This document shows positions 1-64,000 of a DNA stretch of 64,000 bases, piece after piece. How positions within the stretch are numbered: position 1 is the stretch's first letter; each line of letters opens with the position of its first letter. The notes beneath the pieces are model-generated. The model searched no databases, was not told where the DNA came from, and was given only the letters and a program-made list of their open reading frames with translations. Source of the stretch: Prostheceraeus crozeri (lineage: Eukaryota > Platyhelminthes > Polycladida > Euryleptidae); assembly GCA_907163375.1 (NCBI GenBank), contig CAJQUW010010458.1:372001-436000 (forward strand), written 5' to 3'. The translations under genes were made by a program, and so were the position numbers.

Positions 1-1880
1 AACAATGCCTTTTCACCTCGGTCTAGAATCGGTGTTGATGTTAGTAAAAAAATCAGTTGACGATTCAAAGATCAATTTGATGCGGGGAAAAAATAATCTA
101 AATGAAATTTTAAAAAAACTGAGCCACCAAAAACTGCCTTTCTCCTTCTTTCTAAACATACGGTGGCGTTGTTATCATTCAAAATATTCCTGATTATGCG
201 CAGATTGTTCACATTAATTAACTTAAACTTCCGACCGTAGTTAAGTCGATTTTTCACTTTGATTGGGCCAATGATTGCCATGGCAGATTAGCTGACTGTT
301 TTGAGACATCAAGGTTACTGTGATTCCGAAATCCAAAGCAAGTTAATGGAGAAATGCATTTTCCACGAGAGTCATTCATCTCCCCACAACTTCTGATCAT
401 ATTTGCCTGCGACCAGTCATTTCTCACTTAGTGCTTCGAGATTGTGTCAGTGATATTCAAAGTTCACAGAATGAGAACTTCTAACGCATAGAACCCAGTA
501 CCAAATCTGTACCATGCAGATCAAAGTATTGAGAGAGCATGTCATTGCATTACCTCCATAAGATGTCAATGTGGTTTGAAAGACGATGTGCCGAGTGGGT
601 CTATTATCACTAATTTGCAATGCGTCGGCCCTCCTACGCCATCATCCAGTTGCCATTACATTTGATCTGAGACTAATTGAATAATCTTCTATAACGGCAA
701 CGAAATTTTATTCCTTTTCCGTGGATTCGCAAATTTTGTTCAATGTTGCAAGAACTCATTATGTTCGGAATATCGGTGTCTATATTCATTAATCAAAGAT
801 CTGATATCGAATAGTAGGTCGCAATTGCAAGAACAATTTTGATCGTGACCATCATTGTTGTTCAATTTCCATAAGTGGCCAACAAATTAACTGACTCTAT
901 CTGACCCACAGGTTCGTCATGATTTCATGCCATTAAGAAGCCAGTAGGATCGCATTCTGTTATATTCTGATCGACTAACACATACAATGTCACTCTTTGG
1001 TAATTGAGTAAATATTCATAAGGAATAGCACATTCTGTATTGCCAATCGATAGTGTCCTGACAGGCAGTGTCCCTGAAATATCTTCCTTCTAATTTGTAA
1101 GCCATTGGATTCTTTAACATCTCCGCGTCATCATCATTTCAAAAATCAAGTCTAACTCACATTTAGAATCACACAAAGAAATAGTGCCAAAGACAAAGAT
1201 AGTTGTATTTTTTCAGTTTTTCTTGCAATTCCATTTGCAAATGAGAATGCCTGTGCTTAGAACTCCAACGCAGATCCTTTGTCTCCCTGACAGTACAAGA
1301 TATGAAATATTGCGGAGTTCAGTTACTTGTAATAGTTAGATGACAACTATCCAAAAATGTAATGTTGTACAGGAGAGGAGCAGAATGGCTGCACAAGAAA
1401 TGAGTCACATTTTGGGCCAAACGTCTCTGAAATGAGATTTAAAAGCTGAGGTGATTATCAAGAAAGAACACGAGCCACTCGATGATGAGTTCTCATACGA
1501 TAATGAAAATCATCCCAGCAGCCATTTATAATAGAATATAATGCTTACTAATTCAAATTATTAGTTAAAGTAGTCCTAATGAGGACTGATGGCGTTCTCC
1601 AATCCGCAAGTGTGCAGATGCAATGCTTCTGTAACCATTGGATTAATCAGTTCTTAAAAGAACTCAATGGAGCTTTCTCGTGGCAACGAATTAAAATTGA
1701 TCAGCTTTGGCCCAATATCTGGTAAAAATGGAAATCTCAAGACTTGTAACAATTCATTCTTACTGTTAATATACTAATACCATAGAACGCTACCGCATAC
1801 ACGTTCAAAATAGACGTCTAGTATACTGTACCGACTACGGATGCTGGTAGTGGAAACAGATTAGGACAATGGCCACCATA
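1..1880. other. No gene seen
   Basis: AT-rich sequence without an exon, repeat or RNA gene I can support. Short open frames here have no recognisable motif. If the rabaptin gene at 21.8-30.3 kb continues past the left edge, this stretch is part of one of its introns. Confidence 0.4.
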
Positions 1881-1884
1881 GGTT

Positions 1885-2135
1885 AAGGAAATTAAAAATG
1901 GATAAAGAAGGCATACAGCAGAGAGCTGAGACAAGTGGACAGATTTATCTACCAGGGTGGACTGATCGAGGAAGATTGGATAGAAGTTGGATAGAGTGTG
2001 ACAGGAGGATCAGAGCTAAACGTCATAGCTAATGACGTGAAGGAGAGAAAGGACACCACCGAGTGGAAGAAGATCGCACGGCACAAAGAAGAATGGAGTA
2101 GAATTGTGAACTGGACGTATGACAATGTCATTTAC
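1885..2135 (+). pseudogene. Decayed LINE reverse-transcriptase tail (tentative)
   Basis: The plus-strand translation contains VDRFIYQGGLIEEDW near 1937-1979, like the region after the palm domain in RTE/jockey-type LINEs (F.YLGSLITEDG). After a stop and an apparent deletion it gives TTEWKKIARHKEEWSRIVN near 2055-2111, which resembles the LINE C-terminal W..IA.DR..W..IV motif. Frames are broken and the fragment is short, so the call is weak. Confidence 0.33.
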
Positions 2136-2139
2136 ATTT

Positions 2140-4655
2140 GCAAATCTTAAATTGTTACAGTTTTGCCCCACCTCAATGTGTTGGCATCTACGGGGGGGAC
2201 AAATGAATACTCTCAAATGTCTCGCTTATTTAGAGTGGAGCAAAAATGGCGATGAAACACTTTCAATTAAAAAAGAAATCTCCAACATTATTGTTGAAAT
2301 CATCCAATTAACCCTAAAGTCTAGCCTGATTCGACGAAATCATCAATCTAATTTAAAGTTTCGCTGCGCTTGAAGGCATCCTCAGCATACGGGGTTTCAT
2401 GAAAAATATATGCGATATATGCAGACTACACGTACTTGATCAAATTTGTTCGGACATCGCCAAGACAGCTGATATAATCCTTTGGAATTTGAAGATCAGT
2501 TACCGCTTCAAAGTAGCCTAGATATCTGCATACATTGCGTTCAAGTTAAATCAAAATATGATATCAGTTGCGTGAATTTCCCTTCATGAATATCATTCTA
2601 TTGAGATCTTGATTTAAAATCCCACAAGTGAAGTATGAGACCCATAAGAACAGCAATCACCGCAAATGTGTTATGTGGAGATTGCCAGCCTAGTTTTCCT
2701 GCTGACTTTGGAGATTGGAGTGTTGGCGACTTTTTTGCACCAGAGTTGTATTCATTTTGATGAATCTGACTGTTGCATTAACAACAAAAGCAATTTCTGT
2801 ACAGTCTCCGATGACATTGCCGAGGATCCTGTGACGTTACGGCATGACTCATGAACGAAAATGAATGTCAGATGTACACAAATAGACGTGAGAATATAGA
2901 AGATGCATTGTTGTTATATTGTTGTCTAAATGCATGTACACAGTGCAAATGAAAAAGAAGCTACACAGATTGGATTGCGTAAAATCCACGCCACAGTATT
3001 GGAAGTTACTTCTCAACTAAATTCTTCCACAATATTTGAAAGTCAATTCAATACGAACATATTCCTATTTCTCAAGAAAGAATTGTTGCAAATTGAAGAT
3101 CTCTGTTTCAGAAATCAAAAATTCTATTTCGCTAAACAATGCTCCTACTTCGAGCAAAAGAAAATAACTTATGAAATTTAACATTTGAAATAGAATTCTT
3201 ATTTGCGAAACATGTGACTGTATACAACAGACTTCCAATGCAGTCTTAAAAAGCACCACTGTGTGGACAATATCAACTAACATGCAACGATGCTGCATGG
3301 AAATGCTAGATCGTTTATATTTATCGTCAACTATCGCTCGTGTTGCATATATTTGAAGGAAATACACTTTTAAACAAATTTCACCAAGACATGCGAAAGT
3401 TGCCAACTTCACAACACACAAAGAGAGGAGATAGATTCACTGAATACAAGGCAATCGCATGCAGCAGCAATGAAAATGATACTACTGCTGAATGTAGAAG
3501 TCACATAAGTCGAAGTAAAATATTCGCAAAATATTAGGGTCTTGTAGAGGAAAAAACGTCTCGGAACCATGCTTATTAATTAACTGTGCGACGTTTCGCT
3601 CACCGAGCACAATGCAGAAGAATCTATTTATCAGATTATTTCGCAGCTGCGCTGTGTGTGATTAAGCTCAGTTAATTACAAGCTTGGCATCCGACGATTT
3701 TTCTCATTATCTGCTAAATCAACCGGATACGTGGAGGACTGGGCTCAAAGTCACTTGCAATTAGGGTTTTATGCTTGCACATTTATGTTCCATTGAGGAA
3801 TCATCAGAAGAACATGGACAGCGCTTATTATGTGACAACTTTATCATTACAATGTAGTGGCTTAACAGGAATAAGGATTGTTTTAAGTCTTCCCCACTAC
3901 GGATCAATGATAGAAAGACGAGAAATGTATTTGTTCGATTAATGCACAGCATACAATCTGCCTAGGTCGGCAGTACTGTGGTGGTGTGTGTTTTTAGTCA
4001 ATGAGAGAAACGCGCGCACACGTCACACACACACAGCTATAGGAGATTGGCTGATGCTGGACAAAGATTTGGATGTGAGCGTTCAAAATACATTACGACT
4101 CGAGCGAGAGATAATGTTCAGCTTTGCCCACAGTCACTGCCATAGGATTAGTCATTCGTCATCAGTCATTACATCAATGTACAGATGCAGGAAAGTGCAA
4201 TGAAGATAGGAGAGAGGATAAGGATAATTGATGAAACACCACAACACCATACTATTCACAATATTGAATGTGTAATTGTAGTTAAACTCCACTGAAACAG
4301 CATTATATTATTGAAAAGGTAATAAGTCGATGCTGTCGATATTGAATTGTGGTATTCGCTTGTAGCTCAAGTCGCGTCATCAGGAAAGATATATTTATTT
4401 TCATGAAAAAAACAGTCTATAGTTTTGAATAATATTGATTGATGGAATTAAGATTAAATAGAATGATCGCAATGTTTATCTGGACCACCTGCTCTATCAA
4501 CTTATAGTATCTGATAGAAGCTAATCGGAAGAATCAATCTTGCCATCACTTATCAATTAATTGTCATGGATATCATACTGAACATGAATCATTCATCATG
4601 CTGACATGCTCTGACTAGAAGGAAACCTTTCTATCACAAAAGACATTTATTATTG
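2140..4655. other. No gene seen
   Basis: No supported coding or RNA feature. The longest open frame (118 codons on the minus strand, 3065-3421) is hydrophobic, has no domain motif and looks like chance. A short CA-rich patch lies near 4015-4035. Confidence 0.4.
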
Positions 4656-4659
4656 GATG

Positions 4660-4862
4660 GTAGGATAGCTCAGTTGGTTGGCCACGCTTCGGTCCGGAGG
4701 TACAAAAGGTCCAGGGTTCCAGCCTGCCCGCCTCGGGAGGTACCACCGCTCTAAGTAGAGTCATAACCTGATGAAAGTTGCGAGTGTGTCAACTCTGGCC
4801 AAACTCTAGCTTACTAGCATGGCTCCTTGCCTTGGATGGGGCAGGAAAGAGCAAAAATAAAA
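4660..4862 (+). repeat. tRNA-derived SINE
   Basis: The 5' part carries Pol III-like boxes: TAGCTCAGTTGG (box A type) near 4668 and GGTTCCAGCC (box B type) near 4714, about 45 bases apart as in a tRNA. A non-tRNA body follows and the unit ends in an A-rich tail (GCAAAAATAAAAAG) near 4850. The tRNA part cannot fold as a full tRNA and the box B is imperfect, so it is a SINE rather than a tRNA gene. The family cannot be named without a repeat library. Confidence 0.6.
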
Positions 4863-4864
4863 AG

Positions 4865-7800
4865 CAGAATATTATCTTTCTTGAATAGAGAATGATACAG
4901 CATGAAAATGTGATGCCTACTCACATAGTCAGTTCGGTATGCAACTTGCTCATGCAGTTTACTCGTTAATTAATAAACCTTAAGCAAATAACATAAAAAC
5001 GAGTTGATGTGAAAGCAAAACGAAAATGATTTTTTGACTGAATGAAATAAAAATGGATTGACCTGTGACATCATACGATAACTTGACATATTCCGACATA
5101 TCTGATTTTAAATGACTTCTAAAAACATCTTGCAGGAGAAATGTAATCACATTTCCATACATTTGATGAAATATCTAACCGCAAAGTAACTGAAGTAATA
5201 AAATGTCACAGTACTCAGTAACAAAATTTACATAAGAAAGAACACCACATTACATTGCTAGAAATATATTTTCCATTATTCAAGGAGAAATGAAATGTTC
5301 ACAAAAGAATACAAATCGAAACATTGGCTAATTGACTTACAGTGATTACATAAGATGTGTTGAACAGGTGTGAACGCGCACGATGAACAAAAGTATGTCA
5401 TTTACACCCATGCATACAACCTCATAACATTGTGCAATCGATGAGCTATCAATATAACATGCATAGAGGCTGTGGTCTGTTTCACGATAGGTAGGCCAAC
5501 TGAAACTCGTACACAAATGTGACCCCAGCAACATCAACTTTTGGCAATTATGAAAGTTTGAACTTTCTCTACGTAATTCAGACATTCAATGTTGAATTAA
5601 ATTTGCATGCTTGTAAATAAAATGCTTATAATATGAAGCATACATCGAATTTTCTCGAATAGAACCCGCTTTTGAATTGAAAAAATAAACATAAAAGCAG
5701 TCCTCAAATAGAACCCAAAGCTGTATTTTCCAATTAAGAAGTTTTGGAGTTTTATCAAAAATCCACTGCTTTTGGGAGTGTGACGCCGCTAGCAGGTGAC
5801 GTTTTATATTGACTAATGATGACTGTTAAAATAATAATCAGTGTTAAACAGCTCAGGTGTAAATCTATTTTTTTAGATTACTGCTTTTTTGTACAATCAA
5901 CCCAACATAGATCATGATTACTTTACTGCCCCCCTGTACTGATTTCCATCATAAAATAGGACTGCTCGTTTGAGAAATCTACTTTCATTGTTATCCTTCG
6001 TTTGATGAGAAATGATAAGAAATAAAAATCGATGTGATCAATAAAAGCAAATTATAATTATCACATTGCCACTCACGATAAGCTTCTCGTTCTACTTTTG
6101 AAAATCTTCCGTCTCTAATTCGTCACTCGAACTTGGACTTAAATTGCAAAAATCAGATGATCCGTGGGCCACATTCGAGGAAATACAGAAGGCAGATTGT
6201 AAAAGAAAAATATATCGCGACATTCTATGTTTTATACCAAATTATTTCCATCGCTCAACTCAAGACCCATTCTACCTAAATATCCAAAATGCTATCAAAA
6301 TTTTTACCTATTTGAACTTCCTCATTCATATATGCACAAAAACTTACCTAATTTCATACTTGAAAATTCAAAAATCAGGCCCACTTTTGGACCGTATGGC
6401 GCACCTTGAGTAACACTGTTGCAGACCATACAGTGTAAATTTGCGAATAGTTCACTGCGTGGAAATGATGTTGATTGCCATTCAGACTGTTCTAACTTCG
6501 TAAAATGATATTCATTATGATATTCGTTTCCGATTCAACAGAGGAAATTTACTCATCAAATCAATCTTCTCAAGATGCCATTTCTATCCAGATTGACATT
6601 TTCAACAGGAATTCTCGTCACCTCATCAATTCCGTCTCATTCTATTCTGAATTGGCAAGTGTGTCTTGTTTTGATTGATTCACATGATTAGGATGTTTTT
6701 GATTGAAACACACAAATAAGAGTACAAGAAAGGAAAATCTTCGTGGGAAACAAGAACTATAAAGTTTGAAATATCACCGATTTATCGATTTACATTGAAC
6801 TCCGTTCATGTTATAGAATCAGATTCACAAAGCCTACTAACGCTCTAAGAATGTCCAGGCATGAGCATCTAACCTTCAGGACTATAAATGATTACATTGA
6901 AACACGGCACGGTTAAAAAATCGAAGAATCCAGGAAACGGAAGATACCAAAGATAAACAACTACCCTATTGGAAGATAGTGTAATGAATTGGGTTGCTTT
7001 ATGTCAAGAGCGTGTAAATATAATTTGATACTTAAAACAGAGTTTCTTACCCTAGTACAGAGAAGGAAACATAAAACATATAACGGCTATTCGTGATAAA
7101 GTATTGTGAGCTTTGATGATGTGAGATGGAGTGTTGTGTTGCCATTCATTACCTGACTGACCGTTACAATTAATCATTTTCCCAACAAATTGCTTGTTTT
7201 ATGTTCTCTCGTAGTTTGCTCATAATTGGCGAATACAATATCTATTTCCAATACAACAATGTTACTACATGGTATGGAAACTCTTTATTAAAATCAAATC
7301 TATTTCCGGGATGGAAATTAACATGGAAATATTCTTCATCTGAGAAAAATGCAGCTCTGTTCAGATTAACAAGCAGGAATAGATCAATTATATAGACGCC
7401 ATTGTCCGTCTTGAATAGAGAAATGTCTCTTTTCATTATTTCGGTTGGTGATTCTCCAAGTTTTACTGTACAATGACAGTGCTACATGAACTGGCATTGT
7501 CCAACTTCGGATGTTAATGCTGCAATCGTTAATGTTAACTTCCGATGCCCAAATTCAGAGATTAATGAAAATCAACAAGTTGTAACTGCTCTGAAGTTAA
7601 TAATTCGAAAATATCACGACGCACTGAACTATTCCCTGAAAGTTGAAGCACACACGTGCGCCTAGTTATCAATACCTACGTCTCAATCCAATAGAATGGA
7701 ATATGTTTTCGATTGAGTTCTAATCGACAATCGACAGGACTGACTACTGAAAACTATGTAAAAGAATGTAAGAGTGATTTTGGGAGGCGCTGGACGTCGA

Positions 7801-9536
7801 ACGCTTGGCAACTTTGAAACATTTTAACAGGCAGTTTCACCTCTTAACTGGATTGTTGTATTCAAAATGATTTCAGTCAATAGGTCAACTAAGTAATGTA
7901 ATATAATAAAGATGGGCCCCACACTGACAGATGAAGACTTCAATGGTTCGAAATAGGCCCTTACCGCCTCAAAATGAAGTCTAAATGACAAAGAGAGGGC
8001 CTTTCGACTGGAGCAAGGTCCCATCATCTCGAGATGAACCTCTCAATCACAGAAGGGCCCTACATTCTCGACGATGGATGCCAAGATGACTGGAGGCGGC
8101 AGATTCATAGTGATTGACGACAAGACAGGGACCTCAACAGATTCTGCATGAAAAATTGAGGCCACTTTGGAACCAATTTCTGTTCCGAACACTTCTCTTC
8201 CTAGCTTATTAGGTGGTCAAGCGGAGAGCTTGTGATGCGTTGAAAATGCCTGTTAAGTAAATTGTTCGAAATCAATGGACACTGGGCATCATGCAAATAC
8301 TTTCACCCACAGATGAATTTAATTGTGCTTTCACCAATTCCCACAGAGGGGTTGCTGATATACTCTACTACACTAAAGCACCCGGGAAACAGATATCAAA
8401 CAAAATGACAAACACCACACAACAGGATAATCATTGCTTTTATCATCATCATTATCAGCAATGAATTGCCACTTCCAATGATACCATGAAGTATGATTTG
8501 TTATTTGTAATTGAAGACGTCATTTGTATGAAGCAAACATCTCGTGTTTTCATAAAAGTTATAGATGCATAATAGCGATAAATCAACGAAATTCATCTTC
8601 AGTCATCTCATCCTAGTTTATCAGCGATGTTTTATCAACGATGCCATGGTAATATTTCAAATTGAATCAACTTTTATCATCGGCAAGTAATATCGCAATA
8701 CAAATTCGAAACTCGTGGGTAAGTGAAAAAATTCATTCGGTTGGTTCAGACTGTCATGCGTTCCACTAAAATTCAATTTAATTATTCATATTAGCTTAGA
8801 AAAACGAGATTCGCTTTAAATTTAAGTTAAAAGAATCTGTCAATTTGAATGTCTAGTCCATCTCTGCTAAATTAGGAAAATATCACATACTCAACAATGC
8901 ATGGAAATATAAGAGAGAGATTAAAAAAACCAAGCATACGGTATTTTCGAAAATTTTTGTTCAATGTAAATCAGATGTCGAGAGGAGTCAAGAATGAGAT
9001 CATACTTCTCGTGTATTATCAACAGCAATCATCAATTAATTTTCTTCAGGGAGAAAATCTTGGATAGATACATGAGCATTCAAAACTATTGAAGGGGTGG
9101 AAGGGTAAAGGGTGAGATAGTCTACATCTTTTAATTCAGATCAGAGCACTTTATTCTTATAGTTAAAGAAAACTAACTGAAGCCCCGCCACTGTATTCAA
9201 CACATAAAATGACGTCGTGACAGAAATTAATTCTAACTGTTGATGCGATGAACGAGAAACGTGATCTCATAGTGACTCTTCTCATCATTCGATGTTTAAG
9301 GTCAAGATATTAACATACTCAAATAAACGGAACTTTATTTACAAACAATTAGACAAAAGCTAGGAGTATAACAGTATAAGGCACGACTAGATACGAAGTC
9401 AAAACTACAAAAGTAAAACTGCAAATGGCAAGTTATCAACGAAATTTGTAAGGAATTCCAGCCGCATCACTTAATACCAATCCAATTCTCCACTTTTAGC
9501 GTGAACCTCTCATGTAGGAGCTTGTTGCCCTTATCA
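4865..9536. other. No gene seen
   Basis: No exon with a recognisable product. Two small curiosities: AATAGAACCC occurs twice near 5660 and 5707, as in some MITE ends, and GGGCC motifs cluster at 7915-8070. Open frames here stay under 90 codons and carry no motif. Confidence 0.4.
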
Positions 9537-9544
9537 GTGCAACA

Positions 9545-10834
9545 CAGGGTTGCCAACACCAAATGATCAAAATAGTGACCTAAAAATTCACAAGAATAAG
9601 TGATTAAATAGCACTGTCTTTTAAGGTTTTGATTGAACCGACAGTCTGCAAATTTCTACCGGCGACAAAATTCATGACGTAAGCTTAATATCATTTCATA
9701 AATTTGAATTTGTTTCAGTTTTGTTGGGTTACTATTATATGCCTGAGACTTATTAAATTTGGATGGTGCCCCTATAAATATACATGTACTTCACCTGATT
9801 GACTCCTATAAGTACACGATGAGAAACCAAAAAGCAACTGAGGTGTGATTTTTATCAAGAAAACTGATTGATGCATTATCAAAACGACATGCTTTAAAAT
9901 TCATTTGTGACAGCGATACAAAACACAACGATTGGGGTATCAGTTCGAAGAAAACATTGAGCCTATGACTTTCTTAGAAATTATAGCTGTTCGTGAAGAC
10001 TCGCTTGTTTGTTCAAGTGCAACCTACACCTTTTTTGTTCCAGATCCTCCATCCGTTTCTGCGTATCAGAAATCTCCATTTCCACTTGTTCAATATCTCT
10101 TTTCAGCTCTTTTGACGTGTGTCTTTTGAAGACGATCAAAGTTTCTCGCAGGAAGGACTCGTGAGCAAGGCGCTCCTTGTTCGCCGCGGCCAATTTAGCT
10201 GAATCCTTCCTATAGTTAGAACCAGCAGATTGAACGTCATTCAATAAGGACTTCGGTGGATTGTACGACTCAAAGTCTGACCGATCGAATCGATCTCTTA
10301 CAAATCGCACTGAGTCGTACAAAATTGTTTTCATCCTGTTCTGTTGGACTGTTTCAGCGGTTTTCATCACGTTCAACGCTCATGTTGTGAATTACGACCA
10401 ATAAATAAGATTCTACGAGTTCAATTAATTTTGGATAGTTTGAATGATCAGGCGTCGTCCTGGATAGTGTGAAAATATCAATCAAAGTAGCATCGGGATG
10501 ATGACCCTGAAGTTTGCATAATTCATCAATCACTGTAGAATCAATCAATAATTAGTACCATGACTGCTATAGATATAACAAAACGGAAATGCCAGCTAAG
10601 TGAGATAACTTTTAATTGATAAATAATTAAATATGGACACTTGGGTGTAGGTAAAATATGATATAAGTTGATGAGTTGTGCTCGAGTTTTGTCTGATTTA
10701 TAGGCCGATCCCAAATACTTTTGGTTTAAAATCGTCTAACAATTTACAAAAAAGCTGGTCACTATTTTAGTGACTTGAGAAAAAAGTGATCAAATAGTGA
10801 CTAGTCACTAAATAGTGACCTGTTGGCAACCCTG
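9545..10834. mobile_element. Non-autonomous hAT element carrying a gene fragment
   Basis: The left end reads CAGGGTTGCCAACA from 9545 and the right end is its inverted copy ending at 10834. Both ends are flanked by the identical 8-base duplication GTGCAACA (9537-9544 and 10835-10842). CAGGG-type termini with 8-bp duplications are diagnostic of hAT elements. Subterminal copies of a TAGTGAC/GTCACTA motif lie inside both ends (about 9573-9610 and 10758-10820), probably transposase binding sites. The 1290-bp interior has no hAT transposase; its only sizeable frames are the coiled-coil fragment on the minus strand, listed separately. It must have been moved by a transposase supplied from elsewhere. 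Confidence 0.88.
9981..10532 (-). pseudogene. Captured coiled-coil (possibly BAR-like) gene fragment in hAT element
   Basis: Two overlapping minus-strand frames read as one protein of about 185 residues if a single-base frameshift near 10354-10376 is allowed. The upstream frame starts right after a good acceptor (TTGATTCTACAG, exon edge 10532). The downstream frame (to a stop at 9981) is strongly helical and charged, with KRDIEQVEMEISDTQKRMED and a preceding SLLNDVQSAGSNYRKDSAKL. Spacing and helix pattern recall the endophilin-type BAR domain, but I see no decisive signature, and a general coiled coil is equally possible. The 131-codon frame begins with TTG; the first ATG is three codons in. 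It is not hAT transposase. Lying wholly inside a hAT element, it looks like a transduplicated host fragment, now frameshifted. No BAR function can be claimed from sequence alone. Confidence 0.5.
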
Positions 10835-10849
10835 GTGCAACATGATGTA

Positions 10850-11795
10850 GTGGGTCGATACTCAAATACATGGAAGTATATAAAACCTAAAATAATTCTA
10901 CCCATAATACCTACAGTAATATTTTAATACCTATGATAATGACTAAATCAAATACCGCATAATTGGCTTCCAAATTATCGATTTTTAGTTTTAAACTTAT
11001 CAGAGGCTTATCACCAGTTTGGGAATTATATTCTGTTACTAATGAATGAAATGAAACGGCAAGAACGTTCACTGCTAAGTCAAAAACCAGTGTTCCAGCC
11101 CTTTTTGCTGAAAATGAATTGCTTATGACATTCTATGAAATAGGTCTCTTTTCAAACTGCATGAGGCAACTGATTTTTCTACTTGAAGTTTCAGCAGGAA
11201 CAAAGGTATTAGAAGGAGCAAGGAACGTTCCTGCTACTGTAATTTAATTTCGTGTCTTTCAACTTCTCCAAGACGGAGGTTTCATGACCGCTTTTGTCTT
11301 GAACATGCCTTTAAGCTAGAGATGAGACAATCGAATTTCCAAAAAATTGTCATCACTTGCAAATTTGCCATAGATATCAAAGAACACTCAATCAATGTAA
11401 TTGTTTCATTAGGCATCTGTTTGATGCTATATCATTGACATTTTTTTTGAAAAATAAAGTAAAGTCCAGTTTAAAATCATCGGGAGACAGCGGCAGCCGA
11501 AACTTACTTTTGTCTCATGCTTCATGTCAGTCTATAAAGTAACAAAAGTTTAAGAGAAACTGCAGCTATATACAGCAATCAATCCAACATGTAAAAAATG
11601 ACTTGCGACAACTTCGATGCCTCTCTATTATTTTGTATATTAGGTTGTCATCAAATCCTATCTGATGTTCAGCGACTGGGACTTCATCAGTCGTGGACAG
11701 GTTGGAACGTGAGTCAGTATCAGCAAAGGGACATAAAAGCACATCCTATAGCCACAAGGCTGCCACACTATTTCTTGGTTTACTATGTCATTACT
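10850..11795. other. No gene seen
   Basis: No supported feature. Short open frames at 11357-11801 have no recognisable motif. Confidence 0.4.
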
Positions 11796-11799
11796 TCCT

Positions 11800-11931
11800 G
11801 ACTTATTGGAGCGTCGTGGCATGTTTAATTCGGATGCGTTCCTGTTGACTTACAATGACACTCTCACGGCTCGACCTCTGGACCAAAAGATCGCTAGGGC
11901 AAGCACTTAACCACTGCGCCATGAAGACCAG
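11800..11931 (-). repeat. tRNA-derived SINE, minus strand
   Basis: Read on the minus strand from 11931, the sequence gives TGGCGCAGTGGTTAAGTGCT (a Leu/Ser-tRNA-like box A region) and then AGGTCGAGCCG (box B-like) near 11870. The match ends there and an unrelated tail follows toward 11800. The acceptor stem does not pair, so this is a SINE head rather than a functional tRNA gene. The 3' limit is a guess. Confidence 0.5.
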
Positions 11932-11939
11932 CATTGTGA

Positions 11940-14900
11940 ACGAGAATAAGCCGTTGCATTTATTTGAATTCAGGCATTGTTTGATAAAGGGGCACAGTGA
12001 TTCAACTACAATATTACACTTATTCTGAATTCAACTGACGCACAAGCAAGATTGCAACGAATGAAGTTCTTAATGAATGCGAACGTGACAATATGTGAAT
12101 GAGGATGCGTGTTCCAGTTTATCGAGGCTCCAGACAATCCAAAGTTCATTTTTCCTGCGTCTGATCGCATTTCTTAAAAATATATAAGTCTACTACGTTT
12201 TTCTATTGCTACCAGCATTTTGAAGTATTTTCATCAGTTTAGTTCAGACCTGATCTTTAGGATCTGCTTCAACTACTGCAGGTTTCACTATTTCAGAGAC
12301 ATCAGAGAAAATGTAACACGATTGAAAAGGGTTAGCGTTCGAACAATTATTCAAGAATAAATGTGCATGGTGCAAATATGTGTTTAATTATACTCTAACA
12401 AATCGCTGACAATTTTCAGATAACGAGATCTTCTATTTGCAACCTTGCTTTCCTTTCGGTTGACGTGTGAATTTCGTTTTTTTCACATGCCACCATGTTA
12501 GAAATTTGTCATGTTTATCTCGCTCATGCTTGTCAAAAAAAATTTGGCAATAAACAACTTATGACAGTATGAGACATCAATGCTGAAAAATATCAGAATC
12601 GGCAATCAGTAATTTATTTAACACAGGCAGTGATTTCATAGAGAGCCGGCATACGAATCATGAAGGATTTCAGTCCCTTTATTCCTTAGGTTTATTGTTG
12701 TCGTCAACAAGTACTGCAACATTACAATACTGATGAGTTTTATGAGAAAAGTAAAGCTTGCACGATGGCATTAGCGGCAAGTATTATTCATGGTGCGCAA
12801 AATGAAGCAAGAATTAGATATTCGTATTGACTACATCTTCACTTTCATAAGCAAAGTACTTATCCTAGAGATGTCAATTTGTAAATAATCTTTCGCTCAG
12901 ACAAATTACTTGCATGATCCTTATTTGCATGAAAAAACCCAAGATATGACATACCATATTGCATTTGGCATGATGCAAAACACTTTTTTACTGCCATCTA
13001 CACTACAAGGGAAATCCGGAATTTAAGCAAACAAATTTCACTTCGGTAGTAGCAAGAATATCGCTCGCATTGAAACTTGTAAACAATATTGGCGGAGAGA
13101 CAAATTATTTCTAAAATTGTCAGCAGATTTCAAAGCTGTTTTGTGAGCGGGCAATGGGAAGGCGCTGTTTAGGACGCGGAAGGTTTTCATCTCCTCTGCC
13201 TTTCAATGATGGCAACTTCAAATGCTCCGGTTTCGTCATCGGAACGGCTCAGTGTATTGCTGTCGAAATCATTTTTTAAAGTTATTAATCGAATTAATTT
13301 ACCATCGCAACCATTTTAATTGGAAATGCTTATCGAGTGGCAATCAAACTACAACAATTTTGAAAACCGATTTTCACTCAAGTGGACTTGTAATGAAAGT
13401 CCACCGGACATGGACGCAAAATGAAATGATAACTTGCAGAAAGTTAGTTCAATCAAAAATATTCGGAATAGATTTGAGAGAAGTCACATGAGCCATCCTG
13501 TCTTACTATTTTATTGATTGAACATTAAGATACATTTCAAGGTCTTACAAAAGATATTTTCTCTTCAATATTTCCATTCAATTAGAATATAATCTCAGTT
13601 TCATTAAAATGAGAAGCAGCCGGAAGATCGACACATCATCCGGTTTGGGTCAATCACTCAACAGCAATCTGTATGGTGCTCATGCAATTCATCCCTAGCA
13701 GGCCATGTTGTGTTTGAAGTTGAAGTATTTAACTGAGCTCAAATACTCTAGAATTTCAGGAGGAAAAAAGTCAACGATTTCCAGCATTTTAATATCATGA
13801 AACATACAAGGCATTTCGTTAACGATCAGTCCTCAAGCTTTCATTATAGCAAAAACTTGACATTCGATGGAAATTATTATAGTTAATGCGAGCGAATTTG
13901 CCGATGTTATCATCCAGTACTGTAATTGAATAGCTCCTATTGAAAAAATTTTGAAATGCTGCCGTCATCTGGTATTTCATCAGCGCAGCGACCTCTACAG
14001 AAGTTTTTTCTCTATCGCCATCACATGAGTTCGATGCAGGTGCATATGGCAGCATGACCACTTCACTTCATTAATAGAAGCATCAATAGTTTCCTGACAT
14101 TCAGCACGATCGCTCAAGCCTTCACACAAGTTGCAGACTATCACTTATGCGCCGCTAATCGAAAAGAGGCACTACGATGAATCGTATCAAATTTCTTTTC
14201 TGCCAGCATCGCAGAGGAAAGTGATTGCATGATCTTTTCGGATCAGAATACATTTCGAGCACGTGAAAATTCAAAGACTTGATAAGAACTGAACTTTGTA
14301 ACCGCTTTCAACTGAAGTATGCACCTGTAACCCTCTGTTTTATGTCCTTAATTGTAGGACGATGAAACAGGACAGTTCATCGGTCGTGCACCAGCAGACA
14401 GGTGCTGATGTTCAGGAAACGACTGAGGAGGAGCTGTTTACGGCAAATAACAAAAACAGCAATAATTCACTTTGCCATGTATTTCGTGTGCTTGTGCACC
14501 GGTCATTGGGCCGGTGCACCGGAAGTCTGATTTTCGATCATTTTGATATTTCGCTACATTATTCTAACTTATATATTCGTCACAACAAATATAGAGAGAA
14601 AAATAATTCAAGCATACAACAGTTAAAAAACATTCTTCATTGTGGTCTCCTTGCTAATTCCGGCCATTAAATATCTATGCAATTTCATGAAAATTAAGGC
14701 TGAATCACAAAATAACCGTTGCATTTCCTGACTTTAGAAAAAATGAGGTTCGATTAGGTGACGATAAGATCACTCGGTATAGCTCATCACTACACATGAA
14801 TCATTTTTAGCCATGAAATCTCACTTCCCGATACCCTAGAATTTTGGAATCTCATGGTGAATTTCTCATGCCGACATTGTATATCTTGTTATGACATCAT

Positions 14901-15310
14901 TTGGCATTGGCTCAAAAAATCTTTATTTATTAAGGCAGGTCGGTCACTCAGATATCACCTCAAGTAACATCCGTTCTTCTCCGGTTTACCTTGTACTTTC
15001 TTTGTGCCTAATTTGCATTTAATTCGAAACATTAACACTCATGCACGTACTAAAGACAGACCAACCCTCCAGATTTAAAGGACTTAATTTAGACTACTTA
15101 CCCAAAACTGTTTTCGACCATGTACTAACAAGTGATTCAGCGTGACTTCTAAAGATTCTTGGTGCACCGCTGCGACTAAAATCACCATGCACAGCCCTAG
15201 TTTTCAAGAACAAAACAACTACGGCCTAGTAGATTTAGGAGCGACAACGTGTAAAATGAGATGATTTCTGTGAATTCGATATATTTTGGACGCTATCAGC
15301 ATTCAGCTTC
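11940..15310. other. No gene seen
   Basis: No exon, repeat or RNA that I can support. Frames of 80-102 codons at 13222-13491, 13819-14061 and 14362-14670 have no domain motif and no convincing splice context. Confidence 0.4.
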
Positions 15311-15313
15311 AGA

Positions 15314-15438
15314 TCTAATAACCGTAGGATGCGAATTCCGTACCGACATGTAATGGATCCATTAACCGGCAAGTGGTCTAATAACTACAGGAAGCGGCTT
15401 CCGTCCCGATATGTAATGTGTATATTAACCGCCGACTA
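15314..15438. repeat. Two-copy 63-bp tandem repeat
   Basis: Two diverged copies start at 15314 and 15377. Each opens with TCTAATAAC and contains TTCCGT(A/C)CCGA(C/T)ATGTAATG followed by ATTAACCG(G/C)C. Identity is roughly three quarters by eye. No coding function is apparent. Confidence 0.7.
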
Positions 15439-15439
15439 C

Positions 15440-16950
15440 TGCTAGTATGTAAGCATATACGCTTTGTTTGAACTTAATGCCTGACGCAAACTTTCTAACA
15501 TCGATTACCCTCAGTTTCAGCAAGGATTTAGTTTGCTTTAGAATTTCCGATTGCATTCCGCTCAGGCTGCACGAGGTAGGGATTTATCGAAACACCGTCA
15601 CCGATAGAGAAATATTCTCCCTTGTGAAATGCTGTGATGCTAACTTCCAAGCATGAGTAAAGAGCTACAGCTGACCTCTTTCGGTAACTTGGAAAATGCT
15701 TGGTTGGCTTGCTGTTTTAGCTTCAGGGGCAAAGCCTCACATCGCTGGACGAACCACTGTGGAAATAAATAATGACTTTCTCAATAGTCATGTTGAAATA
15801 TTCGCATCACATCACGACAGCATGCGGAAACGCAGCTCTTGATTATCAATTAGATGTACGTCTAAGAGAATACGAAGGAGACTAGAGGCTTAATTAAAAG
15901 CTCCCTTAGCATCAAGGATCAAATTGAAGATTCAGAACCCGGATGATGAGAGACACAAGAATGAAATAATTCCAAATTGTATGATTCCCATCTGAAATAT
16001 GATTTCCAGCACACTTAGCACCGATGTTTCAACAGTATCATTTCAATTCAACAATCATTTTTACAGGGAGTAGAAAAATCCGCGGAAAGCCCAAAGACCT
16101 ACATTTTCATACTACACGTACTTATATTAATCGATATTTATTGTGATTTAATTTTGGCTAAGCAATTTTCTTAAGTGCGAGTTCCTCAATAGAAAAAAAT
16201 CAAAATTCAAATGCGATTTTCAATTTCTTAACTTTAAAAACACATTCACAGACAGTTAATACTAATGCGGAAGTTTCTATACATGTGCATCAGTAAAATC
16301 ATTTCAGATACATGTAGAGGAGAAGCAATTTCTATTGCTCATTAACATTTACCATGTACATGTAGTTTCTAATCTGGGCTCGGATTTTTATTTTTTCACA
16401 TAATTTGACATTTTTGGAATTTTACATAATTTGCTGTTTAAACTTTTGTAAGTTGTCTAAAACATCGTACAGTCGCAAAAATCCAAATGATAAGAAAAAT
16501 TATCAAAAACTGAGAAATCTATCTATGAAACAACTAAAACCGCAAAACGGAAAAGCTTTTTATTGCCACCTAATAATTTTCGGGTACCCCTACACCCCAC
16601 GCCTATATTATTTTCCATATTTGAATACGAGTATGACCATTTTCATCACCAAATCCGTGGAACCGTTCTACTCCCTGTTATTATTATTCATCCTGTTTTA
16701 TTCATAATTCCAGTTGCCGTCGAGACCAAAGCAACAATTGTCCCTTAGTATAATTCTTTATTTCGCCTTGTAATATAATTGCTATTATTTGTAAGACTCA
16801 TCATTGGTTTACAAGTACCTGTTTTTTTCAGCATCACAAGTAATAACGGAAAACCTTCTGCTTATGAACCCAGAATGTCAGCGACAGAATACCCATAATT
16901 TAACTGATCAACTGATCTGGTAGATTTGACATCCCTTCGATGCCACCGAG
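15440..16950. other. No gene seen
   Basis: No supported gene. The 100-codon frame at 16405-16707 is low-complexity, rich in F, Y and L, with no motif. Confidence 0.4.
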
Positions 16951-16951
16951 T

Positions 16952-17024
16952 GCTTGCAAGAAACAGTTCTAAAATAATTTCATCTCAAAATCAAAGTGAC
17001 TCTAATGAGCTGTTTCTTGCAAGC
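16952..17024. repeat. Short inverted repeat (hairpin)
   Basis: GCTTGCAAGAAACAG at 16952-16966 is repeated as its perfect reverse complement at 17010-17024, giving 15-bp arms around a 43-base loop. It may be a relic of a small MITE; no target duplication is visible. Confidence 0.65.
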
Positions 17025-18000
17025 AATTTGTATCCTCCTTAATTCTATTGCATCTTCATTCTTCTCCTATTCTTTGAAACCATAGCGAAGGGAAAGTTGA
17101 ATGTCTTGGTGCATTGATTTTTCCATGTATGGCGAAAGTAGCTGTAGCAGTGTTATCGCTATCAGATTATCATGTAGCCTAGCGCCACCAGATACCAGTA
17201 GAAGACATATAATTGGGGACTTTCTCGATAGGGAAAGTCCCATGGGAATCTTGCTTCAGGTCATGGGAATCCCATGGGAATTAAATGAAAATTTTGATCA
17301 CCAAAAGAAGATAAATTTAAATCTTATTTGAAAGTATCAACTCTTTTTTGGTTTGCAAAGTTTGTGAGAAAGCGAGAATGCAGGCTGTAGTTGCACTCAT
17401 CTTACTATATGACTAGGCGAAGCCGCTCATGAATGACACACAGATTGAAGTGAAAATGCAACATTTATACATGTACATTGTACAGGTGTGTCTACAGTAA
17501 GCAGGCTGTCCTTGTCTGAAAAAAAGCATGATTGTCAGGGTGACGAAACACGGGTCGGTAACCATCATCATAACAATTCTTTTCTTGGCTTATCAATCTT
17601 ATAAGAAGACTAATATCGGTCTTAAATGAGAGAGAGAGAGAGAGAACTTGGATTATGTAATTATCTGTTGAGTCTGTCTGTCAATTCGCATCGTCAACCG
17701 ACGGGAGGAGAATCAGTATCCATGTCAGTGACCGACCGATTCTCTCGCCCCGTGCGCTGCATGATCAATTTCACTTACGCAACTTTTGACAATTCAAGTG
17801 AGGGAATGTGAGCTCGCAAAACATTCTTTTCCCCTGATTGACGCTTGGCGATGATTCATTAGGCTGCAGACCGAAGAGGAACCGAGCTATATGATGTAAT
17901 TATAATCGTCTGCAACTTCAGTTCCCACTATGAGGCAGGTCGTCGCTACGATGTCTTCGAACAAGTTCTTCGAAGTAGACAAAAAACTCTGCAGCAGCAC

Positions 18001-20002
18001 ATGTCTGCTGCTCGTGTATCTTTTGTTCCGCCACCGAAATCATTAACCAGTGGTAGTGCCAATCTTGATTCGAGGATAAAGGCCGTGCAAGTGGACATAT
18101 CACCGGTTGCCGAGAGCTCAGGACACGACAAGAAACCATTGTTGGCCCCTTTCCTTTATTGTGATGCCTGTAAGAAATTGTTTCTTTGGTTTAAGAAGAC
18201 AAGAGGACACTGGGTCAACCAGAGTGGGGTCAGTGCAATAAAGCGCCATCTCGAGAAAAACTGCGCACCGGCGACGTCGACGTCCAATCAACTCACCATT
18301 CACCAAAGTTTTCAGTGTGCTCCATCAACAAGCAAGCCTCCTCTTCCGAAAAAAGCAAAAGAACAATGGCAGCAGCATGTAGTGAAGCTTGTTTGTGCCC
18401 ATCCGACTGTGTCCATCAACGCCATGGCTCAAATTGCATCTTCTTGCGCAAACTTCGCTTCTTCGGTAACGCACAGAAACAACAAGATCAATGACTATTC
18501 CATCGGACGAACTTACATTTCATCGGGGTTAATGACTGAGGGAGAGCAATCCCATGCGAAGTTGCAACATCATTTTAGAAACAGTCTCAACGATCCGGAT
18601 GCTGGTGTATCATGCATGATTGATTTTTGGTCTGGAAGACATGAACATCGACTTTCTTATTTTGCTATTGTTGCTTGTGGACTCGATAAAGATTGGCGTT
18701 GGTTCAGTTATCCACTTAAGATTTGTGATTTGGATGATGTACCACACGACGCTTCGTTCACTTTCAAAATTCTCGAAGAATGCATTAAGTCACCGGATGA
18801 TGAAAAACAGGGTGAGCTCTCTCAACCCATCTTTACAGTAAGTGACAACGAACCGAAAATGGTCGCAGCGTTCGACGGCCGTTATCCAACGACGCTGACC
18901 TTGGGTGGTAGAATTGGTTGTACCGAACATGCCTTGTCGACTTGTGTCAAAGACGTTTTCGAGAAGTCTCCACCAGAATTACTAAGTGGCATGCTGTCTA
19001 ATCTGACTTCTGTGGAATCTTTCTATAATGTACGCGACCAAAATGCGAAGCGACTGAAGCGTGCTATTCCTGATAAAAGCACGACTCGACCATGGCGATT
19101 TCAACATTCTCGACTTCGATCTGCGGTGGACAACTACACTGTATTTCTGTCAGAAGACTCATGTATCTGACAATTTGCCACCTTTACCTTCACTGAAATC
19201 TCTGTTGGATATTATGGAAGCCGTCAAGTGCTTCTTTGACAGAGTTGAGGTTAATGAGCCAACTTCTCATCTATCTTACCTGAACTATCTTACTTTGGAT
19301 ATTCACTTGTTCCAAATGCAGATTAGTGAAGAAGTGCCCGCCATCGCTCGGGAGACTTGCTGCCTTCTACGAAATCAGATGAGAAAGAAGCTGTGGCCAT
19401 ATTGTGGTTCATCATTTGCAAAAGCGGCTTTTTATTTGTCAGGCATTGATGTCTGCAACACGGCTTTGGATATGGTGGAAACTCTTAGATATTCCAGCAA
19501 AAAGACCCGAGAATTGCAGGTGTTCATGAATGAATGGGAGCAGGAGATGCAAGGATTCAAATCGAGTGTTGTGAACTATTTGAATCAGCTGTTTGATTCA
19601 ATGCATATATCTGATATCCCCACGGACAAAGTCAGTGATAACCAGGAACGTGAGCCCTCGACATCCAGCGATCCGCTTGAGACATTGTTTGCTCCACGCC
19701 AAAAGCGCATGAAGACTTCGCTTCATGAACAACTTGAAACAGAAATGTTGCTTTTCGAGACCATTTGTGTGGCCTTCAGACATCCGACCAAGGATTTTTG
19801 GAAAGAGAAAGGACCACAAATGAGACTTTTTTCAAAGTGTGCAAAAATTCTTTTTTCCACCCCAGTGTCATCGGCTTCTGTAGAAAGACTATTCAGCGAG
19901 GCGGGGATTCTCTTATCAAAGCTTCGAAAAAGGCTCAAGCCTGACAAGCTAAGCGCTATGATTTACACAAAATATGCTTGTAAGTTAGAGACTGTATTAT
20001 AA
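18001..20002 (+). pseudogene. BED-finger hAT transposase, frameshifted
   Basis: Two frames together encode a hAT transposase. Frame one (ATG at 18001, 389 codons to 19170) has a BED-type zinc finger with C54, C57, H83 and C88. It continues into the hAT RNase H-like region, with SCMIDFWSGRHEHRLSYFAI near residue 205 and FTVSDNEPKMVAAF near residue 277, which should supply catalytic acidic residues. Frame two (usable from about 19110 to the stop at 20002) has the helical insertion and the C-terminal dimerisation signature SSASVERLFSEAGILLSKLR with the LRKRLKP tail. A frameshift between about 19100 and 19165 separates the halves, so it is inactive as it stands. The open frame extends about 45 codons above 18001 without an ATG, so part of the N-terminus may come from an upstream exon. 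Closest known host relatives are ZBED proteins. Confidence 0.92.
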
Positions 20003-20058
20003 TTCAGTTCCTAGGTTTGCATGAACATTTGTTATTCATTTGATATATTTCATAACAA

Positions 20059-20530
20059 CGTTTGTTAATCCATTGACATTTTTCTAGAGCATCAGCTATT
20101 CTCTTGATAGCCTTCATTGCCGCATGGTAGCGTTTTGCGTTTGTTAATCCATTGATATTTTATTTAACAGTATCTGCTATTCTCATGATTGTTTTTATAC
20201 CTGCATTTTGTTTGTTAATCCATTGACATTTTCTTGAGTATTTGCTTTTGCCTTGATGGTTTTCTAAGTGACGCTTGTTAATCCATCGATGGTCTTCATT
20301 CGACATCACGAAGGTCTCAAAGTAACGGTTGTTAGTCCATTGATAATTTATTGAAGATCTGCTATTCTTAGATTGTAGTACTGTCATTCGTAGGCCTTTA
20401 TACATAATAGGGCCTACATTGGAGAGTTTTTATAATATGTAGCTTTCATCAATCCATTGATATTTTTAATGTTTGATGCCTTTTTAGCAGCAACGTTTGT
20501 CAATCCTTGGACAAATTTTCAATGAACGTT
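20059..20530. repeat. Degenerate tandem repeat with core GTTTGTTAATCCATTGA
   Basis: Copies of GTTTGTTAATCCATTGA or a close variant begin near 20060, 20139, 20210, 20272, 20326, 20442 and 20493. Each is followed by a T-rich run and often by TCTGCTATTCT. Spacing falls from 79 to about 51 bases along the array (one unit is missing or eroded between 20326 and 20442). It lies between the hAT transposase stop and the element's right end and may be its 3' subterminal repeat. Confidence 0.75.
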
Positions 20531-21141
20531 TGTTTCTCGAATATAAATTTGTCTTTTTGCATTTGTGGCTTTATCATCAAAGTTGTTTAAATCAGTAGTT
20601 GTTTTCTGTTGATAAGTCATAGAAATATGCGTAGGCGAAGTATTGACTTCATTGCTTGTATACAGTCACTGTACTTGTATTGTAAACTTAAATATGATAT
20701 TGCGATGAGCTGGAAGTTTGCCATGTTCATCACAAGTACGGCACCGCATGAAGTGAATCAGAGTGAATAGACATGCGAATATGTGCATGTATAGGCCTAT
20801 ATGTAATCGAAGACTATTTCGATGAAGTCGTCTTTATTGATTGACTAATCCCTGAAACAAAATGATAGATATTTTTGATTATTAGTAATTATTTTTGGAA
20901 ATTTTTGGAAATTACAAAATAAGATAGATTGATATGCCAATACTTTTTTATCCAAAAGATAGGTCAACTAAAAGCGCTTAATCTCATCAGTTCAATTACG
21001 AAAATCCGTTAATCGACTTGTAGTCCGAAAGAAGAGAACCATAAACCGTATATAGGAAGAGTAATGAGCCATGGGAATTCTGATGGGAAATACTGAAAAA
21101 TCCCGTGGGAATGGGAATTCAAAATCAATTCCCACGGCAAG

Positions 21142-21660
21142 CCTGATTGCAATCCTTCGTGACGTCAAAAGGGCCAGCTTTGAGAACCAAGGGCAGCGTA
21201 TATGGAACCTGTGTGCGACAAGATATGCTTTATGGTGGCGAGTCATGGCCGTTGCTTTCATCCCATGAGAAGATGCTTGAGCGTGTTGAGATGCGAATGC
21301 TAAGGTGGATGAGTGGTGTCAGACTATCGGACAGGAAATCGAATGACAGCATCAGAGAAGCAGTGGGTCTTGAGAACATCACAGACATCGCGAGAGGGCA
21401 AAGACTGCGTTGGTTTGGCCACGTGGCAAGAAGGGATGAGACAGAGTGGATTAGAAAAGTTATGTGGATGGAAGTAGATGGTAAAAGAGGAGCAGGAAGA
21501 CAAAAGAAGACCTGGGAACAAGTGGCGTAGGATGACCTCAAACGTGTTGGAGCCCAGGAAACGGACGCCCGTGATCGATCGAACTGGAAGTGCATACACA
21601 AGCAGCAAACGTCTAACCCAGCATCTTCTGGAAGAAAAGGACGCAAAAAGGGATGAGTGA
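21142..21660 (+). pseudogene. LINE (RTE/jockey-like) reverse transcriptase C-terminus
   Basis: The translation shows the standard C-terminal block of an endonuclease/reverse-transcriptase LINE: VYGTCVRQDMLYGGESW, then EMRMLRWMSGVRLSDRK, RLRWFGHVARRDE and GKRGAGRQKKTW (about 21190-21515). An in-frame TAG follows, and the same frame continues with DDLKRVGAQETDARDRSNWK to a stop near 21658. The 5' part is missing where it meets the right end of the hAT element at 21138. It is a truncated dead copy in a rabaptin intron, on the strand opposite to the host gene. Confidence 0.88.
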
Positions 21661-21825
21661 GTGGGAGTTACCCCAGCATGACGTTCCATTTCCGAGGAAA
21701 AAATTCAGTGAGGATAAAATCTTTGCTCAACAGTCTCTGCATTTTCCGTCATCGTAGAAATTTTGTAGATGGATAATAATAAACTACTTATATACAGATG
21801 ACAAAAGGTCAGATGGTAGTCGTAC

Positions 21826-21984
21826 CTGCAAGGATGCCACTTCCTCTTGGTAGTGGCTGCGAAGAATATTAATTTCGTCTTCACGTCCAACTTCTGAGAC
21901 AGCCGCCGCGGTTTTCAAGTCTTCAAGTTCTGCTTGAAGTCCATCTACATGACGATGCAACATCTCATTTGCAGATTGAGAGCT
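21826..21984 (-). CDS. RABEP1: Rabaptin exon, 53 codons
   Basis: Acceptor TTCTATTTTCCAG precedes the first base at 21984 and donor GTACG follows the last base at 21826. The exon is 159 bp, phase 0 at both ends. It encodes a coiled coil starting SSQSANEMLHRHVDGLQ and ending SHYQEEVASLQ. The ending EEVASLQ and the internal AVSE are shared with vertebrate rabaptin-5. Confidence 0.88.
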
Positions 21985-24900
21985 CTGGAAAATAGAATAA
22001 AAATTCATAGTAAAGATTCGACGTTGAAATTTGGCATTCAAAATATGACAGGAGCACACAATTAAATATTTTGTTTATCTGCTTCGGTTTGCTATAAGTG
22101 TGATTAATACGAAATTGGTGGCACATCGAGGAACCTATTAAGTGGGCAAAAAGGAATTCCTAGTACCTTACAGAGACAGGAAAAAAGTCGTGCGTCGCTT
22201 GCGGATTAATGTGAGTTCCAGCAAAGTGCTTCGGTTGCCAAAATTCCTTCAGATTCGAAGAACTCAAATCATTGCGGACAAGTTTTCTCCATAATGTTGG
22301 CCCTTCCGATCATTATTAAAAAATGCGTGCGAAAATTAGTTCACCTGATGACTCCACAATCCTCTTAGCATTTCTCACTGCACAGTGCATACACTGAATC
22401 GAAGCCAGACATCGATGTGTGTTTTGGTGTGTGCGAAGTGATATCACAGCACGCACACCTCTCTCACTGGCTCTGGTGTCCTCTGCTGACAGCTTATTGT
22501 TTCAATTTCCAATAGCAAGCGATACACGAATTATCCATTCGAGAAGGAGCAAGTTGTCTAATTCTGTGATGTGCCATTTCGATATTAAGGTTACATACAA
22601 TTCTTCCTTTCTAGGAAACCGAAGTGTGCGCAGATGAATCTAATTCTGAGGAACAGGAGAATTCGGCAAAATTTTCAACGATCTATTCGACAGAGTACTT
22701 CTGATTCGAATACAAAGCTACAACATATCAATACTTCAAAGCTAAGATGAACTAACAATTAAGGTGGCATGAAGACCATACATTGAAATATGTTGTTTTC
22801 AAACTTGAAGTCAGATGGAATATCAGGTAAAAGGTTTTATGAATTAGATATGTGCAGTCGGGTTCTGAATCCGATGGGGTTCGGGCTTGACGAAAATAAG
22901 CTACATTTTGAGAAAATAATTATGAACACAACTGAATAAAGTCGATGTTTTTGGCTACATTCACTCACGGTATCCCTCAGCAACTTCAGCATCTTCAATA
23001 TAACAATCATGTCTAGATTTTGAAAGCATCAATGAGTCGTACTGTCGTAGCCTAGCGCCTATTCTTATTCATTTCAAGACATTTGCTATCTCTATATTTC
23101 GCCAAATTTGAATCCAAGAACAGGATGTGTGCTGATTGCATGAAAGTAAACAAAAAAAACAATTACCACAAAACCAAGATATAAGGAATAATGTTAAAGT
23201 AAAGATACTACCTTAGCCCCAGCTAGGCTGACACTTAGGGCGTTACTCTTGACGATGGCCATTCACTGTTATTGCTACTAGTCACTCGAACATGATTATA
23301 CTTATACTATTTCAGTACAGCTACAGTCAAGATACTGACTTTGCGAAGAATTCTTCAATGAAGAGTCATCAAATATTCAGATTAAAAATCTATTTAAGAA
23401 ACACAATTGAAATTATTACGGCATTCATGCTTTAGTGCAACAATCATTGTGACAAAATTATGATTCAAGAGACTTCTGTGATTTAGCAGTGCAATGAAAA
23501 ATGGTTCCGGTGCAAACTGACTCAATTAAGCGGCGAATTCTATTGGAGTGGTGTCTACTCCGTAAATGAGTGGCCATTTAAAATTCATGAGTTTTATTAA
23601 TGAGTTGAATGCAGATAATGTTAATGTTTCCTCTAAATTTCACCTTTGAATAAATGCATTATGAATTTGGGGTCAGTTGCGGTTGGGTTCCATTCAAATT
23701 TTGGCTGCACGACTGATGCCAATAATTGAAATAATGTTCAAATGAATACAGGTTTCCGGACACGTTGACATCGGTTATAAACCAATGATATGAATTACAG
23801 TTGTTTTCTGTAGCATTAATTTCTTTTGTGACACAAGCGAGAGCAGCTGCAAATTATATTATCTTGAAACATCGAATAAATAAGTTTAATAAAGAAGCGT
23901 CAGATCGAATTGTGATGCAAAGGATGTGTGAATAGTTGAACTTGTGCCCACGAATATCTAGGTTATAAGGACCAGTTGCCCAAGATTCAGTTGGCGAGAT
24001 CAAGTCTTCCCTAACGCAGATCAATTGACAAAGCAATCTGAATTACTAAATGAATATTTCGTCACAAATGTGACTAATCAAAGAGTAAAATGTCAGAATG
24101 ACTATTGAATTACCCGTGGAAGGACATTCAATTTGCAGATGACTTTCGATGATCCACGATGATCAATGTAATACAATTGCTCATATTTACGAAACGAGTT
24201 AGGTTAGGCTATCCCGAGATAGTCTAACCTGAGGTTAGATTTGACCTGGGGTTAGAAAACTTATTTATGACGCTGGATAAAACTAACTCGAGATACCCTA
24301 ACCTGAGGTTAAAGTGATTCATACGAATGACGCCAGTCATTACTCACTTGCACTCTGCATCGTAAGAAAGCTAAAAATAAGCTTGAATTCTCCCGCGTGG
24401 ACCAATCATAACGCCTACATATTTTGTTTCTGAGAGTGTCGACTTTATAAACATCGATTCAATCAATCGTACTGAAGCGAACTGAGGAGACCCAGAATTA
24501 TCAAAGATGACTTTCAATGAAGAACTAGATTTGATTTTGATAGAAGGCTACAGAACACGAAAAGAAGTAATGGATTGTAGTGATAGGACAATCCAAGCCA
24601 ATGCTGCCAGGAATTCGGCATGGGGCCAAATAACTGCGGAAGTCAACTCTGTCTCAAACGTTAAGAAAAGCAAGGAGCAAGTTATAGCCAGGTACAAATA
24701 TCTGAATAACAAAGCGAGAAGAAGAAATATAGATAAAAAGAAGCACGTGAAAGGAACTGGTGGGGGTCCGGCGATGAAACTAGATCCAATCAGCGAGGCC
24801 CTTATTGAGACGAATGATAAGGACCCTACTTATTCTGGTCTCCAGGGGGCCATCGAGAGCGGTCTCGAAACTGAAGCAGGAGATTCCACTGAACCAGTTC

Positions 24901-27900
24901 AAGAGCCGCGGACCAGCGAAGAAATTATAGGTGAGTTATTATTTATTTATATGTTTATTGAAGAAATAAGATTAAATAAAATGAGTTATAATTCTTTAAT
25001 AAAAGTTAAGTTTTTTGCAGTTAATTTTAAATAATTTTAAATTCAATTTCATCAACTTCAGGACATTGCAAAATAAATGCGCTCTTATTTATCTAAACGT
25101 TTTCCTAAATGATTAGCTTTAGGGTTTTTTCAAACTCGAATATTTTTTAAATTTTAGTTGCAGTCAATCGAAATCGAAAAGCATCGGGAGATGTTTCAGT
25201 GAATCGAATTCGCCAGCTCCAAGTCGAAGCCCTGGAAACACAAATACAGGCAAACAAAGCCGTAATTGACACATGCGGAAAAATCAACCAACTGATCCCG
25301 AAGTTATCGGATTTGTTCAACAGTGAATCAGACGTAATGAGATATGCATGCAAATGATAGGCTACTTTCAAGAAAGAAAACGATTGATTGGAAATTCTTT
25401 GTTTTTTAACGGAAATTATACATCGAAGGGAATTTTGTAATCCTTAAAAGAAATGTGGGGTCTTTTGTGTTATTTCCCCCCCCCCCAATGTTTAAGCTCA
25501 TCTAGAGACCGTAAAAATAATGCAAACTATATTCAATCAAAACAACTAGCTTGGAGGCCAAAATGCAACAATGTCCTGCATTATCGCATCAAATGGGTTT
25601 AGATTCTGTCTTTCGCACCTACAGCGCCTACATCGCTCACGAGCGCTGATAGTTGCAACAGATTCATGGATAGTGGCCGAATAAATAGAATGAATTGTTG
25701 ACTGTGCTGTGAGTGACTGCGCGGCGAAGGAACGTGCGCTCTAGATGACTCATTACTCGATCACAAATGACCTGAATAACCTTCCCTTAAAGTTTAATGA
25801 TAATTGATTATTTTTACGGTCTCTAGATGAACTTAAACATTGGGGGTGAAATAACACAAAAGACACGAAATGTGTAATCCTTGGACGTTTCAGGTTTTCT
25901 TGTATTAGAAATATTCAAAGTTTAATGAAATTATATTCAATTATACTAGTATTTGAGATTTGGGGAGATAAAGCAAAAATACCAGTAACAAATTTTTGTA
26001 ATTATAGGCAACAATATCACAGATTTTCGGTACAAGATGCTTTCAAAAGTAATTTTGGACAATGTAATTTCGTTTAATAATTCCTGAATTTGATTGGTTT
26101 CCTATAGCATCGTTTGTCGTCAGGTCATTAAACTCAGTCTGATCTGTAGTAGATTCGGTATCTGGTTCCGGGATATCATTGTCCAAAGCAAAATTATGTA
26201 ACACTGCTGCGACTCTAATGTCTCTTAGTATAGTAGGAATTCTTTTTCTCCGACTTGGAAATTTCAAAATGGGAAAGCGACGTTTCCATCGTCCAAAGAC
26301 ATTCCAATTGTTACTCTGGTTTTACAATGTGCATAGTTATAGGCCAATTCCTGTTGATTTGAACAGTTTCGTATGGGGGTCATCAACCAAGGGCGAAGAG
26401 GGTATGCAGAATCACCTAATAAGATACCAAGATTTTGATTTGATTCCATGAAATCCCAAAGTCTACTCGCTCTGAAAATGAAACTATCATGACAGGAACC
26501 AGGCCATTCTGCGATAACATTGGTAAATTTTCCTTTAGCGTCACAAATACATTGGACGTTGATAGAATGGTAATGCTTTCTATTCACAAATCTTTGTTCA
26601 TTAAAGTTAGGTTTCTCAATCGGGATATGTGTCCCGTCCACACATCCTATCACATTAGGAAAATTCCCAAGACTGTGAAAGTCACGTTTAAGCCGTTGAA
26701 TAGAATTAGCATTAGTAGGAAATGTCACCATTTCACGAAAATGATTGTCGATTGAAGAAGAAAACATTTCGATGGCAGCATGCGTTCCTGGTTGAGAGAT
26801 GCCCAGGGTTTCTCCGATAACCGAATGAAAGCTGCCGGATGCAAAATATCTCAAACTCAAAGCAGTTATTTCTTCCACAGAAAGTGCAGAACTTCGATGT
26901 GTAGGTCGTTGACAATCAGATAGAACAATACCACACAGTTGCTGAAATCCATCTTTACTTAACCGGTATTTGTTTAAAAAATCAGCCTCACTGTAATCAA
27001 AGATATCAAAACGATCAAAAAATTGTCTCTCCGCACGTAAGTTTGGATATATGTCCATAAAAGCAGCCATGCGTACCGACTTGAATATGAATCTAACCTG
27101 ACTTCCTCAGGTTAGCAAATTTGTCTATCCTCAAGTGAGACATTCACCTCAGGATACGTTTATCTTGTTTCGAAAATAAACAATCACTGATGTTTCACCT
27201 CAGGTTAAAAAAAAACCTCAGGATAGCTCTGACTCACTGACGTTTCACCTCAGGTTAAAATCCTAACCTCAGGATAGCTCTAACTTTATCCTAACCTGTG
27301 TCGTAAATATGAAGCTATCTCGAGATATGCTATCTTAACCTGAGGTTAGGTTTATCCTGTTTCGTAAATATGGGCAAATGTTTACAGAACACATTGTCAA
27401 ACTTAACATGAAACTCGCGAGGACAAACGCACACATAACACAACAGACATCGATTTATCAATGGTAGAACGAAAACAGAGAGAATCATCGATATTCATTA
27501 CTAAGCAAAAACAATAAAATTCAGAACAGAAGAAACAATATTGATGCTTTGTAAATAAGAAACGTCGAAGGGGTTCGTCAAGTGTAATACTGACTCCATC
27601 AAGCAATTTTGAACTTTTCCCACGGTAAAAATGAAGATATGGCTCATATTTCAAACAGCATCATTCAACTTGAACATTTCGACATCATGTGTGCTTTTCA
27701 TTCACTGTCAAGCCAAGTTAAGTAAGTCTCATGTCCGGCAGGGAATTATGGAACATATTAGGTTTACATGTCAGAAGAGAAAAATCTAAAATCTATAGTC
27801 TAAAATGGTAATTGAATAAAGGAAATAGAAAGGTCGGTTGAATTTTCATTCTGTAGAATCTTGTTTACACTGTACCGCTGCTGTTTGAATAGCGCCAAAA

Positions 27901-30314
27901 GGAATAGCTAATGTTTTCCATGATTTTCTTTCATGTTAGCCGATATCGACTGACGACAAAATCAAAACATTTTTCGTTGATTACAAATTGCAACCGATGT
28001 ACGAGTATTACAAATTGCAACCCATGTACTCGTATTACTTGAGTGAACCTTCTGAGATTGGTGTGTAGATGCCTTTTTGCTCGATTGATTACAATCCTAC
28101 TAAATTTTGACACGATCTTTACTTACTTAGGCATTTGGACACAAGTAGCATTTCTGAAGATTTGACATCTGTATGAAGTAGCCTAATTAACTTAACAACA
28201 GCGCATAGATGTGAAGTGTCGTAATTATGTAACTTGAGTCTTATTTTTAAAAGACACTCTGTTTTAATTCAACATTATTCCACAGATGAACCTCTTTTAA
28301 AACTGCATATCTGATACAAACGCAAACAGTGATATGTATGACTAATCGACATCGGTTATAAAATCCATGCTTCAGGATGAACAAAAAATCTCGAGGGATC
28401 CATGTAAACTAGGTCACCAAACTTTGAAATGGACTAACAGAAGGAAAAGCATATCTGCCTGCTCATTTCATTCATTTTATTTCTAAAGTTGGACCTACCT
28501 TGGGGAAACTCTAGACATGGGTCGTCAAGGTAAACAGGGTTCACTTTAATTTAAATATATCCAACAGTCAATCTGACATAATTGGCCAAATCACATTAAA
28601 GTCCTACAAATGAATTTGAGATTGGCTGATAGGTCAATTGGTGCACTCAGCTCAATTTTCAAGTTCAAATACCTTAATTGATGACATCAAACCAAGTGGC
28701 TCACTTGATTCTTTGAGAAATTCAATCGCGAAAAGTCCTACATTGCACACATTTCTTCAATAATTTCATTCCGCTGCAAAAGGCTTACCGTCACGACTTC
28801 ACATGAACATACAGAGCGCTTATACCTGCACACAGTATATGACAGTCACACTCGCTCTGCACAATCATTCTGCGATAGTACGTTGTGTGTACATTATGTA
28901 CTAATACAATCCAGTGTAACTTTTTTGCACTTTACATGAATTCTGAACTTTCGATTCCATGTAAATTTATCACCACGGAAATCACGACGCTTAGTGAAAC
29001 AAATGATACCCACTTTGTTTCACAAGTTGTTCACCATGATAACCAATTCATTGAAACCAATAATTGAATGTCATGTTTTGCTTCAATTAAGTTAATTTTA
29101 AAGCATCCTATGCCGCTGTCTAGCGGAGACATAAATAATTAGATACTGAAGTTGCAAACTGAGAGATTTTGCCTCAGACAAAATCGTGACGCAAGGAAAG
29201 TTGTAGAATACTTAATGAGTTCAAATGATTACGAAGTCTATTTCAGAAAGGTGCTTTCTTGAATCAATAATCCATTAATTTTATTTCATTTAACACGCTT
29301 GGACATTGAGATAAATGTAGATTTGGTTCACAACTTTTAAACTCCTGCATGGAATTTCCATTATCAGTTTAAGCTACAGTACGAGTGTATAACTTGTTGC
29401 TATAGCACTATGCGGGTAATCTCGTTGATGCAACAGAAGCTGACGCCAGCGTAAATAGGGAATAATGTTGAGAATAATGTTGTGGGAATAATCTCTCACC
29501 AATGTTTGTCTCATGTATCAGTTGAACAGCAGACCGATTTGGATTCTGGTTGTAGGTTTTACCAGCATATAGTCTTCATGATTATCGATCGCCGATAGAA
29601 ACAGTGATGATTCATATGAATAATTTGTCACTTCCCTGAATTATGTTCTTTAAATTGACGTCAATACATTCAATCTTTGACAGAATTTAGAACGTCGACC
29701 TTTACAATGCGGAGAACAGATTCCTCTAACGTATTGTCCCAGCAATTGAATAGGCACAAAATACAAATATAAAAAGTTGATTTCCAAAAATATTACTTTT
29801 AATTAATTTACCGAATTCTTACTTCCTGTGCGTGCTGTATTAAATTGGTCGTGACATCTTCCATTGAATGCTGAATAACGAATTATTGGAATAATGACAG
29901 CAGCAACACTTATGAAACCCATGAAGATTTGATCACGCATGACAAGTTCTCTTCAGTTCAGTGGTCATTTATAGAAAATCCTACACCACTGAACGATTCA
30001 AATCCTCGTTCACACACTCATTAATCTTTCTACACATGCGTAATGAAATTAATTACCTAATTTATCCCAACTTCTTTTGACTGACTTGGTTTATTGTCAC
30101 TAGATCCTCAAAGCCTGAAGTGCGATGTTTTTCTTACCTGCAGTAATGCCGATAGACGAGCAATTTCATTTTCTTTCTCCATGTACATGTTTTTGAATAC
30201 AGCTCGCTTGTTCCCGAATTCTCTCTCAGCTTCCAATTTCTCTTCTTTCAGCTTCGATATCTGCTCTTGAAGCGAAACAGTCGCTGAATCTTCTGCTTCT
30301 GTCGTTGTTTCCTC
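21826..30314 (-). CDS. RABEP1: Rabaptin (Rab effector), partial gene, three exons in window
   Basis: Rabaptins are cytosolic coiled-coil effectors of Rab5 and Rab4 that work with Rabex-5 in early-endosome fusion and recycling. The exons at 30138-30314 and 21826-21984 align without gaps across their junction to the vertebrate rabaptin N-terminus: VSLQ, an EFGNKRAVFK block, a LLQ exon end, then QAELEDLKTAAAVSE and EEVASLQ. One heptad is missing near the start relative to the vertebrate protein. All intron phases are 0. A 48-bp micro-exon at 29823-29870 may add 16 residues. The start codon lies further right (above 30.3 kb) and the rest of the gene lies left of 21.8 kb or outside the window; the next exon (vertebrate KETVRDYE region) was not found. 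The introns hold the Harbinger element and probably the hAT and LINE copies. Vertebrate RABEP1 and RABEP2 cannot be told apart here, so the symbol marks the family. Confidence 0.85.
22000..24160. other. Rabaptin intron, no further gene seen
   Basis: No exon with coiled-coil character on the minus strand and no repeat I can support. The stretch lies between the exon ending at 21984 and the left end of the Harbinger element. Confidence 0.45.
24507..25357 (+). CDS. Harbinger Myb/SANT-like DNA-binding protein, two exons
   Basis: Exon 1 is 24507-24930 (ATG at 24507, donor GTGAGT) and exon 2 is 25158-25357 (acceptor AAATTTTAG, stop TGA). The join is in frame and gives 207 residues. The N-terminal half is a trihelix Myb/SANT-like domain, with SAWGQITAEVNSV and SKEQVIARYKYLNNKARR, as in NAIF1-type and Harbinger helper proteins. 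The C-terminus is a short coiled coil (RIRQLQVEALETQIQANKA, then INQLIPKLSDLF) typical of this family. In known Harbinger elements the partner carries transposase to the nucleus and binds the transposon ends. No internal stop is seen, so this gene looks intact although the transposase is not. Confidence 0.85.
25458..25866. mobile_element. 409-bp MITE nested in Harbinger, 8-bp target duplication
   Basis: Arms of about 60 bp are inverted copies: the left begins GGGTCTTTTGTGTTATTTC and runs through a C-run (25476-25486) to TCTAGAGACCGTAAAAAT (to 25519); the right mirrors it from about 25808. The arms are flanked by GAAATGTG at 25450-25457 and 25867-25874. An 8-bp duplication suits a hAT-type origin, although the ends are not the usual CAGGG. 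The word GTAATCCTT also occurs on both flanks, so part of the duplication could be an older local repeat. There is no coding capacity. It lies in the gap between the two convergent Harbinger genes and damages neither. Confidence 0.8.
26043..27070 (-). pseudogene. PIF/Harbinger DDE transposase, frameshifted and lacking catalytic Glu
   Basis: The frame opens with ATG at 27070. It has an N-terminal helix-turn-helix-like region (EEITALSLRYFASGSFHSVI, LGISQPGTHAAI), the first catalytic Asp in NVIGCVDGTHIPIEKPN, a conserved EWPGSCHDSFIFRAS block, and the second Asp in GILLGDSAYPLRPWLMTP. The third acidic residue should follow RVTI, where this family has Glu; here the codon is GGA (Gly). Just after it, one T is missing from a T run near 26305, shifting the frame to a stop at 26264. 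The frame resumes at 26267 with KFPSRRKRIPTILRDIRVAA and ends at 26043. With both the Glu loss and the frameshift the enzyme must be dead, although the ends might still be moved in trans. Confidence 0.92.
27390..29820. other. Rabaptin intron; small tandem duplication
   Basis: No exon is supported. A 29-30-base unit is duplicated at about 27979-28037 (ATTACAAATTGCAACC(G/C)ATGTAC twice). The rest is plain AT-rich sequence with frames under 85 codons. Confidence 0.45.
29823..29870 (-). CDS. RABEP1: Putative 48-bp rabaptin micro-exon
   Basis: On the minus strand, acceptor TTCGTTATTCAG precedes 29870 and donor GTAAGA follows 29823. The 48 bases are open in phase 0 and encode HSMEDVTTNLIQHAQE, which is helix-compatible and joins both neighbours in frame. 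The two flanking exons already align to vertebrate rabaptin without it, so it is either a lineage-specific or alternative exon, or a chance match. Confidence 0.45.
30138..30314 (-). CDS. RABEP1: Rabaptin exon, 59 codons
   Basis: The acceptor (CTTTTTTCCTTTGATACGCAG) ends just above 30314 and donor GTAAGA follows 30138; the exon is 177 bp, phase 0 at both ends. It opens with an acidic linker (EETTTEAEDSA), then VSLQEQISKLKEEK, REFGNKRAVFKNMYMEKENE and ARLSALLQ. These match the first coiled coil of rabaptin-5, including the xKRAxFKxxY block. No ATG precedes the linker in frame, so the start codon lies in an exon further right that I did not locate. Confidence 0.88.
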
Positions 30315-30319
30315 CTGCG

Positions 30320-33060
30320 TATCAAAGGAAAAAAGACTAAGCAATATTTATCGAACAATCAACAGCAGCGCCTATGCTGAACTTGACTACCGATCAATTT
30401 TCAAATGATAGCCTCTACCTTTTCAAATACCATTATCAACATTTAGTTGATTAGAATCATCGATTAAACCATGGCAACAGAAACCATCAACAATCACATA
30501 AACTGGTGATTAATTACAACCTAACGTGCGTGCATAATGAATCAGCCAGGGTGTAACTGAAGGTATTAGATGGACAAAGTGCCGTCTGTTTAAACAATAT
30601 TAGCTCGTACAAGTGACTGGATTCCGACATTCTTCAACACTTTTCTAGTCCCTAGCAGCCCGTCACTATCTGAAATCGCTGCTATTAAGATTTTTCAGAT
30701 CTGAATGTGATGACAAGTAGATGAACATAGATGACGATTTCAGCCAACATTTCTAAAATATACCGGTAGCTATCGCCGATCACCTATTTCTCCAACGTCA
30801 ACGATTTTTAACGTGCAGGAATTTCATTGGCTTCGTGCACTCACTGCAAATCAATGAATTTTCCACTATCATTCTAAGACTAATTAGTGTAATTTGAACG
30901 TAGGATAGATCGTCATGATTCCGCACGTATCGAAACGAAAGTTTGTAGAAGAGTAATTGCATAAGATTTTTTGCCATGATGCATAGGCCTCCGATTTATA
31001 GGCGCATGGCATTTTAATGCTAACGTGACAAACAATTCCTTACGAGTCTGTAGAAACTCTGCTCTGGTTATGATAGGGGGACTAGAAAAGAGTCGAATTT
31101 TTTACCTATGAAAGATTGACGAACATTTCGAGTCCGAGTTCATAACGCTATCTTTCCGCTAGAAGTCATCTTTAGTTTTTTAAAATGATAGATACATTCA
31201 ATAATGCGACAGAAAATCAAACATTCAAGAAATCAAATAAAATAATAGCGATTTACATTCATGCTAACGCGCTCTTAACCCCGACGTTAAGTTTCTTTCT
31301 AAATACAATCGAATCCGGTTGGAGCGAATTTCATAATTTCCTCAACCATGTCATATTCAGTTGACTCGATTGTGGTCAACTTACGACATTATCCCAAGTC
31401 AGCGTCATAGACACGACATTCATGTTATATGAAAACACAACTAAAACATCTAACTACTTAATATATCCTTCAATTTCATACATCAAACAATTTCAAATTT
31501 TCTGTGAGTGCAGACGCTATTAGCGAATTGACCACACTGGCTTATCTCATTACATGCAAGCACATTATTTTTATATAAATATTAATAAAACAAACATTAC
31601 TTTCACGTGAGAAATGACGGTCTCCACAGCAGCTGTAATAAAGAATTCATAAGAGAATTAATTTCACAAATGGCATCTATAGGTCTCTCAATTTGAAATG
31701 CTGTGATCTTACTAGGAAGCATAAACCATGGATATATTCAAACAGTAGGAACTTAGCAAGTGGAGCCACCAAAGTATGTATCGGCCATTCGATCTTAGTC
31801 ACGTGACATTTTGACTCAAATGCAAAATTCAACGTGTTGATCCTACGAACCCGGCTCCTAGGGGAATAGCCTTGTCGTGCAGGATTGTAGAAAAACAAGC
31901 AATGTTTGAAAGATTCGAACAATCGACATTATCACAATTCAAAGTAAACTGTCGATTGCTTATAACATTTCAACGAATCAAACGCAGTTTGTTAGTGCTT
32001 AAGGGTGCATACTGCATGCAAAGCAGGCTTGGTCAAAAAACCCGTGGGTAGTGGGTTTTTGGGTTTTTTCACGATTTTTCATAATGTTTTCCTTATCAAT
32101 GGAGCAATCGTGCCACTCTTAAGTCAGAAGAGAAAAGGAGCTTGCAAACTGGACTTTCTGTTTAATAAGCTCAATAGAAGAGTTACAGATGAGTGATTTG
32201 TTTGATAAAAAATAAATTTCGTGATTACTTAAATTAAAGAACTTTATCCACTTTACTTCGCATGATTTTACAAGTCAGGGCTTTAAATTTCAGACTCAAA
32301 GGTGGAAACATCACTAGCTTTCCGCCTCTGTCTTATTAAGTTGTTGATATTATATCATATTAATTGTAGATAAGTACTCGTACATGCACAATCTGATAAG
32401 ATGAATGTAAGGTGAGGGCGGGATGTTTCATTTCAGAATCTCAAGTTTGACGTACTCGTACTTTTTATCTGATCTTTAAGTGATGACAGCAAACGGGAGG
32501 ATCACGATTACGGTGAAATATCTGCACTCGTATTCGAGAAACACGCCTTGAATTTTTGCAAAACCTTGATATTATAATTAAAGGAAAAACGAGTTTTTAC
32601 TCGACGTTTCGTGTCCAGACTGACTGAGTTCACTGAGTTAAAACAGGTGAGTAAGCCTATTTAAATATACAACTGTTCTATACTACTGATAATTATTTAT
32701 TTGAAGCACTGAAATAACTTTAAAACACTTAAAAAAATATGAAACACAATGATTTTAATGCGAAAAATAATTTTCTCAAAGCCAAAATTTTCTAATGCCC
32801 ACGCGGATTAGTGGAGACCCAGTTCATTTACCATTTGAAAATATCCCAAGAATTCTACTTCACATCCTCCTTCAATCATGATGCCTTCAGTGCCAAACTG
32901 TCCATGTCAACAATCCGTATTGTTAAGCGCTGTTAACGCTTGTCAATGTCCGTTTGATGCTCTCCCATCAGTAGCACACTCATGTCTGTCACATCTTCAA
33001 TGAGCTGCTCTAGCGCTATCCTCGAGTAGAAGTAAGAAATCATCGAGTCGTTGCTCTAGC
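30320..33060. other. No gene seen; possible hAT end at 32023
   Basis: The rabaptin start exon could lie here but no convincing one was found. CAGGCTTGGTC followed by AAAAAACCCGTGGG at 32023-32047 resembles a hAT terminus; its partner was not found. Confidence 0.35.
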
Positions 33061-33070
33061 GCTATGTCTA

Positions 33071-33150
33071 ACCCACTGGTTCCCAACCTTTTAATGTCTC
33101 AGTGCCACTTGAGATCTTGCACGTTCGCCGCGTACCACTTAGTATCAAAG
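33071..33150 (+). mobile_element. hAT-type element end, truncated (tentative)
   Basis: CACTGGTTCCCAACCTTTT near 33070, followed by GTGCCACTTGAGATC and GCGTACCAC, is very like the CAGTGGTTCCCAACC termini of hobo-type hAT MITEs. No inverted partner or 8-bp duplication was seen, so only a fragment is claimed. Upstream, TGCTCTAGCGCTAT is directly repeated near 33006 and 33051. Confidence 0.4.
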
Positions 33151-33745
33151 AAATTCTTTTTATGCTAGGAAAGATGTAACCGTATTTTATTTCAAAGAAG
33201 CTTATAGTTGCGAACAAAACAAACATGAAACAAGTAGCAGTCAATCTATAAGTTGAGGATGCCTCTTCCGAAGCTTCCGAGGCTGTGCATGTTTTTTAAG
33301 AAACGTAGCCAAAGTTGAATGTTAATTTCTATGCCAAAAGCATATTCAAAATACATGATTTTGGATGCTGAGCTTCATGCATAATCTAAAATGAATGATC
33401 TTGGTCAGCTGATTTCGACCTGTCGGTCGCTCATCGGCTGTCACATTGATATCTAAACAACCTAATACAAAGTTTGATGTGACAAGATGAAATCTATGCA
33501 CAAGACAAATCTTTATCTTTTGAGACTATGAAAAGTAACAGATTGCATCGAATTTTGTCGTCGATCTCAAGCTGACCAACAGGATGAGAGAAGGAGGGGT
33601 GATTCCCCCTAGAAATAGTGGTCGGTGCAGGAATATGTTTCCGCTCCCTTTTTGTTTCTCGCTGTCATACACAGTTTTGCAGATTCTCTAAATGCAGCAT
33701 CGGATTGTGACTTCATTGGGACGCAAAAAAGGTATCTGAGGACCT
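33150..33745. other. No gene seen
   Basis: AT-rich sequence with no supported feature. Confidence 0.4.
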
Positions 33746-33749
33746 TCGT

Positions 33750-33960
33750 AGAGATTACGGAAAGGATCTCTTCTATGATTATTTTCTTGTTGCGGAGACA
33801 GCGCAGTAGCGGCGGAACCAATGTGTTTCCGTACATTTGCGGATATTATGGAATGGATCTATTTTATGATTATTTGTCTTGTTGTGGAGATAGCGCCGCA
33901 GCTGAGTTTGAGGAAAGGATATCTCCTATGACTCTTTTTTTGTTGCGAAAATCTCTTCTG
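33750..33960 (+). repeat. Three-unit degenerate repeat with coding-like character
   Basis: Units begin near 33755, 33845 and 33910. The first two translate, in different frames, to nearly the same peptide: YGKDLFYDYFLVAETA and YGMDLFYDYLSCCGDSA. The third is a weaker copy (GGAAAGGATATCTCCTATGA). The spanning 127-codon plus-strand frame (33625-34008) reads through all three in non-corresponding frames, so it is not itself a convincing gene. The peptide is not recognised. Confidence 0.5.
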
Positions 33961-34009
33961 TATTGTTTAATTGTTTTACCAACGCTTCTACGGTTTATCA
34001 AAAGGTGAA

Positions 34010-34908
34010 CAAAAGAAGTGTGATGGCGTTATTGCAGGATTCATCATAGGAGTGCCCGCAGAAGGTTTTTGCAGCCCTATCTGACAAGATTAATTTATGC
34101 CAATAGAGAATCAACACCACACATGTAATCAATACATTGATCAATATCTTATCATTAATGAGCATTATGGAAAAGGATTTGACTTTGCTTTATCAAATGA
34201 CGCGCTTAGTTTGTTCGAATATTCGAATATTTCCATGATAATTATGTTTTGAGAATATTGGAAGAAGAAAATTTGATGACATCAAAGCTCTGTTAATTAG
34301 CAAGTTCATTGGCAATGTTCTTCGTGGAATCAGAGTTCAGTGTTCAATGCGATTCGGTCAAAACAATATCAATACTTAAAAGATTTCAACATAAGATAAA
34401 GCTATATCAGCCGATGATATTAAATGTGAGATTTCCCAGATATAATATTGGATTGAGTGTCAGCAGACTGAATGCATTATTAAAGAGACTGTAATTCGAA
34501 AATAATGCCGAAGCCAGAATATATAGATCAAAAGTGCAATATAAATGTGCAAATCGACGATTCAGAATATGCCTTTAAATTGAACAAATGGAAGCATCAA
34601 ACTATCTTTGATTACAGAAAATTTTTAGGCCAATTATCCACAATTTGTGAAGTCGAGTAGAATCGACGCTCATTATTTCACCAAAACTTTGGATACAGGC
34701 CTACCTGAAGTCGGAGGGATCACAGTTCTTAATTGTGTTAAATCGTTTATTTTCATTGACAACGAGAATGCAATTTCAAAACAAAAGACTTCACTAAACG
34801 ATGTGGACATTTTTTCAAATGCTAGTTAAACGCTCGTTGGAGACGTATATGCAGATTGCTGATTAACTAACTGTTGCTGATATAATCATGATACCAAATA
34901 TACATATA

Positions 34909-34910
<2 letters not shown>
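34010..34910. other. No gene seen
   Basis: AT-rich sequence without recognisable coding or RNA features, leading into the TA microsatellite. Confidence 0.4.

Positions 34911-34914
<4 letters not shown>

Positions 34915-34987
<73 letters not shown>
34915..34987. repeat. TA microsatellite
   Basis: An uninterrupted TA run of about 73 bases. A shorter TA run (36295-36312) resumes on the far side of the hAT element, so the two are probably one microsatellite split by the insertion. Confidence 0.95.
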
Positions 34988-34990
<3 letters not shown>

Positions 34991-36294
34991 TGGCGTCTTC
35001 TCCGTGCCTCCGAGACCTTCGCCGCATAGCCTACCCAAAAATAATTATTTACGTTCATAAAATAAACGTTCAAATAGTTTTAATTTTTTGTTTTTGAGAG
35101 CATCTTTACGTTTACACCTTTACACACACTTTACAGTTTCAAGTCACTACTCTCAAATACGTTCCGAGCGCCATTGTTCAGTTGTTAACTGCAGGGATCT
35201 TCAAGCAATCACACAATGCGCTGGGGATGTGTTCACAGCAAATCACAGAGATTTGTGTGTTTGTGTGATATGTGGAGCGTGTGCGCTTAGCTCAATCGTC
35301 TTCTCCCGATAGAAACGAAGAAGAAAATATATTGCAACAATGCAAGAGAAGATCTATTCATAAATTCTTAGATTTAGTTAGACAGTGGCGCAAATTTTCC
35401 CTATTGGTGGCTTCGCCAAATTTTGGAGAAGATGATGACGCGTTGAATCGTCGTGTACCGATTCACCAATGACTGAATGTCGGATCGGAAGGTTAGAAGC
35501 CGCTGAAAGGAGATAGCGATGAAGGTTCCATAAATTGATGTGTGATTCAGTCAGAGATAATGATTCAAGGCATATTTGTGATATTATGTTTATGGCGGCG
35601 ATTTCAACAGTGGTTATTTTCTACACCGGACAGTCGTCCGAGGGATTATGCAGAAAACTCTAGCCACCGTACACGAAGTTTATGGTATTGAAATAAAAAC
35701 TAAACCACTCTCAAGGGATAGAATATCAGGAGGAGTACAAAAAACATTTTAGCAGCCCTAAATTTGAAACCTGTAAGTGATTGAGAGGCTATGATAAACA
35801 CAACAGTCTTGCGTTAGTGAGAGCTTCCTCGAGAGTGTTCTCTATAGTCATCTCACCAAGGCGATCCAGCGTCATATGAGAAATCATCACATTTTCATCG
35901 TCATTTGACGTTCAAAATCTTGGGAAGATAAGAGTCACGTTGACCAACAGTCATCTTAGGATTGTATGCCTATGAGGCTGTTCAGAAAAAGAGGCTGTCA
36001 CATAGGACTCACATTGAATCATAATTCACATGTAGAATAGTCAACATTGGGTAGTCTAAGGACCAGTGTTCCTTTCATTTAAATATCGGTACATATTTCT
36101 CACATCATTTCATTCTGTAGTCATGGATGTCAGCATGATTTGAACGTTCATGTACTTGTACGAGTGTTGAAAATTCACTGAAATCAAGATGGTCTGAAAT
36201 TAATTATTTTATGCAGTTCATGCTGTCTGCTGCAGAAATATAGGAATCCACTTTGGAGCGAAGGCCTATGGTCTGGGAGCACGCGACGCCACTG
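34988..36294. mobile_element. hAT element inserted into a TA microsatellite
   Basis: The left end is CAGTGGCGTC (34988) and the right end is its exact inverse GACGCCACTG (to 36294). Partial similarity continues inward, with AGACC and TTCGC motifs in matching order. TA repeats abut both ends, so any 8-bp duplication (ATATATAT) is present but uninformative. There is no transposase. The frame at 35272-35472 and the cysteine-containing frame at 35088-35312 (HCSVVNC, then CVCVICGAC) are not recognised and may be chance. Confidence 0.72.
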
Positions 36295-36314
36295 ATATAT
36301 ATATATATATAAAT

Positions 36315-36770
36315 AAAATTTCAGCTAGATCATTTATTGCTATTACTTTAAGTTTCACGGATGACATGAATGCCACCGATCATCAGACAACAATATAGAA
36401 AAAGGAAGTCAATTTACAAAATCATGGTTATAGAAATTTCGAACTTTATATATGATGCAAGAGTGGACAGTAGAAATTTTCGTCGATGTCTGCATTTTGA
36501 TATTATTTCAGTTTTCTTGTTAATCATTGCTTCAGAATTGGCAGTGATGATGTGATATTTTTCCGATAGGCATAGACTGCAACATCGGCTTCCACATGAG
36601 TAAGGGCTTGTTTGTTGGACTATGTTCCATATGACATTATATGGGATATTTGTTTTTCAGTGACCATATAGCGAAGTTTCATTTTTATATCGTATGTTGT
36701 TGAATGACTTTTTGTGATTATTATATCGGCCTTCATATATATAGATACTATTCGCCATTGACCAGTAAGA
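36315..36770. other. No gene seen
   Basis: AT-rich sequence between the TA remnant and the Penelope-type hairpin; no supported feature. Confidence 0.4.
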
Positions 36771-36774
36771 ATTT

Positions 36775-36931
36775 CTTATCAATGTTAGAAGACAAGGTCA
36801 ATAAAAATTTGTATTAAAAAGCTTTCGACAAAATGTCTTTACCAATTTATACAACAACTAACTAACACAGGCCAAAGTGGCGAAAGCTTTTTAATACAAA
36901 TTTTTATTGACCTGGTCTTCTAACATTGATA

Positions 36932-36933
<2 letters not shown>
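36775..36933. mobile_element. Penelope-type inverted pair of 3' ends (hairpin)
   Basis: The arm 36775-36827 (CTTATCAATGTTAGAAGACA, on to AAAAAGCTTTCG) is repeated inverted at 36881-36933 with two or three differences, around a 53-base loop. The inner arm edge GGCGAAAGCTTTTTAATAC resembles the GCCGAAAG-type 3' motif of Penelope-like elements, which often occur in tail-to-tail pairs. A TA microsatellite follows immediately. Confidence 0.55.

Positions 36934-37019
<86 letters not shown>
36934..37019. repeat. TA microsatellite
   Basis: About 86 bases of TA repeat with two single-base interruptions near 36980-36990. It abuts the inverted repeat at 36933; such junctions are common for Penelope-like elements and SINEs. 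Confidence 0.95.
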
Positions 37020-37021
<2 letters not shown>

Positions 37022-37750
37022 TTTTGCACAATATATAGTCATAACTAAACATTGTCAGAATAATACTTCTTCAAAATATTTGTTTTGTTTAGACATTATC
37101 CAGAAGTAATCTCTCACAATGTGTAGTTCGTTTCTTTTGATTTGACTACACATTTCCTCCAATTATCACAAAAATTTCACTGTCTATAACATTGCATACA
37201 TTCTGATCACATAGATGTCACCAGGCAATTCGAATTAGGCCAATGTTCAGTCAACTTTTGCAGAACCGTTCATCTATGAAAACGCTTGACTGAGCACAGT
37301 GGCAGGGCAGTTATTTTTTACATAAATTATTTTTAAAATTAAGGATCTGTGAAGACATAAGTATTTTGAAAGTGAGAAACCCTGATGCAGAAATTAGAAA
37401 TGATCTAAATTTTTTTCTATTGAAATATTACTAGGCAGCACCAAACTTCTTGCCTACCAAACCTACCCATCAACTCTATCTGCCTAATGATGTTGAAAGC
37501 ATCCACACTGCCCTTGCTATTCTTCCTCCAATATAACTTACTACATCTTTCATTTTTACACAATTGAAGGGTAGGCCTAACTCAATACTTCTATTTACGA
37601 TGTTTGCCTATCATATGGCAGACAACACCACAGTTTTTAAAGCATCACCAGTTCAACTGAAAGACATAGCTTACATAAGTACATCATCTACACCAACATC
37701 CAACTTTTCAATCAGAGATGCTTCATCCATCAGATAAAGGCCTCATAGAA
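37020..37750. other. No gene seen
   Basis: AT-rich sequence; the last 60 bases may belong to the LINE fragment that starts around 37755. Confidence 0.4.
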
Positions 37751-37754
37751 ATCA

Positions 37755-37908
37755 AAGCGGCTTTTTGCATCATCTCACTTGGACTATTACTGTTCTATAC
37801 ATTATGGTATCTCTAATAAGATCCTTCGTCACCTCCACGTTGCACAGAATGATGCTGTGCGTACGGTGACGAGCTCGCAAACGTGAGCGCATAACTCCAA
37901 TTCTGTAG
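37755..37908 (+). pseudogene. CR1/L2-like LINE fragment, left part
   Basis: The plus-strand frame from 37780 reads LDYYCSIHYGISNKILRHLH and then VAQNDAVRTVTS, the region just before the C-terminus of CR1/L2-type reverse transcriptases. A one-base shift then gives RKRERITPIL, ending at about 37906 against the inserted element. The protein continues at 39276. Confidence 0.78.
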
Positions 37909-37910
37909 GG

Positions 37911-39274
37911 GAGAGTGGGGTGATCTGGCACCCTAACACTAAATTAGCTCTCATGACCAAACAACGAATTAAATTTTACTATTCAAACATAATGACCTTA
38001 ATATTCAAGGAATTTCCTAACTTTTTTGTACTAAAATTTTTTTTCGATTCGGACTCCTTCCTCTTCAAATAATCGTTTCAAAAAAGGTTACAAAAATGCC
38101 AATTCACGAAAAGTGTAGGGTGAATTGGCACTTCGATGGGATGATTTGGCACTCTAGTTTGTCCCCCATAACTTGCTCCACGATGAACCGCTGTTACTAT
38201 TTTGTGAACTAGGATATGTGCCGTTAGTTTAGGTTGCGTTTTTGATAAAATAAGCACATACGCAGACCCGTAAAAACTAATTAATTGACTTACTAATTAG
38301 AATTATATACCGGCACTAACTACACACATTCGACTTTCGACTTTGCTACACCTATGTTATAATTTTTATTTGTTGTATCTCTATGTAGATAATTCTGAAA
38401 TGTGGTTTTATTATATCATATCATCCCCAATCCTTGAATCTTATTGATTTGACGCATGTAAAACAATATGCATAGTTTAAATGGATCTTTATATATATCA
38501 AATCGATGAAAAATTACACAGTTGAACAATATAAAACAAGAGTATGCTATCAATAGAAACACTGTCAGCATGCTATTTTGCCAATACGTTTACGGGCTGG
38601 GCAAATTGAACACCGATATTTTGGCAGGTAGCCGAAATATATGGTTCCGGCTCCTTCAAATGACGCAGTAGGACATCGAAATCAACTTGGAAAACGCATA
38701 TCGCTATAGGCTATGAGTTATTTGCCTTCTAGATAAGCTTTATCGGTTATAGTTAGCAGTAATTTGCAGTGATGATGCGTTAAGATTTAGGCCTGATGGA
38801 TGTCCTACTAGTTCAGTTTTAATAGCAGGATTAAGCTAAAATTCGGTCAACAAAACTAGCTGTCAACATATAGTACCAGATCACCCCACTGTCCGAGTGC
38901 CAAATCACCCCATTTCACTTTTTTATCGAAAACAGCTGGCGTACCGAGAATACCAAAATTTTGGAAATTTCATTCATGTGACCTTTTAGTCCATTGACCT
39001 AGCTAGCAGAAAACGTGTATTGCCGGTAAATATCAGTTGCTAGGAAAAAAAAGATCCCAAAAACTGCAGAAAAGCAAAAATTTTTTTCATTTAAGGTGAA
39101 CGTAACTTTAGTGTGGAGGAAAAACGAAGTCCGCCATGAACATAATTATTATATGCCAAGTGTGCACTATAATAGTGCTTTCAAATGCATATTTCGGATT
39201 TTTGATACAGAGCCTAAAATAGGCTGTAGGGGGTGGGTGCCAATTCACCCCAGGTGCCAAATCACCCCACTCTC
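37911..39274. mobile_element. 1.36-kb TIR element (GGGGTGATYTGGCAC family) splitting a LINE
   Basis: The left end GAGAGTGGGGTGATCTGGCA (37911) is matched inverted by the right end (TGCCAAATCACCCCACTCTC, to 39274). The motif GTGATYTGGCAC or its complement recurs subterminally near 38110, 38140, 38880, 38900 and 39240, as in elements with iterated transposase sites. No transposase is encoded and no target duplication is clear. The LINE reading frame is interrupted exactly by this segment, which supports the limits to within a few bases. Confidence 0.72.
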
Positions 39275-39275
39275 A

Positions 39276-39600
39276 CTCATCAGCCGCATTGGTCTCCCGT
39301 GCGCTACAGGATCATTTTTTGGATGGCGGTACAGGCCTTCAAAGTCATGAATGGAATGGCACAACAATATTTGAACAAATGTCACCCTCGGGAGGCCATA
39401 GCTCTCGCGACATGAGATCGAGTGGTTTGAGAACATGCGAAGTTCCCCGAAAACGCACTCGCCTGGGTGACAGCTTTCGCCGTTGCTGGAACACGACTGC
39501 TGAACAGCCTCCCTTTACATCTCAGGGACAGTAACTTTACACTTTCCAGTTTCCTCGGTTGTTGAAAACCCTGTAACATTGTGTTATACGCCATACCAGT
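39276..39600 (+). pseudogene. CR1/L2-like LINE fragment, right part
   Basis: The LINE resumes with HWSPVRYRIIFWMAVQAFKV and MNGMAQQYLNKC, equivalent to the LHWLPVR...F...KALNGLAP.YL block of CR1/L2 reverse transcriptases. A frameshift near 39410 follows, then RSSGLRTCEVPRKRTRLGD and a W-like N-T-A-E-Q-P region matching LWNSLP in relatives. Degraded SNFTLSSF-like residues follow to about 39575. It is a dead 3' end. Confidence 0.82.
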
Positions 39601-41300
39601 ACTTTTATAAATAAGTAAAATTAGTATTATAAGATGTCACATGACCATTTTCGTTTGGGGACTGTCATAAAAGCAATGTAAATGTGTGGTTTAACAATCA
39701 AGGACGTTTGTTAGGAGGTGCTTTGAATAATGCATAGAAAATAAATGAAGAACAGAATAAAAATACATTTTGAGGAGTTTTCTAATTTTCACTCGAAGAA
39801 AGGATGAAGGTTTTTCATTATGCATCGACATTTTGACACGCCAGTGTTTCAGAACGTATGCCACGTCACAGTTATGAGACAACACTCAAGAAAAAACTAT
39901 TTACGTTTGGACACTGACGAAGAAGCAATGTATATGTGCAGATTTAAATTCTGTAACGGTTATTTCAGAGCAATTTTAGCAACAAGTGTTGTGCACAATA
40001 CGTAGAATATAAATAAGGTCACGATCAAAATGCATCTTAACGAGTTTTCGCATCTTCACCCGAAAATATACTTGCTCTACGATGTGCTTCGATAATAATT
40101 TCTAATATTACGTCAAAAACCCAAGCACCAGCAAGCGGGCCAAAAAGAAGTATTTTAGCCTACGTTCATTTATATTCTTTTCCCCTGATATAAACAAATA
40201 TAGGCAGTTCCTCTTGCTTACTTATATTCAATCCCTACTCTATGCAAACACACTTATGCAGGTGCCTGTCGCCTCCCGCTGCGTGTCTATGATGGAATCA
40301 AAGCACAACAAAGAATTGGCATCACTGATAACTGATGTGTTATGATGATGATCTCGAACAATGAAATGTATTTCAGACAGTGTACTTTTGCTGTTCCTAC
40401 ACCCTGTAAAAACACAAGCTAAAAACTTGGCTAAACTTTCATTTCACTTCAGGTTTAACGCAAATGACCCATCAGAGTTCTGCTCAAACCGCGACGCGAC
40501 GTGTTCAAATGCCAATTCCAATTTACATGGGGAGGGGATGCAGAAGGAAATGCGACCCAAAGAGAAAATTTCCAAATTCAGCAACTTCATCACTACTGTG
40601 ACACTTCTAATGGCTGCATAATAAGCATGTTCAGTGCTGCATGCACCTGAATGAGTCTCAACAAGTCACCATACATGCACGTTTTGTTTTTCCAAGAATG
40701 CATAGAATGGTACTCTGTGGTTGAATGGCATGGTATACTCCGTTTTTGATAAAGTCATAGAGTAAGATTTGATAACATATGTGAATAACAAATGTTTGAT
40801 GACATTTGATGAGTTTGATAAAATAACCAAAATCAGATGATTCATCATTTCAGGCAATGCCTGTTAGAAGGCTGGTATCTCAACAACAAATTATCACAGA
40901 ATTACAAATTTGCTATTTTGCAAGCAAACTTAGGGTTCAAACTTTTCCAGCTGCTGTAGCGACTATCACCAGCACTGCATGTGATTTGTAGTGATTTGTG
41001 ATTTGTGATTGTGATTTGTAGCTACAATGAGGTTGTTTGCAAAACTGCTTGTGAAGTTTTTCATAGATTTCTTTGGGCATTGGAAATTGTAATTCTATTA
41101 GATTGTGTTCAAATTCAAGTGAGTGAATAGACTGTAAACTCTTCGAAAATTTGGAAATCACTCTTCCAAATGTGTACTCGCTGTGAACAAGGCAGTAGTA
41201 TACAATATACTTATAACTTGCTTCAGTATAACAGTCCATTTGACCGCAAGTGGTAGGAAAATTCGCATTTTCTTAAAGCATAACTTCCGTTGCACAGTCC
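39600..41300. other. No gene seen; short GTGATTT microsatellite
   Basis: A GTGATTTGT-type microsatellite lies at about 40980-41023. A 100-codon minus-strand frame (40937-41239) runs into it; its upstream half (SIHSLEFEHNLIELQFPMPK) is not recognised. Nothing else is supported. Confidence 0.4.
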
Positions 41301-41303
41301 GTG

Positions 41304-41882
41304 ACAGTGATAGGCTTTCCCAGGGCCCTCCCAAAGATACTATTTCCCTACTATACTAACTCTATGGGCCCTCCCTACCTGCATTTCCTCCGTGATAGCT
41401 AAATTTAAGAACTTGCTCTGCTCCATCTCTCTACAAAGACGACAATAATACCTACTTACAAAATACATGCGTGGTCGATACCAGTAGAATTCTTCATTCA
41501 TTTTCATAAGTCTGTTGAGAAGAAACTGATCATTATCAAAACAGAGAGCTTTTGCGTATATTGAACGAGCTCCTGGAAATGCTCACCAATAAATATTCAT
41601 GCTGCGTTCTTGATGAGATTAAAAGTCCCAGGATGTTTTTCTCCTCTAATTTGAAAGGTCAGCGGAAAGTATTCCGTTGTGAAGCGACTATAAGCCAAAT
41701 AACAACCATAATGCGTGGTGTGATATTGGCGTGAAACATTTCAAAAAAACTCTTGCATTTGGCCATCGAGTGGACTGATTTGACCGGTGTCACATGGTCC
41801 TTTTGAAGCTACGACAGGCCATAAAAATATTGCATGAAATTGATCAAATATATTTCAGGAAATTATGAAAGCCTATCACTGT
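41304..41882. mobile_element. Possible MITE with 16-bp inverted ends
   Basis: ACAGTGATAGGCTTTC at 41304-41319 is matched by its exact inverse at 41867-41882. The 579-bp interior holds two GGGCCCTCCC motifs near 41320-41370 and no recognised gene. I found no target duplication, so chance or a non-mobile origin is not excluded. Confidence 0.42.
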
Positions 41883-42081
41883 TATGAATTTTCAATTGCT
41901 TTTTTTCAAGACACGCGATGTTTGCAAAGATATTGACAGACGAGAGTCGACTATTGATTCTCTTTATTAACTGTAAACCGATGTTTCTGGGAAGGTTTTG
42001 CTATTACAGGTTTTAACTCATTTAACATATTGTAGGTCTAAACCTCGCTGTACATGACAGCAATTGTTAATATTGTCATTA

Positions 42082-42467
42082 TGAATTATAATAATAGAAG
42101 AGAGCCAAAGCTGCAATAGATGTTGTTAATTATTTTTTTATTTTTTTCCTATAATCACCCAATATTTCGGCTGCCACAGCCAGTTTCAGGGGAACAAAGG
42201 TTTACAAGGTTCGCATGAATTTCGAAATTTCTAAAAAGTCTATGGCATATTTGGCAACACAAGCAAGGATCAAAATTATTTGTGTAGCCAAATATGTCAG
42301 ACTTTTTAGAAATTTAGAAATTCATGCGAACTAAGACCTTGTAAACTTTTGTCCCCCTGAAGCTGGCTGTGACAGCCCCAACATTGGGTGATTATTGGAA
42401 AAAATATAAATAACAATTAACAACATCTAATGCAGCTTTCGGTCTCCTTCTATCATTATAATCAACT
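42082..42467. mobile_element. Penelope-type tail-to-tail foldback
   Basis: The arms are inverted copies of about 175 bp with scattered differences around a loop of about 30 bp near 42255-42287. Each arm reads outward through TTCATGCGAAC, GTTTACAAGG, TGAAGCTGGCTGTGACAGCC, TGGGTGATTAT and AACATCTAATGCAGC. The CTG(A)A..GGCTGT.ACAGCC..AAC.TTGGGT motif is typical of the 3' ends of Penelope-like and related retroelements. Two such ends tail to tail suggest a twin insertion rather than a DNA-transposon MITE. No target duplication was fixed. Confidence 0.62.
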
Positions 42468-42469
42468 AT

Positions 42470-43425
42470 GCTGCTAAAACGGAGCTTCATTCTACTTCAT
42501 TATAAATTATGATGTCATGACTTTTTCGCATAATCTGAAATTTGGCCGCTACCGATCATCGAATAATCAGTTGACATCAATTAGAAATAACACATGAGAA
42601 TAAATCAAGTTGGAAGTGCCAACAAACCCTTTCCATCGAGTGAATTATGATTTTGTGACAACAATCTGATCTTCTAGCAGTCCGCCAGAAGATAGCCTTG
42701 ACATTTTATTGTAGGCCTACACAAAATTTTCTACCTCAGGATTCTATAATTCAACATAAATTGCAAGCCTTATATTCAATTCAAGCATATCTGGCATTCT
42801 GTTCATACCATCAACGACATGAAAATGAGACATCAAATTACATCATATATTTAATGACACTGCTCAGCAGAGATTACCTTAGCCATTCCAAATTTCGGTC
42901 ATATGGGCACTCAAATAATTTTTCCACTGACTCTCCACTGATGACCACAGGAATTCGATAGCGCTCAAGGGAGCCGAACAAGGAGCCATCCTAAGGATAC
43001 TTATTACGGAGCTTTTATAGATAAACAATACTGCAATCATGTGCAACGATTTTACGCAGTTGTTGCGTACAAGAAAAACCTACAACGCGTTGTTTAGCAT
43101 ATAGTCCCACATTGGTGAGTTGATAAACACTTTTTGGATAAAGTGATACTTTTTGGAAAAGTAAAGGAAGTCGCCAACAGTATAGATGAAGCACTTCAGC
43201 GTGATGTTGAAAAAGTTCGGAAGGTATAGTTTTCAGCTTCCCTCCGGGATCTGCTGCTGGGTGAGATTTGCTAGAACCACAGCACTTAAAGGATCTGATC
43301 TCCAAAGCTGTAGGAGAAATGCCCAAAAGCTAATGTAGTCCAATACACGCCTTTGCAATTTTATGTTGAGTGCATGTGCTCCACAGGAAGTGATTTCCTT
43401 TTTATATTGCGCATCACTCATTGCA
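42470..43425. other. No gene recognised
   Basis: Minus-strand frames at 43015-43326 and 43233-43457 (containing LQLWRSDPLSAVVLANLTQQ) are coding-like over about 70 residues but I do not recognise them. Nothing else is supported. Confidence 0.35.
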
Positions 43426-43429
43426 TTTA

Positions 43430-43680
43430 CGTAGAAGAATTCAGACATACGGCCCATTGCTCACGGAAATGTTTATCGTCGCATCGTCTGTAAGATAGCA
43501 GCTCGCCATGGAAGGAAGGAATTTCAGGGCAAATTCTATCACCATCAACTGGGAGTCGGAACACCCAATGGAGTCGAAGCAATAATCCATACCGTTCGCA
43601 ATGTTCTCCACAAGAAAATGAATTTCAACCAGCTTATAATACCCAAGATCGACTTCAAGTATGCTTTCAACTCTGAATAA
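43430..43680 (+). pseudogene. LINE reverse transcriptase fragment (fingers region)
   Basis: The frame reads SDIRPIAHGNVYRRIVCKIA, then HHQLGVGTPNGVEAIIHTVR and IPKIDFKYAFNSE before a stop at 43680. This matches the RPIA.G...RR / Q.GVG...GAEA..H / D.KNAFNS blocks of a LINE reverse transcriptase; the final block is the first palm motif. The C-terminal pieces at 44299-44455, 46605-47425 and 51990-52201 fit the same family in the same order, so they may be one copy broken by later insertions. Confidence 0.8.
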
Positions 43681-43734
43681 ACCAATTTGAAAGTCGTGCT
43701 ATTTATAGGTCTTTATAAAAAGCTCCTAATTTTT

Positions 43735-44140
43735 CGCTCTCTCAGGCCGCATCAGAGGATAGAAGCGAGTTACAACTTTGCAAAAATAAATTTTAAAAGT
43801 TAGATATAGAGGGGAGTTATAGGCTATGGATATAGAAAGATAATCTAAGATGTCTTGATGATGGAATTGTTGGTCTTTGGTCATAGAATTAAAGGAATAG
43901 AAATTGTCGGTATTGCTCCTTTTCGTCTCGAGTTAATTTTCGGTTGACACTTTTGTATAAGTTGTGCTTCCAAGTCGTAGATTTGTGCTATCTTTTTCAT
44001 GTTTCAATATTTGAGTCTTAAAGTTCTTGGTGTCACAATTCCTGAGATGCTTAAAGACAGACGAAGTTTCTCCGGTAGCATGTTCTTTGATTCTCACATG
44101 GAGTGGTCGGATTACCACCAATATAGAAAATTAGTATTCT
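43735..44140 (-). pseudogene. Penelope-like element 3' part with GIY-YIG remnant
   Basis: On the minus strand a YIG tripeptide near 44130 is followed, one frame over, by RPLHVRIKEHATGE and SSVFKHLRNCDTKNFKTQIL, matching the R-P-L-x-x-R-x-x-E-H and H...C blocks of the GIY-YIG endonuclease of Penelope-like elements. Another shift gives EAQLIQKCQPKINSR, the usual C-terminal EA..I....P.LN motif. Downstream, at 43735-43790, a CTGATGCGGCC...GCGAAA sequence resembles the 3' noncoding motif. It lies between two blocks of a LINE of opposite orientation, probably an insertion. Confidence 0.62.
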
Positions 44141-44298
44141 AGCTGTCCATGACTGTATTAGCTGCGTGTTTGTCAGACTCGCCGTGATTAGCCGGTCAGT
44201 GTGTATGTGGTGTAAGTGTCACTGGTAAGGAATTCCTTACCTTCGCCCGGGTTGAATCACGGATTGCTTATTTGTGGGTTGCATGCAGTGGCGCAGTG

Positions 44299-44455
44299 GC
44301 ACTACCCTGGGGTCTCCCTTGTTCCCTCAAAATTGCTGAGGCGGAATTTAATGAGAAGTTGAGAGAAATGGACAATGTTGTTGACCGCCTGAGTGATATT
44401 GAGTTACAGTATCGTTTTATATTTATCACAGGCGCACTTTGCTAAACGATCCATC
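44299..44455 (+). pseudogene. LINE reverse transcriptase fragment (post-palm region)
   Basis: TTLGSPLFP, then one frame over LKIAEAEFNEKLREMDNVVD and RLSDIELQYRFIFI. In the LINE family identified at 43430 and 46605 this position carries LLGSP...L..AL....LS...D.L..L..HDAL.LL. Similarity is modest but position and strand fit. Confidence 0.5.
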
Positions 44456-44459
44456 GATT

Positions 44460-46600
44460 AGTTTGTCGATCTGCCAGCCCGATTGGGCCGCCTCAACTCG
44501 CCTGACAAATGAAACAGAAAACAGTAGATTCGAAAGCAGTGGAAATGCGGTAGTGCTTATTGGGACACACGCGACACTCACCACTCCCTTTCCTGCACAC
44601 AAAGACCACACGGGATACGCACAGTGAAAACTTCGCTTTGCTTCAAAGCTTTTTTTGCTATCGTCGCACGCGCACGCAGGTGCAACTGACTAATGAAATC
44701 GAAAAATCGATTTTGATGTGCGCGTAAACACAATGCTCTGCCTGCGCTTGGCTAAGAGGACCAGCGCAGCAGGCCGTTCTGTCATTACACCGCATGCTGT
44801 TTTTTGAGCGAACGAGAAGAGCGCGGAACAACACAACGGAGCTCAAAAATTGAAGCTTTGAGATTATTGAGGGGCGCGAGGAAGGACGCTTCCCGAGCTT
44901 TCTTTTTCTGCGAAATGACAACGGAGAGGACTGAATTCAATTCTGGTTCATCTGATATCGAATGAAGTGAACAATATTCACCTTTCTGATGACGGACGTT
45001 CCCATTAACAAGCCAATCGGCAATCAAGTGAATATTTCATCCGCTGATGGAGAGGCAAATGGACTTCTTCCTAACTCAAGAAACAGAGAGTTGCAGGAGG
45101 AGCGAAGAGAGATCTGCTTTCACCAGCACCTGGTCTTCTAGTTACTCTCTGCGCGCGGCTATTCGCATATTCCATACGCCAAATAAATAGCTGATTTTGT
45201 TTTTTGATCACGATATGATGGAGACAATACTAAGAGACAAATCAAAGAGGCGAGGCTAGGGAAAGGTGCAGCATGGACAGCATGGGACGATGATGAAAGA
45301 AATGTTAGCCTTTGCCTTGTTATATCTACGCGGCGGTTATCGTTCTCACATGGAGAGAGTACTGAAGAGCTGATTCGAAAGGAACAAAGAAGGCCCATCT
45401 TTCAAAATAATATCATGCTTCTTTTGACAATTGACAAACAAGAAACAATTCGACAAATGCGAGACAAATTTGCAGCGTTCTCGGCTTTTGGATGGTTTTT
45501 TCGAATGGTTTCACAAAATTCGTATGTGCCTGGTATGTTTCTGGTGTTTTTCTTACCCTATGCCTTTCAGAGGTCGCTGTGCATTATAAAGTTGGCATAT
45601 AAGCAATATATGCAAGCAAACCAAGGTATCTGGCTGTTTCTGGCTGCCAAACAATTATTTTTTTTACAATCTACAAATGTACACCGGAAAAAAAGACAAT
45701 CCAGTCATCACGGACTTGGAGTCACGGACTTGAGAGGATTTGACCACATGATCTAGAAAATTCTCTAGACAAAATGGACCACTGACATGACAACTGACTT
45801 TTTTTTTTACTTCACTTTTCTCTCGCAAAAAGGCTATGACTCAAAAGGGGAACTCTGAAAAAAACAGAGAGGAAGTTCCTCGCAGATGAAGATCTACAGG
45901 GCCCCGCAATCTACAGGGCCGATTTCCGATTATTCAACCTCTCGATTACAAAACCCTCCTCTCCAAAAATGCAAATGCACCTATTGTGTCCATCTGCAAG
46001 AAATGATCTTGTCCTTCTCCGGTTGTTGATCCCATGAAGACCAGACTTGTCCAGACTGAGGGAAACTACAAGACGGCAAATGGGAATGGTAGATACAGCA
46101 AACCAAAAGGTGGGATGCTAGATGGGTGAATATACGGTGTAATACATGGCACACAAATGGTTTTGCAACCTCTTAAATTTGTGTGTGTTAATTGGCATAT
46201 GTGTTGTTGTGGATAAATGCATATGTGTTGATTTGAGAAATTTCTCACTCATTGGGGAATAGACAAGAATGACAAAATAGGGGATTTTTTGGAGCGGTGC
46301 ATAGGAGAGGTCATGGCAGTTTTTTTGCCAAGACAAAAAGCGGCACGGCATTGTTGAGAAAGCAACACGAAAAAAGAGAGAGCAACACGAAAAAAAGACA
46401 GAAAGAAAGATGTCGGGAAGAACGAAAAAAAAACGAGAAAAACCCCAAATGCCTGTATGTTGGAAACATTCGTGTGATGAACATTCTAACTTGTGACTCG
46501 TAAGAAATTCTTTTAGTATTCCGTACTTTTTGTGCATATTACGAACACATCCCTTTCATCAATTGTCAAGTCTTTTACTTAAGTTTAATGAACTCAAATG
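44460..46600. other. No gene seen; possible insertion within the LINE
   Basis: Local composition is richer in CG dinucleotides near 44570-44900 (GCACGCGCACGCAGG). Small direct duplications occur: TCACGGACTTG twice near 45707-45731 and CTACAGGGCC twice near 45894-45918. Frames up to 139 codons (46118-46537, minus strand) lack motifs. As LINE blocks lie on both sides, this 2.1-kb piece may be another insertion, but I found no terminal repeats. Confidence 0.35.
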
Positions 46601-46604
46601 AAGT

Positions 46605-47425
46605 CATTGGAGACTATTCCTAATTACACGCTGACACCTGGCATTACACAGGCCTTTCTCCCACTGAAGTTTGGAGGTCTCGGATTGAGGAGAGCTATTC
46701 ATGTCTCTGCCAGCTTTCATTGGGTCAGTTAATGGCGTTGCTAGGACAGTATCAGAAATGCTCCACGATTTCCAATCGGACCCTGATCCGTCTTCTAGTG
46801 AAGCAAGACGGGAAGCAAAACTCCCCGGAAATGTTGCACCTACAGGAGAACAAATCTAATATCAGAAAGCATGGGATCTACCGTTGGTAAATAATCAATT
46901 TGATGCGCTTCTGAATTCAACATCCAATGTCCAGACAAAAAAAGCAGACTCCTATCTGCTTTATCCCTTGGAGTTGGTGCTTGGCTCAACGCTATCCCAC
47001 TTCCAAGTCGTGGCCTCAAACTAGACACCGAACAGCTACGTACATGTATATCAATAGCTCTCCGACTTGGGGATAATACTCGTATTTGTGCATCTTTCAT
47101 ACGCAAGTGTGGATCGAACATCGACAGTTGTGGCACGCATGGTCTGAGTTGCCGCTTTAACTCAGGAAGAACTGCACGACATACAGAGGCCAACGATATA
47201 ATTCGAAGATCGGTAGTTTATACCGGCTTGCCTGCTATTCTTGAGCCGCACGGTCTCTGTCGTGATGACGGGAAGAGGCCGGATGGTGTAACTCTAACCC
47301 CCTGGAGCAGAGGTAGGCAGCTTGTCTGAGACTTCACATGTGTCGAAATGTTGCCACAAGCAACCTCAAAATTTCAAGTCTCGAAGGGGGAAAGTTGGCT
47401 TCACGAGCGGAGGACAAAAAGCGGA
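46605..47425 (+). pseudogene. LINE C-terminal region, left of the RAG1-like transposon
   Basis: With several frameshifts and stops this gives NYTLTPGITQAFLPLKFGGL, then GVGAWLNAIPLPSRGLKLD, LRTCISIALRLGDNTRICAS, THGLSCRFNSGRTARHTEAN, LEPHGLCRDDGKRPDGVTLT and PWSRGRQLV. This block order (GAWL...P....GL.L, a CxxC/HGLSC zinc-like motif, RPDGVTL.PW..G) is the conserved C-terminus of a widespread invertebrate LINE. The reading frame AEDKKR stops at the transposon target site (47425) and continues at 51990. Confidence 0.88.
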
Positions 47426-47681
47426 CACACCCGGCGGGAAGCCCTTTAAGAAGTGAAAAAAAGTGCAGCCAAAAGTAAAGGTATATTTCAATACTGCTTA
47501 CCTAGCTGTGTTTGAAAATGTGTGTCCTTAAAATCTTCTATGCCCTTCTTGCCAGAAAATCATAGGTATCGATTTGTCATAAAAACTGCTCTAATGTATT
47601 TTCCTATAGAAATTAGCATTTGATTGGATTGTGCAGACAGCATAAAAAAGTGCAGGCATAACTAATAGTATATATCAACTA

Positions 47682-48678
47682 CACTGTAAATCGCTCAGTA
47701 CCAATCACATACGAAGGATGCATACCAAAATATTTTTTTGGTATATTTCTGTATGATCTTGGTATATATTTGTATGCTTTTCGCATGTTATTTCAAGTGT
47801 GGTATGCTTTACATACTAAAGCCATACCAGCACAATGTTAAAAGAAAGCATCAATCATGTCCAAAGTATATTGATTTAAGGCTTTTTGTCAATAAAGATC
47901 ACACTAATGCTACTACTGCTTTGTAAGTAGTGAGATAATGACATTTTATAGTCAAACTAACAATACTGAATTCGATTTTAATACATGCAAGTCCGAGGCA
48001 TTTCATAAATAATCAATAAGTATTTGACCACCAACAATTATGCATTATGTAATTTTGAAATGAAGCATATTATCAATCTGAAATAAAAACACATTGTAAT
48101 TCATGAATGCAAAAATAGTTATGTTTGAGATATATAAGTCAACATGGTTGCTGAAAAGTTATCGTTTTATTGAAATGATGTTTATCAATTTAGTTCAAGG
48201 AAATGAGATAATTATGAGTCTTGTGAATGCTATAAGACAAGTTGCAAGATGACATGCGGCTTTAATTCCACGACAAATCTAATCTAGTTAAATGCCACAC
48301 TTTCACAAAGAAATGTTCACGGCTGGTATTACTGGAAACAAGTTATTTGTAAGTAATATCTAGTATAACATATTTTTTGCCATATGACATAAAGCTATTC
48401 ATACGAAAGACATACGAAACACATACCAATTTGCATCGGGTCTCGTATATAAAACATACTAAGAATTCGTGTTTCAACGTAAAACAGCCAATCACAGTTA
48501 GCATAGTTCGTATCGTTTACATACCAATCACATACGAAAGTAAATGGCCATTCGTATGAAAAACATACCAGATTTCTTTATATATACCAGAATCTCGTAT
48601 CAAATGTTGGTTTCAAATTGTATGTAAACTTATTGGTATGTGTTTGTATGTAATTTTCGTATCCAGCGATTTACAGTG
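47682..48678. mobile_element. TA-flanked 997-bp element inside the transposon arm
   Basis: The termini CACTGTAAATCGCT and their inverse are flanked by TA (47680-47681 and 48679-48680). The uninterrupted right arm of the host transposon (about 51733) keeps the empty site with a single TA, so the insertion and its duplication are directly demonstrated. TA duplication and CAC-type short ends suit a Tc1/mariner-derived non-autonomous element. The interior is full of CATACGAA/CATACCA words, and TACCAATCACATACGAA occurs near both ends in direct orientation (47698 and 48520). No gene is carried. Confidence 0.92.
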
Positions 48679-49330
48679 TATGACTGCTTGGAGGTATTTG
48701 AAAAAGCATATCTTAAGGTGCCTCTATGCCCTTTTAGCCAGAGAATCATAGATATCGACTTTTCATGGTTGGTAGGCCTATTCTCAGTGACTATACAAAT
48801 TAGTATTTGAACGAACAGTGTGTGAGCAGTATGAAAAATGTGCAGACATAAATAATAATACATTTCAAACATTCTGGATTAATGGTTTTTAATTATGTTC
48901 GTCTTTAAAATCTTCCATTATGTTCTTTTGTTAGAAAATCATAGATAATACTTCTGGCTGAAGATACAGAAACGAAGTCAGCTCTGCTTTATCTGATATG
49001 CATTGATTCATTGAGTGGTCGACAAAGTGTCATTTCACTCATTACTGACATATAAAGCTAAGCAATCATTGAAATAGTAAAACTTATCTGAGATGTCTTT
49101 GTCAAAGTCTGTAAACAACACGCTCGCGAGAAGAAGTGTTGATTGTCTAGCCAATCAGAATACGAGAAAGGTGAACCATCGATTCGTTGTCTGTCACCAT
49201 TTTACATAGAAATTGATGAGAATAAATCTTTGATATCAAGAACATCGTTCGCTTCAAGTAGACAATCTCTTTCTAAGCCATTTCATAGCCTGCAGAGCTT
49301 CACCTCGTGTGTGCATCTTTTGGATCATCA

Positions 49331-51330
49331 ATGATAATGGTGCATAGCACAGAAGCTTGTGGCCTTGAAGAGAACAGACGCAAAGTTTGTATAGTTTGTA
49401 TGAGGATGAGCAATCGCAACATTACGGAAACAATAATGACTCGTCTTCAGGAGAACTTCATTTCGAATTATTATTGTTCAGATGATAGGCTTCCATGCGT
49501 AATCTGCAGCAAGTGCAGCAACGATCTTCGTGATGTTTCAAATGGTAGCAAATCTTCCAACATTTTACCAGACGTATTTGATTATAGTGTCGTTGTTCCT
49601 AAATACACGGCTGCCACTCGTTCTGGAGTTAAACGACTATGTGATTGCTGTATATGTGAAGTAGGTCGGCAAAGTGGTACCAGAGTAGTTCATCATCGAA
49701 TTGGCAGGCCTCCGCATGATTACTCCACGATCCGTCCAGTTCGAACTGGTGTTGCTCGACTGTGTATGGATTGTCTTTCTCCTGTGGGGCTTAGTGTTCC
49801 TCATAGATGCAATGTTTCATCTTTGAGAGGAAACATAAAGGCCATCTGCTCATCATCTGATTCGAAAACACAGCAGCAAGTGGCAGGTACTTCGATTAAT
49901 ATTCAGAAAGAACAGCAGAAATCCCAAGTTATTGAACTACGCACTTCAAATAGAGGCTCCATGACAATTAGTGTTGATAAAGCGTTGACTCCTTCAGTAT
50001 CAGCGAAACAACTGAACAATTTTCAGATCTCTACAAACTTAGCAAACACAAAAATGAAAAGAACCGTAAAACCATTTCTACGCGATGTAAGTGGCCGCAA
50101 ATTTGTAGAATCACATAGTGAGACTTACCTGCAGGACAGAGATAGGGCATTGTCTGATTATTTTTCAATTCGTTTGATCAGTTCGAATGAAGTGGATACC
50201 GATCCACTTGCTGAAATACCTATCATATTTTGCAATGATCTACCTGGCTTCCTTCTGCATGTGTGCTGGAAACGCAACATCAACACAGCTGATTGCAGTG
50301 TCAAATTTGGAATAGATTCAGGAGGCGGATTCTTAAAAATTTGCTTTACCATTTCCTGTAGGATAGAAAGTAGCAGAGCAATGTCTGGTGGCAGCTTAAA
50401 GGAACTCATGATCATTGGAATAGCTCCTGGATTGAAGGAAAATTACTCTAATATAAAGTTTATGATTGAATTATTCAACTTCAATGATATACACATGCCA
50501 ATGACGTATGCCGTTGACCTCAAAATGGCAAACATTTTAGGGGGCATACAAGGTCATGGGAGTACTTTTCCATGCATATGGTGCGAATGTCCAAAGAGCT
50601 TGTTTCACAATGCTGCTTCCAAATCTTTTCCGATCAGAACGATAGGCTCAGTAAAGCTTCAATCCGATTCTTTCAAAAAAAGTGGCAAGGTTGACGCGAA
50701 GGAATATAAAAATTCCGTTCATGAGCCTCTTTTAAAAGGTGACGATCATCAAATATTTATTAATATTCTGCCACCCCCAGAGCTTCATCTCTTGCTACGC
50801 ATAACAAACAGATTATTCAAAGCACTTCAGGAAAAGTGTCCAAATATTGCACAGAACTGGCTAAATCATTGTGGGATTGTTATACCGAAGTTGCATTCAG
50901 GTGAAATGAATGGAAATACATGCCGGCGCTTGCTAAAGAAAGTTGATTTCTTTGCAGATATTTCTGACCCTGAACTTCCAAAATTTCTGACACTTTTAGA
51001 AAATTCAGTCGTGTCGTGAATTCGTGCTTCGGCAATCATTGGGATCGAGAAAAATTCAAAAGAAAATATCGACGCGTTCTTCGATGCGGACCAAAAATTA
51101 CAGATTCCCACGACAACCTCTGCTCACGTAACATTTGTACATACCTCAGTTTTGTCTCTTCAAAAGGTCTGGCTTTGGATTGTACAGCGAGCAGCAATCC
51201 AAGAGTGTGCATTTCGATTTCAGCTCTGTTTGGAAACATGGAGGCAATGTGAGACTGAATCATCGCCAGTACTCCGAAAAACTCTTGTGTTGTGCGATAC
51301 AATGGACGACATTTATGATTTCTGTATAAT
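49331..51330 (+). pseudogene. RAG1/Transib/CMC-like DDE transposase, decayed
   Basis: A long open frame runs to a stop at 51019 (first ATG 49331; open from 49307). The N-terminus has paired-cysteine zinc motifs: CIVC...CVICSKC, then CDCCIC and CMDC...HRC. The core carries a first Asp in FGIDSGGGFLKICF (near residue 336), a second in AVDLKMANILGG (near 404), then 18 residues and CIWC; the D-x18-CxxC spacing equals that in RAG1. LPPPELHLLLRITNRLF corresponds to the RAG1 block after the zinc motif and HSGEMNGNTCRRLLKK to its MNGN..RKL block. The expected third residue, Glu in GLYSEQQSKSVHFDFSSVWK, lies downstream (51173-51232) in another frame after at least two frameshifts. In RAG1 and relatives this fold cuts DNA at CAC-starting signals. 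Inactive as read. No RAG2-like partner is present. Confidence 0.78.
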
Positions 51331-51989
51331 TCAAATTTCGACGTTCCATAATTCTGTGATTCACATTTGAAATTCTACGTTTTGATACTCAGTAAAGGAT
51401 TGTTTGTTCTTGAGTCACATTCTGATGTTTTCAGGTCATGAAAAAAATCCAAATTAAACGTTATGGAAGATAAGGCTCATAGTGAAATCATAGATATCTA
51501 TGACAATAGAGACGAACATAATTAAAAACCATTAATCCAGAATGTTTGAAATGTATTATTATTTATGTCTGCACATTTTTCATACTGCTCACACACTGTT
51601 CGTTCAAACACTACTTTGTATAGTCACTGAGAATAGGCCTACCAATCATGAAAAGTCGATATCTATGATTCTCTGGCTAAAAGGGCATAGAGGCACCTTA
51701 AGATATGCTTTTTCAAATACCTCCAAGCAGTCATAGTTGATATATACTATTAGTTATGCCTGCACTTTTTTATGCTGTCTGCACAATCCAATCAAATGCT
51801 AATTTCTATAGGAAAATACATTAGAGCAGTTTTTATGACAAATCGATACCTATGATTTTCTGGCAAGAAGGGCATAGAAGATTTTAAGGACACACATTTT
51901 CAAACACAGCTAGGTAAGCAGTATTGAAATATACCACTTTGGCTGCACTTTTTTTCACTTCTTAGAGGGCTTCCCGCCGGGTGTGCGGA

Positions 51990-52201
51990 GAAAGTATGAA
52001 AGTCTGCAGCATTCATACGTGTTCTGTCCAATTAAAGCAGAAACACTTGGTGCCTGGGGAATGGATGCGCTGACGATGATCAAGGCAATGGCAAAGGAGT
52101 TGCAGACGTCACGGGCGAAGCTCGGGCAACAACGTTTCTTCAAGCAGCGCCTGAGTCCTGCAATACAAAGAGGCAATGTAACCCAGTGTCCAGAGTCCTG
52201 A
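51990..52201 (+). pseudogene. LINE C-terminus, right of the RAG1-like transposon
   Basis: The frame continues the LINE block broken at 47425: RKYESLQHSYVFCPIKAETL, then GAWGMDALTMIKAMAKELQT and FFKQRLSPAIQRGNVTQC, with a stop at 52201. The KY..L...F.P.A.ETLG..G / L.QR.S.A.QRGN pattern is the C-terminal end of this LINE family. The 3' untranslated part follows without a clear poly-A tail. Confidence 0.88.
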
Positions 52202-52435
52202 ACGAACTCAACTATCTTTAATTCACTCTTTTTAATGTAAACTTCGTCTTCTTCTTTGTATATACTGCGTCGTAAGTGCTTTATTGTTTATTGTTTCATG
52301 TGATCCAATTATTCGGAAGATTCGTGTATAATGTCAGTCCGCAGACTCCATGCTCCATACATGTATCATGAAATGTTGTGACAATCATTGATTGTTTCAA
52401 TGTCGTTTTGTTTTGTTACAGGATGGAACTCGTTT

Positions 52436-52625
52436 CTAATTGAATGGAACAAGTTTTAGACGTTTTTTTAAAAAAAGTTTTTAACTATTTTATTTTCAAA
52501 TTGAATAGGGCAGGTTTTAAAGTAAATAGAATATTTTTGAATTGAATGGGGCACTTTTTAAATGAAGCGGAACAAGTTGTTTTACATGAAACGGAACAAG
52601 TTTGAATTAGAATGGAAAAGGTGTA
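52436..52625. repeat. Degenerate direct repeats, core GAATGGAACAAGTTTT
   Basis: Variants of GAATGGAACAAGTTTT occur near 52442, 52504 (AATAGGGCAGGTTTT), 52541 (GAATGGGGCACTTTTT), 52566 and 52598. They are separated by 25-60 bases of A/T-rich filler. Possibly a minisatellite or the decayed 3' end of the preceding LINE. Confidence 0.55.
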
Positions 52626-52629
52626 TAGG

Positions 52630-55045
52630 ATGCTTAGTTGCTGCTATCATCATCTGTATAATAGAAACTAATGTTTGAAATCTTCGTGTTTAAATCCTAA
52701 TAAACGCAATTAAGGTAATTATAATATAGGCGGCCAGTCAATAATTAGAATAAATTTAATCCTCATGAAGATGATGTTGACCTCTCTAACTCTCTAGTTG
52801 TTCGAAATGGAGTGTGTGATACGAAGCAGTGTAAATCTCTGCTCCAATTCAGCTACAATACCAATGTTCGACAGTGTCCAGCATTGCTTCTCCAACTTCA
52901 TCACTAGCGATGGCTGTGACTCTTCGATTGACCATATTTTCAATTAAATGATGTGTTTCAATGTAAAAGTGCTTTGATTTAGAGAATAAGCAATTTGAAT
53001 GACTTTTATTGCATCTCTCCGAAGGGCTACGCTTCATAGCAGCATGAATGTCTGGCACACAGGCCTATTATTTCATATATCTATAAAGTAAGAGCCATTT
53101 ATTCTACTCCAATTATTAATTTGCTTTTCTTCCAAAGTGTATCGAAGGCAAAATTTAAAAGTTTCATCCAGGGATATCCCTGGTTTCATCTTCGAGGACA
53201 TAGGATAATATGTGGCAATGCTTGTGTAAATAACACTCATTTTCCTTCGTTCTCCTCAAAAAGAAGTGAAAGAGCATTACGATTTTTCCGGAATTGTGAA
53301 TCCTCTCCGCTACACCCTTTGCATGACTTGATCCCTGATAGAATGGCTCATTCTGGTCAACTACGTCAGCCTGTTGCTTTATCTGCTAGACGACTGCATT
53401 CATGTGCATTCATCTGTTCCATGGGTTTGTTGAAGTTAAATGAAAACTCTTCTGAATGGTGAATAAAGATTGTTCTCTGTAAAAAGTTCCATACGAATCC
53501 CTATACCTTGGCCCAAACTTTTGATTATCATTTCACAAAAATACATTTCTTGTCTCGTCTTGTCTTATGACTGTCCTGTAACTTCGACTATAGGCCTTTA
53601 AAATTTATGCATTTTTTCAATAGCTAGAAAAGGTTAACCTGAAGAAATCAATGTCATAAGCGTATAAGGCATCTTTGCACTTCATTTTCTGAGAGTACAG
53701 TTACAAATTTCGAGCCGAGCATTATCTTCTAAGAAATTTAGGCAGATTGATTTAGTTCACACACAGCGTGTCTTTCTAAGTTGAAATATAAGCCTACTTT
53801 TTTTATGTTTCATGTTGATTAAGTAAATGAGGAATGAATCAAAATGGCTTAGGCCAATTGAGCACTTCGAGTGTATTAGCAATTGCAGTTTCTTTCTGAC
53901 ACTTGAACAATACTTGGTACTTCTATTCTTTCTCCCCCACATTTCTGTTGTTGACACTCGAAAGTATTGCATCGTCAATGATCTTCTTTTGCTCCAACGG
54001 GCAGTCTGACTAACGTCGCATAGCGTTGAGTGTGTAAAACTCCTCTTATCTGACTTGTAGAACATTCACAGCCTCAGAAATAGACAACTGCTCGTCATTT
54101 GTCTGTTGACAAAAATCACACGAAGCTCATGATCACAGCTAATTCAACCTATTCTATGCTATTGTAAGTCATCCTTTGAATATCGAAGTTGCCGTTACAA
54201 GTAGAGCGATGCACCAGCCACTTTTAATTAAGTTTGGCTATTTGCCAAAGAAAAATACAAGCATTTTAATCAGACTCAGTCGGTTTTTGATAACTTCAGT
54301 GTCTGAATAAAGTGTCGTTGCGTGTGTCTACTCCAAGCCATGGAAGTTCAAAAATGATAAGTTCTATAGTCGGCCTAAAGCGAGAATGTTCAAATTTAGA
54401 TCATTTTCGTTAATGATCTCCAGTTTTTCACCGCTCACACCGCTAACGTGGAGCAATAGTAGGGAATCGTTGATCGCGGAAAAAAACGCTTAAAAGTTTT
54501 GTGAAATAGTTGAAAGTGTTCAATTTGTGACATTCTTGTTTTGTTTCAAATTGCCAAAATGTTGGAAATTATTAACTCTCAAAAGTTACCGACTTAAAAA
54601 TGACCACTAATTTCATATTTACAGGTCATTTTAAGTAATAATTATGCTAGCAAATTTACGTCATTAAGACAGTCGATCCCCCTCAGTTCGATTCCCATTT
54701 CTAAGAGTTCGATTCCCACTTACTTCTGCCAAATTATGATTTCCACTTGAATTATATTATCATCACAGTTATTAGGCATGCTATTTTATTAGACATGAGT
54801 AAAACGTCGATGCATTGAGTCAAGGTGCTAAAAATGTGTCGATTGAGTCACACGTGAAATCAATGACTGCAATTATTCACAGACCGATAGCCTCGATCCT
54901 TAGCTCTGCATGCTGAACGTTTGGAAACAACTTATTTGTCCTCAAAGGAAATATCAAACAATTTCTATGTATCAGAAGATGGGAGCTACCATTGATATTT
55001 TTGTACCGGTGTTCATTATATCTTTAGTTTCCAAATTTCACACAA
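52630..55045. other. No gene seen
   Basis: No supported exon. Minor items: a small palindrome (CCAGGGATATCCCTGG) near 53168-53183 and the motif GTTCGATTCCCA twice near 54686 and 54708. A 113-codon plus-strand frame at 53121-53462 is not recognised. Confidence 0.4.
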
Positions 55046-55049
55046 GCTT

Positions 55050-55725
55050 ATGCGTACACAATCCGATGACCATCTCCAGAATGAAATTGACAATGTCCTC
55101 CATCGGACTTACAAACTTCAGCTTAATGTCAATCTTGGCAAGAGTAGTGTGATGGATGTGGTCACAAAGAAGTCTGTATCTATCGTGCCTATCAGATTAT
55201 CAGACGACATTCCCATGAAAAGCGCTGTTGATGTAAAAATTCTCGGATGTCAATTTTCATGTGATCTAAAATGGATAAAACACATCAACTATACAGTTCG
55301 CAAAGCTTCGAAACCAATTATTTACTTTTAACCTGATTGGTTAACCTTACTTTTAACCGGTTTGGATGCAACGGAGACATCATCTACAACGCTTATTGCG
55401 CTTACATAAGATCTGTTCTCATTTACCCGGTATTTTGTAATATTCCTGACTATCTGAGCAACAAGCTACTTCGACTTGAAAGAAGAGTCTTTAAAATTAT
55501 TGTTGACTCGGTCTCTGGCCTCAAGCGTCCGTCTTAATCAGAGGTTGGCGACAAGCAGTGTACTAATTTGTTCAAATAAGTGTTGAAGTTTGAGGACCAC
55601 CCGTTGAGAATTTTCCTTGATGAACGAAATGCAGTGATGTGTAAAAATCGATGTGCATTGAAATGACCTAAGGCCAAGACTAAGCGTTTTTTAAATTCTT
55701 TCATTAAATATTGTAATTGACTGAT
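55050..55725 (+). pseudogene. LINE reverse transcriptase C-terminus (CR1/L2-like)
   Basis: The frame reads DDHLQNEIDNVLHRTYKLQL, NVNLGKSSVMDV, VKILGCQFSCDLKWIKHINY and VRKASKPI, matching the LQ.DID.L..W...N...N..K / K.LG...S.DL.W..H / ..KAS.R block after the catalytic YADD. A frameshift near 55330 follows, then IIYNAYCAYIRSVLIYPVFC and SNKLLRLERRVFKII. After a stop the C-terminal EDHPLRIFLDERNAVMCKNR and PKAKTKRFLNSFIKYC remain (to about 55720). Confidence 0.88.
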
Positions 55726-55729
55726 CTAT

Positions 55730-56970
55730 GTGCACTCTCTCTCTCTATACTTCGATTAATATTTTATATCATATGTAAATATGCATAGAATTTGTCAATG
55801 CCCTCACCGCCTTTGAAGCAAAATACAGAATTTTGAATTTTGAAAGCTTGCAGTCCTATATTTTAGTGGGATAACCTATTGTCAGTGCTACTCATTAGAG
55901 TGCTTTCAAGTGATCAGCATCTGCCTGACTTGGCAAATTCGCAATGTCATATTATATATATATATATATATATATATTCGTGTGCATGACAAGACAACTC
56001 AGGACAGATATGATTAGGTAAAAAAGACACATAAAAATAAAAGTAATAAGTCATGCTCAGACTTAAAAGGAAGTTTGATTAAAAACGGACACTAGCCAGC
56101 CAAGTACTGGCCACTTCAGAGGCAGAGTGAAGTTCAGCGAGGCCGCCGATGCCGACACGAAGAGCTGTGACAGGGCAGTCCTTCACGATATGTACCAGTC
56201 TGAGTCTGACCACAGTCGCACAGCGGTTGTGATTAATTCATATTGTGACAATGTCATATTGATTAATTATTATATCAATTACTCTTTCATTGTTTTTAGA
56301 ATTATGGCTTTTAGAATTTATAGACACGTGGGACTACGAGGTAGAGGGTAGAATATTTCTCTACTAAATGTGTCCGTGCAGCCGGCTTAATTTTATTGAA
56401 AATCCTCAAATTTGCATCATACTCTGAGGGAAAGTTGATTTCACTTCAACGTCATGCAATCTTGGAGATTCCCATGCTGATCAACATATTTCTGAAATGT
56501 AACTATTTATGGTGTATTGAATCATGAAAGTGAATAATTAGTCGTTATCTCTGGACACGATGTGATGTTTCAATATACATCAACTGAACACAATGCAATA
56601 ACGAGATGACATGAACATCGCTTACCTACTTATAACATTCAGATACAGCTTGATACTTTATAATATCCATGAGACTATTCAAACAGCAATGAGTTCAATC
56701 AATACGAAGAGAAGAAATCCAGTGACTCATTTCTCATTCTCCCTTCATACATAGTAGTTCCGTAACGACGTATACAACAGAGATTTACGTTAGCGAGAAT
56801 GCTTTGAAACGCCTGTTGTGTCTCACGGTCATGCATCGTAATTTCTGATAATAAAACGGGTTGCCTCGCGTCACTTTATTCAGCTACCTTGTTTGATTGA
56901 CCAGATTTACAGCCTGGTCAGTGCAAATTGAAGCATCTCTCTTTGAAGAGACCTGTCACCAGCAAACAGT
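55730..56970. other. Intergenic, upstream of the SLC16-like gene
   Basis: A TA microsatellite lies at about 55953-55977. A 74-codon frame at 56127-56351 is not recognised. The promoter or 5' exons of the SLC16-like gene may lie in the right half, but no clear core promoter is visible. Confidence 0.4.
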
Positions 56971-56974
56971 GATA

Positions 56975-58351
56975 ATGCTGCTCTTCGAGGAAAATGTGGC
57001 ATTTGTGGACGAATCATATACCTGGCGCGTTCCTGTTGCTTCTGCCCTCACGAATGGATTAGCATTTGGCTTTGCAAAGTGCACCGGTCTCTTAGTTATT
57101 GGGATGAAAGAGGAGGAATTCCATTTGACTTCGCATAAAATTCTCATATCTATGGCTCTCAACTTTTGCCTCATGGGATTATTATCCCCACTAATAAATG
57201 CACTAACTCAACGACTTACTGCACGTCTTGTGGCTTCAATTGGGAGTCTCATCTGCTTCTTCTCTTTGTTGATATCATCGCAGTGGCTGTCGCCTCATAT
57301 CTACTTATTCATTATTGGAGTTCTTCTTAGCATTGGATTTGCTTTCGTGTTTTCTCCACCTTTGCTACTAAATGGAGTTTGCTTTGACAGATATCGGACC
57401 AGGTCTGCTGGAGTCTGCTTTGCTGGTGAGAGTCTTGGATGCACGCTCCTGCCTATCCTCGTAAGTTTCTTGATTGACCGATACACCGTGAGAGGAGCTT
57501 TATTGATCATTAGTGCACTGTTTTGTCATATCATTCCCACTGCAATAATTCTCCCAACTACGGTTATGCGAAGAGACACTGGAGAGGTTCTGACCGAACA
57601 AGCAATTGTTTGCTCTTCACAAGAAAGACATCGAAGAGAGGACGAAATAGCCAGACAATCATATATCACAGACCGTTCTGTCTCTGTACGAGAAACTTTA
57701 CCTGCACCACTTTATTCAATTCTTGCATTTACAATTGCCTTGATGTTAATGTCATTTGCCTACTTCAATCAAGTCACTGTTTATCCACTTCTTGCGAATT
57801 CAAATGGCATTGATAGGAGTACTTTATCGCTCGTAATTGCTGTCAATGGCATCGTGGAATTCTTCAGTCGCTTAGGAACTGGATTTGCCTGTGAACACAT
57901 GACTCCTTTCTGGAAAGTGTCTGTCTTTGGAATATCAATGGGCACATTGTGTGTATTTGCTCAACTTATTGGAGAATTTTCTGGAAATCTACCGTTCCTG
58001 TTTGCCTACGTCTGTGTTTTAGGTCTAGTAGGCGGCTGTGTGGGTGCCATGTGGACAGTGGTTGTCACCATTCTTGTTGGAGTAACGAATTCAGCAAGAT
58101 CTTTGTCCTTTGTACTCATGGCAATGAGCTTATTTACTCTTATTCTTCTCTGCTCAATGGGTTACATACGAGAAGCAATCGGATCATATGCGTGGATCGT
58201 GAGAATTGGAGGCATTAGTGCCTTTATTGCCATGCTCATACAGTTGATAGTAGTTGCTCCCGTTGTGCGAAAGCTGAAAGGGGAATCAACTCGAAAAAGT
58301 CGGAAAGTGTTGCAAGAGATTAGTAAAATGTTGGATCAACCTCCGGAGTAA
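56975..58351 (+). CDS. SLC16-like (monocarboxylate transporter family) MFS carrier
   Basis: An intact frame of 458 residues from ATG 56975 to the stop at 58351, no intron. The protein has about 12 hydrophobic segments in two sets of six, separated by a charged loop (about residues 195-255, rich in R, E and D). The N-terminal SLC16 signature (D-G-G-W-G-W) is replaced by DESYTWRVPVASALTNGLAFG, with the same downstream spacing. The TM4-6 region SIGFAFVFSPPLLLNGVCFD then RYRTRSAGVCFAGESLG and IDRYTVRGALLI fits the SLC16 pattern (Y/F...R..A.G...AG...G). SLC16 members move lactate, ketone bodies, aromatic amino acids or thyroid hormone across the plasma membrane, often proton-linked; the substrate here cannot be inferred. 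The frame is open up to at least 56897, and a possible acceptor (GATTTACAG, near 56910) means upstream exons may exist. A candidate AATAAA lies at 59058. Confidence 0.85.
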   Translation: MLLFEENVAFVDESYTWRVPVASALTNGLAFGFAKCTGLLVIGMKEEEFHLTSHKILISMALNFCLMGLLSPLINALTQRLTARLVASIGSLICFFSLLISSQWLSPHIYLFIIGVLLSIGFAFVFSPPLLLNGVCFDRYRTRSAGVCFAGESLGCTLLPILVSFLIDRYTVRGALLIISALFCHIIPTAIILPTTVMRRDTGEVLTEQAIVCSSQERHRREDEIARQSYITDRSVSVRETLPAPLYSILAFTIALMLMSFAYFNQVTVYPLLANSNGIDRSTLSLVIAVNGIVEFFSRLGTGFACEHMTPFWKVSVFGISMGTLCVFAQLIGEFSGNLPFLFAYVCVLGLVGGCVGAMWTVVVTILVGVTNSARSLSFVLMAMSLFTLILLCSMGYIREAIGSYAWIVRIGGISAFIAMLIQLIVVAPVVRKLKGESTRKSRKVLQEISKMLDQPPE

Positions 58352-58359
58352 ACAATAGG

Positions 58360-61025
58360 AAGTTCAGTGAAAGAAGGAATTTCTGCAAAATTCATTCGAG
58401 ATTGATGTACATTGGATATGACGTTTGCTGTGTTCGTTTGATAGAACAACTATAAAGTGAGAAGAGGAGCCTTAAGAGTATTTGTGATCGATGCAATATC
58501 TTTGTTATTGAATAACTTTTTATGTTGTCCGATATTTTTATGAGTGTGCCATTTCCAAAAGATTAATGCGATGCAGATATAGTATTTCACAGAAGAGCAA
58601 TGTCAAGTTATTGCTTTTTATAAAGATAATCAAAAGTTTATTTAGTTGTCTTTCATTCAAAACATTTTTTGGCAAAACTATCTCAAATGATGAAAATCAA
58701 CGACCAAGAGTGACAACGAGTAACTATCTGAAATATATGCTTGTATGCTGGTTTCTCGGTGTATCCACTAACGATAATGATGTCCATGAGTTTATAGCCA
58801 AAAGTTCTTAGGCCTACTTTTATGCATTCTATACATGATTTTTTCATATTCCACTTTCTGTAACCGCATTTCCACATCAGTTCTACTTCCATTGATGGAA
58901 TCAATCAATGTAAGAATTCCTACAATTTCAAATCGACATATATTTCTATGGGAAAATTAATATAACGTCACTTTAATTGACATGATTGCCATGTAGCTTG
59001 TGTTGGAATTCGTTTGGATTATTTACAAGCCTGCCAGTCCAAACACCATCTGACCTAAATAAAATCTCCGCTTTGATACGACGAATATTGTACAGTTACA
59101 GGTAGCAAAATTACCCACCCCAATGTCATTAAAATATAGCCTTTACTAAATGTACTGCAGGCGTCTTCAGATGACCTTCTCTACATTTATGACAGACAAA
59201 TATTTTGAGTATTTGAAGCGCTCCATCTCGCTATATCAATGCGACAACTTGCTGATCATATAGATGTAGGCTATGCCTATCAATGGCTACATTCAATCGC
59301 AATCGGCCTATCATTAAGTGTATTAGCAAGATCATCTGCATCCTACATTTTTATGATGCCAGCTATCTCTTTATGTTGCAGTACGAGCAGCTGCTTGCGC
59401 AATCCGTGCATGAATATTTTGCTCTGTATATTTTGTAACACCACTAAATTTAACGCATTGAAACTTACCATATTTTGCTGTGCATATTCCTGCAAATATT
59501 CGGGATTAACTTTACCACAGTTCTAAAGTATGATTTGAATTAAACTGAGCCAAATATCAAGAAGAAATTTCAAGAAACTTCGAGCCATGGTTGCTCTTGT
59601 TTTGTATTATCTTGCTTCATTTGTGAGCAGAAGCCATACATACAGTTTGTAGCCTTTCATATTATAATTGTCTGTATTAATATTGACTATGTATGTCTCT
59701 ATATGCGCTGTTTTCAATGAAGCAGAGAAGAAGAAAGTAGATTAGACCGGAGGCAAACATAGCAATTGACTAAGTAAGCTATGACAAACCATGAAATATA
59801 TCATACACCGCATGAAAGAGTAAAAGAAGAAACATGCTCCACGCGAGTTAACGTTCACACTTCCGATGCTTGTGAAGGGGATATTGCAGTTTCAGATTTC
59901 CTTAATTATCTTTGTAGATATGACAAATTGAGTCAATGCACATACAATTTTCACAGTAAGCCGATCATATTTCTATTATGGTTGCAGTCTTTCCACAAGA
60001 AATTTTCTACGAATTGGAAGAAAATTGTTTCTGAGCTTGGAAATACAGGCGCAATGCCGATGCGTGCTCACTCTTCTCGAAGATTGAGAATTGTTGTTCC
60101 AATTTGAAGGAAATGATATTAGTTTACTATGTTGAATGTTCTTTTTATAACGTACTGATGTAAGCTGGAATTACACGGCTACCGTTCATAGTGCATTTAA
60201 AAATTGATCACGCTTGTAATCTACACCTATTTCCTATTTTATACTTTTCAGCACGATGCAGGTTAACCGCCAATTATTTAAATAAATGTTCAAAATAACA
60301 ATTATGTTTTCTTTCCGCGGCCACTGGATAAATGCACATGTGCGTGTATTGAACGATGTCATGGATGATTCAGCCTTAATAAAATAATGCGTCCCTTTCG
60401 TCACTGCATGCAAAGTTGACACACGATTAATTTTGTAAGCTTATCTACAATTGTGTGTTAAGTTCAATTGAAATTGTCGGTAAGGAAAAGTTGGCCTGAC
60501 AGTGAATGTCCGTAACAATTTTCTTTTGTTTAAGAATGTAATCTACTAACTAAAGCATAACCTTCATGAAGAGATTTTTATCCATGAAATTACCCGTCGT
60601 ACAATGAGAGAAGATATGCACACTGACTTGCAATGTTAGAGAGGTTGAAGTCGTTATCAAAAATTTCAATAGATGTAGCCCGTAAAACCACAGCCTGACA
60701 AGAAGCCGCGGGTTTTCAATGTCTCATATCTCAAAGATTCATCATCATAAATATTTATTAGCCATGGAGAAGATTGTCGCTGACAAGGTGGGCACTTCGA
60801 ATGTCAAAATCCTTTGACTGATTTGAAAGATCCTGACGATAATAATATTGTAGTCTGTTTGGTTTGTGAAATCATGTTGACTAACATTATAGGGACAAGA
60901 ATTGTGCATATTTTAATGAAGTCGTCATAACAAATCTCACTCCATCATTCATCAAATTTAGTATGTCTGCAGAACATGTACACAATACGTGTCTGAAGTC
61001 AATAGAATTAGTATGTGGATCGGGT
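58360..61025. other. No gene seen
   Basis: The SLC16-like 3' untranslated region probably covers the first few hundred bases. A 108-codon plus-strand frame (ATG 59781 to 60107) has coding-like composition but no recognisable domain. Nothing else is supported. Confidence 0.4.
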
Positions 61026-61030
61026 ACGTA

Positions 61031-61619
61031 TGGGTTATCTCCCCCACGTTTTCAAATTTGTCTTTAATCTGCAGAAGTGAATCAATCATCACAAAACTCC
61101 AGATGCACGTATTTGAGTATATTTTCCACCCACATACAGAATTTTATGCAAATCAGAGAAGTTTTTGAACTGGAGACGATGACGTGAAGTGTAGCGAAGT
61201 CAACAACTTCATCTGACTTCGCCTGACCTCATCGTCTGAGCAGATAGCACTAGGTCAGCAAAGTCATAGAAGTGATAATGACCCAGACCACATCCTTTCC
61301 ATTCATGTACTGAACTTAGGAAAGGTGTGTTGGGGTAGTGGTCGTGGGAAGATTTCAAATAGTAATGGATGACACGGAGACGGAAAGAGAACAATGCACA
61401 GACGAGTTACAGTAATGCGTCGAACAGACAAAGTCAGATCAAGCTGCTGACATCGCTACACTTAACGTTATCGTCTCTAATTCAGAAACTTCTCAGATTT
61501 GCGTAATTTTTTATATGTGGGTAGAAAATATGCTCAAATACGTGCAGCTGAAGTTTTGCGACGGTTGATTCATTTTTACGGATTTTAGACATCTTTGAAA
61601 ACGTGGGAGAGATAAATCA
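61031..61619. mobile_element. 589-bp MITE with long inverted arms, TA-flanked
   Basis: The left arm from TGGGTTATCTCCCCCACGTT (61031) and the right arm (mirror, to 61619) are inverted copies of roughly 170 bp at about 80-85 percent identity by eye, including GCACGTATTTGAG and TAGCGA.GTCA blocks. TA lies on both sides (61029-61030 and 61620-61621). Tc1/mariner-type origin is likely. No coding content. It lies just downstream of the homeobox stop codon. Confidence 0.75.
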
Positions 61620-61734
61620 TAAGCACCGTTGTTAGAAAACACTCTCATTCATTCACTTCATTAACTCTTATAGCTGTGAACAGTTTGAAAATTCAATAAA
61701 ATTGGTAGGGAATCTTTGTTGTATTGAAAAGAGT

Positions 61735-62298
<564 letters not shown>

Positions 62299-62349
62299 TC
62301 AGGGTTATTACCAATCGTTTGAAGTAACTATCTATGTCTGATCATTCTA

Positions 62350-63010
62350 GGGCAATTTTTTATGATATGTCATATTTTGTCATATTTTTAGGATAACTTA
62401 ATATTGTCATATTTTCTGTGTCTCATCATATTTAGTCATATTTTGGTTATTTTGTTGTAGTTTTAGACTGCTAGAGTTGCCGGGAAGTAGATGTAGACAT
62501 GACCGACAGATGTAGACATGCTTGCAGAATGACGCAATATTGGTATTTTCAGCAGCGCGATGAGGTCCAATGCATGCATTGCCTACAGATGTGAATGTTA
62601 CCGGGTCGTCAGATTTGGCTCGTCTGTCGTCTGTCTTTCCTTGACAGCCAACCGTTGTTTCGGTAGAGCGTTCTTCTCCATATTGAAGAAGATATTATGC
62701 AAAGAATGACTTTTTCAACCATCAAATGAAGTAACTTACATACTGATTTGTACAACAGGCTGTAAATGGGAATACTGCGGTCAAAGTTTGAAATAAATCG
62801 TTTTAGTTGTCTTCAATTGAATTTCATAACTCTTTGCCTGAATACGGAAACATTATTTTTGCTGTATTTTCAGATTTTCAAATCTTAATAAATTACAATT
62901 TAAGATTTTTTTGGGCACATTTTGGTCATATTTTGAATTTTTTAGGTCACATTAGGTTCTATTTTAAGCTTTCTTGGATCATATTTTTTCGAAAAAATAA
63001 AAAATTGCCC
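62350..63010. mobile_element. 661-bp MITE, TA-flanked, in the homeobox intron
   Basis: The ends GGGCAATTTTTTAT (62350) and their inverse (to 63010) are flanked by TA (62348-62349 and 63011-63012). TCATATTTT or close variants recur at least six times near both ends (62369-62455 and 62925-62988), as subterminal repeats. No transposase is present; the 74-codon frame at 62807-63031 overlaps the right end and is chance. Confidence 0.7.
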
Positions 63011-63014
63011 TACA

Positions 63015-63720
63015 AGAGATCAAGTATCTAGAATTTGTCATTATGTCTCATTTTCGGATCTCAGCAGTTTGTGTAGCTCCGACGTCGAAAGCATCTACAA
63101 CCATCCTTTGGTCAGCGTACTGCCTAGATATGCAGCATTCCAGAAAATTTGTAGCTGCACATGTTTGAATAATAGGCTAATTTCAATACATGCAGGCTTC
63201 AATTTTTCACGATATACAAAAATGCACCAAAAAATGATGCAGACAAACATTGTTCGAGGTATTTCGAAATAACACCACCTGTTATCATTGTCGCGAACTT
63301 TCGACTGCTGTCTGTTGTCTTAATCATGCATACTTTGAACTACGAGGATCCCGCATGGAAAATGTATATTTGACAGACTATCATTGGCCAGTTATCATAG
63401 AAAATGATGTTTAAATGAGGGTCCAATGTAAAGAATATAGTGAATTAACTGCGAAATATATTAGCAAAGGTCTAAAGCTGTACCTAAGAAATAAATCCAA
63501 GTTTAAAGCATTTTAATCAAATTGAGCGAGCAACTCTAGATTTGAATTTGGTATCCGTGTTCTGCTAGTGTTTTGTATTTGATGACCATGACTTGCATAG
63601 CAATGAATATGATAGTGCCCTAAATGCAAGAGCAATTGCCCATTTTTAGTTATTCAAATACATAATCAAAATTAATATTAAATCTTAAGAAGTAATTGCT
63701 TTGATGTCGGTACTTCCACT
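63015..63720. other. No gene seen
   Basis: No homeobox 5' exon could be recognised. The frame at 63069-63272 has no motif. Confidence 0.4.
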
Positions 63721-63721
63721 A

Positions 63722-63837
63722 CGAAGGCTTGGGTGGCGCCTGATTTTGTTGGAGCGCTTCCTGCCGACACTCGGGGCTCAACCGAACGATCAGAAGAGCA
63801 TAAAGCGAAGCATTTTCAACCACTCTGCCACGCAGAC
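63722..63837 (-). repeat. tRNA-derived SINE, minus strand
   Basis: Read from 63837 on the minus strand: TGGCAGAGTGGTTGAAAATG (Ser/Leu-tRNA-like box A), a long variable region, and CGGTTGAGCCC (box B-like) near 63774-63784. The stems do not pair as in a true tRNA and extra sequence continues to about 63722. It is a different family from the SINE at 4660. Confidence 0.55.
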
Positions 63838-64000
63838 TATGTGGACTATGCTGTCATAAGATTTTTGATTCTACATTAATTAAATTGAATTAATATTAGA
63901 TTAATAATAGATAATATAGATAATATTAGATATTAATTAGATTAATCTAGAGCCTATCTCGTCTCCTCTGCGATCAGCGTCGGTAAGTTCTGCCAACGAA
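63838..64000. other. AT-rich end of window
   Basis: Simple ATTAATTAGAT/TAGATAATA-type sequence at 63870-63945; nothing else is seen. Confidence 0.5.

What the first reader, a model, noticed from the sequence alone, without database searches (positions are those of the whole stretch)
49331..51330. Transposase with RAG1-type catalytic layout in a CAC-ended transposon
The sequence shows a first Asp in a glycine-rich turn, a second Asp followed by 18 residues and CxxC, a PPPELHLLL block, a MNGN block, and a Glu in a YSEQ..S..H context. Order and the D-to-CxxC spacing equal those of vertebrate RAG1, and the N-terminus has several CxxC zinc pairs. Known relatives (Transib, RAG1, CACTA/Mirage/Chapaev) share CAC-starting ends. 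This copy does not fit plain Transib because the target duplication is 4 bp. It may be a separate branch near the origin of the RAG recombinase.
Basis: partly seen in the sequence, partly recalled or inferred. Interest (0 to 1): 0.85.

Follow-up and report, generated by a model that had tools for sequence, protein, structure and literature searches.

The report
Broken copy of a Chapaev transposon
A decayed cut-and-paste jumping gene, of a kind already named Chapaev whose cutting enzyme is a distant cousin of the antibody-gene recombinase RAG1; ordinary in itself, though a clear illustration of that kinship.

Summary
The observation largely holds. A complete 4560-bp DNA transposon spans 47426-51985: ends CACACCCGGCGGG.../...CCCGCCGGGTGTG, inverted repeats of about 480 nt, and a 4-bp target duplication, CGGA. 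Its reading frame 49331-51016 carries, in RAG1's order, Asp, Asp-x18-CxxC, LH and MNGN; H-x4-H and a YSEQ block follow beyond an in-frame stop and a frame change. Alignment to mouse RAG1 puts the second Asp, CxxC, LH and MNGN on their RAG1 counterparts (39 of 10,000 shuffles score as well). This supports distant kinship, but the Pfam, NCBIfam and solved-structure searches name no relative.

A new branch near the origin of RAG is not needed. CAC/GTG ends, 3-4-bp duplications and the motifs C(2)C, LH and H(4)H are published hallmarks of Chapaev (CMC group), and print already groups Chapaev with Transib/RAG1 and gives it a zinc-finger N-terminus. The 4-bp duplication speaks against Transib/RAGL, and there is no room for a RAG2-like gene. 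The copy is coding-dead, and its left repeat carries a later 1-kb insertion. No Chapaev sequence was available to compare, so the filing rests on hallmarks and the subgroup is unknown. New member of a known kind; low interest.

The parts
47426..51985 (+). whole transposon, 4560 bp including a later 997-nt insertion
   Evidence: inverted ends, flanking CGGA on both sides
47422..47425 (.). left copy of the target duplication, CGGA
51986..51989 (.). right copy of the target duplication, CGGA
47426..47681 (+). left terminal inverted repeat, outer piece, begins CACACCCGGCGGGAAG
47682..48678 (.). later insertion of 997 nt inside the left repeat, inverted ends CACTGTAAATCGC, TA duplication; the right repeat shows the uninterrupted site
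48679..48907 (+). left terminal inverted repeat, inner piece
51507..51985 (-). right terminal inverted repeat; 5 mismatches and 6 gap columns to the left one, 2 of the gap columns being the TA duplication
49331..51019 (+). transposase main reading frame, 562 residues and TGA; four N-terminal CxxC pairs, D329, D396, C415/C418, H486, MNGN 526
51020..51163 (+). same frame after the TGA; holds HVTFVH, an H(4)H, at 51125-51142
51132..51326 (+). C-terminal piece in a different frame with YSEQQSKSVH

Best explanation
A structurally complete but coding-dead copy of a Chapaev (CMC group) cut-and-paste DNA transposon in what looks like an animal genome. An intact relative would make one transposase: a cysteine-rich N-terminal part that presumably binds the long inverted repeats, and an RNase H-like DDE core with a zinc site built from C(2)C and H(4)H, as in RAG1, that cuts at the CAC ends and joins them to target strands staggered by 4 bp, leaving the CGGA duplication. 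Shown here: ends, inverted repeats, 4-bp duplication, motif order, in-frame stop, frame change. Inferred from family knowledge: fold, DNA binding, chemistry, and that the element moved by its own family's transposase.
For: CAC/GTG ends, about 480-nt inverted repeats and an exact 4-bp CGGA duplication. C(2)C, LH and H(4)H in order after the second Asp, the motif set given as characteristic of Chapaev in PMC4079192 (section 14 read), which also gives generally 3-4-bp duplications and invariable CAC/GTG termini (passage). RAG1 alignment anchored on D708, C727/C730, H795 and MNGN (39 of 10,000 shuffles). Cysteine-rich N-terminus, as PMC4411706 describes for Chapaev (section 6 read).
Against: No direct comparison with any Chapaev sequence: the pattern scans of viral and bacterial/archaeal contigs and the tblastn of plasmids and phages found no relative, and no Repbase or Dfam is at hand. 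Pfam and NCBIfam give no family for the whole frame; phmmer against solved structures lists no RAG1 or Transib up to E 10. The N-terminal 175 residues align to RAG1 at chance level (268 of 500 against RING plus core, 1407 of 2000 against the recalled N-terminus), as do the C-terminal pieces (241 of 500). The profile alignment is weak (7 of 200). The third catalytic acid is not secure. One copy only: a 4-bp match of flanks has a chance of about 1 in 256.
Confidence: 0.85

Rival explanations
1. Another CMC lineage (CACTA/EnSpm or Mirage) rather than Chapaev, working by the same cut-and-paste chemistry.
For: CAC ends and the C(2)C and H(3-4)H motifs are shared across the CMCT clade (PMC12730594, passages).
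Against: EnSpm is described there with 3-bp duplications; here 4 bp match and a 3-bp duplication does not. The LH motif fits Chapaev as listed in PMC4079192, though I did not test whether CACTA shares it.
Confidence: 0.07
2. A divergent Transib or RAGL element with an atypical 4-bp duplication.
For: D-x18-CxxC, LH and MNGN coincide with RAG1; RAGL duplications are 'almost always' rather than always 5 bp (PMC7204232, passage).
Against: 4-bp duplication; D-D spacing 66 against 107; no database-level similarity to RAG1; only about 420 nt before and 180 nt after the coding stretch remain inside the repeats, no room for a RAG2-like gene, and no other start-to-stop frame in the element exceeds 88 aa.
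Confidence: 0.03
3. An undescribed lineage between Chapaev and Transib/RAG1.
For: RAG1 register including MNGN together with Chapaev-type duplication length; no reference sequences available to exclude it.
Against: No feature found here lies outside what is described for Chapaev; the RAG1 similarity is weak.
Confidence: 0.04
4. The RAG1-like motif order is coincidence in an unrelated transposase.
For: Pfam and NCBIfam are silent; the profile alignment is reached by 7 of 200 shuffles.
Against: Motif order, the 18-residue spacing and the register fall together (39 of 10,000 shuffles), in an element with CAC ends.
Confidence: 0.01

Closest known systems
Chapaev superfamily of the CMC group (Kapitonov and Jurka 2007, as cited in PMC4079192 and PMC4411706)
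   Same: CAC/GTG ends, 4-bp duplication, two Asp then C(2)C, LH, H(4)H, cysteine-rich N-terminus
   Different: no difference shown; subgroup not assignable; a simple C3HC4 RING expression does not match the main frame, and RING is described for only two Chapaev subgroups
Chapaev3 (Merrow, Garfield, Conan; PMC4079192)
   Same: motif set and CAC ends
   Different: Chapaev3 elements examined there have 3-bp TWA duplications; here CGGA
Transib, RAGL/ProtoRAG transposons and vertebrate RAG1
   Same: order of motifs, D-x18-CxxC, LH, MNGN, H(4)H, CAC ends
   Different: 4-bp duplication, D-D spacing 66 against 107, no RAG2-like gene, similarity near the limit of detection
N-RAG-TP of Aplysia (passage in PMC8355894; the original paper not seen)
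   Same: an invertebrate transposon protein with a cysteine-rich part compared with the RAG1 N-terminus
   Different: described there as composed entirely of RAG1 N-terminal-like sequence; here the N-terminal part aligns to RAG1 only at chance level

Membership tests
[quoted passage not shown]
Chapaev (CMC) | 3- to 4-bp target site duplication | tested here: met
   CGGA, in the one copy available
Chapaev (CMC) | C(2)C, LH and H(4)H motifs in order | tested here: met
   C415/C418, L485/H486 in the main frame; HVTFVH at 51125-51142, beyond the TGA
Chapaev (CMC) | DDE triad | tested here: inconclusive
   two Asp; the third acid is either the Glu of YSEQ, 49 nt past the last His, or a position 61 nt past it that reads Lys here and is nearest to RAG1's 20-residue spacing
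Chapaev (CMC) | Chapa zinc-finger domain at the N-terminus | tested here: inconclusive
   four CxxC pairs; no model or reference to compare; alignment to the recalled RAG1 N-terminus at chance level (1407 of 2000 shuffles)
Chapaev (CMC) | clustering with known Chapaev transposases | not testable with these tools
   no Repbase or Dfam; no relative in the collections scanned
Chapaev3 | 3-bp TWA target duplication | tested here: not met
   CGGA
Transib / RAGL | 5-bp target site duplication (almost always, PMC7204232) | tested here: not met
   4 bp match, 5 bp do not; one copy
RAGL / ProtoRAG | neighbouring RAG2-like gene inside the element | tested here: not met
   no other start-to-stop frame above 88 aa in the element; about 420 and 180 nt of unassigned space inside the repeats
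Transib / RAG1 | sequence similarity to the RAG1 core | tested here: inconclusive
   39 of 10,000 shuffles, 1 of 500 and 7 of 500, 7 of 200 by profile, absent from the solved-structure list up to E 10
Transib / RAG1 | RNase H fold with the acids assembled | tested here: inconclusive
   single-sequence model, mean pLDDT 33, unusable

The most novel reading that the evidence does not exclude
An undescribed CMC/Transib subgroup, with long inverted repeats built of diverged ~190-nt units and a RAG1-type MNGN block, that would fall between Chapaev and the Transib/RAG1 clades and so help order how RAG1 gained its parts.
Probability: 0.05. Interest if true: 0.5.

Novelty: new member of a known kind. 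Interest (0 to 1): 0.2.

Why it matters
It gives one anatomically complete Chapaev-type copy and shows in raw sequence the motif order shared with RAG1. The evolutionary point, that Chapaev is grouped with Transib and RAG1, is already in print (PMC4411706). Only if a tree placed this family between Chapaev and RAG1 would it bear on the origin of V(D)J recombination.

Tried and rejected
Relatives were sought by peptide-pattern scans of viral contigs and bacterial/archaeal genome contigs and by tblastn of plasmids and phages: none found, as expected for an animal transposon; these collections hold no animal genomes by design. The first 19 nt of the element in viral contigs: 0. No whole genome is held for the window, so other copies could not be examined. 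AlphaFold2 on residues 235-562, single sequence: mean pLDDT 33, not used further; no fold search was run. Joining the flanks did not discriminate between duplication lengths by open frame: each of the six collapse lengths tried (0, 2, 3, 4, 5, 6) left some frame open for about 100 codons. That the target was a retrotransposon reading frame is a recalled pattern, not tested. Sub-threshold Pfam matches in pieces (TNFR_c6 0.052, DUF6998 0.077) were taken as chance, as were the four weak solved-structure matches (best E 0.18). Rfam: no match in the window. Yuan and Wessler 2011 and Kapitonov and Jurka 2005 are not held. Seven literature searches; I make no claim that anything is absent from print.

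Full report
The element. The finding lies inside a complete DNA transposon, 47426-51985. Its outermost inverted repeats begin CACACCCGGCGGGAAG and end CTTCCCGCCGGGTGTG. The bases directly outside are CGGA on both sides: of the lengths 2 to 7 tested, only 4 matches. The inverted repeats are long: 47426-47681 plus 48679-48907 on the left (485 nt) and 51507-51985 on the right (479 nt), with 5 mismatches and 6 gap columns between them, 2 of the gap columns being the TA duplication of the inserted element. The left repeat is split by a 997-nt insertion, 47682-48678, with inverted ends CACTGTAAATCGC and a TA duplication; the right repeat shows the uninterrupted site. Within the repeat a 35-nt sequence recurs at 47457, 47644 and 48834, that is 187 and, discounting the insertion, 193 nt apart; these may be transposase-binding units (inference). 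No other place in the window matches the 16-nt end within 3 mismatches.

The protein. The frame 49331-51016 gives 562 residues. It has CxxC pairs at residues 20, 56, 104 and 145, D329 in GIDSGGG, D396 followed by 18 residues and CIWC, PPPELHLLL with H486, and MNGN at 526. It ends at TGA 51017. The same frame then holds HVTFVH, an H(4)H, at 51125-51142; a different frame, 51132-51326, holds YSEQQSKSVH. So this copy is broken by at least one stop and one frame change.

Kinship to RAG1. A Smith-Waterman alignment of residues 291-562 with mouse RAG1 589-1013 (letters from the solved chain printed) pairs D396 with D708, C415/C418 with C727/C730, LH with LH (H795) and MNGN with MNGN; 39 of 10,000 shuffles reach its score, 52; reversed sequences score 28. 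Of 19 stop-to-stop frames of 120 aa or more in the window this one scores highest, 52 against 44, 43 and 42 for the next three, so the margin is modest. Against the recalled human core 1 of 500 shuffles reach the score, and 7 of 500 when all 562 residues are used. A profile alignment finds the same register, with 7 of 200 shuffles reaching its score and a reported probability of 0.86%. Against kinship: the N-terminal 175 residues (268 of 500 shuffles against the RING plus core; 1407 of 2000 against the recalled N-terminus) and the C-terminal pieces (241 of 500) align no better than chance; phmmer against solved structures lists no RAG1 up to E 10; Pfam and NCBIfam name nothing for the whole frame. 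Kinship is thus supported by motif order and register, not by database-level similarity. The fold is untested (pLDDT 33).

What it is. PMC4079192 (passages; abstract; [quoted passage not shown] These are met here except that the third acid is not secure. PMC4411706 (passages; [quoted passage not shown] PMC12730594 (passages) groups EnSpm, Mirage, Chapaev, Transib and others as CMCT, sharing C(2)C and H(3-4)H with RAG1. Chapaev3 does not fit (TWA duplications). Transib and RAGL do not fit (5-bp duplications, 'almost always', PMC7204232, passages); RAGL also lacks room for its second gene here. The best filing is Chapaev outside Chapaev3, subgroup unknown. That filing rests on hallmarks; no Chapaev sequence was compared.

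How it would work. By analogy with the CMC/Transib families, an intact transposase binds the inverted repeats, cuts at the CAC ends and inserts with a 4-bp stagger. Only the DNA products (ends and duplication) are shown; binding and chemistry are inferred. The two inverted repeats differ little, so the copy is not very old, and the later insertion is younger still (inference).

Verdict. The case for a separate branch near the origin of RAG came from not filing a 4-bp duplication under Chapaev.

Noticed in passing
47682-48678: 997-nt insertion with CACTGTAAATCGC ends and TA duplication inside the left inverted repeat; internal CATACCAATCACATACGAA-type repeats; longest forward frame 62 aa. Tc1/mariner-like by the TA duplication (inference).
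   Followed up: partly
18001-20002: Two overlapping frames; the second carries the hAT dimerisation region (Pfam 2.6e-11), the first matched no Pfam family at E 0.01. Probably a broken hAT transposon.
   Followed up: partly
24507-27070: Myb/SANT-like frame (+, 4.9e-10) and a DDE_Tnp_4 transposase frame (-, 2.2e-27) close together; the pair resembles PIF/Harbinger elements (recalled knowledge).
   Followed up: partly
56897-58351: Reading frame of a major facilitator superfamily transporter (Pfam MFS_1 8.2e-25).
   Followed up: partly
61735-62262: Homeodomain reading frame on the minus strand (Pfam 6e-23), consistent with an animal genome.
   Followed up: partly
46600-47421 and 51990-52201: Flanks of the transposon look like the 3' part of a decayed non-LTR retrotransposon reading frame (recalled pattern, not tested).
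   Followed up: no
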